DNA from: Clostridiales bacterium
GTDB taxonomy: Bacteria > Bacillota > Clostridia > Lachnospirales > Lachnospiraceae
Reading direction: 5' to 3'
Assembly: GCA_012837865.1 (NCBI GenBank)
Contig: DUQJ01000086.1
Location: forward strand, 1 to 51,405
Length of the DNA stretch: 51,405 nucleotides
Positions 1 through 51,405 of this stretch are shown here, one piece after another. Under the pieces are notes generated by a model. That model made no database searches. It was not told the origin of the DNA and saw only the letters and a list, made by a program, of their open reading frames with translations. The translations under genes were made by a program, and so were the position numbers. Numbering within the stretch: the stretch's first letter is position 1; every line of letters begins with the position of its first letter.

Positions 1-63
1 AATATATATTTAATCTTAGAGATAGCACAATAATCCATTGCTAATAATAAATTTAAACTATGT

Positions 64-104
64 AAAAGAGATAAAGGTAACCCATAGGTCACCTTTATCT
101 CTTA
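64..104. terminator. Terminator-like inverted repeat
   Basis: AAGAGATAAAGGTAACC-cata-GGTCACCTTTATCTCTT, near-perfect stem. Confidence 0.6.
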
Positions 105-311
105 ATTAATTCACCATAAGTTTTACTTAAACTTGCTGTTTATATATTCATCTGCCCAATTTATATCTAAAATATTAGAAGTTTCAATATACATTTTTTG
201 TACATTTATTGATAATTCTGATTTAATTTCACTTTGAGCATAATGTACTATTATAAGTAAAACATCAAAATTTAGTATAATAATTATATATGATAATTGG
301 AGGTTGAACTA

Positions 312-1094
312 ATGAAGGTTAAAAATATAAAACAAATTGAACCAGTTGAATCTAACTGCATATCAGTAGATTCTTATAATAAATTGTTTGCTGTTGGTGA
401 ACAAGGAAACTTAATGACCCACAATAGTGTATCTCAACAAAATGTAATAATTAGTTGTCTATTGAGACCTGAAAACTGGGTAATCTTAGGAATAGATCTA
501 AAAAGAGTGGAATTAACAAGATTTAAGAAGTTTGGAGTTAAAGTTGCAACAGATCTTGAGACTGCAGTAGAATTCCTAAGATTTGCTCAAGCAGTAATGA
601 TGAAAAGATATGAAAGAATGGAAGAATTAGGAGTTAATGACTTTGAAGATTTACCAGAACCTTTGCAAGCATTAATGGTTATGATTGATGAGGCTGGCGA
701 ACTGTTGTCCCCTACAGGCGCTAAAGCGTTATCTGAGAATACTAAAATAATGACATCTCAAGGTTACAAATTGCTTAAAGATATAAAAGTAGGAGATATT
801 GTATTAGACAACAATAGCAAACCAACAAAAGTTACTGCCAAGTATAAACCTATAACTCAGAAGCATTATAATGTTAAAATTTCTAGAGACAAAGATGGTG
901 AAAGAGAAGAATTCATCGCAGGGGAAGAACATTATTGGGTAGTTTACATTGCTCACCCAGATGACAATATTGATGGACCATTACTTTTGGACACAATGGA
1001 AATTAAAAAAATGATGACAGAAAACCAAAGTAAGCCTGAAGAAGAGAGAAGAAAGTTGAAGATAAAGAAGGTGAAGGCTGCTACAGCAAGCTAA
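312..1094 (+). CDS. Split-intein C-fragment + middle extein of an FtsK/SpoIIIE-like DNA translocase + N-fragment of a second split intein
   Basis: RBS GGAGG before ATG at 312 (ORF-track start 297 is an upstream TTG). CISVDSYNKLFAVGEQGNLMTHN|S is an intein C-terminus; extein VSQQNVIISCLL...LMVMIDEAGELL has a Walker B; LSENTKIMTSQGYKLLKDIKVGDIVLD is intein block A-like. Confidence 0.85.
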   Translation: MKVKNIKQIEPVESNCISVDSYNKLFAVGEQGNLMTHNSVSQQNVIISCLLRPENWVILGIDLKRVELTRFKKFGVKVATDLETAVEFLRFAQAVMMKRYERMEELGVNDFEDLPEPLQALMVMIDEAGELLSPTGAKALSENTKIMTSQGYKLLKDIKVGDIVLDNNSKPTKVTAKYKPITQKHYNVKISRDKDGEREEFIAGEEHYWVVYIAHPDDNIDGPLLLDTMEIKKMMTENQSKPEEERRKLKIKKVKAATAS

Positions 1095-1105
1095 ACACTT
1101 GTGAG

Positions 1106-1519
1106 TTGATATTATTAATCAACAATAGGGAGATAAGAAGAAAGCTTGCTGAAAAGAACGAAGATAGAGTGTTTGAGTGCTTTTCAGATAAGCATGAAAT
1201 TAAGTCTGACAGACCAAGTGGAAAATTCTTTGATAAAAATGTAGGAAAGCATGCTTCTAAGGTTTTTGCAGACATGGCTAGTGACCACAAGTTCTATAGA
1301 TATGCAAACAATCAGGGAGATGCAGAAGAACATTATGCAAGAACTGGAACTAAGATCATTAATTACAACGAAGATACTGTTGCTCAAAAGGTGGCCTTTG
1401 AGTTAGCAAAGGAGTTCCATGACAACAAGGTTCTCAATGGTGTTCTTAATTCAGACAACAAGCAAATAGTCAACAGAATGAGGAAGAGACTTGAGAAAAT
1501 GTTTCCAATAGAAGACTAA
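1106..1519 (+). CDS. Hypothetical protein, possibly a frameshifted or truncated remnant
   Basis: 137 aa ORF; reading frame is already open from ~1040, overlapping the end of the intein ORF; no clear RBS/start. Confidence 0.35.
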   Translation: MILLINNREIRRKLAEKNEDRVFECFSDKHEIKSDRPSGKFFDKNVGKHASKVFADMASDHKFYRYANNQGDAEEHYARTGTKIINYNEDTVAQKVAFELAKEFHDNKVLNGVLNSDNKQIVNRMRKRLEKMFPIED

Positions 1520-1521
1520 TG

Positions 1522-1551
1522 AAAAAAGTAGCCCATAAGGGCTGCTTTTTT
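1522..1551. terminator. Rho-independent terminator
   Basis: AAAAAAGTAGCCC-ataa-GGGCTGCTTTTTT. Confidence 0.75.
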
Positions 1552-1552
1552 G

Positions 1553-2251
1553 TTACTCTAAGTTATCTCTTGACATGTCATAAACTCCTGCTAAAATAGT
1601 TCCTCGAGTTTCTTTTGGATCTGTGCTCTTGTCTCCTATTCTTCCATGGGAAACTAATGTGTTTTTAAGTTCTCCTGAAGAAAACTTGAAGTCTACGTCG
1701 TAAACAGTGTCCGGACCTCCACTTAAGTAGTCGTTAAACTCTTCTTCTGAGTCAAAGTCCTCTTCAACCATTGAGTACTCATAGACTTCACCTTCAACCT
1801 TATACTCATCTTCTCCAATCTTACTTACGTTAGCTTTCAGTTCTACAGGAGTGTTTAAGAAAGACTCAGTGTTGTAGGATACTGATAAGTCTTCTTCTGA
1901 TAAGCCCTTGTCTAAGACTTGCTTGACATTATCTTTGTTCATAGGCTCTCTCATAGCGCTCCCAGTTGCCTGGTACTTGTTTCCTTGATAATATTCATCA
2001 ATATTGTACTGAGATTGGATATTGGCGTCAGCAGCTGAGTGGGCCTCCTCCATAGAGTTAAAATCTCCCATTCCACCTAATGGGCTGACTCCTGAGATTA
2101 TTCCGTGTTGACTTTCAAGCTTTTTGTCAATATGCTCTTGGGCCTCACTTAATGTATCAAAGTGCTCGCCTTCTCCACCTAATGGACAATTTCCAGATTT
2201 TGCTTTACATGGTGCTGGAACCCCATGTTTATTAATATGAAATTTTGACAT
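1553..2251 (-). CDS. Protein with N-terminal KFHIN...CPxGG module; C-terminal domain paralogous to the 3849-4760 product
   Basis: MSKFHINKHGVPAPCKAKSGNCPLGGEGEHFDT...; RBS GGAGG upstream of ATG at 2251. Confidence 0.8.
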   Translation of the reverse strand: MSKFHINKHGVPAPCKAKSGNCPLGGEGEHFDTLSEAQEHIDKKLESQHGIISGVSPLGGMGDFNSMEEAHSAADANIQSQYNIDEYYQGNKYQATGSAMREPMNKDNVKQVLDKGLSEEDLSVSYNTESFLNTPVELKANVSKIGEDEYKVEGEVYEYSMVEEDFDSEEEFNDYLSGGPDTVYDVDFKFSSGELKNTLVSHGRIGDKSTDPKETRGTILAGVYDMSRDNLE

Positions 2252-2377
2252 CTTCAATCAACCTCCTATATTGTTATGTTATAAAAAATATTATGCAACA
2301 TCTCATACAAATATCGCTTAAGTGGCTGATGCTTGTAATAGCTGATATTACAACACAAACAAAAAGGAGGTTTACAC

Positions 2378-3586
2378 ATGACAAATAAATGGCATATTAA
2401 CAAAAAAGGAACTCCTGCGTTATGCAGGGCTAAAAAGGGAAACTGTCCTCTTGGTCAACATTATGATTCAGAAACAAACGCAAGCAATGCAGTAGAATCT
2501 CAGATGAAGGAGCAGTACGGACTGCTTCCACAAAATAAAATGAGTGTTGAACGGAAAAAAGATTTAGCTGAACTTATAAAGAGAATCTCTGGAACAAGGG
2601 CTCCTGGATTTGATTATGAAATATACGCATCTCTTTCAATTGCAGAAGAAATGGGTTTAAATAAGGTTTCTATAACAGACAAAAATGGCTTGACAGTTAA
2701 CATTGCAACAGATAACGACAATAAACAAGTAGATGCAAGTCTTTATGTAGATAGATCTGTCAAAGCAATTAAAAATTATTATGAAGGAATGGGCGTTCCT
2801 ATAAAAGATGAATCTACCTTAGCAAGAGTAGTTTACCATAGTGATGACATCAATAAAGGAACTCTTGTCCAGTCCGGTGGACCCAATGTTCTAGACGCTG
2901 CAATTATTAAAGCAGATGAAATAGTAGATATTGTGGAAATTAAGAATATTTCTGGGGGGGCTCAGCTTCCTGTAACCACACTTAAAATAGATCAGTATGG
3001 ACACATATCTGACAAAAGTTTAAACTTGCAAAAGAATTACATGAAAGAGGCTATAAAACATGTGAAGATACAAGACGCTGATGGAACAGATCATAAGGTA
3101 GACTTTGGGGACCCTGAGAAAAATAAGAGATTCCCATTACATCATTTTGTAGAACAATATAAGGATAAAGGGGCTACCTCCTTCATATACACAACTAATA
3201 ATGGTGAAGAGATAAACAGAGTTGACTTGACACGAAATACCGATGAAGTTGTTGACGACCTTATAGATAGAAACATTGAGGCTAACGTGACTTTAAGGGC
3301 TAACCTTAGCAGTAAAAAGGCAAATCAAAAAGATATTAAACGATTCAATAATATTCTAAGCAAGGATTACTTTAAATCCGGGAGAACTTCAAATACAGAA
3401 TCCTTCACTTTGAAAAGCATTAAAGAGGATAAGATCTCAAAGGCTGGCAAGTTTGTCCGAGTCGGTGGATACATTCTTCCTATTAAATATGACAATTACA
3501 AGGAGAACTTAAATAAGAGAATAAATAAGTCTGACATGAAGGCTTTCCGACTTGTGCTTACTGGGAATATTAAAACTCATTATTAA
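2378..3586 (+). CDS. Protein with the same N-terminal module and a putative nuclease-like C-terminal domain
   Basis: MTNKWHINKKGTPALCRAKKGNCPLGQHYDS...; later NVLDAAIIKADEIVDIVEIKNISGGAQLP (PD-(D/E)xK-like D...ExK pattern); RBS AGGAGG. Confidence 0.75.
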   Translation: MTNKWHINKKGTPALCRAKKGNCPLGQHYDSETNASNAVESQMKEQYGLLPQNKMSVERKKDLAELIKRISGTRAPGFDYEIYASLSIAEEMGLNKVSITDKNGLTVNIATDNDNKQVDASLYVDRSVKAIKNYYEGMGVPIKDESTLARVVYHSDDINKGTLVQSGGPNVLDAAIIKADEIVDIVEIKNISGGAQLPVTTLKIDQYGHISDKSLNLQKNYMKEAIKHVKIQDADGTDHKVDFGDPEKNKRFPLHHFVEQYKDKGATSFIYTTNNGEEINRVDLTRNTDEVVDDLIDRNIEANVTLRANLSSKKANQKDIKRFNNILSKDYFKSGRTSNTESFTLKSIKEDKISKAGKFVRVGGYILPIKYDNYKENLNKRINKSDMKAFRLVLTGNIKTHY

Positions 3587-3753
3587 ATACAACACCACAA
3601 TAATTTTAAGAGATACTGACTTAAATGGATAGTGTTTCTTTTTCAATACCAACGTGCAGGAAATGTCTTATATAGACTGTGCCAACTCCTATTATTAGAC
3701 TACAATAAATAACCCAAATAAACTTTCAAATTTAATCTTTGTAACTAAATAAA

Positions 3754-3800
3754 TTAAAAACAACAAGAGAGTCTTTTAAGAGACTCTCTTGTTGTTGGTA
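3754..3800. terminator. Long inverted repeat, terminator-like
   Basis: AACAACAAGAGAGTCT-ttta-AGAGACTCTCTTGTTGTT. Confidence 0.65.
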
Positions 3801-3848
3801 AATAAAATTATTTATTTTTAAGATATAGTACACTTACTGTAATTTTAA

Positions 3849-4760
3849 TCAATATATGCTTTCTCTTGATAAATCATATAGTCCTGTAGATATAGCCCCA
3901 ATTGATTTATATTCTTCCTTGGTTTTTGCAGCTATTACAGACATTCCTGACGGCACCTTTTCCACATCATATCTAGAAAATCTTTGTTCCTTTTTTAATA
4001 TATCTTTAAGTTCATCCCCAGTAAACTTAAGGTTTACATCGTGCTTAGTATCTGGATTATCATTTATATAGTCCTTAAATTCTTTTATTGTGTCAAAATC
4101 ATCCTCAAACATAGAGTATTCTTTAAATTCTCCTTTAATTTGATACTCATTATCTCCAATCTTTTTAATTTCAGCCTTTAAGTCAATAGGGGTGCCATAA
4201 AATGAATTAGCATTGTAATCTAAAGAAAATTTTCCATATTTAAATCCATTATCAAATACTTCTTTTACATTGTGCTTATCTATAAGTTTTGTGAATCTGC
4301 TGGCTGCCTTTCTTGATATTGCGAAATCATTAAGTTGATAAGTTGATTCATAGGGCTTATCTTGTTCCATAAGCATTTCTCTCGTTACTTGCACCTCCTC
4401 AATATCATCCCTTAGTAATTCCTCATGAGCACTACCTGCATAATAAACTTCTCTAATATGCTCCATTGCCTCCAATTCGTCATCGAATAAGTCATCTCCA
4501 AATTGGTATTTATAAACATAATCTCCTTCTTGAATAATAATACCATGTTCAGTCTCCACTATATATGACTCATCCTCTTCACTATTCACTTCAGGTAAAT
4601 ACCCATGTTCTGAAGCATTTGCTTTGTCAGCGTAAGCTTGAGCTTCTTCTTGAGTGTCAAAGTGATTGTCATTACCACTTTCACCACCATAGGGACAATT
4701 TCCTTTTTTCGCTTTACAGGGGGCAGGTACTCCATGCTTATTAATATGAAATTTTGACAT
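3849..4760 (-). CDS. Protein with N-terminal KFHIN...CPxGG module, paralog of the 1553-2251 product
   Basis: MSKFHINKHGVPAPCKAKKGNCPYGGESGNDNHFDTQEEAQ...; shared C-terminal pattern ...IDLKAEIKKIGDNEYQIKGEFKEYSMFEDDFDT... Confidence 0.8.
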   Translation of the reverse strand: MSKFHINKHGVPAPCKAKKGNCPYGGESGNDNHFDTQEEAQAYADKANASEHGYLPEVNSEEDESYIVETEHGIIIQEGDYVYKYQFGDDLFDDELEAMEHIREVYYAGSAHEELLRDDIEEVQVTREMLMEQDKPYESTYQLNDFAISRKAASRFTKLIDKHNVKEVFDNGFKYGKFSLDYNANSFYGTPIDLKAEIKKIGDNEYQIKGEFKEYSMFEDDFDTIKEFKDYINDNPDTKHDVNLKFTGDELKDILKKEQRFSRYDVEKVPSGMSVIAAKTKEEYKSIGAISTGLYDLSRESIY

Positions 4761-4869
4761 AATATCTCCTCCTTTTATGATATATATAATAAAATATCAT
4801 AAGGTCACAATTTATGAAATGGTATAATATATATATAAATTATTTTATGTATTTTTCAAACATTAACAA

Positions 4870-6687
4870 ATGAAAGGAATAACAAAATTGTTTACTAAAA
4901 AATGTCCACTTTGTAAAAAAATATTTAATACAAATAGGGAGAAACAAATATTTTGCAAAACACCTCATGAGATAATTTGCTTTGGATGCAAGAAAAAATT
5001 TATGTTAAAAAAACCAAAAAAAGATCAATACTTATATACTTGTGGAGATTACGAATGCAGATCAATTCTCACAAAACATGTCAACATGAAAAAGTATGGT
5101 GTAGAAAACACTACTCAACTTAAAGAAGTACAAGAAAGAATGAAAAAAACCACATTTGAAAGATATGGGGTAGAACATGCATTTCAATCTGAAGAAGTTA
5201 AAAATAAAATAAACAAAACAAATTTAAAAAGATATGGAACAAAAAATCCAAGATGGCACAATGAAGAATCTAGAAAAAAGGCTGAACAAACAAATTTAGA
5301 AAGATATGGCCATATAAATCCTTTTGGAGGAAAAGAAATAAAAGAAAAGATTGTAAATATAAACATGAATAAATATAGTGTTCCTTGGACAACTCAGGCT
5401 GAAGAAGTCAAAGCAAAAATGAAACAATCTTATATTGAAAATTTTGGTGTTGATAATCCAGCTAAATCGAAAGAAGTACAGATAAAAATGAAGAAGACTA
5501 CACTTAAAAGATATGGATCAGAACATTACATGAATTCTGAAAAAGGACAAGAAGAATTTCAACAAGCTATCTTTGATAAATATGGAGTATATAACAGTTC
5601 TCATATTGGTATAAAAAATTATGATGATTATATTAATCTTGAAAAGTTTTTATTAAAAACCGATAAATCTATAACAGAAATAGCTGAATACTTTAATCTA
5701 CCTAGAAGAAGGATTAGAAAAATAATTATTGATTTAGGTTTACAAGATCACTTTGAAGATCTATATGTTAATTCAATAAAAGAAGAAAACTTTGAAAACT
5801 TCTTAACCAAAAATGAAAATTTAAAAGAAATTAAATATATTAGAAATGATAGAACAGTTTTAAAAGGTAAAGAAATAGATTTCTATTTTCCAGAACATAA
5901 TCTTGGTATTGAAATATCCCCCACATATACCCATAATTCAAAAGTTGGTTGGGGAGGAAAAGGCAATGGATTATCTTCAACATACCATTTAAATAAATTC
6001 ATTGATTGTGAAAATAAAGGTGTAGAATTATTAACAATATTTGATTGGCATGATTGGAACAAGATTTTAGAAATGATTGAAAATAAATTACAAGGTTCGA
6101 ACAAAAGAGTTTATGCTAGAAAAACGCAATATTCTGAAGTTAATTATATTTACAAAGATCTTTTTAATAAGCTTTCAGAATGGCATATTTTGAGTTTACC
6201 TAGCAACTTCAAAAGAAAGTCTGATGTTAGTATATTGTCTTATCAAAATACAATTGTTGGGATTGCACTTTGGGGTGATATTAATAATAATACAATAGAA
6301 TTAAAAAGATTAGTGTTTAAACCTGGAGTAAGTGTGCCAGGAGGAGCTTCTAAGTTGATTAAAAATTATATTAAAGATAAAAATCTTCAAGGAGTTTCTA
6401 CGTTTAGTGATTGTGATTTAGGAACTGGCTCAGTTTATAGAACTATAGGATTTGAATTAGTTGAGGAATCTAAACCAGTTTTGAATTATTATAATATCGA
6501 GCATGATAAACATATCAAACATTTTTCTTTGATTAGACAGGGTGCTGATAGACTGCTTAAAAATTTTCCTAATTACAATCATGTAGGGATTGGCGATAAT
6601 TTACCAAGTAATAAAGAAATAGTCGAAAGCTATGGATTCCTACCTGTTTATGATTGCGGATACAGAAAATGGAAATTAAATCTTTAA
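4870..6687 (+). CDS. Free-standing EDxHD/VSR-like homing endonuclease with N-terminal Zn-finger and tandem ~30 aa 'KxRYGVExxxQSEEVKxKM' repeats
   Basis: CPLCKK...C..C motifs; repeated xxRYGxx units; HTH ITEIAEYFNLPRRRIRK; catalytic-like KEIDFYFPEHNLGIEISPTYTHN...YHLNKFIDCENKGVELLTIFDWHDW; C-terminal GGASKLIKNYI...YRTIGFEL typical of I-Bth0305I-like proteins. Confidence 0.8.
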   Translation: MKGITKLFTKKCPLCKKIFNTNREKQIFCKTPHEIICFGCKKKFMLKKPKKDQYLYTCGDYECRSILTKHVNMKKYGVENTTQLKEVQERMKKTTFERYGVEHAFQSEEVKNKINKTNLKRYGTKNPRWHNEESRKKAEQTNLERYGHINPFGGKEIKEKIVNINMNKYSVPWTTQAEEVKAKMKQSYIENFGVDNPAKSKEVQIKMKKTTLKRYGSEHYMNSEKGQEEFQQAIFDKYGVYNSSHIGIKNYDDYINLEKFLLKTDKSITEIAEYFNLPRRRIRKIIIDLGLQDHFEDLYVNSIKEENFENFLTKNENLKEIKYIRNDRTVLKGKEIDFYFPEHNLGIEISPTYTHNSKVGWGGKGNGLSSTYHLNKFIDCENKGVELLTIFDWHDWNKILEMIENKLQGSNKRVYARKTQYSEVNYIYKDLFNKLSEWHILSLPSNFKRKSDVSILSYQNTIVGIALWGDINNNTIELKRLVFKPGVSVPGGASKLIKNYIKDKNLQGVSTFSDCDLGTGSVYRTIGFELVEESKPVLNYYNIEHDKHIKHFSLIRQGADRLLKNFPNYNHVGIGDNLPSNKEIVESYGFLPVYDCGYRKWKLNL

Positions 6688-6704
6688 GATAAGGAGGAAA
6701 ATGC

Positions 6705-7346
6705 GTGAAAAGTAATTCAGTAATATCCATTGATGACTTTAATAATTTAGATGAAGATTGGTTTACGATAGATGACATTGAGACAACTGAACCAAAAGAT
6801 GAACTATATTGCATATCTGTGGATTCACCTGACAAGCAATTTTTAATAGGTGAACTAGGGGTACCTACTCACAATACAGATGAAGCAAAAGAGGCTGATG
6901 AATTAAAAGGCGAATCAGTTATGATTATAGGTTCCATTGCTCGCTTAGGCCGGGCTTCAGGTGTACACATCGTAATTGCCACGCAAAGACCAGATGCAAA
7001 ATTAATTCCCGGTGAAGTCCGAGACAACTTAGCAGTACGCATAGGTTGTGGTAGATTAAAGCCATCTGCCTCACTTATGATGTTTGATTCAAATATTGGG
7101 CAAAGAATACACGCCAATCCCAAAGGCGGAATGTATGTTCAAGTGCATGGTGCTGGCAACATGGGACAAGGATTCTTCGCGCCAAACTCATGGCTAGACA
7201 AATATTATAATGAACATGGTTTATTTGAGAATGCCAAGCCTGCTGAGGTTGTAAAAGATTTAGATGACACCATGAAGAAAGCAGACAAAGAATTTATAGA
7301 ATATTGGGACGAAGATATGGATGCATTACATGAAGTTGCTGATTAA
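6705..7346 (+). CDS. Split-intein C-fragment + C-terminal extein of the FtsK/SpoIIIE-like translocase
   Basis: GTG start after AAGGAGG; YCISVDSPDKQFLIGELGVPTHN|T intein C-terminus; then GSIARLGRASGVHIVIATQRPDAKLIPGEVRDNLAVRIGCGR (FtsK-like ATQRP). Confidence 0.85.
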   Translation: MKSNSVISIDDFNNLDEDWFTIDDIETTEPKDELYCISVDSPDKQFLIGELGVPTHNTDEAKEADELKGESVMIIGSIARLGRASGVHIVIATQRPDAKLIPGEVRDNLAVRIGCGRLKPSASLMMFDSNIGQRIHANPKGGMYVQVHGAGNMGQGFFAPNSWLDKYYNEHGLFENAKPAEVVKDLDDTMKKADKEFIEYWDEDMDALHEVAD

Positions 7347-7410
7347 AAAATCAGCAATTTTAATTTTAAAGACTAATGAATTAAAATAAGTAAATGGAAA
7401 GAGGATTAAT

Positions 7411-7995
7411 ATGTTAACTTTCTCTAAGAATAACTCTGTTGTATTTTGCAAAACCAAAGATAAATATGGTGGGCTTTCAAATATGTGTGCTGGTTATCCC
7501 ATAAACGTCAATGGAGTTATCTTTAATACATCTGAAGCTTTATATCAATCATTGAAATTTCCACATAATGTAGAAGTTCAAAGAAAAATATTAGAAGCTA
7601 GAAGCCCTATGGCAGCTAAAATGATAAGTAAGGAATTTATTGAATTTGAACGCCCTGATTGGCGTGAAGTTAATATAGACATTATGAGATGGTGTCTAAG
7701 GGCTAAGTTGATATGCAATTGGAGTAAGCTAGGTGAACTTCTAATGTCTACATATAATCTTCAAATAGTAGAGTTGTCTTACAAAGATGACTTTTGGGGT
7801 GCCAAACCAATAGGTGATAATTTTAAAGGTTATAATATATTAGGAAGACTATTAAATGAATTGCGTGATGATTACATAAAAACTGGTGACCGTGCTTGTT
7901 ATCAACTTAAACCATTAAATATACCTGACTTCTTATTATTTAATGAACAAATAGAAAAAATAGTAATAACACGAAATCATACTAAGGGGATATAA
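7411..7995 (+). CDS. NADAR / YbiA-like (DUF1768) protein
   Basis: YGGLSNMCAGYPINVNGVIFNTSEALYQSLKFP...ARSPMAAKMISK...FWGAKPIGDNFKGYNILGRLL. Confidence 0.75.
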   Translation: MLTFSKNNSVVFCKTKDKYGGLSNMCAGYPINVNGVIFNTSEALYQSLKFPHNVEVQRKILEARSPMAAKMISKEFIEFERPDWREVNIDIMRWCLRAKLICNWSKLGELLMSTYNLQIVELSYKDDFWGAKPIGDNFKGYNILGRLLNELRDDYIKTGDRACYQLKPLNIPDFLLFNEQIEKIVITRNHTKGI

Positions 7996-7996
7996 A

Positions 7997-8683
7997 ATGT
8001 TAGATGCAAATAAAAAAGATTATAAAAATATGATTAAAATTTTAATTATTTCTTTGGCATTACTATTTTTCTCAATATTTATATTTGGAGTGATATTAGT
8101 TTACTTCTTTCAAGTAATTAATGTTCCAATAATAATTGCCGGCACACTTGCTAGCCAGTTATCAATATTATTTTATGGATTAATATTATTAGGCAATAAA
8201 TTGTCTATAAATAAAGTAATTAATGAAGATCATTCATTTGATACATTATGGATGGGAATAAAAATAACTATTATAGTGTTATTAGTCAATTGGATAACTG
8301 GGTTTATTTTTACTCATGATGGAAACATACCTGATTCTACTCAGCAAGTACTGAACAATAAATCTTTTTTATTAACTTTTTTATTTCCTGTTATCATGGC
8401 GCCAATATGCGAGGAGTTTACATTTAGGGCTGGCCTGAAGCGTGCCTTAATGGATAGAGGCGGGTTCAATGGATTGATGTATGTAATTCTATCAAGTGTT
8501 ATATTTGGCTTGCTACACTGGCAGCCGGCGTCATCTACTGCATTAGCTCACGTAACATTAACAACATTAATGGGTGTGATATATAGCATTACATATTTAA
8601 AGACTAAAAGTATATATGTATCTATTGTAAGTCATATGTTATATAATGGGATAGTTGTTACATTAGCCTCTTTCATACAATAG
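7997..8683 (+). CDS. CPBP family intramembrane (CAAX-type) metalloprotease
   Basis: Multiple TM segments; EEFTFRAGLKRAL and FGLLHW motifs. Confidence 0.85.
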   Translation: MLDANKKDYKNMIKILIISLALLFFSIFIFGVILVYFFQVINVPIIIAGTLASQLSILFYGLILLGNKLSINKVINEDHSFDTLWMGIKITIIVLLVNWITGFIFTHDGNIPDSTQQVLNNKSFLLTFLFPVIMAPICEEFTFRAGLKRALMDRGGFNGLMYVILSSVIFGLLHWQPASSTALAHVTLTTLMGVIYSITYLKTKSIYVSIVSHMLYNGIVVTLASFIQ

Positions 8684-8754
8684 GTATAATATATATAAAT
8701 GCAATATGATATATCATTTAAATAAAAGTGTTAAATAATAAGGAGGAATAAAAA

Positions 8755-9795
8755 TTGAGTAAGTTAGAATTTACAATAGATGACATTTTTGGAGATAGCT
8801 TGAATTTAAAGTTAGAAAAAGAATCAAATGTTCAAGAGCCGATAGTTAACAAGGTTGACGAAAAGCCCAAATTAATAAAAGTAATGAAAGATGGAATTAT
8901 TATATTAAGTGAAGAATTAATGAATAAAGTTAAAAAGAAAAACTTGTCGGCTAGTACGATCTCATCTTTTTTTCAATGTCCTGCAGATTGGTTGATGGAT
9001 TCTTTCATATTACCACTCATAGACCACGAAGAACCTATATATTTTGTAAGAGGACACATATTTCATGATGCCATGGAGAATTTTTTTAGATTGTCTAAAA
9101 AAAACAGAAACAGAAAAACTCTTAGCCAAATAACTATGAAGGTTATAAAAGACAAATATAAAAACGTATTAAACGACAAAGAAACAATGATGTGGGTCAA
9201 AGAAGCTCTTCAAGGTTATATTGAGACAGGATTCCCTTATAAAGATGTTACAGTGGCTCAAATAATTAAAGATGAACACAAAGGACCTGAGTTAGGTGTA
9301 GAAATATTTGTTAAAGGCAAATTGGGAGACACTACAAAAAACGTAGTAGGATTTATAGATAGAGTTGACCAACAGGCTGATGGAACCTTACAAATAGTTG
9401 ATTACAAATCAGGAGGTAAAATATATCCATTTGACCCTAGTAAAGAAATTAGTGATAGTAATGATTTTGGTTACTGGAGACAACAATTAGCATATACTAT
9501 GTTATTAGAGCAGGCTGGCCATAAAGTTAGTAGGGCAATATTAGAATTCCCAATAGCAAAAGGTACCGTTGAGGTAGATGTATTTAATGAAAACTTAAGA
9601 AAGCAAGTGGAAAAAGATTTTGAGGCTGTAGATTCAGCTTTAAATAAATGTATTGAAAACAACTTCTTCCCATTCAATGGACATTTTTTCTGCAAGTGGT
9701 GCGGAATGTTAAGTCCTAACTTTAAGATTTCAAAATATGGAAATCTTAACGTAAGCTGGGCGGATCTAAGTCAATATGTAGAACATTTGCAATAA
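8755..9795 (+). CDS. PD-(D/E)xK superfamily nuclease (Cas4/RecB-like)
   Basis: LSASTISSFFQCPADWLMD...GHIFHDAMENFF...GFIDRVDQQADGTLQIVDYKSGGK...RQQLAYTMLL...CKWCG; TTG start after AAGGAGG. Confidence 0.85.
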   Translation: MSKLEFTIDDIFGDSLNLKLEKESNVQEPIVNKVDEKPKLIKVMKDGIIILSEELMNKVKKKNLSASTISSFFQCPADWLMDSFILPLIDHEEPIYFVRGHIFHDAMENFFRLSKKNRNRKTLSQITMKVIKDKYKNVLNDKETMMWVKEALQGYIETGFPYKDVTVAQIIKDEHKGPELGVEIFVKGKLGDTTKNVVGFIDRVDQQADGTLQIVDYKSGGKIYPFDPSKEISDSNDFGYWRQQLAYTMLLEQAGHKVSRAILEFPIAKGTVEVDVFNENLRKQVEKDFEAVDSALNKCIENNFFPFNGHFFCKWCGMLSPNFKISKYGNLNVSWADLSQYVEHLQ

Positions 9796-9822
9796 TGATT
9801 AAATTAATGAGGAGGGATCTGC

Positions 9823-10155
9823 ATGGCTAGAAAAAGATTAATTCCTAAATCAAGGGAAATAATAAAAGAGGCGGCAGATATAATCAAAAATACCGAAAAT
9901 GATGAAGCTGCAATTTCATTTCTAAGAGATACACTAGAAGATGATTATCCCAATTTAGATCTGGGGAGGATGAATTTACATGAGGCTGTTAATTCATTGA
10001 ATGTGAAAGAATATAAAAAATCTACAAGCATAATGAATGTAGAAAATTTAAATGAAACACTTGGAGATTTTATTAATATCCAAAAAAATAGAAAAAATAA
10101 TAATAGTAAAAAGAATAGAAAACCCAAAACAAAAAGAAGACGTAGGAAAAAATGA
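9823..10155 (+). CDS. Hypothetical small protein with highly basic C-terminus
   Basis: RBS GAGGAGGG; ends NNNSKKNRKPKTKRRRRKK. Confidence 0.7.
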   Translation: MARKRLIPKSREIIKEAADIIKNTENDEAAISFLRDTLEDDYPNLDLGRMNLHEAVNSLNVKEYKKSTSIMNVENLNETLGDFINIQKNRKNNNSKKNRKPKTKRRRRKK

Positions 10156-10204
10156 TTAGTATAATAATAACAAATATTAAAACATTTAAAGGAGAGATAA
10201 TATT

Positions 10205-11281
10205 ATGAGCAATTATCAAGAATTATATAAAAAATATAGGCCAAAAGATTGGGATGGGTTAGTAGGGCAAACCGGTGTTGTTAGAGACTTAAGAAAAGAA
10301 GTGGTTAGCAATCAAATCCCTACAGCTTACTTATTTGCTGGCAAACAACATGGGTGTGGCAAAACATCAGCTGCATGGATTATGGCAAAAGCAGTTAATT
10401 GTGAGAATTTAGATAAAGAAACGGGCAATCCTTGTAATGAATGTCAAACATGTAAAAATATTGACAATAACAATCAATTGGGTGTTCATTATGTATCAAT
10501 GGCTAACAATGGCTCAGTAAAGGATGCAAATGACATCATTAGGCAAGCTCAAATGTCACAACCCATCAATAGACCGGTGTGGATATTGGATGAATCTCAT
10601 AGAATGTCTAAGGAAGCTGCGGAGGCTTGGTTAATTCCATTAGAAAGTCCTAATATGAAAGCACTATTTATATTTTGTTCTACAGAGCCAGAAAGAATGA
10701 TAGATACTGTCAAGTCTAGAGTTCAGCAAAAAAGCTTCAGAAGCATTAATGCATTAGATATTTATAAACACTTAGAAAAAATTTCACAAATTGAAAATTT
10801 AGAGCTTACTGAAGATCAATTAAAATCTGCCTCTCTTGAAGGTAATGGAAGTCTTAGAAACGCCTTACAAAACTTAGAAGTAATAGCTCGCGATGGCAAA
10901 CTTGCTGGTTCATATAAAAACAAAATATTATCAATGCTAGCAAGCAGGAACTATGTTAAATCATTAGAGGTTTCTGCAGAAATGGAATCAGAAGGGCAAG
11001 ATTACCTGCAAGCTACTCAACAACTCTATAGAGACTTTAGTGATATGTTATTATTAATTGCTGGCGCCACACCTTCAGATAACGTAGGAAATCCTAAAAG
11101 TTATTTAAAATTTGCTTCCTCAATAGGGCCACATGGTATACTTGAGGCTATCAAATTATTGGGTGACACTGTAAATACTATGGTGTACAATACTGTAGAC
11201 AATAGAATATTATTTGAGGTTTTAATGTTCAAGCTGATTGAAGTAATCAAGAAATATATAAGCACAAACACTAAAAAATAA
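10205..11281 (+). CDS. dnaX: DNA polymerase III gamma/tau-like clamp loader ATPase
   Basis: YRPKDWDGLVGQ, GCGKTSAA, CNECQTCKNI, WILDESHRMSKEAAEAWLIPLE, GSLRNALQNLE. Confidence 0.9.
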   Translation: MSNYQELYKKYRPKDWDGLVGQTGVVRDLRKEVVSNQIPTAYLFAGKQHGCGKTSAAWIMAKAVNCENLDKETGNPCNECQTCKNIDNNNQLGVHYVSMANNGSVKDANDIIRQAQMSQPINRPVWILDESHRMSKEAAEAWLIPLESPNMKALFIFCSTEPERMIDTVKSRVQQKSFRSINALDIYKHLEKISQIENLELTEDQLKSASLEGNGSLRNALQNLEVIARDGKLAGSYKNKILSMLASRNYVKSLEVSAEMESEGQDYLQATQQLYRDFSDMLLLIAGATPSDNVGNPKSYLKFASSIGPHGILEAIKLLGDTVNTMVYNTVDNRILFEVLMFKLIEVIKKYISTNTKK

Positions 11282-11302
11282 TTAAGGAGAGTTGATAGAT
11301 AT

Positions 11303-13690
11303 ATGAGTAAAAAAAAGATAACAAAAGTTGATTTTTCAAAAATTGCAGCCAATATAATCAAATCTCCCTTAGAAAACTTTGTTGAAGATAGTTATTTGCC
11401 TTATGCACATTATGTCATAATGAACCGCGCATTGATATCTGATGATGGATTAAAACCTGTGCAAAGAAGAATATTGTATGCAATGGATCAACTAGGGCTA
11501 ACAGATAAAAAGGATTATATTAAGGCAGCTCAGATAGTTGGAGAAACAATGGGTAAATACCATCCTCATGGTGACGCTAGTATTGGAGACGCCTTAGCTA
11601 GAATGGGTCAACACTTTTCTATGAGGGTGCCACTAATTGATGTACATGGATCTGTAGGATTCACTACTGGCGATGATCCGGCTGCTCCAAGGTATTGGGA
11701 GGGTAGGCCAACTGCAGCTGCTATGGAATTAACTAGGGATCTTAAAGAAGGTGCTATAGAAATAGGAGTTAACTATGATGGTAAATTTCCTGAGCCTGCT
11801 ATGTTGCCAATTAAGTGGCCTAATGGCATTATAAATGGCTCTCAAGGAATAGCTGTTGGTTATTCATCTAATATAATCCCACACAACCCAACTGAAGTTA
11901 TGAATGCTATTATAGGTTTAGTGAAAAATCCTGAGCTAACCACTGATGAAATTATGAAAATAATGCCTGGGCCAGACATGGCTACTGGTGGGGTACTAAT
12001 AGGATATGAAGGTGTTAAGGAATATTATGAAACTGGCAAAGGTACATTTTTAATTAGGGGCAAATATACTATTGTTCCAGGTGCTAGAGGCACCCATCAA
12101 ATTATATTTAGCGAGGCTCCATATCAGGTGTCTGGAGAGCAGATTGTAACAGCTATAGATAATAGTAAAAAGAGAGATAGACTTAAGGAAGTGTCCCAAG
12201 TTAAAGACTTGTCTGACATTAATAGTGGTTTTAAATTTAGTGTAGGAATAAAAGCCGGAGCAAACCCAGAAGTGGTTTTAAGAGATTTATTTAAATGGAC
12301 ACCTTTAGAACAGTCTTTCCCTGCTAATATGAATGTGTTAAAAAATGGTATACCTGTGGTAAGCCCAATGAAAGATCTATTGTCTGGATTCATAAACTTT
12401 CGCAGTGAGTGTATTGTAAATAAGGTAAAATTCAGGATTAACGATTTAGATAAAAGTGTAGAAAGGCTTTCTGGAATAATAGCAGTATTAATAGATATTG
12501 ATAAAGCAATAAAGATTATTCGCAATGCCGAAAACAATGATGTAGCTAACAAGAACTTGCAAAAACATTTTAAATTAAATGAAGAACAAGCATCTTATAT
12601 ATTATCAATGAGATTAAGAAGACTTACTAAGTCAGATTCAATAAGCATTAAAAATCAAGTGAAAGAATATAAATCTGAACTGAAACTGTTGAGAAATGTT
12701 TTGAAAGATGATGAGAAATTCAAAGAATACATGATATCTGAATTGGAATCTACTAAGGCAATTATAGCTGACAAAAGAAGAACTGTCATAAATAACAAAA
12801 CAGAAGAGGAACTCAAGAAAGAGGCTGCAGCTATCAAGAAGGCTAACGCTAGATTGAAAAAGAATGCCGATTGTTACGTTACATTATTTGCTGACGACAC
12901 AATCACAAGGACATCTGAGCCTTACAAGCAGGTCGGGTCTCCTGTCGCTATATTGACTCAAGTTGAAACTAAAACTCAAGAAAATTTAATATTTGTGACG
13001 CGAACTGGAGAAGGCTTGAGATTGCCAGTTTCATATATACCTGAAGATACTATCATAGATGTTAGTATCTCAACAGGGCTTCAATCTGGTAGTGTTGTAG
13101 GGGTTGGCAAGGACAACATCGATAAAAATAACGTTGGAATATTAGTAGTTACTACAGCAGGTGGAGTAAACGTAGTAAATGGATTCCCAGTTGCTGATAG
13201 ATTCCAAATGGTTAAATTAAAAAAAGATGAATCAATTGTAATGGGTCATTCCCTATCTAATGTAGATGTTCAAAATAAATCGCTTGTAATGGTGTCTTCT
13301 GATGGATATATATTAAATTTTCCTGTTGACCAAGTTAGGACATCTAATTATGGTGCAGGAACGGTCAGAGGAATGAATTTAAATGATGGTGAACATATAG
13401 CTGGAGCATCCGTAGCAGACAAAGATAAAGATGAAGTTGTGTCTTGCACACATCAAACAATAAAAGTTACTGCATTAAAAGATATACCTGATAGAAATAG
13501 GAACGCCAAAGGTGTTATCTTACAAAGACTCAGCAAGGAAGATGAGGTCTTAAACGCCTTTGCAAGTAGTAGAGTGATAGCAAATAAGGCTGGCAAAAGC
13601 TTAAGATTACCCATCTTGACAGATAGAGCAACATTAGGTACTAATAGAATAGGCTCTGGAATTACATTAGGACATCATGAGATGAAATAA
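11303..13690 (+). CDS. DNA gyrase / topoisomerase IV subunit A
   Basis: SYLPYAHYVIMNRALISDDGLKPVQRRILYAM...GKYHPHGDASIGDALARMGQ...APRYWEGR...GSQGIAVGYSSNIIPHN; C-terminal beta-pinwheel-like repeats. Confidence 0.92.
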   Translation: MSKKKITKVDFSKIAANIIKSPLENFVEDSYLPYAHYVIMNRALISDDGLKPVQRRILYAMDQLGLTDKKDYIKAAQIVGETMGKYHPHGDASIGDALARMGQHFSMRVPLIDVHGSVGFTTGDDPAAPRYWEGRPTAAAMELTRDLKEGAIEIGVNYDGKFPEPAMLPIKWPNGIINGSQGIAVGYSSNIIPHNPTEVMNAIIGLVKNPELTTDEIMKIMPGPDMATGGVLIGYEGVKEYYETGKGTFLIRGKYTIVPGARGTHQIIFSEAPYQVSGEQIVTAIDNSKKRDRLKEVSQVKDLSDINSGFKFSVGIKAGANPEVVLRDLFKWTPLEQSFPANMNVLKNGIPVVSPMKDLLSGFINFRSECIVNKVKFRINDLDKSVERLSGIIAVLIDIDKAIKIIRNAENNDVANKNLQKHFKLNEEQASYILSMRLRRLTKSDSISIKNQVKEYKSELKLLRNVLKDDEKFKEYMISELESTKAIIADKRRTVINNKTEEELKKEAAAIKKANARLKKNADCYVTLFADDTITRTSEPYKQVGSPVAILTQVETKTQENLIFVTRTGEGLRLPVSYIPEDTIIDVSISTGLQSGSVVGVGKDNIDKNNVGILVVTTAGGVNVVNGFPVADRFQMVKLKKDESIVMGHSLSNVDVQNKSLVMVSSDGYILNFPVDQVRTSNYGAGTVRGMNLNDGEHIAGASVADKDKDEVVSCTHQTIKVTALKDIPDRNRNAKGVILQRLSKEDEVLNAFASSRVIANKAGKSLRLPILTDRATLGTNRIGSGITLGHHEMK

Positions 13691-13847
13691 AATAAACATA
13701 AGGAGCCTTAACCATAGGTTTCTTTTTGTTTATATAATATTATTTAATTAAATAATACATAGTATAATAAATAATATTAATTTCAATTCATATATAAAAT
13801 CATGGAAAAGGCATTCTAATGATATTTCATTGAAGGAGGTGTTAACT

Positions 13848-14699
13848 ATCTTAATAAAAAGAATAAAATCAGACTCAGGGCTTATGGGACCCACACACGC
13901 CTTAAGTGCTTTGGCATTTGCTCTTATGCTCACTTGGTTAGCAAGCGACTTTATGTTAAAAAATATAATAGGAAGCACAAATGTTGTAGTATTTATAACA
14001 GCAATTATAATAATAATTGGATCCTCACTTTCGCCAGACTTTGACGCCGTAAAAAGTACGTCTATAAACACTTTGGGAATAATAGGTATTATGCTATCAA
14101 AAATTATGAGAGCTTTTAGCTCTATGGTGCAATCCTTGATTAAAGGTCCATATGATAAGGATTCAGATCCTCACAGGGGATTTTGGCACACGTTTATAGC
14201 AGCTGGCTTAGTAGGTCTTATGGTTTCAGCCATAACAAATATTAACATTAAGATTTTTATTGTAAATAATATTACTTTAACTGTTGCGACATTGTCAGTG
14301 ATATTCATTGTTTATATTAGTATTCAACTTGTTTTAGCTAGCTTATTTAAAGGATTTTACAAAAAAACAAAGAACAAATTTATTGGTGGCTTAATAATGA
14401 GTGGTGTTAGCATGCTATCAACAGTTATGTTAGTTTTTTCTTTACCAGCTGACTTGAGTTACTCATGGGTGGGAGCTGCAGTTACCTTTGGATGGATAAC
14501 ACATTTATTGGGAGATATGTTGACAGTCTCTGGCGTTCCTATATTATTTCCTATTAAATTTAAAGGCAAAAGATGGTGGAACTTTAGATTCCCATTAGGT
14601 ATAAAAGCAGGTGGCTATATTGAAAAAACCTTGTTGATTCCAGTGTTTATCATAATAATTATATTTTCATTATTCAAAGTGATTCCAATATTAAATTAA
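13848..14699 (+). CDS. YdjM/DUF457-like membrane-bound metal-dependent hydrolase
   Basis: MGPTHALSALAFALM...SSLSPDFDAVKS...DPHRGFWHTF...WITHLLGDMLT; start codon uncertain (ORF open from 13830). Confidence 0.75.
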   Translation: MLIKRIKSDSGLMGPTHALSALAFALMLTWLASDFMLKNIIGSTNVVVFITAIIIIIGSSLSPDFDAVKSTSINTLGIIGIMLSKIMRAFSSMVQSLIKGPYDKDSDPHRGFWHTFIAAGLVGLMVSAITNINIKIFIVNNITLTVATLSVIFIVYISIQLVLASLFKGFYKKTKNKFIGGLIMSGVSMLSTVMLVFSLPADLSYSWVGAAVTFGWITHLLGDMLTVSGVPILFPIKFKGKRWWNFRFPLGIKAGGYIEKTLLIPVFIIIIIFSLFKVIPILN

Positions 14700-14716
14700 G
14701 ACAAGGAGGATATATC

Positions 14717-14959
14717 ATGAAGTTGCCACAACTACCACAATTAGACCTAGATAAAGAGAGAGATCTAGATAAAAAGAGCAGTAAAATTGACAAAAAATTT
14801 GACCAAAATAAACAAAAAAAAGCAAAAATATTGCGACCCAAAATACCTAAATCTCAATACGATGCAGAAGGAAATCCAATATTAACAGTTCCAGATCTCA
14901 ATGATATTGAATTAAATAATGAAATTGATAAATATTTTGGTATATATGAGGAGGATTAA
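14717..14959 (+). CDS. Hypothetical charged protein
   Basis: RBS AAGGAGG; 80 aa ORF in apparent operon. Confidence 0.65.
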   Translation: MKLPQLPQLDLDKERDLDKKSSKIDKKFDQNKQKKAKILRPKIPKSQYDAEGNPILTVPDLNDIELNNEIDKYFGIYEED

Positions 14960-14961
14960 TT

Positions 14962-15168
14962 ATGAGAAGACGAAAAGGAGGAGCAATGGGGAATGTAGTT
15001 ACTATATTTATTGGCCTTGTATTGTTCGGAATATTCCTAGCAGTGTTAAATCAATTTGGAGGCGATTTAGGGGCGTTGTTTCAATGGTTATTAAACGGCA
15101 CTTGGAATTTTATTACATCAGTGAGAGATTCAATATCTAGTTGGAGCACATTTCAAAGATTGTTTTAG
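14962..15168 (+). CDS. Small single-TM protein
   Basis: RBS GAGGAGG; one hydrophobic helix VVTIFIGLVLFGIFLAVL. Confidence 0.65.
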   Translation: MRRRKGGAMGNVVTIFIGLVLFGIFLAVLNQFGGDLGALFQWLLNGTWNFITSVRDSISSWSTFQRLF

Positions 15169-15181
15169 GACAATCTTTTTT

Positions 15182-15230
15182 TTATTTAAACATTGACATC
15201 TTGTTGTTAATATGGTATAATATACATATA
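15182..15230 (+). promoter_or_regulatory. Sigma-70/SigA-like promoter
   Basis: TTGACA-N17-TATAAT upstream of CDS at 15264. Confidence 0.6.
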
Positions 15231-15263
15231 TAATCAATGAATAAATTTGAGGAGGAACAACAC

Positions 15264-16139
15264 ATGAGAGAACTAAGGGAAAAGTGGATAAATGACTTCA
15301 CATCATTAGGAGTCCCTGTTAAATCAGAGGGTAACACGATGGTTCGACCTGAAACTAGAACAAGCATAGCAATTGGTAAAGTTGAGAATTTAAGTGAGGC
15401 TGGCAAAAATAATTTAAAATTAACTATCAAGGTGCCTGGCGCTAAATATGATTTTTCGGGATTTTTAAATGATAACTCGCCAGTTTCAAGTTTACTTAAA
15501 CAAGCTAAGGAAAAAAATGTTCCAATTGCAGTTAGATTTGAAAAGAAAAGAAAGAAAGGTATTAGTCCTAGTATAAAGATACAAGAGTTAATTAAGGATT
15601 CTAACACGGCTAGAGATAGCATTGTAAATATAGTTGCTGGGATTTATAACTTTAATAATTCAGAATGGATTTTAACTGATGACGCCGTAAGTAATCCAAA
15701 AGAGGACCCAGAAAACATACAGAGAGAGCTTGATAACGCCTCTTACAGCACATCTAACTTTTTTAATAGTGGACAGAAAAAGATTCAAACTACCGATGCA
15801 GACTGGAAAACAAATCATTTAATATCTATGTTCACCTATGGTAGTGAGCATAATCTAGACAATGAAATAGGTTTAGAAACTAAGGCAATCAAAGTGCTTG
15901 CATCTTATATGTTAGCCGCTTGTGATAAAGTTCAAATGACAGCGCTTGGTATTGAAGCCCCTAATTATAGTGATTATTCACACACTAAGGCTAGGGGGAT
16001 GTTATTCTCATGGATGAGAATTAATCCTTTGTCTATAGAAATCATGGGTGCAAAAGGTGGATTCAGCGAATGGATAAATAGATTCATTGAAGAAAGTGTT
16101 GAGATTTGGGAATGGGCTAAAACTGAATCTACAAAGTGA
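15264..16139 (+). CDS. Hypothetical protein, conserved-looking, function unknown
   Basis: GAGGAGG RBS then ATG at 15264 (ORF-track start 15237 lies upstream of the RBS). Confidence 0.75.
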   Translation: MRELREKWINDFTSLGVPVKSEGNTMVRPETRTSIAIGKVENLSEAGKNNLKLTIKVPGAKYDFSGFLNDNSPVSSLLKQAKEKNVPIAVRFEKKRKKGISPSIKIQELIKDSNTARDSIVNIVAGIYNFNNSEWILTDDAVSNPKEDPENIQRELDNASYSTSNFFNSGQKKIQTTDADWKTNHLISMFTYGSEHNLDNEIGLETKAIKVLASYMLAACDKVQMTALGIEAPNYSDYSHTKARGMLFSWMRINPLSIEIMGAKGGFSEWINRFIEESVEIWEWAKTESTK

Positions 16140-16153
16140 TAAATAATTAGTAA

Positions 16154-16220
16154 TTTTATCAGCAATGAGCAAGAAGACACCGACCTCAAGCATTTTGCCA
16201 AGCAAAATGGTAGGTGGGTG
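16154..16220 (+). repeat. IS200/IS605-like palindromic end, copy A
   Basis: TTTTATCAGCAATGAGCAAGAAGACACCGACCTCAAGCATTTTGC-caa-GCAAAATGGTAGGTGGGTG. Confidence 0.65.
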
Positions 16221-16280
16221 ATGAATTGCTCCACTTTGATTACTTACTTCTATTGATATAATAACATTATAATATTAAAT

Positions 16281-16395
16281 CAACCGTGGGAAGCACGGGG
16301 CTAGTCTGTTTATGCTGTGATGAACCAATGTCACTCGAGCAGAAACACCGACCTCAAACATTTTGCAAAGCAAAATGGTAGGTGGGTGAGTCTTC
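16281..16395 (+). repeat. Palindromic end copy B with structured flank (possible TnpB omega-RNA/right-end relic)
   Basis: CCGTG-ggaag-CACGG hairpin, then ...GAGCAGAAACACCGACCTCAAACATTTTGC-aaa-GCAAAATGGTAGGTGGGTGAGTCTTCA. Confidence 0.55.
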
Positions 16396-16424
16396 ATATT
16401 ACAAAAACTTAAAAGTTTGTGATT

Positions 16425-16461
16425 AGCAAAAAGAGCATATATTGATGCTCTTTTTGCAATA
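16425..16461. terminator. Terminator-like inverted repeat
   Basis: GCAAAAAGAGCATatattgATGCTCTTTTTGC. Confidence 0.7.
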
Positions 16462-16544
16462 TTAATGTTAATTTGATATTCATTTATAAAGCACTAATCT
16501 TAATGATATAACAGCATGACAAATCTAGTATAAAGGAGACAAAT

Positions 16545-17357
16545 ATGAATAATAAAAAACTAACTATGGAAGAATTAAATTATGTTCAGAAAGAGATATC
16601 ACACAAAGGTAAAAGTATATCTAAAACATATATTTTAACTTTGGTTTTGGGTCTACTGGGAGTACACAAAGCTTACTTGGACAAAACTAAGTCTGGAGTT
16701 GTAAGGGCATTTTTGACGTTGCTAACCGCAGGGGTGTTGTTGAATATAAATTCTACTATGAGTAATATTAGTTTTAGCGCTAAAACTGCAAAAGAAGTAT
16801 TGGCCCAAAACGCAATATTAGCTGTAGTATTTATAAGTCTAACATTTATTGGTATAATATGGACATTGATTGATTTAATTCTTATTCCTAAATGGATTAA
16901 GGAGATAGATTTGAAAAATGAAGCCATTGCTACAGAAAAGGCTGTACAAGCCAGATATGTATCTGAACATCTATTAAAAGATCAATTGTCTAAACATTTA
17001 ATAGAGCAAGTTAAAAAGGAAGTGGGTGTAAAAATCAATGAAGAAATTGAAAAAGCCTTAAATGTCTTGCAAACAGGAGATAAACAAAAAGAGGTTTATA
17101 AATACAAAGCCCCTTTATTATCTGAAGACGCAATGGTGCATAAAGACATTAATCAAATAATTGAAGAGGACTTAAATCACAAAGAGGATAACAAAGAATA
17201 CCCAGATCATAAAAGCCAAGTTAATATAGACATATTAAAGCCTGATGAAATTAAAGAGGAATTTGAGGAGGATATACAAACAATATCTGTTCCATTAAGT
17301 GAACTTGTTGAAAAAAGCGATATTGATTATGGTGTAAGATCATTAAGTGTTAATTAA
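16545..17357 (+). CDS. TM2-domain-like membrane protein with cytoplasmic C-terminal tail
   Basis: TYILTLVLGLLGVHKAYLDKTKSGVVRAFLTLL...IIWTLIDLILIP. Confidence 0.65.
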   Translation: MNNKKLTMEELNYVQKEISHKGKSISKTYILTLVLGLLGVHKAYLDKTKSGVVRAFLTLLTAGVLLNINSTMSNISFSAKTAKEVLAQNAILAVVFISLTFIGIIWTLIDLILIPKWIKEIDLKNEAIATEKAVQARYVSEHLLKDQLSKHLIEQVKKEVGVKINEEIEKALNVLQTGDKQKEVYKYKAPLLSEDAMVHKDINQIIEEDLNHKEDNKEYPDHKSQVNIDILKPDEIKEEFEEDIQTISVPLSELVEKSDIDYGVRSLSVN

Positions 17358-17416
17358 TGATTTGCAAATATAATTTGATAATTAAAGTTATGTAAAAAAC
17401 AAGGAGGAATTTCATT

Positions 17417-19624
17417 ATGAAATTAAGAAGAAAAATAGGATTAATGTTAGCAATTATGTTGTCATTTAGTTTAGTGCCATCATTTGCTAGATTAACAGGT
17501 GAAGTTGTTCAAGCGTCAGAGTTTCAATACTCTTGGATGTCAAACATTGTTAAGGTATCAAATGATAGTGAATTAAAATTAGGTTCAGCACCAGTTGTGA
17601 CAATCAAAGAAGATTTTGGTGTTTGGGAAAAAGATCATTCAATTTATTTAACTGTATCTAATAGTGAATGGGCAGATACAATATTTGATGATGACGTTAT
17701 TGATGTGAGAGATAGAGATGGCAAAGTTGTAGTTTCTGAGACTGGAGAAAAACTTTTCCATATAACGAGAGATGGAACAAGAACTATAGCAATCACAAAG
17801 AAAACAAGTGAAGATGTTCCTTTCATGTTGCGTATTCCAATGTTAGTAAATATTGATGACAGAGCCAAAGATGACATTGTTTTAAAAATTGAAGGCGAGT
17901 CAACAGGCGTAAGGGATGCAGAACACGTGTTTGCAACAGTAAGCGATAGTAAAATTAACATTAGATTTAATGAAAAAGATGATATGGTTAAATTTGCGAC
18001 AAGAGGAACAACTCTTAATCCAATAAGAATTGAAGAAAACTTTGTAGGTGCTCTTAAAAAAGGAGACCAAATAAAGTTTGATATTAGCAGGGATTTTGAA
18101 TGGAACAATGATTACACTACAGGGCCTGCCATCTCAATTAGAGGGGGAGCTGATGGTGTATTTTCATTGAAATATGACAGACGTAAAAGTGATGAAACAG
18201 TTATGGTTGTTGAAGTAGACAATATTGACTCAAACAGGACTAGAAGAATTTCTTTTGAGATAAACGATTTGAATATAATTACTGAAGAAAGAAATAGTAC
18301 TGATTATGGAAAAGTTGAGGTTAATATTTCAGGAAAAGACATTGAAGATAAATCTATTATTGTAGCAGAATATGTAGACTATGGTGCTGAATCTTCTGTT
18401 AAAGAAAAAGGAGAATTCTTTTCAGGTAGAAAAATTACATTGCCAGTTATAACACTACAGGAAAGCGTAAGAGATTCAGTTAGATTTGACAGGCCTATTG
18501 ATATTGATTTCCCACAATGGGTAAATGTTATTGGCATTAAATCTGCTAAATTAGATGGTGTAGATGTTACAACAGAATTTGAAGAAGGTTTTGATTTAAA
18601 TAAAGAAAGATTAGATAAAGAAGGAAAAGATAAAGAAATTGTGTATTCAGGTACAGTGAGATTTGAGCCAAAATCCACTTCTAAAGCAATTAAATTAGAA
18701 GTTGAATTTATAATTGAAACCAAAGCAAATGCTAAGGGAGATATTGATGTTGAATTTAGTGGTAGAGCATTTGACAAAAGTGACATTGTGCAAACAGTTG
18801 GCAATGTAAAGCCTGTTATTGAAGTCACAGCTGATAAGACTAATTTAAATGTTGGTTTCAAAGACCAAAAGGTTGGTAACATTTACATTAAAGAAACTGA
18901 AAAAGACGCTATACAAAAAGGTTATATGTTAATTCAAATTGATGATTTCATGCATGGAAGATGGGATAAAGAACCAGTTGTGAAGGTTACAGAAGGTGAC
19001 ATTAGAATTGGTGAAATTAAATTAATTGACAATGAAACATTATCAATTGAAATAAGATCTACATCTAGAAAGCTATCTACTATTGAAATATCTGAAGTAA
19101 TTATGACTACTAATAGAGCTGTGGCTGATGGAGTATATGACATTAATGTTTTCGGTAATGCCATTATTGACAAAGGTTTACAAGGCAGTGATTGGGAAAA
19201 AGGTTATGATTCTCCTTATATAACTATTGGTGAACAATATGAAGAAAAAGAAAAAATATCCTTTGTTATTGGTCAATCAATATATACAGCTGGTGAAGAA
19301 AAAATTAATATGGATGCAGCTCCATATATTGATGAAAATGGAAGAACAATGGTTCCAGTAAGATATGTTGCAGAAGCTATTGGGGTTTTACAACAAAATA
19401 TTTTATGGAGTGATAGAACAGTAACAATTTTTACACCAAAAAATCAGATTGTACAAGTTAAAATTGATACACCTATAATAACAATCAATGGTGCAAGTAT
19501 TCAGATGGATACACAGGCAGTCATAAATGATAATAGAACTTATCTTCCTATTTCTTGGATTGCAAGAGTTCTAGATATTCCATACACATGGGAAGGTAAC
19601 ACTAAAACAGTAACATTTAATTAA
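17417..19624 (+). CDS. Secreted protein with C-terminal copper amine oxidase N-like domain
   Basis: Signal peptide MKLRRKIGLMLAIMLSFSLVPSFA; C-terminus MDAAPYIDENGRTMVPVRYVAEAIG...NDNRTYLPISWIARVLDIPYTWEGNTKTVTF. Confidence 0.75.
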   Translation: MKLRRKIGLMLAIMLSFSLVPSFARLTGEVVQASEFQYSWMSNIVKVSNDSELKLGSAPVVTIKEDFGVWEKDHSIYLTVSNSEWADTIFDDDVIDVRDRDGKVVVSETGEKLFHITRDGTRTIAITKKTSEDVPFMLRIPMLVNIDDRAKDDIVLKIEGESTGVRDAEHVFATVSDSKINIRFNEKDDMVKFATRGTTLNPIRIEENFVGALKKGDQIKFDISRDFEWNNDYTTGPAISIRGGADGVFSLKYDRRKSDETVMVVEVDNIDSNRTRRISFEINDLNIITEERNSTDYGKVEVNISGKDIEDKSIIVAEYVDYGAESSVKEKGEFFSGRKITLPVITLQESVRDSVRFDRPIDIDFPQWVNVIGIKSAKLDGVDVTTEFEEGFDLNKERLDKEGKDKEIVYSGTVRFEPKSTSKAIKLEVEFIIETKANAKGDIDVEFSGRAFDKSDIVQTVGNVKPVIEVTADKTNLNVGFKDQKVGNIYIKETEKDAIQKGYMLIQIDDFMHGRWDKEPVVKVTEGDIRIGEIKLIDNETLSIEIRSTSRKLSTIEISEVIMTTNRAVADGVYDINVFGNAIIDKGLQGSDWEKGYDSPYITIGEQYEEKEKISFVIGQSIYTAGEEKINMDAAPYIDENGRTMVPVRYVAEAIGVLQQNILWSDRTVTIFTPKNQIVQVKIDTPIITINGASIQMDTQAVINDNRTYLPISWIARVLDIPYTWEGNTKTVTFN

Positions 19625-19683
19625 AAACTCAACAAAAGATTAGTAATAGTATTGACAGAAGAATAATTTTAACGATACAATAA

Positions 19684-19745
19684 AAAAGTCGATCGGATAG
19701 ATTATTTAGCAATTGAGCTAAAAGCTGTCCAGGTTGACTTTTTCA
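19684..19745 (+). terminator. Composite nested hairpin terminator
   Basis: AAAAAGTC...GGATAG...TTTAGC-aattga-GCTAAA...CTGTCC...GACTTTTT. Confidence 0.6.
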
Positions 19746-19783
19746 TTGTAAATTTGTATATTAATAATGTGTAAGTAAAATTG

Positions 19784-19823
19784 TAATGAATAATGATATT
19801 ATAATGAATAATGATATTATAAT
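19784..19823. repeat. 18-bp tandem direct repeat (x2)
   Basis: TAATGAATAATGATATTA twice in tandem upstream of first small pilin gene. Confidence 0.9.
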
Positions 19824-19854
19824 GTAATGCTGAAACAAAAGGAGGGATAATTAT

Positions 19855-20043
19855 ATGTTAAGTTTAGTTAAAAATAAAATGAAGAGTGATCGTGGCGCAT
19901 TAAATACGGTTGAAACATTATTGCTTTTAGCTTTATCTATTTTCGCAGTATTAGCAGTAGCCACTTACATTATGAAACCATTAGAAAAAAGTGCTGAAGG
20001 CATTGGACTTGAAATAGAGAAAATGGACCCCAGACATCCATAA
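19855..20043 (+). CDS. Small Flp/TadE-like prepilin
   Basis: KMKSDRGALNTVETLLLLALSIFAVLAV: charged leader + TVE + hydrophobic helix; AGGAGGG RBS. Confidence 0.65.
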   Translation: MLSLVKNKMKSDRGALNTVETLLLLALSIFAVLAVATYIMKPLEKSAEGIGLEIEKMDPRHP

Positions 20044-20077
20044 GGAACTTCATTAATATTGTAGTATGAATAAATTG

Positions 20078-20147
20078 GAATTAAACACAAACTTTAAACA
20101 TATTTGATATTAGAATTAAACACAAACTTTAAACATATTTGATATTA
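20078..20147. repeat. 35-bp perfect tandem direct repeat (x2)
   Basis: GAATTAAACACAAACTTTAAACATATTTGATATTA twice in tandem between the two pilin genes. Confidence 0.95.
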
Positions 20148-20179
20148 TATTGTAGATTATATAATAAGAGGAGGAAAAT

Positions 20180-20425
20180 ATGAAAAACTTTATAATCAAA
20201 AGAATGAAGAGTGATAAGGCTGCTTCAGGTACAGTAGAAACAATTATAATCATAGCCCTAGCAGTGTTCGCTGCACTAGCATTATTTACATTTATATTAA
20301 CACCAACACAAAATGCAGCAGACAACTTAGGAAGTGGTATTGACGACTGGATGACTGAATTAATGGAGAGTCAAGGAAAAGGTGTGCCTGAATTTCAAGG
20401 TGACTTAGGTGGCGGTGGTCTTTAA
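20180..20425 (+). CDS. Small Flp/TadE-like prepilin (paralog)
   Basis: KRMKSDKAASGTVETIIIIALAVFAALALFTFIL; GAGGAGG RBS. Confidence 0.65.
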   Translation: MKNFIIKRMKSDKAASGTVETIIIIALAVFAALALFTFILTPTQNAADNLGSGIDDWMTELMESQGKGVPEFQGDLGGGGL

Positions 20426-20437
20426 TATTTGATTGAC

Positions 20438-20468
20438 AAAATAAGTGACTTCGGTCACTTTTTTGTTT
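20438..20468 (+). terminator. Rho-independent terminator
   Basis: AAGTGAC-ttcg-GTCACTTTTTT. Confidence 0.8.
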
Positions 20469-20571
20469 ATAAGATTTAATTATTATTTATTTTAACTAAC
20501 ATCACACAATTATATAGTATAATATGTGTAATGATATTTAGAATATATAATTAAGAAGGAGGCGTAAATTT

Positions 20572-21474
20572 ATGAATGGTTCAGAGTTATATTATTTAGT
20601 TTTGTCAATAGGATTCTCAATATCTATAGTAGCTCTAATTGCTGTAATTGTTTCACCAAAAACAAATAGTAATCAATTTTATTTATCTAATATTGAACAC
20701 TTAAATCCCAGCATGGTTAAAGTTGTGAATTTAATTGGAGGCGACTTGTTGTCTTTAATTCCTAAAAAAATACAAAAACAAAGCATTGCCAGTAAGGAGG
20801 TCAATGATGTATTCAAAGCTTCAGGAAACCCTTGGGGTGTTACTAAATTAGAATTTCTAGCATTAAGAGTAGCTTATGGGTTTATTGGGGGAATTATAGG
20901 AATTTTATTTTCAATATTTTTAAAACTAAGTCTTATGTTGGCAGCCATAATAACAATATTGTTAATTTATCTAGGCTGGAATAAGCCTATATCTGAATAT
21001 AGAAAGATAGCTGATGCTAAGGCAAAAGACTTTAGAAGGCATTTTGCGGAAATGTTAGATTACTTAACTATGATTATGGGTGATGGAACATATACATTTG
21101 CTAATGCAATTGAAGTGGTGTTACCTTATTTACCTGAAAGTGCTGTAAAGTTTGAATTTACTAAAGTTACTGATTCAATCAACGCGGGAATGACGGTGGA
21201 TGGGGCCCTTAATGACTTGTCTAGTAGATTGCCTTCGCCTGCTCTAGAAGCTTTTATAAATGCTGTTAATAACGCCAATACACTTAACACTCCATTAGAT
21301 GGACTTATGCGTGTTCAGGCAAAAAAATCCAGAGAGGATTTAGTAAATGAATTAGAATTAATTATACAAGGTTTACCAACAAAGACTATGTTGACTATTG
21401 CACCAGCATCTATACTTTCAATGTTATTAATATTTATGGTGCCAGTTGTGGTCGCATTAATATCAACACTTTAA
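20572..21474 (+). CDS. TadB/TadC-like type II/IV secretion F-domain membrane protein
   Basis: KDFRRHFAEMLDYLTMIMGDGTYTFANAIEVV...PLDGLMRVQAKKSREDLVNELELIIQGLPTKT with TM pairs. Confidence 0.75.
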   Translation: MNGSELYYLVLSIGFSISIVALIAVIVSPKTNSNQFYLSNIEHLNPSMVKVVNLIGGDLLSLIPKKIQKQSIASKEVNDVFKASGNPWGVTKLEFLALRVAYGFIGGIIGILFSIFLKLSLMLAAIITILLIYLGWNKPISEYRKIADAKAKDFRRHFAEMLDYLTMIMGDGTYTFANAIEVVLPYLPESAVKFEFTKVTDSINAGMTVDGALNDLSSRLPSPALEAFINAVNNANTLNTPLDGLMRVQAKKSREDLVNELELIIQGLPTKTMLTIAPASILSMLLIFMVPVVVALISTL

Positions 21475-21494
21475 AATATATAAGGAGTGATTAA

Positions 21495-23054
21495 ATGAGC
21501 AACACCGGATTACCATCCTTGTCTAATCTTGACTCAACAAAACAGACAGAAAAGGATTTAAATACACAAGAATTAACTAGGAAGGCTTATAGACAATTTG
21601 AATTAGATCAAAAAAATAGAAGTGGAATTCATAGAAGAACTGACTCTCCTGTAATAACGTTCGGGATGCTTGAAATAGCTCCTAAATGCTTTTTTGAAGA
21701 ATTGAAACCTTTAATTAAGGAAGTTAGTGCTGAAATTATTAATTCTATATCAGCCAGTGAGGCTACAATTCATATATCTAATCATAAAAAAGATCCTACA
21801 AATGTAGCTTTAAAAGAAACAATACTTTATATTGTAATGTCTGAGTTTAATAAAATAGACAGGACAAACAATGATGTAAAAATTCTAAGACCAATTGACA
21901 AAGATATCTTGTTAGCTGCTGTTATAAATGAAGTTATAGGACTTGGACCAATTGAACCATTGTGGGTAGAAAAAAAAGTCACAGAAATAATTTGCAACGG
22001 TCCAAAAGATATTCAAGTAGAAATTGATGGAAAAATACGCAAAGTTGTCTCAGTCAGCTTCAGAGATAAAGAACATTTAAAGGCTTTAATTGATAAACTG
22101 TATTCATCAATTAATAAACAATTGAGTCCACTTATTCCTAGAGAACGCGGTAGACTTCATGACAATTCTCGTATGTATGCAGTGCATGATGTTATAGCGC
22201 CACAAGGACCCAACTTTAACATAAGAAAGCACTCTGAAGATTATTGGGCACCAATAGATATAGTTAATAAAGGTACTGCTTCTCCTGAACTTATGGAAGA
22301 CATAGGCAACCTAATACATGCGGGCGTATCATTCTTAGTAATTGGAGGTACAGGAACTGGTAAAACTACATTACTAAATGCATTAACTGGTTTTTTCCCA
22401 GAAAATCATCGCATAGTTACTATTGAAGAGAACTTAGAAATGAAACCACATCCTAAGAAGCTTTTAGCTGCTCCAATGGAATGTTTGCCAGCAAAAGCTG
22501 GAGAAGGCAGAGAATTCGGAGTTAATGTAAGAGATCTTGTGCGCTCTTCACTTCAAATGAGACCAGATATTATACTGGTTGGTGAAGTTTCTGACGGAGC
22601 AGCTTATGACTTATGTCAAGCTCTTAACACAGGTCATGGGGGCGGGTCTACAGTCCATGCTAATGACTCTCAAGACTCCTTAAATAGGCTTAGGTCTTTA
22701 GTTTCTCAAGAAGAATTCGTTAGAGGTCCTGCTGTATTAGACTTAATTGGTTCAGCATTTGATATAATTATAGTGGTTGATAGAATGTCAGATGGGACTA
22801 GAAAAATTACAGAGGTGGCTGAATTAGGGAGAACTCCAATCCTGGCAGAAAATAAAGAATTGACCTTAGAGATTATTCCATTGTGGGATTTTAAATATGA
22901 AAAAGCAAATGTAAATGGTGAAATGAAACTAAAAGCTACTTGGAAAAAGATAAAAGAATTGTCTGAATACAGACAAAAAAAACATAGACTAAATTTAGTA
23001 AAAAGATTATCTTGGGATGAGTTATTAGAAATTTCAAACACAGATTCTGAATAA
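21495..23054 (+). CDS. TadA/CpaF-type secretion ATPase
   Basis: ISFLVIGGTGTGKTTLLNAL, IVTIEENLEMKPHP, RSSLQMRPDIILVGEVSDGAAYDLCQALNTGHGGGSTVHANDS. Confidence 0.9.
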   Translation: MSNTGLPSLSNLDSTKQTEKDLNTQELTRKAYRQFELDQKNRSGIHRRTDSPVITFGMLEIAPKCFFEELKPLIKEVSAEIINSISASEATIHISNHKKDPTNVALKETILYIVMSEFNKIDRTNNDVKILRPIDKDILLAAVINEVIGLGPIEPLWVEKKVTEIICNGPKDIQVEIDGKIRKVVSVSFRDKEHLKALIDKLYSSINKQLSPLIPRERGRLHDNSRMYAVHDVIAPQGPNFNIRKHSEDYWAPIDIVNKGTASPELMEDIGNLIHAGVSFLVIGGTGTGKTTLLNALTGFFPENHRIVTIEENLEMKPHPKKLLAAPMECLPAKAGEGREFGVNVRDLVRSSLQMRPDIILVGEVSDGAAYDLCQALNTGHGGGSTVHANDSQDSLNRLRSLVSQEEFVRGPAVLDLIGSAFDIIIVVDRMSDGTRKITEVAELGRTPILAENKELTLEIIPLWDFKYEKANVNGEMKLKATWKKIKELSEYRQKKHRLNLVKRLSWDELLEISNTDSE

Positions 23055-23077
23055 ATAAAAAAGGAGGTTAAGACAAT

Positions 23078-24022
23078 ATGTTAAATTATGGACATATACC
23101 ACATGTTGCTACAGCAACCTTTATATTAATAATGTCAATATTAGTTATATATCTTATTAGAATAACGCTTAAAGAAAAAAGAGAAGAAGAAAATTTTGAG
23201 AAACAATTAAAGTTTGCAGTTAATCCAGGATTTGAGGAAAAGGCAAAAACAAGTTTTATTAATGATAAACTTAAAATACTACCAGAAAATATAATTAAAT
23301 CTGGTATTGTTGGTGAGAAATACAAGGTTGAAGATTTGCAAAGAAGATTAATTCTCATAGGAGCCTTATTGTTCACCATGACTACATTTTTTACACGTAA
23401 TCTAGTTGCCGGTTTTGTTCCTGTAATATTTGGATATATAGGATTGACCGTGTTAGCTATGTTTAAAATTAGCAAAAATAAAAATCTCATGGATGACCAA
23501 ATTCCAGCCTTTGTTAGCACATTTAAGGCTAATATTCAGGCTAATCAGCATTCTCAAAATGCAATGATTAGAGCTATTGACAACACTGCATCTCCATTAT
23601 ATGATGAGCTTGCATATGCAAAGGCAATCATGGAGGCTGGAGATTTCAGACCTGGAATTATAGCATTAAGACAAAGCACTGACAATGAAACATTGAGACA
23701 GATGGCATCCTGTATTGAATTAGCTTCATCTTCTGGTTCTAACATTGAAGCACAAATTGAAATTATAGAAGATATAATAGCTGACAAACAAGCTATTGAA
23801 CGCAAGAAGAAACTAGGCATTAATGAAAATAAACCATTATTTATAGTAGCAGGATTATTCATACCCATATCTTTTATTGGCTCATATGTATTAAGTGAAA
23901 TGCACAGAGACTTCTGGTTTAAATCACTTTTATCTTGGGTAGTGCTGATTGGTATAATGATTAGTATGATTATATCATCATATGCAACTTGGAAAGTAAT
24001 TCAAAAGGTAGATATAGGATAA
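23078..24022 (+). CDS. TadB/TadC-like membrane protein
   Basis: DDQIPAFVSTFKANIQANQHSQNAMIRAIDNTASPLYDELAYAKA...LRQMASCIELASSSGSNI + C-terminal TM segments. Confidence 0.7.
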   Translation: MLNYGHIPHVATATFILIMSILVIYLIRITLKEKREEENFEKQLKFAVNPGFEEKAKTSFINDKLKILPENIIKSGIVGEKYKVEDLQRRLILIGALLFTMTTFFTRNLVAGFVPVIFGYIGLTVLAMFKISKNKNLMDDQIPAFVSTFKANIQANQHSQNAMIRAIDNTASPLYDELAYAKAIMEAGDFRPGIIALRQSTDNETLRQMASCIELASSSGSNIEAQIEIIEDIIADKQAIERKKKLGINENKPLFIVAGLFIPISFIGSYVLSEMHRDFWFKSLLSWVVLIGIMISMIISSYATWKVIQKVDIG

Positions 24023-24034
24023 GAGGTGAAATAA

Positions 24035-24472
24035 ATGAAAGAAGTAAGAGTTACAAATATGACATCTTTATTTAGCAAAGAAATGCTTATATATTCATTA
24101 TTTGATCTTAGATTACAGTCACCATTAAGGGTTGTAGGATTAATTTATTTTATATTATTATTCTTTATTGTTGGTATACCCATCTTTATGATATCTTGGC
24201 CACCAAATGTATACACAATGTTTTTGGCAATGGGAATCCCTTTTGGTGGTGCCTATTTAATGAGTAAACCAATTTGGAATGGAAAATCTTTCCTTTCTTT
24301 TTCTAAAACTCATGTGAGATATTTCACTAGACCCAAGATTTTATATGATTGGAAAAATAGATCTAATAACACTAATTATATTGTTAAAAGCCAAATACTT
24401 GTATCAAGACATGATGATTATAACGAATTGTATAGATTAACTAAAGAAGAGGAGGCGTTAAAATATGGCTAA
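24035..24472 (+). CDS. TcpE-like conjugal transfer membrane protein
   Basis: 145 aa, two TM helices then ...FLSFSKTHVRYFTRPKILYDWKN; overlaps the VirB4-like gene. Confidence 0.55.
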   Translation: MKEVRVTNMTSLFSKEMLIYSLFDLRLQSPLRVVGLIYFILLFFIVGIPIFMISWPPNVYTMFLAMGIPFGGAYLMSKPIWNGKSFLSFSKTHVRYFTRPKILYDWKNRSNNTNYIVKSQILVSRHDDYNELYRLTKEEEALKYG

Positions 24473-25655
24473 AGTTTTTTCAACAAGTATGCCCATAGGC
24501 GAAACTGCAACCGGTTTGCCAACTCCTGCCTTCTTTGACCCCCATTATGCCATTAGAATTAACAAGCCTCCAGTAACTTTAATTACAGGATCTCCAGGTT
24601 CTGGCAAAACAGTAGCCGCACTACTATTAGCATCCCATTCAGCACTGTTAAATAAAACAACATTTATTCTAGACCCAAAAGGAGATTTCTTGTCATTAAA
24701 ATTACTTGAGGACGCTGGTGAAATTGAAAATGTACATGTGTGGTCAATATTTCAAAATATAGAAGAAGGCACTGTTAGAGAAAGCAATATTGGCATGTTA
24801 GATCCAACATGCTTAACGTCTGATGTAAATGAAAATGCTAGTTTAACATTAGAAACAATCAATGCACTTGTGAAGAACATGTCAGCAAATCAACGTAACG
24901 CTCTAATACCAATTATTCAAGATGTAACACACTCCCCTAACCCCTCGATGAATACTATCAGAATGATTCTATCACGCAGTAGGGACGCAGAGATTTCCAC
25001 TCTATCGCATGAGTTGGGCCTAGCATTATCTATGCCAGCTGGGAAGCTATTGGTTGCTTCGAGCAAAATAAATAATAGATTAAAATTAGATAAAGGGGTT
25101 GTGGTTGCAAGTCTAATGGGGCTTTCCATGCCAGCAAGTAGCAAACAGGAAGATAATTACTTAGAAAAAGAGAGATTGTCAGTTGCTATAATAAGATTAC
25201 TTACTCATATGGTACTTGATGTAATGAAGAAAGTTCCCAAAACAATAAGTAAAACATTATTCATCGATGAAGCTTGGGCAGTATTTAATAACGCTTCCGG
25301 TAGAGACCTCATTGATGAAGTTTCATTATTAGGACGTAGCTTAAATATGGCAGTGGTGTTAGCAACTCAATCCCCATCACACGTTATGGGCAAAGAGGGA
25401 GGAGCTAACCTAGATACTACAATTTCAACAAGGTTCGCCTTTAGAAATACTAGTGACATTGATAATGAAATAACTACTAAAGCAATGTCTTTGCCAAAAG
25501 ATGCTGGATATGAAGGAATATTCAAAAATTTAGCTAACGGACAATGCCTAATGAAAGATAGTCAGGAGCAGTTTGCCTTCATTGATGTTATGTTGCCAGA
25601 TGGCTGGCTTGACATATTTGATACAACACCTTCACCTGAAGAGCATGATAATTAA
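24465..25655 (+). CDS. VirB4/TraC/TcpF-type conjugation ATPase (motor domain)
   Basis: LITGSPGSGKTVAALLLASHSALLNKTTFILDPKGDFLSL...TLFIDEAWAVFNN...DEVSLLGRSLNMAVVLATQSPSHV. Confidence 0.8.
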   Translation: MAKVFSTSMPIGETATGLPTPAFFDPHYAIRINKPPVTLITGSPGSGKTVAALLLASHSALLNKTTFILDPKGDFLSLKLLEDAGEIENVHVWSIFQNIEEGTVRESNIGMLDPTCLTSDVNENASLTLETINALVKNMSANQRNALIPIIQDVTHSPNPSMNTIRMILSRSRDAEISTLSHELGLALSMPAGKLLVASSKINNRLKLDKGVVVASLMGLSMPASSKQEDNYLEKERLSVAIIRLLTHMVLDVMKKVPKTISKTLFIDEAWAVFNNASGRDLIDEVSLLGRSLNMAVVLATQSPSHVMGKEGGANLDTTISTRFAFRNTSDIDNEITTKAMSLPKDAGYEGIFKNLANGQCLMKDSQEQFAFIDVMLPDGWLDIFDTTPSPEEHDN

Positions 25656-25735
25656 ACCAATGTTAATGATATTTACATTTAATTATAGCATTTATTAAAA
25701 AATTATTTGAATATAAGGGAGGAAGAAATACAGCC

Positions 25736-26761
25736 ATGAATAATAAAGACAAAAACCCAAAGAAAGATAAATTAAAAAAAATCAAAAGAACAAAGGCAAA
25801 AAGAGTCAAATTTAATCCTGTTCAAGGTAGTTCTCGTAAAAACCTAATTCTAGTGAGTTTAGCAGTAATGTTTGTGATAATATTATCTGCCACTATATTT
25901 ATGACATTAACGTCATTATTTAGCACTGAAAGCTATTATGTATTGAGTACTAATGTAAGGGCTAAACAACAAATAACCCCTGACATGGTTATGGCGAGAG
26001 AAACAGCTGCAGGTACAGGCCCAGTAAACGCCCTAAGCATGGAGCAAATTCAAAGAGGAGGAGTTTACTCGAGATATCCTATGTATGCTGGAGATGTTAT
26101 TTCACGTAGTAACGTGGGCGCATTATCTGGACAATCCTTAGGTATACCAGATGATTGGGTGGTCACAAGTTTTTCAACAGTATCTACTGACGCTGTTGGT
26201 GGAATATTAGGCAAAGGGGATTATATAGATATTCTAGGGGTTGATGAATCTGGATCAAGATATGTTTTCAACAATTTGCTTGTTCTAGAAGTTAAATTTG
26301 TTAACGAAGAATACGATGGAATTTCTGATGGTAGAACAATAGTTGGAGAAGCTATGCATTATACTGTAGGTATGCCTGCAGACAAGGCAGCTTATTTACA
26401 TTCAGCTTTGTATGATTATGAAGAAATTAAAATAATTAAGGCTCCAACTATAATCAATTACGCTGACAGAGATGTGTCTAACTTAGATGCTTCATTTAAA
26501 TATGGACCACAGGTTGGAAATATTGATTTAATACAAGGTACTGATCCCACCTTCACTGATGTAGAAAGAGATGAAGATGGAAGACCTATAGTTAACAATG
26601 TTAATTTAGAACAAATAGAAGATAATTTTGTTGAAGAGCAAATAGAAGATAAATTTGTTGAAGAACAAATAGAAGATGAAACCATTGAAGACGAAACTGC
26701 AGAAGATTTAGAAGACCAAATCATTGAATCAGAAAATGTGATGGAAAATGATGATAATTAA
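25736..26761 (+). CDS. CpaB/RcpC-like SAF-domain protein with acidic repeat tail
   Basis: Single TM then YYVLSTNVRAKQQITPDMV...YAGDVISRSNVGAL; tail EQIEDNFVEEQIEDKFVEEQIEDE. Confidence 0.75.
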   Translation: MNNKDKNPKKDKLKKIKRTKAKRVKFNPVQGSSRKNLILVSLAVMFVIILSATIFMTLTSLFSTESYYVLSTNVRAKQQITPDMVMARETAAGTGPVNALSMEQIQRGGVYSRYPMYAGDVISRSNVGALSGQSLGIPDDWVVTSFSTVSTDAVGGILGKGDYIDILGVDESGSRYVFNNLLVLEVKFVNEEYDGISDGRTIVGEAMHYTVGMPADKAAYLHSALYDYEEIKIIKAPTIINYADRDVSNLDASFKYGPQVGNIDLIQGTDPTFTDVERDEDGRPIVNNVNLEQIEDNFVEEQIEDKFVEEQIEDETIEDETAEDLEDQIIESENVMENDDN

Positions 26762-26820
26762 AAGACCAACTTTAAATAGTTAAAATAACTATATATCATA
26801 TAAAGAGGAGAGATTTATAT

Positions 26821-28257
26821 ATGAGTAACGAAAATAAAATCATATTTGTTGGTCCTGAAAATATACACAGTGCATTTGCTCAAATGGGGCAATACAATTT
26901 TCAAGAACCAATAATAAGTTTAGAAGAGTTTCAACACGAAATGAGATTAGATGAAAATAAGTCAAAAGTATCTAGAAGTTCATCAGCGATAATATTCTTT
27001 TCAAGATTATATACAGGTGCTGAAAAAGAATTCGCTAAACTTGTGGCGTTTTATGCACCATATGCTGTTGTTTCAATATTAATACCAGAACAAGACAAAG
27101 AATTAATTCCTAGAATGGAATCTTTAATTAGAGCAGCTAAAAGAGAAAATGCTAGCAATTCTGGAGGATCTTACGATGCTTTAACACCAACTTTTTTTAT
27201 AAGTTATGAAGCTCCAATGCCGGATCTTACTCAAGCTATGGCTGACTTTATAGCTGATGAAACTATTAGTCCTGATGTTAAGCCAGGAGTTATGGAAATG
27301 CTTCCAGAACATTATAAAAGCGCCTTGTCAATAGAAAACAATTTTGAAATGGCTGATGAAACCTTAGAAGAACTATATGGAAATGACGATTCAATTGTAA
27401 TTCCTAAAGATGATGAAGATAAAAATGGTGTAGTTATTGCAGTCACCTCATCTAAGGGTGGTTCAGGCAAATCAACAGTCAGCATGTTGCTTGCAGCCTA
27501 CTTGGCAAAAGCGAGTAAAATTTCAGAACAACAAAACTTAGAAAGAAGAAGATTAAAAGTTTGCGTGATTGACTTTGATACACGAGATGGTCAACTAGGC
27601 TTCTTAAACGGTCAAACTAGCCCTACTGTTTTTAATATAATAGGAGACTCAAATGTTGTGGGCAACGAAATACCTAGAAGTGCTATAGAAAAAGGTATTT
27701 ATTCATCATCTAATATAGAGGCTGATTTCATATTTGCACCCAGAAGAACTAGACATGCTAAGGAAATTAAACCACAATTTTACGTATCAATAATTCATGA
27801 GTTAAAAGGTATGTATGATTATATTATACTAGATACTAGTGTTAATTATCTAGATGTTCTTTTAGAAGAAGTAGCTTATCCAATGTCTGATAAAATAATA
27901 CTAGTAACAGATATGGGTATCTCTTCAATAATGGGAATGGCACGCTGGATAACTGAAACTACTTCACCTAAAGAAAAAGGTGGTAGTGGCATTGATAAAA
28001 ACAAAATAGGCATCACAGTTAATAAAGTAATGGATGGAGTAAATATGGGAGCAGACAGAATTAAAAAGACTGCTATGGGTGTTCCTATTATAGCTATGTT
28101 GCCAAATGCTCCTAAATTAATTACATTCAAAGCTAACACTAACTCACTAGATGATGTTCTCTACAAGAGACAAATAAATCAATCTTTTAAAGTTCTTGCC
28201 AACTCTATTGTGGGCGATAGTTATCAATTGGCAGACGTTCCATATAATGATGATTAA
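26821..28257 (+). CDS. CpaE/TadZ-like MinD/ParA-family ATPase
   Basis: VIAVTSSKGGSGKSTVSMLLAAYLAK...KVCVIDFDTRDGQLGFLNG...YDYIILDTSVNYLD. Confidence 0.85.
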   Translation: MSNENKIIFVGPENIHSAFAQMGQYNFQEPIISLEEFQHEMRLDENKSKVSRSSSAIIFFSRLYTGAEKEFAKLVAFYAPYAVVSILIPEQDKELIPRMESLIRAAKRENASNSGGSYDALTPTFFISYEAPMPDLTQAMADFIADETISPDVKPGVMEMLPEHYKSALSIENNFEMADETLEELYGNDDSIVIPKDDEDKNGVVIAVTSSKGGSGKSTVSMLLAAYLAKASKISEQQNLERRRLKVCVIDFDTRDGQLGFLNGQTSPTVFNIIGDSNVVGNEIPRSAIEKGIYSSSNIEADFIFAPRRTRHAKEIKPQFYVSIIHELKGMYDYIILDTSVNYLDVLLEEVAYPMSDKIILVTDMGISSIMGMARWITETTSPKEKGGSGIDKNKIGITVNKVMDGVNMGADRIKKTAMGVPIIAMLPNAPKLITFKANTNSLDDVLYKRQINQSFKVLANSIVGDSYQLADVPYNDD

Positions 28258-28271
28258 TGAAACACCTTAAC

Positions 28272-28307
28272 GGAAGCCCGTGGATGATTTCCATGGGCTT
28301 TTTCATT
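28272..28307 (+). terminator. Rho-independent terminator
   Basis: AAGCCCGTGG-atgattt-CCATGGGCTTTTT. Confidence 0.8.
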
Positions 28308-28340
28308 TGAAATATACTAATCTTGTATGAATAAATCTTT

Positions 28341-28691
28341 ATGGAACTAGACTTGAAAATGTATATACTTGTAAACGAAGACATAGATATGACACCAGGC
28401 AAACTGGCGGGCCAAGTAGGCCACGCTGTTGCTTCATACTTTCATAATGCTGGTGAAATTGAAAGATTTATGGTGATTGACGAATATATGAGAGGCATTC
28501 AGAAAAAGATTATATTGAAATGCCCACAGGCCCAGCTGGAGATGCTAGAGTAAGAGGGGAACGTTTCTATTCGAGATAAAGGGTTAACTCATTTAGAACC
28601 CAATACGCTGACCTGCGTCAACTTAGGCGTACTGGATGCAGACGACAGCCATCCATATTTAGACTTTGTAAAAGGTCTTAAATTCCTATAG
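28341..28691 (+). pseudogene. Peptidyl-tRNA hydrolase Pth2-like, interrupted by one in-frame TAA (28551-28553)
   Basis: MYILVNEDIDMTPGKLAGQVGHAVASYF...QLEMLE-*-EGNVSIRDKGLTHLEPNTLTCVNLGVLDADDSHPYLDFVKGLKFL* in one continuous frame. Confidence 0.75.
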
Positions 28692-28696
28692 AAAAT

Positions 28697-28735
28697 AAAA
28701 AAGACATAACTCTCAAGAGTTATGTCTTTTTGTTT
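28697..28735. terminator. Bidirectional terminator
   Basis: AAAAAGACATAACTC-tcaa-GAGTTATGTCTTTTT. Confidence 0.85.
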
Positions 28736-28736
28736 A

Positions 28737-29078
28737 TTAATTATTAATCTTTACTCTTTCTAATAATTTGAACTCACGAATGTCTGCAGACACTGCTTTC
28801 TCAAAATCTTTGTTGAAGTGCTTAGTTTCATACTTATCAGATCTTCCATATACAGGGAGATTAATAGTTCCATAAGGCTTATTCTTTTCATGAGTTATGA
28901 ATCCTATATATGTGTTATCATATTTATTTTCTTTTACAAGTTGACTTCTTAACTTAGGAAGCAAATCTAGATTGTCGTCATTAACCTTTACAATTACATA
29001 ATTAGAATGCTCATCAATTTTAATCGGGCCTTCTTTAGCTAACTGAGTGAACTCTTTTTTAGTCATTTTCTTTGTCAT
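28737..29078 (-). CDS. Hypothetical protein
   Basis: RBS GGGGG; perfect TTGACA-N17-TATAAT promoter upstream on minus strand (29109-29137). Confidence 0.75.
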   Translation of the reverse strand: MTKKMTKKEFTQLAKEGPIKIDEHSNYVIVKVNDDNLDLLPKLRSQLVKENKYDNTYIGFITHEKNKPYGTINLPVYGRSDKYETKHFNKDFEKAVSADIREFKLLERVKINN

Positions 29079-29211
29079 ATTATTTCCCCCTTATTTGATT
29101 ATATATTAATTATAACATATCCTCTATATATTGTCAACAATTAACCCAAACTTTTTTAAAAATACAAAGCCCACCAAATAGGTAAGCTTTGTAAACCTTG
29201 GTTGACAGGGC

Positions 29212-31458
29212 TTACTTATTATTTCCATTGTCTTTTGCTAAACTTTGAAGTTGTATCATGGTTTTTCTTCTGAGATTGGCCTGTTCTTTAGCAGCCTCAT
29301 TAATTCCTTTGAAACTGCCAATTACATAGCATTTGACTTTCGCTCTAGTTATAGCTGTATATAGCATATTAGCATTTAACATGAAATATGAATTAGTGGG
29401 CAGAACTATGATAACTTCGCTTGCTTGCCCCCCTTGAGACTTGTGTATAGTGATAGTCCAGGCATGCTCTATTAAATCATGTATTTCAGATTTATCTATT
29501 GTGTATGGATGTCCATTAATTTCAAAGGTCAACTTAGTCTTATAAGTTTGAGATATATCTCCCAAATCACCATTTATTATTTGAGTAATTTCATCATAAT
29601 CGTTTATCATATCATAATGATTACTCTTTACAGTAATATAATCTCCTTTTTTGTAAAATGTCTTTTTATCTTCCTCATTAGATTTAGCCCCAAATATAAC
29701 ATCATTTTCATTTATACTTGGATTAACAATTGCTTGAACCTTTTTATTTAAAACACCTCTACCATACACTCCTTTATTAGTAGGGGACAATAACATAATG
29801 TCATCTACACCATACCTGTCATATGATTTCTTATAAAGAGCTAAGGCAATCTCCTGCTGTCTGGAGTCATCTGGTTCATTAATGAATACAATATCCTGTT
29901 CCTCCACTCTCGGTCTGTCTAGCGGCAGCCTGAAGGTGCCCTCCCTTAAGTCATTAGCATAATCAAGTATATGACTACCCTCACTTTGTCTAAATATTTT
30001 AGTTAATTTGATAGTTGGTACATCAATGAATTCTACTAAGTCAAATAATACATTCCCTGGGCCAACTGATTGTAATTGGAAATCATCCCCTACAATAATT
30101 AATCTTGTGTGAATACCCATAGCCTTTAGAACAACACTGGCTAATTCAGAATCAACCATGGAAAACTCATCTACAATTAATACGTCATAATCAACTGTTT
30201 CCCCCTGAGCAACTGTAGTCATTAATCCTCTATGAATAGTTGAAGCATCAGCGTCTACATAATTACTCATAACATGTGCAGCCCTTGCTGTAGGGGCATA
30301 CAAAGCAAAAGTCTTACCTGACTTTTTGATTAACTCACATGCAAGATTAATTACCCAAGATTTACCTGAACCACCAGGCCCTAAAAGTATACTTATCTTC
30401 TCATTGTTAATTAAATCTAAAAACTGATCCTGTTCATCTGATAAATCTTGAGGTAAGCTTGACAATAAGTCGTTCTTCATACTTTTCCAAGTGTCATCTT
30501 TAGATATTTTTTCTTTATTAATGATGCTTGATTTAACTTCTTTATAAATCAATAATTCAGCATTAAATAATGCCCTAGTAGTTATATTTTTCCCAAATAT
30601 TTTTAATTGATATTTTTTTAAGGCTTCTTCATCTTTTTGAATTTCTGCCAATAAAACTAATATTTCTTCATATGGTACAAAAAGCTTTGAAGATATTTGC
30701 TTTGAGGATAAAAATATATCTTCATAAGTATTACCGGTATTTTGAAAACATTCCTTTAAATAATAAGATACTCCGTGTAATATTCTATTTCTATCATTAA
30801 GTGGTAAACCATAATGCATTCTAAATTTATCTGCTAACATAAAACCTATGCTTGGGCTCTCAAGTAAGCTAAAGGGATCTTTTTTAATGGTTTTAATAGT
30901 TTGTAAAACGTTTGGCTTCCAATCAACTAAAAAGTTAATTATTTTAGTGCCAACCCCTTCAATGTCCCCATATTCAGCAAATATTACAGCCTTATCGTTA
31001 TTAGCCAATAATTTTGATTGAATATTCTTGGCTCTGCTATCACCAATACCCCTCACCTTAGTTAGCTCTGACGGCTCATTCATCATTATATCTAATATTT
31101 TGTCAGATTGGCTGAAAGTATTCTCAATTGATAAATATGTCCCTAATGGAACTATATTTCCATTTCTTAAATATTCCCATTGTTCTTTAGCCCCCTTAGG
31201 TAACTCATAATGAATCTTAATTAATTTATATGAATTAGGGTATCTGGACCCCACTTCCTCTTTTAGAGTAACTGTATATATTGCTCCAATTTCACTGTCA
31301 TCTAAAGAAAACTCTCCAACTATTTTGAAGTTGCCATATCTATTTTCTTTGACTAAGTTTTTATCTTTATAAGTGGCTGGCTCAGCTGAGAATACTGAAT
31401 ATTCACTATCAGGGGTTCCATAAAGACGCTTAATGAATTTTACATTGACTTTAATCAT
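29212..31458 (-). CDS. RecD2/TraA-like superfamily 1 DNA helicase
   Basis: LLGPGGSGKSWVINLACELIKKSGK, DVLIVDEFSMVDSELASVVLKA, GDDFQLQSVGPGNVL, AWTITIHKSQGGQASEVIIVLP, LYTAITRAKVKCYVIG. Confidence 0.92.
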   Translation of the reverse strand: MIKVNVKFIKRLYGTPDSEYSVFSAEPATYKDKNLVKENRYGNFKIVGEFSLDDSEIGAIYTVTLKEEVGSRYPNSYKLIKIHYELPKGAKEQWEYLRNGNIVPLGTYLSIENTFSQSDKILDIMMNEPSELTKVRGIGDSRAKNIQSKLLANNDKAVIFAEYGDIEGVGTKIINFLVDWKPNVLQTIKTIKKDPFSLLESPSIGFMLADKFRMHYGLPLNDRNRILHGVSYYLKECFQNTGNTYEDIFLSSKQISSKLFVPYEEILVLLAEIQKDEEALKKYQLKIFGKNITTRALFNAELLIYKEVKSSIINKEKISKDDTWKSMKNDLLSSLPQDLSDEQDQFLDLINNEKISILLGPGGSGKSWVINLACELIKKSGKTFALYAPTARAAHVMSNYVDADASTIHRGLMTTVAQGETVDYDVLIVDEFSMVDSELASVVLKAMGIHTRLIIVGDDFQLQSVGPGNVLFDLVEFIDVPTIKLTKIFRQSEGSHILDYANDLREGTFRLPLDRPRVEEQDIVFINEPDDSRQQEIALALYKKSYDRYGVDDIMLLSPTNKGVYGRGVLNKKVQAIVNPSINENDVIFGAKSNEEDKKTFYKKGDYITVKSNHYDMINDYDEITQIINGDLGDISQTYKTKLTFEINGHPYTIDKSEIHDLIEHAWTITIHKSQGGQASEVIIVLPTNSYFMLNANMLYTAITRAKVKCYVIGSFKGINEAAKEQANLRRKTMIQLQSLAKDNGNNK

Positions 31459-31634
31459 ATTTCACATTCTCCTAACTTAATTAATAACTTATAATTGTAT
31501 TATACTATTTTAACTTTTTACTAATACAAAAAAGCAGAAGTCTCAAGTCAACCCCTGCTTGCTATGATTATAAAATGAATACATTACACCACAAGTTTTA
31601 CACAATATGAAATATATAATTAATGGCAGAGCGG

Positions 31635-31782
31635 AGTTCTTAGCCCTAAAGGCCTTATTTAGGTACATTCATACCTAAGTAAGGCCTTTGACCACTTTTC
31701 GTCAACTTTGACAAAAATCCGACCTCTAGAGTTAGGATGGCTATTACGCTCTAGCGGTCGCTTTCTAGAGCCAGTTCTTAGC
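31635..31782. other. Structured intergenic element (long hairpin + CTCTAGAG palindromes, flanked by AGTTCTTAGC direct repeats)
   Basis: Stem 31648-31665 / 31672-31689 (AAAGGCCTTATTTAGGTA / TACCTAAGTAAGGCCTTT), GCTCTAG...CTAGAGC; direct repeat AGTTCTTAGC at 31635 and 31773. Confidence 0.6.
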
Positions 31783-31948
31783 TATATATATAAATCTCAA
31801 AATCATGTCTTATTTGTTCAGTTGAGTGAAATGACTATTTTGAAATGCTATACATCATTTATATTAATTATAAAACAATGATATTTTAATTATTAATAGT
31901 TGAGAAATTAATCACATAACTCTTAAAAAACAATATGGAGGATACAAT

Positions 31949-32998
31949 ATGATAAATTATTCAAAGAAGTTTAAAACAAATATCTCATATATTGGTATCT
32001 GGGTGTTATTGTATGTAATGATGGCTTTACCCCAATTATTTATGATAGCCATGTCATCAATGGCAGTGGACGGAGGCATGATTGAGCCGTCAATTAGTAA
32101 GACAATTCAGGCGCTACCTCTTGTCTTGTTTGTCACGATGCCTGTTGCTATACCACTTATTTATTCATTAATTGTTCGCAAGAAATATACTTGGGGGAAT
32201 ATATGTTTAATAATTAGCATTCTTATTTACTTATTTATGGCGGATATGTTAGCTCCTGCTTTCGGGATGTACTCAGTGAGCTCAAATATAGAAATGAAAA
32301 AACATGAGGAGAATAAAATGGCATTTGAAGATAAACATCCTAACAAAGATCCAAACAATGAGCATATTGTACACTCTCAAACATATGATTGGTATTTAAA
32401 TAAAATCACTGGTGAATTATTCCAGGTTAGAAATATGAGCACTGAATTAATAGATAGTTGGCCAGCAAACCTAGATGACTTATATGTAGCTAACATTGAA
32501 TTAGTTAATGGTGTTTTGTTAAATATTATAAGTTATAGTGATTATCAAACTATATTTAATATTGAGGGAACAGACCAAACATATATAACAGACAGAAATC
32601 TATTAATACGCAACAGTTTTACTGACATACCTAAAATTACAGTTAATACTGGTATAATACTTAATAAAGATGATATGATAATAAGTTATAATAAAAACAT
32701 TTTAAAGGATTTAGCATTAGGTGGATTATATAATCATAATTTAACTTTTAAATTAAATGGTGAACAAGTGTTACAAGTTAACATTGAGGACAATTCTTAT
32801 GACATTTCAGTTGTGAGTACAGTTGGAGAGCACCCTGCTTCATACACTCAGGAACAAAAAGACTATTTAGATGCTCAACGGAGCATTAATAATATATTGT
32901 TAAAGGCAGGACATTGGGAGGTACAATTATTTGCTAACTCTGTGGAATGGGATATGATGGTTGCATTATCTGAAGTGTTAGAATATGAAATAAAATAG
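31949..32998 (+). CDS. Hypothetical membrane protein (3 TM N-terminal region + soluble domain)
   Basis: GGAGG RBS; hydrophobic N-terminal helices. Confidence 0.7.
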   Translation: MINYSKKFKTNISYIGIWVLLYVMMALPQLFMIAMSSMAVDGGMIEPSISKTIQALPLVLFVTMPVAIPLIYSLIVRKKYTWGNICLIISILIYLFMADMLAPAFGMYSVSSNIEMKKHEENKMAFEDKHPNKDPNNEHIVHSQTYDWYLNKITGELFQVRNMSTELIDSWPANLDDLYVANIELVNGVLLNIISYSDYQTIFNIEGTDQTYITDRNLLIRNSFTDIPKITVNTGIILNKDDMIISYNKNILKDLALGGLYNHNLTFKLNGEQVLQVNIEDNSYDISVVSTVGEHPASYTQEQKDYLDAQRSINNILLKAGHWEVQLFANSVEWDMMVALSEVLEYEIK

Positions 32999-33041
32999 TG
33001 GTTATCTATTCATTGCAAATCACCTTTGTTATAACATTAAA

Positions 33042-33078
33042 ACAAAGGTTTATAGCCTTATGCTATAAACCTTTGTTG
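33042..33078. terminator. Long perfect inverted repeat
   Basis: ACAAAGGTTTATAGC-cttat-GCTATAAACCTTTGT. Confidence 0.65.
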
Positions 33079-33163
33079 ATAATAATTTTGTTTGCAGTTT
33101 TATTGAAACAAAACTCTTGACAAAAAAATTGAAATGAAACTTTATTTTCCTTAATAAATGATT

Positions 33164-34309
33164 TTACTTTAATTTATAAGGACCTACTTCAAATTGTATA
33201 ATAGGACCATTATTAATGCGTTTAAATTCTTCATAAGTCATGAACTTACCTTTACCATTGGGTATTGATATATCATCAACTAATAAACTGCTTTTACTTA
33301 TTGGGTCATATATTTCAAGATAGGTCGTATCTTCAATCTCAAGATAGCCAGTAATTAAAATAGCGTGGGAATTAATGTCAACTGCAGAGTTTTTTACATA
33401 ATACCTTCTGTCTTTCCGATCGTAGTATGTTTCATTTTCAAACAAATGATAGTAATTAACATATCCTGATTTGATATATGATATGACTGGTGTGCCTTTG
33501 TTAATGTGCTCTTTAATTGAATTCAAACTAAAACCCCAATCATACACTCTACCTTTAATATTATACGCATGACTCAGCGACTCTAGCACATCTTTAGTAG
33601 TTGAACCGTTTGAATCAAATTGTATTCTTTGTGATATGTCATCTGGCACTAACTCTTTATTGCCCTGCATATGCAAAAACATAGATACTGCTGTAGGTAC
33701 GCAACTAGCTTTTGGCTTTATTGAGTTTTCCAATTGATTGAAATAACTAATGTCATCTTGTATTGTTGACACATGTAGACTAGGTATATCTGTAAACCCA
33801 CTCTTAATATATCTTTCTTTCTCCGATTCTAAAACATCTATATAGCGCGACTCATATGAATAAGTATAATCTTGTTCATCATCAGTTACATATGATTGTT
33901 TGATTGTCCTTTTATATTCTCCATCAATATTAAATTCATGAAGTATATTTTCATTAATGAGATATTTATAATCATCTTTTAATACGTAATTGTTCCAATC
34001 TTTTATGCTTGGTTTTTTGATTGTCCTCTGATATTCTTCATCAATATTAAATTCCTGAATCATCCCTTTACTAATGACATATTTATAGTTACTTTTAAAT
34101 GTCTGATTGTCCCAAAAATCTTGTGTGTAATTATTAATGATAAAATTGTCATTCGATACTAATGATTGAATATTGGCAGTCTCTACGACAGGGCTTAATT
34201 CAAACTTTTTATCAATGTGATCTATGTTGTCAACTAAAGATAATCCAAAGATGTTATTACTAAATATTGACAAAATAAATAATAATATACTTATACGTCT
34301 TTTATTCAA
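33164..34309 (-). CDS. Secreted C39-like (papain-like) peptidase
   Basis: Signal peptide; KPKASCVPTAVSMFLHMQGN...GTPVISYI...VDINSHAILITGY...YLEIYDP (Cys/His motifs). Confidence 0.75.
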   Translation of the reverse strand: MNKRRISILLFILSIFSNNIFGLSLVDNIDHIDKKFELSPVVETANIQSLVSNDNFIINNYTQDFWDNQTFKSNYKYVISKGMIQEFNIDEEYQRTIKKPSIKDWNNYVLKDDYKYLINENILHEFNIDGEYKRTIKQSYVTDDEQDYTYSYESRYIDVLESEKERYIKSGFTDIPSLHVSTIQDDISYFNQLENSIKPKASCVPTAVSMFLHMQGNKELVPDDISQRIQFDSNGSTTKDVLESLSHAYNIKGRVYDWGFSLNSIKEHINKGTPVISYIKSGYVNYYHLFENETYYDRKDRRYYVKNSAVDINSHAILITGYLEIEDTTYLEIYDPISKSSLLVDDISIPNGKGKFMTYEEFKRINNGPIIQFEVGPYKLK

Positions 34310-34473
34310 ATAAATTTCACGTCCTCTTTATTTATTCTAATGCGAATTGAATCATTTCATATACATTAATATTACCTAATATCATTACCAACTAAGATAA
34401 AGTGATATTTTCATCATTAATTTAAATATTAAAAATACATATATTAAATTTATTATTCAGGGGGAGGGATAAA

Positions 34474-34647
34474 ATGAAGCCGGCATGGAGAGCAGTAGTC
34501 ACAATTATATTAATATCTTTAATGGGATTTTCAATAGTGAGCTCAGCAAATAATGGAAGCAACATAGGACATATGATTAAAAACTCTACATTTATACAAA
34601 AATCAGAAAGAAAAATTAGCTCTATATTCAAAGAAGCACTTAAGTAA
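34474..34647 (+). CDS. Small secreted/membrane peptide (57 aa), below ORF-track cut-off
   Basis: GGGGGAGGG RBS; MKPAWRAVVTIILISLMGFSIVSSANNGSNIGHMIKNSTFIQKSERKISSIFKEALK*. Confidence 0.6.
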   Translation: MKPAWRAVVTIILISLMGFSIVSSANNGSNIGHMIKNSTFIQKSERKISSIFKEALK

Positions 34648-34652
34648 TTAAT

Positions 34653-34705
34653 GGTTGACAGTCCAATAAATTCATGTTATAATATAATTATGGAATTTAA
34701 TAAGA
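34653..34705 (+). repeat. 53-bp inverted repeat copy 1 (contains promoter)
   Basis: GGTTGACAGTCCAATAAATTCATGTTATAATATAATTATGGAATTTAATAAGA; matches reverse complement of 39020-39072 at 51/53. Confidence 0.92.
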
Positions 34706-34720
34706 CTGGAGGATATATAA

Positions 34721-35107
34721 ATGAATAATAAAGATAATTTATATGAGGTTAAACAAGTCTTCAAGGTGGACTGGGTTCATGTGCTTTTATTATTAATGAC
34801 CTTAATGCTTGTAATAAATAATTACAATAATAATAAAAAAATGAAGGAATTAATGAGAAGAGTGGAGATTATCCAAAGCCAATCAATTGACTATGAACGC
34901 ATTGAAACAATGATAGATAATAGCCAAAGGAAGCTTGTTGACAACCATGATAATGTCAACTATGATGACATTGAAGCTTTAATAAAAGATAATCAGGACC
35001 AGTCAGAAAAGGACTTTGGTGAGAAGTTTGAAGAGGCGACTGATTACTTTGGAAATAAGTTCAAGGGCTTTGTTAAAGATATTAATGACAAATTAAATGA
35101 CGAGTAA
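34721..35107 (+). CDS. Single-TM protein with coiled-coil-like region
   Basis: GGAGG RBS; TM VLLLLMTLMLVIN; charged repeats. Confidence 0.7.
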   Translation: MNNKDNLYEVKQVFKVDWVHVLLLLMTLMLVINNYNNNKKMKELMRRVEIIQSQSIDYERIETMIDNSQRKLVDNHDNVNYDDIEALIKDNQDQSEKDFGEKFEEATDYFGNKFKGFVKDINDKLNDE

Positions 35108-35139
35108 AAAAAGAGACCCTTTGAAGGTCTCTTTTTTAT
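35105..35139. terminator. Bidirectional terminator
   Basis: AAAAAGAGACC-ctttgaa-GGTCTCTTTTTT. Confidence 0.85.
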
Positions 35140-35195
35140 TGCTATTACTCATTTTGAATTAATTTACTAAACTGGTTTTATATAATATTGGTGTA

Positions 35196-37721
35196 TTAAT
35201 TGTATTCTGTCAATTCTATAACCGGGCGCCAGCTGGCATATTTACTTTTGCTAGCCCAGGTTGCCCCTTCAATGCCTATAATTTGACCAGCAACACCACG
35301 TTTATGATCTCCCCCTCTTTGAATTGCGTCAGATGACATATGTGTCCTATATGATTCATTAACCCAAGAATACCCATATTCAATTTGTGTACCCAAGTCT
35401 TCATTTGAATACATTCCTTCAGCGCCATTACCTAAGGAATGCTTAAACAACCCTTTATCCTCTTCTCCAAGATAATAACTCAATGGCCAATTGCCTGTTA
35501 AAGCATTTTCATGTATTGGCAATAGCAATCTATTCCATTCGGAGCCTTTTGTTACCCCACTAAGGCTCCCTTCTGGAGCTGCAGATCTGCTTTTAGTTCC
35601 AAACAAAGATCTTACCGAATATTGTTTATCTTGTATTGTAATTGATGATTTTTTTGTTGCCTGAGACCATGTCACTCTACGATTAATTGGTTTTTTAGCT
35701 ACAAACAATGTGGTTATAGAATTCTCATTTTTTACCGTGAATTTCAACCAAGGCTCATTCTGATTTATATTGTAAGTAGAATTACCTGTTCTGGTTATAT
35801 TTACCAATTCCTCCCCACTAATTAATTCTGAGACCGGAACTTCTCCATAAAACGTATAAGTTCCATCACTAGCTATTGGCTCCTGTGGCCCAGGCGTTTT
35901 AAACTTTTCTTCCAGATTGCTTATGCTTTGATCTAACATTTCTAAAATGTTGGATACTTGCTCTTGAGTGGCTTTTTTATCATGAATGATATTCTCAGCC
36001 TCATTTAGAACTTCTTCAAGCTCATTCCATCCAGACTTATAATCATCTTTATTTAGTTTCTTAACTTCTTCTACCTTGTTAATCAATTCACTTTTATCTA
36101 TATATATAGTTTCTTCTTCAATCACAACATTATCAAAGCTGTTGACGAATATGTGGTCTAATAATCTCACATCAACACCATCGTTCACTGAGTAACTATC
36201 AACTTTAACGTTATTTTCTAATATGTTTCCATATTTATCAACTTTATGAAGTTGTTCTTGGTTTTTGATAATTATTGTTTTTATTGTTGCTATGCTATCA
36301 GGACCAAAGAAAATACCACCTTTGTGAGTTTCATTAAATGCAAAAGCATAATTACCAATATGGTAAACACTATTAGGAATTGTAACACCAATTAGTTGGT
36401 TGCCAGCAAAAGCGTAATCTTCAATTCTTTCAAGACCTTCTGGCATCTTGACCGTAATTAACCCTAATCCTTGGTAAGCCCCTTTGGCTATTTTTGTTAT
36501 GGGTATCTCTTCTCCATCAACAATAATTTTGTCCGGTATTGTTGCAGATGTATTGTTATTTCCATTAGATGAACCTCCAGATGAACCCCCAGATGGATTT
36601 TTAAAATTAGGTGGTGTAGGCTTAGGGTTTGCATCTAATATAGTTCCACCCACAGGTTTACCATCCTTATCTCTTTCTATTTCTACCTCGATACCCAAAT
36701 CTTTATCTGAAGGTAATTTAAATTCCGGCTTAGCTGGGGTGTCCCTATTAGGCCCATTATCATCAAATGCACTATCATCTATATCTATTTCTTCTTTCGG
36801 CTTTTGAATAACAGGCTTTTCTAATTTATTGCCTTTGAAGGCGTCTTCACCAACTTCCTCAACACTTGGTGGTATTTGTAAGTCGTCTAAGTCATTGTTC
36901 TTAAAGGCTTCATCTTCTATTGTTTTAACAGAATCTGGTATCACTACGCTTTTTAGAGGAATTTGAGCAAAGGCACCTCTTCCTATAATTCTTACGGGCC
37001 AACATCTTGCTTCAGATTCATTTGCGTTTTTAACTAAAAAAGCAGATGGAATAATCAAATGTTGGGCAGTCCCATGGTATTTCACAATAGTTCCTGTCTT
37101 GTGTTCAAATGTATAATCAGGTAAAGGTTCTACACAATTAAGATATTGTGGTTTTGAGTTATTTTTTAAAGGCTTATCGGGCTCGTAATACACCTTACCT
37201 AAATTATTTGAATAAAATATTCCTTTTAATTTTGTGCCTATTTTACTTTTATATTCTTCTGGTATTACTTTATAAGTCTTGCTAACTTCATCTAGCAAAT
37301 CATCATTGTTGTTATTATCTTCACCAGATAATGGGATAAGAGGCCCACCCATTGCAGGCATATCCATATTAAGCAGACTTGCGTCACTTGTTTTATTTTT
37401 TATATTGCTGTTAGATAAATGGCTTCTGTCAACCTTTTTTGCCACACCTCTTGTTTCATACAAATTTTCATTTGCAACAAGTTTATATAAATCTTTTTGA
37501 TTAGTATCCCAGGATACATATTCGTCAAATTTATTCATTAAACTTTCGTCCATTTTATTTTGCATTACCTTAACATCATGTTTGATTCTAGCTAATTGAG
37601 CTTTTTCAACATGTCCTTTAAATCTTGGCATTACTAAAAGCATTAGTATGCCTAATATAGCAATAACTACTAATAATTCTATAAGGGTGAAACCCTTATA
37701 AAGCTTTCTAAGTTTATTCAT
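35196..37721 (-). CDS. Type IV prepilin-like N-terminus fused to BspA-like leucine-rich repeats, FIVAR-like helical region and C-terminal surface domain
   Basis: MNKLRKLYKGFTLIELLVVIAILGILMLLVMPRF; LRR units PDSVKTIEDEAFKNN, PPSVEEVGEDAFKGN, PEGLERIEDYAFAGN, PNSVYHIGNYAFAFN; C-terminal ...ASWRPVIELTEYN. Confidence 0.88.
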   Translation of the reverse strand: MNKLRKLYKGFTLIELLVVIAILGILMLLVMPRFKGHVEKAQLARIKHDVKVMQNKMDESLMNKFDEYVSWDTNQKDLYKLVANENLYETRGVAKKVDRSHLSNSNIKNKTSDASLLNMDMPAMGGPLIPLSGEDNNNNDDLLDEVSKTYKVIPEEYKSKIGTKLKGIFYSNNLGKVYYEPDKPLKNNSKPQYLNCVEPLPDYTFEHKTGTIVKYHGTAQHLIIPSAFLVKNANESEARCWPVRIIGRGAFAQIPLKSVVIPDSVKTIEDEAFKNNDLDDLQIPPSVEEVGEDAFKGNKLEKPVIQKPKEEIDIDDSAFDDNGPNRDTPAKPEFKLPSDKDLGIEVEIERDKDGKPVGGTILDANPKPTPPNFKNPSGGSSGGSSNGNNNTSATIPDKIIVDGEEIPITKIAKGAYQGLGLITVKMPEGLERIEDYAFAGNQLIGVTIPNSVYHIGNYAFAFNETHKGGIFFGPDSIATIKTIIIKNQEQLHKVDKYGNILENNVKVDSYSVNDGVDVRLLDHIFVNSFDNVVIEEETIYIDKSELINKVEEVKKLNKDDYKSGWNELEEVLNEAENIIHDKKATQEQVSNILEMLDQSISNLEEKFKTPGPQEPIASDGTYTFYGEVPVSELISGEELVNITRTGNSTYNINQNEPWLKFTVKNENSITTLFVAKKPINRRVTWSQATKKSSITIQDKQYSVRSLFGTKSRSAAPEGSLSGVTKGSEWNRLLLPIHENALTGNWPLSYYLGEEDKGLFKHSLGNGAEGMYSNEDLGTQIEYGYSWVNESYRTHMSSDAIQRGGDHKRGVAGQIIGIEGATWASKSKYASWRPVIELTEYN

Positions 37722-38204
37722 ATGTCACTTCCTCCTTGTGTTAATCATCAAATTGTGATTTTTGTTGTCAAAATGTGCCATTTATTTAATATCACTAAAC
37801 TATTGAATACAATTACAATAAAGTTAAAAAAAATAATTATTCATTAATAAAAAAATCAACCTTGAAACTTATATGGTTGATTTAATGTAATTATTTAAGT
37901 TGTTTAATGATAAATTAAATGATGAATAAAAAAGAGACCACTAAGGGCCTCTTTATTGTTCGTTAATTTATCATCTGCCACCTTTTTAGTTATTAGGTTC
38001 ATACTATAAATATTTAAATACACTTAAATATGTATTCTTAAGTCCACTTTATGCCATTAATGTATTATACTCTTAATTTACTTGTGTTGTATATAAAAAG
38101 ACCAACCTTGAAACTTACAAAGTTAGCCTAATATAATTGTTTAATTGTCAGCATTGTAATATTAATATTTGTTTTGCGATCTTCTATTTATTAATTGTCA
38201 ACAA

Positions 38205-39005
38205 TTATATTTCAAAAACCTTAAGTCTACTCTTAACTCTCTCTCTAAATGTTTCATCAAACTCAAAACTTTTATAACCAATTGGATTACAATGATAATC
38301 AACTCCATTGATAGTTTCATTAAATTGACTATGAGTATGGCCAAATATAACTTTTTTAACTCCATATGATTCAGCCATCTCTTGATATCTTTTGCTCCCC
38401 ATGAAAGCATTAATTGATGTCCATACGTTATCATTGTTGTATAAGACAAATTTTTCACTGGGCACATAATGAGTTATTAAAGTTATATTTTTATTTTTAT
38501 GAATCTCTAATTGTTTTAATAACAATTCTTCCATTGCATTGAATGTTTCTTCATAATTTTTAATTCTGTTTCTATCTAAATCAGAGCTATCTATTCCTAT
38601 TTGAGTTAATTGATTTTTATCTGTTGATATCTGCCTTGTGTAGACATTGTCAACCTCAGTTACAAAAGAGTAATCAAAGAAACCATCTATACCTATTACA
38701 ACATTATTGTTATCTAACTCTATAGTCTTCCCATTTATATATCTATCATGATTTAATCTCTGAGCCTTTTCGTAATCTATAGACCAATATTCATGATTGC
38801 CAAATACTGTGTAAGTATCTATGCCCAACTTAGCCAACATGTCGACAAATTCCAATGTCATTTTATAATTGTTAGCGGTGTCCCCTACAAGGAACAATTT
38901 ATCAATTTTGGCTTTACTGGTTGCTTCAATCATTATATCTAATACTTGCTCAATCATATCAGCATTATGCGTAATGTGTAAATCACTTAAAAATCCTATC
39001 TTCAT
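38205..39005 (-). CDS. Metallophosphoesterase (calcineurin-like)
   Basis: MKIGFLSDLHITHNADM...LVGDTANNY...VFGNHEYWS...ITHYVPSEKF...IFGHTHSQFNE; GGAGG RBS before ATG at 39005. Confidence 0.9.
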   Translation of the reverse strand: MKIGFLSDLHITHNADMIEQVLDIMIEATSKAKIDKLFLVGDTANNYKMTLEFVDMLAKLGIDTYTVFGNHEYWSIDYEKAQRLNHDRYINGKTIELDNNNVVIGIDGFFDYSFVTEVDNVYTRQISTDKNQLTQIGIDSSDLDRNRIKNYEETFNAMEELLLKQLEIHKNKNITLITHYVPSEKFVLYNNDNVWTSINAFMGSKRYQEMAESYGVKKVIFGHTHSQFNETINGVDYHCNPIGYKSFEFDETFRERVKSRLKVFEI

Positions 39006-39019
39006 ATTATTGCCTCCTA

Positions 39020-39072
39020 TCTTATTAAATTCCATAATTATATTACAACATGAATCTATTGGACTGTCAACC
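39020..39072 (-). repeat. 53-bp inverted repeat copy 2 (contains promoter)
   Basis: Reverse complement GGTTGACAGTCCAATAGATTCATGTTGTAATATAATTATGGAATTTAATAAGA; 51/53 with 34653-34705. Confidence 0.92.
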
Positions 39073-39073
39073 T

Positions 39074-39811
39074 TTAATGACTATGTCCACCTGTGAGTAC
39101 CATTATTAAGGATAAAACAATACCAAGTATGAAAGTTGCCCAAGAATGTTTCTTATCATGTTTAATCGCTTCAGGCAACAGATGTGATGCTGAGGTGTAT
39201 ATAAGAACTCCAGCAATGAACCCTAAAGCTAACCCAATAACAACATCATTAAACTTACTTACAAATGGATAAGCAATAAATGCTCCTATAGGCGTTGTTA
39301 ATGACGCTACAAATAAGGCATAAACTCCAGCCTTCTTAGGTTTTGCTCCACCCTTAATCAGAACTGAAAACGTTATTGCACCTTCTGCAAATTCATGGGC
39401 CACAAGTCCTAACCCTGCAACTACACCAGTTAATATACCATTGCTGAAGGTTACTGTGTATATTACACCATCCATTAAAGAGTGAATTAATATACCTATT
39501 ATTGTTGTAATTCCAAAGGCCAAATCTTTTTGGTCAGTTTTGCCTTTAACAATTTCATTACTGAAATACATAAATAAGAAACCTATTAAAGCAGCGAGAC
39601 CAGCATAATGAGTCTCAGATATAGCTTCCGGCAAAACCATTATTAATGGTGAAGCAATAAGTATTCCAGCTGCAAAACACATGAAGTGTTCTTTAACTTG
39701 CTCAGCCCACTCACTATTTCTGTAAATAACTAAAATTCCTAAGCCATTTACTAATGCGGCACTTAGTGCAAATATTGAAATCCATATGAATGTACTAAAT
39801 TCTTTCATCAA
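39074..39811 (-). CDS. ZIP family metal transporter
   Basis: Eight-TM profile; GLVAHEFAEGAITFSVL, HSLMDGVIY, FIAGVLIYTSASHLLPEA. Confidence 0.85.
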   Translation of the reverse strand: MMKEFSTFIWISIFALSAALVNGLGILVIYRNSEWAEQVKEHFMCFAAGILIASPLIMVLPEAISETHYAGLAALIGFLFMYFSNEIVKGKTDQKDLAFGITTIIGILIHSLMDGVIYTVTFSNGILTGVVAGLGLVAHEFAEGAITFSVLIKGGAKPKKAGVYALFVASLTTPIGAFIAYPFVSKFNDVVIGLALGFIAGVLIYTSASHLLPEAIKHDKKHSWATFILGIVLSLIMVLTGGHSH

Positions 39812-39867
39812 CCAGCCTTCTTTCTAAATGTTCTTTTATATATTATACTATTAACTGTCTTAAAATT

Positions 39868-39905
39868 AAAAAAAGCACCATTGCAATTTAACAATGGTGC
39901 TTTTA
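39868..39905. terminator. Bidirectional terminator
   Basis: AAAAGCACCATTG...CAATGGTGCTTTT. Confidence 0.8.
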
Positions 39906-40051
39906 TGGATATTAATAATTATTGGTTAATTTTTCAAATTCATCTAAGATTTTATTATTTTCTGCTTCGAAAGTGTCAAGTATTTTCTTCAAATTTATGC
40001 CAATTAAAATATCAATTAACTTATGATATTATAAAATAGGAGGTGGTATTG

Positions 40052-40798
40052 ATGACAAAATTTCACATCAATAAACATGGGATGCCAGCCCCATGTAAAG
40101 CAAAACCTGGTAACTGTCCATTAGGTGGAGATGACAGGCATTATGATACCAAAGAGGAGACCCAAGCTGCTATAGACAGAGAGAACGAAAAACAACACGG
40201 CTTATTGCCAAATGTGAACAATGAAAATGTTACTGAAATTAATATTTCCCAAGAAGATTTCGATGACATTTTCCCAAATTCTTGGAATGACCATGGTTAT
40301 CAAGTAACAGGGCCACATTTATATGACTTTCGTGATTTTATGAATGAAGATTCAGAGTTATCTAAACCTTACACTGACATTTATAATCAATTGCCAAATA
40401 AGTTTTTTGACAAAACAAAAAACGCTCGATATTGGAGATTAGTCAAAGCTGATAACATTGAATCTCATATGAGCAATCATGTGATTAATTTGAGTAGAGA
40501 AGAAGCAGAAGATAGTGATGTTGGCTATGAAAATATGGTGAAAACAATTGAAGAAAAGGTTGGCTCAAAATATCCTGGAATCATAAATTATGATAACTAT
40601 GAAGATGAAGTAGAAATTGACTATGAATTTGAAGACGAATTGTCAAGATTTGCAGTCGAAAAAGTTAAAGAAGAATCCTTTTTGAAAATAAATGGAGAAA
40701 CTTTCTATGTGTCTATTGATGAAGAATTGAATAGAAATTGGGCCGAAGAATATTTCAACACTGACAATTTTGAGAAATATATTAAAAAAGGGCAATAA
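40052..40798 (+). CDS. Protein with N-terminal KFHIN...CPxGG module; C-terminal domain of unknown function
   Basis: AGGAGGTGG RBS; MTKFHINKHGMPAPCKAKPGNCPLGGDDRHYDTKEETQAA... Confidence 0.8.
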   Translation: MTKFHINKHGMPAPCKAKPGNCPLGGDDRHYDTKEETQAAIDRENEKQHGLLPNVNNENVTEINISQEDFDDIFPNSWNDHGYQVTGPHLYDFRDFMNEDSELSKPYTDIYNQLPNKFFDKTKNARYWRLVKADNIESHMSNHVINLSREEAEDSDVGYENMVKTIEEKVGSKYPGIINYDNYEDEVEIDYEFEDELSRFAVEKVKEESFLKINGETFYVSIDEELNRNWAEEYFNTDNFEKYIKKGQ

Positions 40799-40857
40799 TT
40801 ATTATACCCACCCTTGCAATAAGTGACTAAGACTTGTTGCAAGTTTTTTTGATAAAT

Positions 40858-40904
40858 ACTCACCCACCTGCCATTTTGCTATGCAAAACGCTTGAGATCG
40901 GTGG
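40858..40904 (-). repeat. IS200/IS605-like palindromic end, copy C
   Basis: Reverse complement of CACCGATCTCAAGCGTTTTGC-ata-GCAAAATGGCAGGTGGGTGAGT. Confidence 0.65.
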
Positions 40905-41158
40905 CTTATTCCACATCTTTTATTAGAAAACGGAGAAAACTAACCCATGTAAGCATTATTGTTAACTGGAATATGCGGAGATATTATAGCACAAATAACA
41001 ATGAGCCAGACTTTAATCCTAGTTTCACGGGTCCTAATTCTTGGAAAATGTATGCAACTAAACCTGATGAATAAACATATGAAGGGTATAAAAAAGTAGA
41101 TGTATTTAATAGAGAAAAATCCATATCTAGCCGAAGTATTCATGAAATAATATGATAT
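40892..41158 (+). pseudogene. Degraded ORF next to palindromic repeat C
   Basis: ...VNWNMRRYYSTNNNEPDFNPSFTGPNSWKMYATKPDE-*-TYEGYKKVDVFNREKSISSRSIHEII*: open frame interrupted by one TAA. Confidence 0.35.
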
Positions 41159-41209
41159 TGACATTATACCATAACAGCATTAAATAATTTAAAAAGGTGG
41201 TGATGCAAG

Positions 41210-41638
41210 ATGTCAAGATTTCATAATGATGTACCAGAGACTTGTAAATCAAAATCAGGCAATATCTATATTATGAATTATAAAACCAAATTGTTCATTA
41301 TATTAAGTATGCTAACCTTAATTTTGGGAGCCTGTACCCCTATGCCAAAACTTAAGTCATACAGTGTCCGAGAAGAATTAATAGATACAAAAAAAGATCT
41401 TGACTTAAATAAATATGTTGATAATCAACTTCAGATTATCATACAATCAAAGAGTTATCAAGAGGCAAACATTGACCAACGTAAAAAAACGATCGAAGAA
41501 ATACTCATAGAATTAAAAAATGAAGAGTCAATAAAACATTTTTATTACAATCAAGATATATATTTATTTTCTTTTGAGTATAATGACGAAACCTTAGGAG
41601 GGGTAAAAATAAAGGACTTTAACACTATGATGAATTAA
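41210..41638 (+). CDS. Lipoprotein preceded by a truncated KFHIN-type leader
   Basis: MSRFHNDVPETCKSKSGN... then MNYKTKLFIILSMLTLILGAC (lipobox); AGGTGGTG RBS precedes ATG at 41210. Confidence 0.6.
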   Translation: MSRFHNDVPETCKSKSGNIYIMNYKTKLFIILSMLTLILGACTPMPKLKSYSVREELIDTKKDLDLNKYVDNQLQIIIQSKSYQEANIDQRKKTIEEILIELKNEESIKHFYYNQDIYLFSFEYNDETLGGVKIKDFNTMMN

Positions 41639-41752
41639 AACCTAGTTATACAAGACTGATAATGATGTAATTAATTTATTGTAATAAAAATAATCATAAG
41701 AAAATTTATAGAAATAAAGTAAAAGTTCACCATAATCACTGGTGAACTTTTG

Positions 41753-43198
41753 TTATTCATTAATAACTTTTTTGAATAATTCCATGTCTACTACTTGTTT
41801 AACTGCCTCTGATTCCAGACATCTTCCTTGTAAGACAGCCTCAGCTAATTTGTGTTCCATTGTGCTCTTATGTTTTATTTGATAGTCTCTAATCCCTTGT
41901 ACATTTCCTTTAATAATTAACTCTTTAATTTCTTCATTAATAGTTAATATTTCCCGCACAGCAAATCTCCCATCTGCCATATCTTTTACTAACACTTGAT
42001 TACCTATTCCTCTTAATGTGTCAGCCAAAGTGCTCATAATTCTATTCTGCTCGTTGCCAGAAAATAGATTTTGAATTCTATTAATTGTGGTAGATACTGA
42101 ATTGGTGTGCATTGTGCTTATGGCCAAGTGACCAGTTTCAGCAGCCCGCAACACTTCAGTAACCTCTTCTGTATTTCTAACTTCACCTAATAATATAACA
42201 TCAGGGTTTTGTCTCATCGCTGCCGTTAACCCTTCGTAAAAACCTCTAGTGTCATTACCGACCTCTCTCTGAACTATTAAAGAAGGGGTGTCGTCTGGAT
42301 AAATATACTCAATAGGTTTTTCAATAGTTATGACTTTTTTTCTAGTAGTCACTAATAAATTATGCACAACACTTGCTAGCGTGGTGGACTTACCAGTACC
42401 AGTTGGCCCACATAATAAAAATAATCCATTAGGACAATAAGACCAATCTACTATTTCTTGTTCTACTTTTAAATCTTTTAAACTGGGAATGTAATCATTA
42501 ATTATACGGAATACTATAAAGTATTTTCCAAATGAGCGACCTATATTCATGCGTGTTCTAGTACCTTTATAAGGTCCATATTCTACAGTATAAGCTCCAT
42601 CATATTCATAATCTTTATTAAACTCAGCTTGCTCTTGATGACTTAGTATGCCATCATGTATTAATGCATGCATAGTTTCTTCATCAGGCCTTACATATCC
42701 ATCATACTTAATTATCTCTCCATTCCTAGACATAGACACTTTTTGGTCAGCTGTTAAGTGAACATCAGAGGCTCCACTTATAACTGCTTCAGTTAATATT
42801 TGATCTAAATGAAGATAACCTATCCAGCCAGTGGTTATCCATTCATTAGCTAACATTTCAGGAGTTGATATTGGGGTAGGAGGTTCCCAATCTAATATAG
42901 CTTGAGCACGCCTTGATAACTCAACATCCTCCTCACTATCAATATCTTCATCATAATATTCATTATCAAAATCTTCTACATCTCCATCATCATATGAATC
43001 ATTAAAACTATCTTCATTTTGATTGCTAAAGTCCTCCTCATTATATTTTTTAACCTTAATTTCAGATTTAACGTTAGAAGTATTTTTGAAATTTGGCAAG
43101 GGAATTTTTGACTTCCTTGGCTTAAAGTTATCTTCCTTTAGTTCCCCTTGAATAAACTCATCAATAAATTCATCCATGATATTTGTATTTTCACTCAA
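41753..43198 (-). CDS. PilT/DotB-like secretion/retraction ATPase with acidic N-terminal extension
   Basis: LFLLCGPTGTGKSTTLASVVHNL, VITIEKPIEYIY, GLTAAMRQNPDVILLGEVRNTEEVTEVLRAAETGHLAISTMHTNSV. Confidence 0.9.
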   Translation of the reverse strand: MSENTNIMDEFIDEFIQGELKEDNFKPRKSKIPLPNFKNTSNVKSEIKVKKYNEEDFSNQNEDSFNDSYDDGDVEDFDNEYYDEDIDSEEDVELSRRAQAILDWEPPTPISTPEMLANEWITTGWIGYLHLDQILTEAVISGASDVHLTADQKVSMSRNGEIIKYDGYVRPDEETMHALIHDGILSHQEQAEFNKDYEYDGAYTVEYGPYKGTRTRMNIGRSFGKYFIVFRIINDYIPSLKDLKVEQEIVDWSYCPNGLFLLCGPTGTGKSTTLASVVHNLLVTTRKKVITIEKPIEYIYPDDTPSLIVQREVGNDTRGFYEGLTAAMRQNPDVILLGEVRNTEEVTEVLRAAETGHLAISTMHTNSVSTTINRIQNLFSGNEQNRIMSTLADTLRGIGNQVLVKDMADGRFAVREILTINEEIKELIIKGNVQGIRDYQIKHKSTMEHKLAEAVLQGRCLESEAVKQVVDMELFKKVINE

Positions 43199-43210
43199 TT
43201 CCTCACCCCT

Positions 43211-45298
43211 CTATATCATCCATATATCTTGTTTGTTGTATATACCTGTTTCAGTTATTATTGGGACTATAGCATATCTATCAAACCCGACTTGTTTAGC
43301 TGCAGCCTCTAATGCTCTAGCAACTCTATTATTAGGAGTTATCCAAACAACCTTTTCATAAAGATGTTCGTCAAGTTTATATGCTAACATTGTTTTATCA
43401 TATCTATCGCTAGTTTTTTCATACCTTTCCATTTCTACCGCTATAGACTTAGGTTCACCATTAGGCCCTCGCTCACGTTTAATTATTAAATCTGGAACAT
43501 GATAACTTAATGTTAATTGATTCATGGGATATAATACCCACATGTATTCGTTACCTAATGCAAACTCTGGACTGTGCCCTATTTTACCCCCGTCAGCCCA
43601 TTTTGAAACTTCAGCCCTCACATTAGTGGCTATAACATCATACAATCTTTCATCCCCAAGCGATTGCATTGTTGTGGAGTGAGGATTAATCTCTTTACCT
43701 AAACTACTCCTAATTTCAAATTCACTTACTAACATTTCTCCTCTAACCCTTTCTCTTCCATCCTCTTGTAAAGATATAATTCTATTGTGAGCAGGGAAGT
43801 CATCTAAATTTAAAACGTTAATTGTATTAAACCATAAACAAGCAGCTATATAATTTACTCCCATTGTACTGCTTATAGTTATCATTTTTGGCATAGGTTT
43901 CAACCCCGGAGGAAATGGATAACCACTGATTGCCATACCTGCAGATGTTGCCCCCCACAAATCAGGAACCCCTATCAAAGACTTTGACTCAGCTAATCCA
44001 TTTTCTCTTAACCTATTTAATTTCCTCCAAGTTCTACCTTGAGGTTCATTACTTATCCATCTTAGTATTCTTGTGTTAGCAAATTTAAATTTTGCTAAAA
44101 ATTTTAACATGGCTGTATCACCTACAGTAGTCCTATATCTTCTTCCCTTAAAATGACTTTCTGCACCATATCTTCCTAATGCTAAAATCTCCTCTTTTTC
44201 TTTTTTAGTCAACTCTTTGGATCCCATTAATTTGCTAAACTGATTATTAGTGACTCCTAAATTACTCATTATAATTTTCTCATGTTCACTAAAGTTAGCA
44301 TTTCTTTGTAAGAATTTCATGCTCAAAGCTTTCTTCTTTTCCTGGTATGCTCTTTCTTTTTCACTTTCTTGAATGTGTTTAATATATCTATTATCTGAAA
44401 ACTTCTTGTTATTAGCCTTAACTACAGTTTTTCTATTAGTAATTTCTGCTACTTTTTGATTAACTGTTTTGTTGCCACTTCGCATACCAGGAATCATTTC
44501 TGCTAAAGTTTTTCCATCTGCTGTAACTTTTATTTGATTCATATCTTTGGTTTCTAATGGAACCACAATAGAATCTTTTTTTGTATCTGATTCTTTATCC
44601 TTATTTTCACTTTCTATATCTAAGGTTAAGCCTGCTAACATGCTATCAAAATTATCTACATTTGAATCTGGCGAACCTATATCATCATCTGAAGATTCTT
44701 TGTTGTCTTCGTTAGCTAAGTTGTCTACGCTTACATATTTAATATTATTTACATTTTCATTATTTGATTCATTTTCTTTTGATTCAAATAAAGGCGAAAT
44801 GTTGTCATCGTGTGACTCAATATTAACTTCTCTATTATTTTCTTTCTTATCAACTTTGGATACATTTGAAAAAACTTCTGAAACATTTACCTTTTCTTTT
44901 GTAACAATTTTTAAGTCCTCTTCAGAATCTTTTGATGATTTGTCTGATTCATTTATTGTAGCTAAATCTTTGTTCAGTTGATGAAGAAGTGGTGTACGCC
45001 CTTTTTTAGTTAATTGATTTATGTTATTATGAGAATCAGAAATGCCCACCCCTAAGGATTCTTGTTCACCCGGGTTGACATCAGTATTTATTATATCTGA
45101 ATCAGATGAATGTTCAGCTTTTTCATTATGGTTTTCTTGTGTACTATTGAGGGCTGATTCAGATGAACTATTAACCTCTGATTGAGATTCTCCAGTATCC
45201 ATCATGTCTTGCATTAGTAAATCTAAATAATCATAACTACCACTTTCTATATTTGACTTATCTTTTATATTTTTTGAATTGTTGTCATTTGAAGCCAT
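43211..45298 (-). CDS. Replication-relaxation-like protein with long acidic low-complexity N-terminus
   Basis: wHTH-like TAMLKFLAKFKFANTRILRWISNEPQGRTWRKLNRLRENGLAESKSLIGVPDLWGATSAGM; nuclease-like VPDLIIKRERGPNGEPKSIAVEMERYEKT. Confidence 0.65.
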   Translation of the reverse strand: MASNDNNSKNIKDKSNIESGSYDYLDLLMQDMMDTGESQSEVNSSSESALNSTQENHNEKAEHSSDSDIINTDVNPGEQESLGVGISDSHNNINQLTKKGRTPLLHQLNKDLATINESDKSSKDSEEDLKIVTKEKVNVSEVFSNVSKVDKKENNREVNIESHDDNISPLFESKENESNNENVNNIKYVSVDNLANEDNKESSDDDIGSPDSNVDNFDSMLAGLTLDIESENKDKESDTKKDSIVVPLETKDMNQIKVTADGKTLAEMIPGMRSGNKTVNQKVAEITNRKTVVKANNKKFSDNRYIKHIQESEKERAYQEKKKALSMKFLQRNANFSEHEKIIMSNLGVTNNQFSKLMGSKELTKKEKEEILALGRYGAESHFKGRRYRTTVGDTAMLKFLAKFKFANTRILRWISNEPQGRTWRKLNRLRENGLAESKSLIGVPDLWGATSAGMAISGYPFPPGLKPMPKMITISSTMGVNYIAACLWFNTINVLNLDDFPAHNRIISLQEDGRERVRGEMLVSEFEIRSSLGKEINPHSTTMQSLGDERLYDVIATNVRAEVSKWADGGKIGHSPEFALGNEYMWVLYPMNQLTLSYHVPDLIIKRERGPNGEPKSIAVEMERYEKTSDRYDKTMLAYKLDEHLYEKVVWITPNNRVARALEAAAKQVGFDRYAIVPIITETGIYNKQDIWMI

Positions 45299-45614
45299 AA
45301 TTAATCACCATCCCTTATCCATTATAATATCAATAACACATACTCATCGCTACAATCTGCAGAAAAGGTCAATGAGTATGTATGTGAATAATCAAAGCTG
45401 CTAGCCACTATCGTATCTCCTTAACCGGACTCCATAGAGCGTAACTTCCTATGGAGATCCTATCCGGCCAACCTTCGGCTGTCCGGCAAAGCCCTGCTCC
45501 CCCTCATTATTATCCATGAATGAATAATATTGTCCCCTATAATCTTAAGTCGCAGATTATAAGTTAATGGTGAGCCAGAAATCCAGAGCATTAAATAACC
45601 GGAATACCGGATGC

Positions 45615-45670
45615 CTAGAAAGCTAGAGAACTAGAAAGCTAGAAAGCCAGAGAGCTAGAGAACTAGAAAA
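45615..45670. repeat. Seven in-phase 8-bp tandem repeats (CTAGAAAG/CTAGAGAA)
   Basis: CTAGAAAG CTAGAGAA CTAGAAAG CTAGAAAG CCAGAGAG CTAGAGAA CTAGAAAA. Confidence 0.9.
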
Positions 45671-45916
45671 GCTTAAAACCGGCCCTCCGAAGTTCCTCTT
45701 CGGAGACTCCTGAGCTGAGCTCAGAAGTGAAAACCCGCGGCAGTCCTCATGGGCTAAAATCCGGGACGGGGCCCGGACCCCCCAGAAATCGGGGGCAAGT
45801 TTTAGCCAGAAGCAAAAGCAGAAGCGTTTAGAACCGGTGCTGTCTCTAGACTAGAGGTTAACTTGTAATTATATGGTGAGTTGATAATTGTACACTATCA
45901 CTGATGAGTAAATAAA

Positions 45917-46014
45917 ACCGGTGCTGTAGTAGTCTACACCGGTGCTGATAAGTAATGAATAAATGATGTAATGTAATTAATGAGAGAACCGGTGCTGTAG
46001 TAGTCTACACCGGT
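45917..46014. repeat. Two copies of 27-nt hairpin repeat ACCGGTGCTGTAGTAGTCTACACCGGT
   Basis: Perfect copies at 45917-45943 and 45988-46014; partial at ~45833. Confidence 0.95.
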
Positions 46015-46917
46015 GTAAGGTGATATATGTAGTATTGAATTAATGCTGAGCTAACTCCAATCCGGTGTGATGTCTAACCCTGGGCTGTAATGTGATGGTC
46101 CGGTGTGGCCTGAAGGCTGGGCCTAGCTCACGCCTGTAGGCTGAAGCTAGCTAGCTTCAAGGTGAATGTGATTGACTGCCTTAAGGCTGAAAGGCGAACG
46201 CTGGCGGGCTCGATGAGCCTGTAGGAATTGTCACGTGAGAGGATTGAAGTGTCTAGGTTAAAGTGTGATGGCACACTCCTCCGGAGTGATGCTCACGCTG
46301 GCTAGCTTAAGCTGAATCTGGGTGAAGAGCGATGATGGGCCAAGAACTAAATGACGGGAAATGGGAATGAATGAAATTGGAATATGAGTGAAGGGAAAGG
46401 AATGGGAATGAAAGGCTAGGAGCGAACTCGCCCCAGCGAGGTTCGGGGGGTAGCCTGTAATGTACATGACTTGGACTGAACCATATGGAAATGGAATGAA
46501 TGACCATCTGGACGGAATGATAGGGTCAATGTCTATGAATCAACTAAGCTAACTTAAGCCCTTAAAGTGGTCTAGGTTAACTTGTGACACGATGAGCAAT
46601 AAATCTGTAAGGCGAAAGTGTGTTATCTCAAGAGAAACAGGTTAACTAAGGCACTACAAATTCAATGAATGTGATAAAATCACAATGGCAAAAGCGAAGC
46701 AAAGCAAAAAACGAAAGCCTACTTAAGTAGACCATAAGGCGGAGAAGCAACTGCATATCAAATTGCGTTAAGGTAGCTAGCAATGATTAATTAGGGTTAA
46801 CCAATAGTGAGCTGGGTGGTCTAGAGCCAACCATGTTCTAGGGGAACTAAAGCGGGCAAGAGAGCAGATTAAGAGAATTGGGAGAGTAGAGTGAAGCGGG
46901 ACGGGACGGGGAGTGGG

Positions 46918-46945
46918 GCGGGCAGATGTCCGCTGGCTTTTTTTT
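46918..46945 (+). terminator. Rho-independent terminator
   Basis: GCGGGC-agat-GTCCGC then TGGCTTTTTTTT. Confidence 0.65.
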
Positions 46946-47175
46946 ATTTTTTCTGCTTGAAGCAATATTATAAAATATATTTGTAAGTTTATTTCAAAAA
47001 AACAATCTAACTAATCAAGAGATTAATTATATTGAGACTTAATTTTTAATTTAAATAACATTTTAAAATTATTTTTATGTAGTTAGTATAAATATATTAG
47101 ATTGCAATTTTTAAATAATTTCATGTTAAATTTATTTCGCAACATAAATAAATATAATTTATTGGTCAATATATA

Positions 47176-47214
47176 AAAAGACAGTCTTACAATGGACTGT
47201 CTTTTTATATATTA
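47176..47214. terminator. Bidirectional terminator
   Basis: AAAAAGACAGTC-ttacaatg-GACTGTCTTTTT. Confidence 0.85.
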
Positions 47215-47226
47215 CTTTAATATTTT

Positions 47227-47523
47227 TTAATAACCCCATTCAGTTAATTTATTACTTATATTTGTTTTAATAAATTTTATTCCTGCAAAATTAATATGTT
47301 TATCATTTCCTTTATATTGAGCTTCAGTGATTATTATTTCATATAGCAACTCTATCATTTGATTTCTTTCTGTCTTTAGGAATTCGTCTGCGGTCAGCCA
47401 GTCTTCTGAGCCTTCCTCAGAGTCCGTCATTTGATTTTCATAACCACCTATCATATCACTTATAACTTCCAGTATTAACTTATTGGCCTTTAGTTGGTGT
47501 GAATTTAATTTTATCTTAGACAT
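47227..47523 (-). CDS. Hypothetical protein
   Basis: RBS GGGGGG; promoter TTGACA-N17-TATAAT at 47578-47606 (minus). Confidence 0.7.
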   Translation of the reverse strand: MSKIKLNSHQLKANKLILEVISDMIGGYENQMTDSEEGSEDWLTADEFLKTERNQMIELLYEIIITEAQYKGNDKHINFAGIKFIKTNISNKLTEWGY

Positions 47524-48126
47524 TTTGTTCCCCCCATTTGTTTATGTATGTGGTATATTTATTTACCTTATGTATATATTATAACACATTTAAATGAAGC
47601 TGTCAACATTGTTTTCACTAATTATATTATTATAATTTCCAACAAGGCTTTTGATGGAGGGATTTTTATTTCAAGTTGACGGGACGGGTTATAAAGTTAG
47701 CAGTCAATTTAAAAGTGTATTCAATTATTTTTTATGGAGACAAAATGAGTTTTTAAAGTTCTCTCAAATGAAAAAATAAAGAGGTTGTTTTTATTTTAGC
47801 AGTCTTTTATAAATTTAAAATTGTCATTCAAGTTTTATCTTTAGTTGGCCAGAGTCTTCAATTTTATTTTTATTTTTGAGACCTCATTTTAGAGGTCCTC
47901 TATTTTTCAATTATTAAGGAATCTAAAGTTTACAAGACAGCCTGAACTCCATATGAGTGACTTTCTTCGGAAGAGTAATCGAATATTATTTCATAGTTTT
48001 TTAATTGGATAAGTTCTTTATTTAAATCTTTTTAATTTTAAGAATTTAATATTCATTCCTCTAATTTTTTAAATTATTAAGTTTATTTGTTAGTTAAATA
48101 AGATACAGAACAATCAACCATTTCAT

Positions 48127-48155
48127 TTGACAAAAACATTTATTTATTGTATAAT
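48127..48155 (+). promoter_or_regulatory. Consensus promoter
   Basis: TTGACA-N17-TATAAT. Confidence 0.8.
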
Positions 48156-48181
48156 ATATTTATAAAGGAGAGTGATTTAAA

Positions 48182-48415
48182 ATGAATGTTAAATTTAAAG
48201 AGGGTCAGATTGTAATTTACACAAAAGGTGATAAGTACCAGATAGGAAAGATTAAATTATTAAATGAGACTCATGCTTTCGTTTGGTATCATGGGGGAGA
48301 CACAGCTGCCAAAACTAGTTTAACCATGTTAATTCCTATAGACGATGTGGATGAAATAAATAAATTCAGTCCTATAATTAATGAATACTGCATGAAAGAG
48401 ATTTTGACAAAGTGA
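48182..48415 (+). CDS. Hypothetical small protein
   Basis: AAAGGAG RBS; follows consensus promoter. Confidence 0.7.
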   Translation: MNVKFKEGQIVIYTKGDKYQIGKIKLLNETHAFVWYHGGDTAAKTSLTMLIPIDDVDEINKFSPIINEYCMKEILTK

Positions 48416-48480
48416 GTACTATAGTTGACTAGTCCCCTTTAAATAATGGACAAATAAAAAAAGACCTTTATATAGGTCTT

Positions 48481-48846
48481 TTATTTTTCAAGTTTCAAGT
48501 AAATCTCTCCCCCTGAATTTAATATTACATTAATAAACTCTTCCACAGTAGTGCCCGCGTAAATCTCTATAGATTTAACAGGGTTGTAAGTTTTCCCAGA
48601 CAGCCAAGGGGTCTTTTTATCATTAATATCTTGTACTGAGTATGGGGAGTTAATTCCAAATCTTTCGGCAGGTGTTTCTAGTTCACTTTGGAAAACTAAT
48701 TTAGTAATTTTAAATTTATCATTTTCATAGGGTGGGCCCGCATTATGTTCATAGGGTTTATCGTCCCAATCATCTCCCCATTGATCTTTAAGATTGTTTG
48801 TGAAGTAGGCGAGGTTATCCTCAATGTAACATAGGTATTTATCCAT
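48481..48846 (-). CDS. Hypothetical protein
   Basis: AAAGGAG RBS; co-oriented downstream of 48892-49491. Confidence 0.7.
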   Translation of the reverse strand: MDKYLCYIEDNLAYFTNNLKDQWGDDWDDKPYEHNAGPPYENDKFKITKLVFQSELETPAERFGINSPYSVQDINDKKTPWLSGKTYNPVKSIEIYAGTTVEEFINVILNSGGEIYLKLEK

Positions 48847-48891
48847 AGGTTTTCATCTCCTTTTACTTGTTAGAAGAGATTGAATCCACCT

Positions 48892-49491
48892 TTAACAGTG
48901 GACTTCAACTTTTACCAACCATTTAATTGGGGCTTTCCCTTTAAATTTTTCAGATTGCTTATCCTTTCTTTCTTGTTCAATCTTTTCATATTGTTTTAGA
49001 AGTTTATTATTATCTTCATTAAATTTATTGAGGCGTTCAATTATATAATCAGCTCTAAGATCTTGTTTTTTGCAAACTGGGCATTTTTGGCTTTCAGTGT
49101 AATCTTTAGCTATTCGGCTTCCACAGTTTGGGCAAGTAATGAGTTTTGATTTTAAATTTTGTATTTTATGTTTTTCTTCATACTCATTCTTTTTAATTTT
49201 ATTTTCATCAATTTTAGCAAGGATATTAAGCATTTGTTTTGTAGGTTTAATTTTTGGTATGTCATAAAATTGTACAGCATGGTCATCGTACCAGCCATTA
49301 TCTAATTGATTTATTTTATTTTCTGCTTGTTCTATATTGTCGCATATTATGTTATCATGGATAGTCATATTGCCATGGTAACTTCCATCATAGTTTTCAC
49401 CTCTATCAGTATTATGGAAAGCAAAGTTTCCTGCAACTGCCAGTATATCTTTTTTATTTTTAACTACCTCAAATGTTATTGCGTGACCCAT
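48892..49491 (-). CDS. Hypothetical zinc-ribbon protein
   Basis: CPNCGSRIAKDYTESQKCPVCKK; own promoter at 49525-49553. Confidence 0.75.
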   Translation of the reverse strand: MGHAITFEVVKNKKDILAVAGNFAFHNTDRGENYDGSYHGNMTIHDNIICDNIEQAENKINQLDNGWYDDHAVQFYDIPKIKPTKQMLNILAKIDENKIKKNEYEEKHKIQNLKSKLITCPNCGSRIAKDYTESQKCPVCKKQDLRADYIIERLNKFNEDNNKLLKQYEKIEQERKDKQSEKFKGKAPIKWLVKVEVHC

Positions 49492-49620
49492 ATTTATCCC
49501 TCCAATGTTTTATTTGTTAATTATATTATAACATGAAAGACAGAATAAGTCAACTTATTTATAAAAACTTTTCAAAACAAAAAAGCCCACCTTTTAAGTG
49601 GGTTTTTATGTAAACTTTAG

Positions 49621-50031
49621 TTAGCTATATTTTCTATCGAATTGGGCAATATCTGTAAGGTTATCACTTTCTATATATGGGATAGTTTGTTTTAAGTTAT
49701 CTATGTCTTTTATAAGTTCGTCATATTGTTTGAAGTTTAATTTTGACAAATGAAACTTATCCCATTTTTCGAAGAATGTTTTTAAAGTTTTATTTTTTAG
49801 TAAACTTTGTTGAGCTTGTCCACAGGTGTCGTAATCAGTTCTATTTATATTAAACTCTTGTGCTGAAGTTGAGAAATGTGGATCTTGTGAAAGTTGTCCA
49901 TATTCTCCATAATGTATTGTGAATGTAACTTTTTTTCTATCTCTAAAAGTGATTACAAGTTTACCTTCATATCCTACAAATCCTCTTTTATTTATTTCTT
50001 TATTGTGTTCTTTCACAGTTTCAAATCTCAT
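49621..50031 (-). CDS. Hypothetical protein
   Basis: RBS GGGGG; promoter at 50066-50094 (TTGACA-N17-TATAAT, minus). Confidence 0.7.
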   Translation of the reverse strand: MRFETVKEHNKEINKRGFVGYEGKLVITFRDRKKVTFTIHYGEYGQLSQDPHFSTSAQEFNINRTDYDTCGQAQQSLLKNKTLKTFFEKWDKFHLSKLNFKQYDELIKDIDNLKQTIPYIESDNLTDIAQFDRKYS

Positions 50032-50083
50032 TAGTAAATCCCCCCTTGTTTTATTTATTAATTATATTATAACATGTATCTGT

Positions 50084-50401
50084 TTAATTGTCAACTATTT
50101 CTTTCCATTTTTCTAAATTAATAGTGACTTTGAAGTTCATTGGTTGTTTATATTTTTTGATGTAGTTTAATACTCTGTTGTTCAACTTGTCTTCTTCATA
50201 TCCATAAATTAATGAGGACCAGCCACCGGATACTTGTTGAATAAATACTTGGACAATAAACCAAGTTTCATTCTTATATTCTTTTTTATAGGTTAGCCCA
50301 GTTTTTTGAAGTTCGGCAATAAAGTTATAGTACATTTTCAGCCATTCATCTTCAGTAGAAAACTTTTCATTTATTTTCAACCATTTCCTTTTTCTCCCCA
50401 T
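50084..50401 (-). CDS. Hypothetical protein
   Basis: AAGGAGG RBS before ATG at 50401; promoter at 50457-50484 (minus). Confidence 0.7.
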   Translation of the reverse strand: MGRKRKWLKINEKFSTEDEWLKMYYNFIAELQKTGLTYKKEYKNETWFIVQVFIQQVSGGWSSLIYGYEEDKLNNRVLNYIKKYKQPMNFKVTINLEKWKEIVDN

Positions 50402-50680
50402 TGTCAATCTAATCCTCCTTTAGATTATTTTCATTGTTGTTTTTGATTATATATATATTATAACACATATATAACATATGTCAACAGTTTTATTAAAATA
50501 AAAACAACCCTTAAAATATTAAATTATGTGTATGTTCAATATATTTATTTTTGTTTCAATTGATTATAATTCTATTATACATTAAAACTGTTGATTTGTC
50601 AATCATTCATTTGTCTTAATTTCAGATATTTTTCAAACAAAAAGGAGTATGGATTTAACTTACATACTCCTCATTGTTGT

Positions 50681-50968
50681 TTAATGTACTTCAATGTCTG
50701 CTCCGTGAACTAACATGAGTTCATATCCTTGAGTATTCTCAGGCAACTTGAATCCATACAACCCTTGACGTGCCCATTGACCACCGATTGTATTACTATT
50801 TGGTCCTGCGCCAACCTTTCCTAACGGGTCAACTCCGATGTCTTCGATGAAATACATTGTATCCCTTTTAATCACCTTTTTATCAAGTTTAGAACTTGAA
50901 GATTGTTTGAAGTTAACTGCAGTTACCTCTGTTCCTTTTTTAACTAAGAATGCTCTCACACTTAACAT
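50681..50968 (-). CDS. Hypothetical protein
   Basis: AAAGGAG RBS; promoter at 51009-51037 (TTGACA-N17-TATAAT, minus). Confidence 0.7.
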   Translation of the reverse strand: MLSVRAFLVKKGTEVTAVNFKQSSSSKLDKKVIKRDTMYFIEDIGVDPLGKVGAGPNSNTIGGQWARQGLYGFKLPENTQGYELMLVHGADIEVH

Positions 50969-51130
50969 CTCCTTTAGATTTTAATGTCCTGTTTGATTCG
51001 TTAATTTTATTATAACATAGATAGTCTTACCTGTCAACAGTTATTTAAGATACATTTGAGAGCTCTCTGTAATTCAATACACTTCTTTCTGAGTTCGCTC
51101 GATTGTCTTATGAACGTTGTCGAACAAGGT

Positions 51131-51214
51131 TTTTATCAGCAATGAGCAAGAAGACGCCGACCTCAAGCATTTTGCTCCATAAAGGGTAAAAACGATAGGT
51201 GGGTGAGTCTTCAT
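51131..51214 (+). repeat. IS200/IS605-like palindromic end, copy D (loop altered)
   Basis: TTTTATCAGCAATGAGCAAGAAGACGCCGACCTCAAGCATTTTGC...GATAGGTGGGTGAGTCTTCA; 5' part nearly identical to copy A. Confidence 0.65.
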
Positions 51215-51405
51215 TCATACACTTTCCCCTTTGCTATTATTTTCATACCCAGTTACCACGAAGTTCTCATTTACTATAATTACTGGTTTACTGAAAGCTC
51301 CTTTTATTAACTTTAAATTATTGTTTAAGGTTTCATAAGTTTCTGAGATTAAAGCTGCATCTCCAAAGCCATTAGGTTCTCCTTGTTCATCATAATACGT
51401 TTCCA
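51215..51405 (-). CDS. Partial CDS (3' end only), hypothetical protein
   Basis: Minus frame open to window edge: ETYYDEQGEPNGFGDAALISETYETLNNNLKLIKGAFSKPVIIVNENFVVTGYENNSKGESV*. Confidence 0.6.
   Translation of the reverse strand, partial: ETYYDEQGEPNGFGDAALISETYETLNNNLKLIKGAFSKPVIIVNENFVVTGYENNSKGESV

Follow-up and report, generated by a model that had tools for sequence, protein, structure and literature searches.

MOBC relaxases are PD-(D/E)XK nucleases; the pAD1 member, TraX, carries a winged helix at its N-terminus and is reported to bind a set of five direct repeats 70-120 bp from nic (PMC12857230). Five MOBC loci were used for comparison in this study, that of the pAD1-like plasmid pTEF1 and four from same-order genomes (L060, L061, L062 and L069), and all five have inverted repeats with arms of 18-36 bp directly upstream of the MOBC gene. 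In pTEF1, which is typed as MOBC in PLSDB, nested perfect inverted repeats of 25 and 18 bp and 5.5 copies of a 12-bp direct repeat lie within the 0.7 kb upstream of TraX; no tandem array was found at the other four loci. Those four have a gene for a MobC relative followed by a VirD4-like ATPase gene, with two inverted repeats in front (arms of 18-36 and 21-32 bp), and their upstream regions are probable, uncharacterised oriT regions. From position we infer that the five comparison regions serve as oriTs of the respective elements, and four of them are somewhat GC-richer than their surroundings. The other described systems that bear on this locus are large structured RNAs. A long GC-rich intergenic region within an AT-rich genome is a known signature of non-coding RNA (PMC6429828), and the ROOL RNA of the megaplasmid pMP118 has been reported to be very abundant (PMC5643018; PMC12286853).

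The window analyzed here is an entire contig (C31) of 51405 bp whose ends do not overlap, and it is one piece of a draft genome of 2.13 Mb that is 81% complete. Its gene set suggests that the contig comes from a conjugative plasmid or similar element. It encodes TcpE (24035), a VirB4-type ATPase (24465) and FtsK-type pieces on the plus strand (312-1094 and 6705-7346), and its other proteins include CpaF/PilT-type ATPases, T2SSF proteins, a CpaB-like protein, ParA, a topoisomerase A subunit and RecD2. The proteins tested are distant from those of known plasmids (the best VirB4 match is at ~30%), and searches with ParA, topoisomerase and VirB4 found no close relative of the element. No tRNA genes were found in the window. 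The FtsK/TcpA-like ATPase is broken into pieces, and by eye their ends resemble split inteins: the piece at 312-1094 has an N-end like the C-end of an intein (..LMTHN/S) and a Hint-like N-part at its C-end (PT-HINT E 0.006), and the piece at 6705-7346 begins with ..VPTHN/T and then continues as FtsK. Some 5.6 kb, including a homing-endonuclease-type gene (4870-6687), separate the two, a "fractured gene" layout in a conjugation ATPase. A Tad-pilus-like set (two CpaF/PilT-type ATPases, T2SSF-like proteins and a CpaB-like protein) is mixed with a Tcp-type transfer set (TcpE and the VirB4-type ATPase) at 20572-28257 and 41753-43198. An 841-aa protein (35196-37721, minus strand) combines a pilin-type N-methylation motif with BspA-type leucine-rich repeats and a FIVAR domain.

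The locus occupies a gap of 1928 bp (45299-47226) between P0001 (43211-45298, minus strand) and a 98-aa ORF (47227-47523, minus strand). The original prediction described this gap as GC-elevated within an AT-rich element and as lacking plausible genes, and both descriptions hold. GC content is 41% over the entire gap and 46% in the core (45335-46945), compared to 32% for the whole window, and the 21 other gaps of at least 100 bp average 24.6% (sd 4.9, maximum 37%). No plausible gene was found in the gap; the ORFs there are all on the minus strand and of 62-69 aa. Plus-strand stops number 137, versus 110 in dinucleotide shuffles. The plus strand of the locus is purine-rich, with skews of +0.18/+0.15.

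P0001 (695 aa) has its start 37 bp from the locus and is oriented away from it. Based on its sequence, P0001 is a diverged relative of the MOBC-type (replication-relaxation) relaxases, with an acidic N-terminal half and a C-terminal catalytic-type domain. Against the NCBIfam model NF041423 (MobC, replication-relaxation) it scored 34.5 bits (E=1.2e-8, residues 598-670), and its C-terminal part alone scored 39.8 bits (E=3.1e-10), more than the 23.6 bits of pTEF1 TraX; both P0001 and TraX fall below the curated cut-off of 200 bits. TraX passes the Pfam model Replic_Relax at 28.5 bits, and P0001 has no match to it. When the motif block was aligned among P0001, pTEF1 TraX and MobC proteins from same-order genomes, the PD-(D/E)XK-type motif D..ExE..K was present with D273, E292, E294, K298 and R302 invariant. 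Profile comparison (hhalign) agreed with this, at an E of 9e-5 and a probability of 59%. P0001 aligns with the wHTH part of these relatives, yet it has no HTH family match, and AlphaFold modeled its C-terminal part only poorly (pLDDT 34). There was no Pfam or PHROG match to P0001, and sequence searches found no homologues in viral contigs, plasmids, phages, genome contigs, or the 34 genus and 392 order genomes.

The core contains 12 perfect stems (at least 6 bp, loop of at most 12) compared to 2.3 expected, a number reached by 0 of 60 shuffles. The excess is strongest over 45299-45900, adjoining P0001 (8 versus 1.3 expected). By part, there are 7 stems versus 0.7 expected in 45335-45840, 4 versus 0.7 in 45840-46400, and 1 versus 1.0 in the last ~545 bp (46400-46945). 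All of the hairpins named in the original prediction were found, and its dense hairpins are borne out to about 46400, but not beyond. Beginning at the end next to P0001, a 14-position inverted repeat (45336-45383) in the P0001 promoter region is a candidate operator, and both of its imperfect pairs would be G.U in a minus-strand RNA only. It is followed by a nested hairpin closed by CCGG/CCGG (45425-45467), a CCGGCCAACCTTCGGCTGTCCGG hairpin (45464-45486), an AT-rich hairpin (45505-45532) and a hairpin of 8 perfect pairs, 10 on extension (45536-45563). Seven tandem 8-bp repeats of CTAGARAR on the plus strand (45615-45670) are a candidate relaxase binding array; the array scores 82, and the top of 300 shuffles scored 55. 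Beyond the array are a CTCCGAAG-ttcct-CTTCGGAG hairpin (45685-45705), a ACTCCTGAGC/GCTCAGAAGT hairpin (45706-45728) and two GC hairpins inside GGCTAAAA/TTTTAGCC arms (45752-45807). Further right are two identical plus-strand copies of a palindromic 29-bp repeat (45916-45944 and 45987-46015), the 18-nt palindrome TGAAGCTAGCTAGCTTCA (46142-46159) and the previously named CGAACTCGC/GCGAGGTTCG stem (46423-46445). A CRISPR array was considered and rejected, as only two exact repeats are present and no cas gene was found among the proteins examined. Short palindromes are over-represented (CCGG 16 versus 3.5 expected, TTAA 20 versus 6.7, CTAG 19 versus 8.7); CCGG pairs close several of the hairpins, and CCGG often stands in repeated CCGGTG contexts. 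A search of the locus for repeats yielded no inverted repeat of at least 12 bp. Pieces of 300 nt gave a mean fold z of -1.6 on the plus strand and -2.4 on the minus strand, compared to -0.5 and -0.4 for control pieces.

The predicted plus-strand end, a hairpin followed by T8, was located at 46917-46945 (stem 46917-46934, T8 46938-46945), although the stem is weak with 7 pairs, 5 of them GC. Nowhere in the 51 kb contig does GC content fall more steeply than at 46938, where this terminator-like hairpin meets its T8. Terminator-like sites in the 2.4 kb scanned numbered 4 versus 1.7 expected. The GC extremes of the window adjoin here, with up to 55% within the gap and 13.5% right after 46941; the flank at 46941-47140 has a GC content of 13.5-15% in 200-nt windows, the lowest of the window, and could be an unwinding element. 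Immediately 5' of the terminator, on the plus strand, is the sole canonical G-quadruplex motif of the window (46898-46922). Part of this motif, GACGGGACGGG, recurs ~780 bp further downstream (47678-47688), where the DNA is very AT-rich.

The best reading, offered tentatively and at somewhat less than an even chance, is that the locus serves a conjugative plasmid as a non-coding control region upstream of, and divergent from, its relaxase-like gene. The left ~500 bp would be a transfer origin in cis with P0001, and transcription would cross the right ~1.1 kb toward the terminator. Here 45335-45830, the part nearest P0001, is probably the origin of transfer. P0001 would use its presumed winged-helix part to bind the tandem array and its PD-(D/E)XK-type domain to nick a nearby site, with hairpins either extruded or recognized as single-stranded DNA. 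One strand would then be exported, in a direction that is itself presumed, through the element's TcpE/VirB4/FtsK-type machinery. The distal ~1.1 kb would probably give rise to a rightward, purine-rich RNA ending at 46945, since the T8 terminator coincides with the steepest GC drop and the plus strand is purine-rich.

A transfer origin is favored because P0001 matches the MobC model with catalytic-type residues kept, because the contig has TcpE, VirB4-type and FtsK proteins, because the comparison MOBC loci hold inverted repeats at the same position, and because the stem excess peaks next to P0001, where the tandem array also lies. The original prediction had named an origin of replication or transfer as its alternative, and it is the transfer side that has gained ground, with a MOBC-type relaxase relative adjoining the repeats and hairpins. 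A scan of the whole contig for inverted repeats found no nested pair of the canonical oriT kind elsewhere, mostly terminator-like hairpins and AT-rich palindromes, and no better oriT candidate was seen. The reading is weakened because long nested inverted repeats are absent and the fold z is milder (-2.7/-4.7, compared to about -6 to -17 for the comparison MOBC regions), because 1.6 kb exceeds the comparison gaps, and because P0001 is below the curated cut-off and lacks a Replic_Relax match and no nic site was identifiable in the locus. The poor AlphaFold model for the C-terminal part of P0001 and the fact that the contig is only a piece of a draft genome weaken it as well. The locus may therefore work like a MOBC-type origin, but it is not classed as a standard MOBC oriT.

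The original prediction favored a giant RNA in the size class of GOLLD, ROOL and OLE. A search of the locus against Rfam, with these three families included, returned no match at the gathering score and none of the three among weak matches to E=10, so the locus is none of these; a cryptic group I or II intron, an rRNA and a riboswitch were rejected because they too had no Rfam match. A single large structured RNA of ~1.4-1.6 kb, read rightward from a start at 45300-45550 to the 46945 terminator and unrelated in sequence to these families, is a serious rival, if somewhat less likely than the transfer origin. A long, gene-free, GC-rich gap in an AT-rich element is the recognized signature for non-coding RNA discovery (PMC6429828), the T8 terminator falls exactly at the steepest GC drop, stems are in excess, and the plus-strand skews resemble those of the plasmid ROOL (+0.14/+0.08). 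When the ROOL of pMP118 was put through the same procedure as a yardstick, its fold z was only -1.0 and it had no palindrome excess. Fold energy was therefore dropped as a discriminator, a modest z being compatible with such an RNA, and high hairpin or palindrome counts were not required of it. However, stems are not in excess over 46400-46945, promoter-like sites are at chance level and no better than in shuffles, no tRNA gene is nearby, no homologue and hence no covariation was found, and every helix wobble in the left half is of the kind that pairs on the minus strand (0 versus 9, p 0.03), with a fold z that is also lower on the minus strand. The original idea is partly supported: the GC enrichment, the terminator at the GC boundary and the purine-rich plus strand fit it, whereas the lack of an Rfam match and the conflicting strand signals do not. 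A ROOL search in the genus gave no match, but the controls gave none either. Homologues of the locus were found neither by blastn in phages and plasmids nor among 61 relatives, where the best match (L002) lies inside a MerR-like gene and was rejected as chance, and in IMG/VR the matches to locus patterns were confined to coding DNA of unrelated genes or simple repeats of the CTAGAAAG type.

The strand signals conflict. The terminator, GC skew and purine content point to the plus strand, whereas the strongest helices of the left half have wobbles that pair on the minus strand only (9 to 0). The test of G.U against A.C wobbles is suggestive only (p 0.03-0.10 after composition correction), and folding without GU pairs did not decide between the strands. 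Palindromes acting as DNA are not expected to show a strand preference. The wobbles, together with a minus-strand fold z of -3.9 (45330-45830) or -4.3 (45330-45873) and the fact that the minus strand leads straight into P0001, could indicate that the P0001 mRNA has a structured leader in the left part, with a regulatory or copy-control role and possibly opposed by a plus-strand antisense RNA of the sort known from plasmid replication control, and that the right part is separate. This is decidedly improbable, as the wobble test is weak once corrected for composition, no strong minus-strand promoter adjoins, and the purine skew is on the opposite strand, to the right. The adjacency of the window's lowest-GC and highest-GC stretches, the CCGG excess with its repeated CCGGTG contexts and the name replication-relaxation carried by MobC-family proteins would suit a vegetative replication origin, with hairpins and CCGG-repeat sites as initiator sites and 46941-47140 as the unwinding element. 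DnaA boxes are not enriched, though, no recognized Rep protein was found among the contig proteins examined, and AT-rich gaps are common on the contig, which leaves this the remotest of the readings. The transfer origin, giant RNA, leader and replication origin partly overlap. It is also conceivable, but unlikely, that the locus makes one structured RNA of ~1.4-1.6 kb beside a transfer origin and perhaps overlapping it, as an RNA machine in conjugation or plasmid establishment.

Compared to known RNAs, the locus is like the pMP118 ROOL (RF03087) in being a long non-coding gap that is GC-richer than its AT-rich plasmid and has a purine-leaning strand. Unlike the locus, the pMP118 ROOL is ~540 nt long, matches the ROOL covariance model and has no excess of short palindromes; the locus is ~3 times longer. 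GOLLD and OLE have only the suggested size class in common with it, as a covariance-model match and tRNA genes are absent here. If true, an RNA of ~1.4-1.6 kb would be longer than the GOLLD, ROOL and OLE RNAs compared, and if the distal part or the whole locus is RNA it would rank with the largest structured RNAs of bacteria and lie beside a relaxase gene. To our knowledge, there is no known case of a giant structured RNA in that position. Unlike pTEF1, the locus has 8-bp repeats and many small hairpins in place of a long inverted repeat, and it covers 1.6 kb whereas the comparison gaps cover 0.3-0.7 kb. If it is a transfer origin, it would represent an oriT-type region that lacks the customary long inverted repeat, and the little-studied MOBC relaxase systems would extend to a divergent plasmid group. 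The layout directly upstream of the relaxase gene is shared with all five comparison loci. As with the oriT-type region of pTEF1, the locus is gene-free, GC-elevated and hairpin-bearing, lies beside a MOBC-type relaxase gene and has a tandem direct-repeat array, and in both elements the relaxase is accompanied by a TcpE protein.
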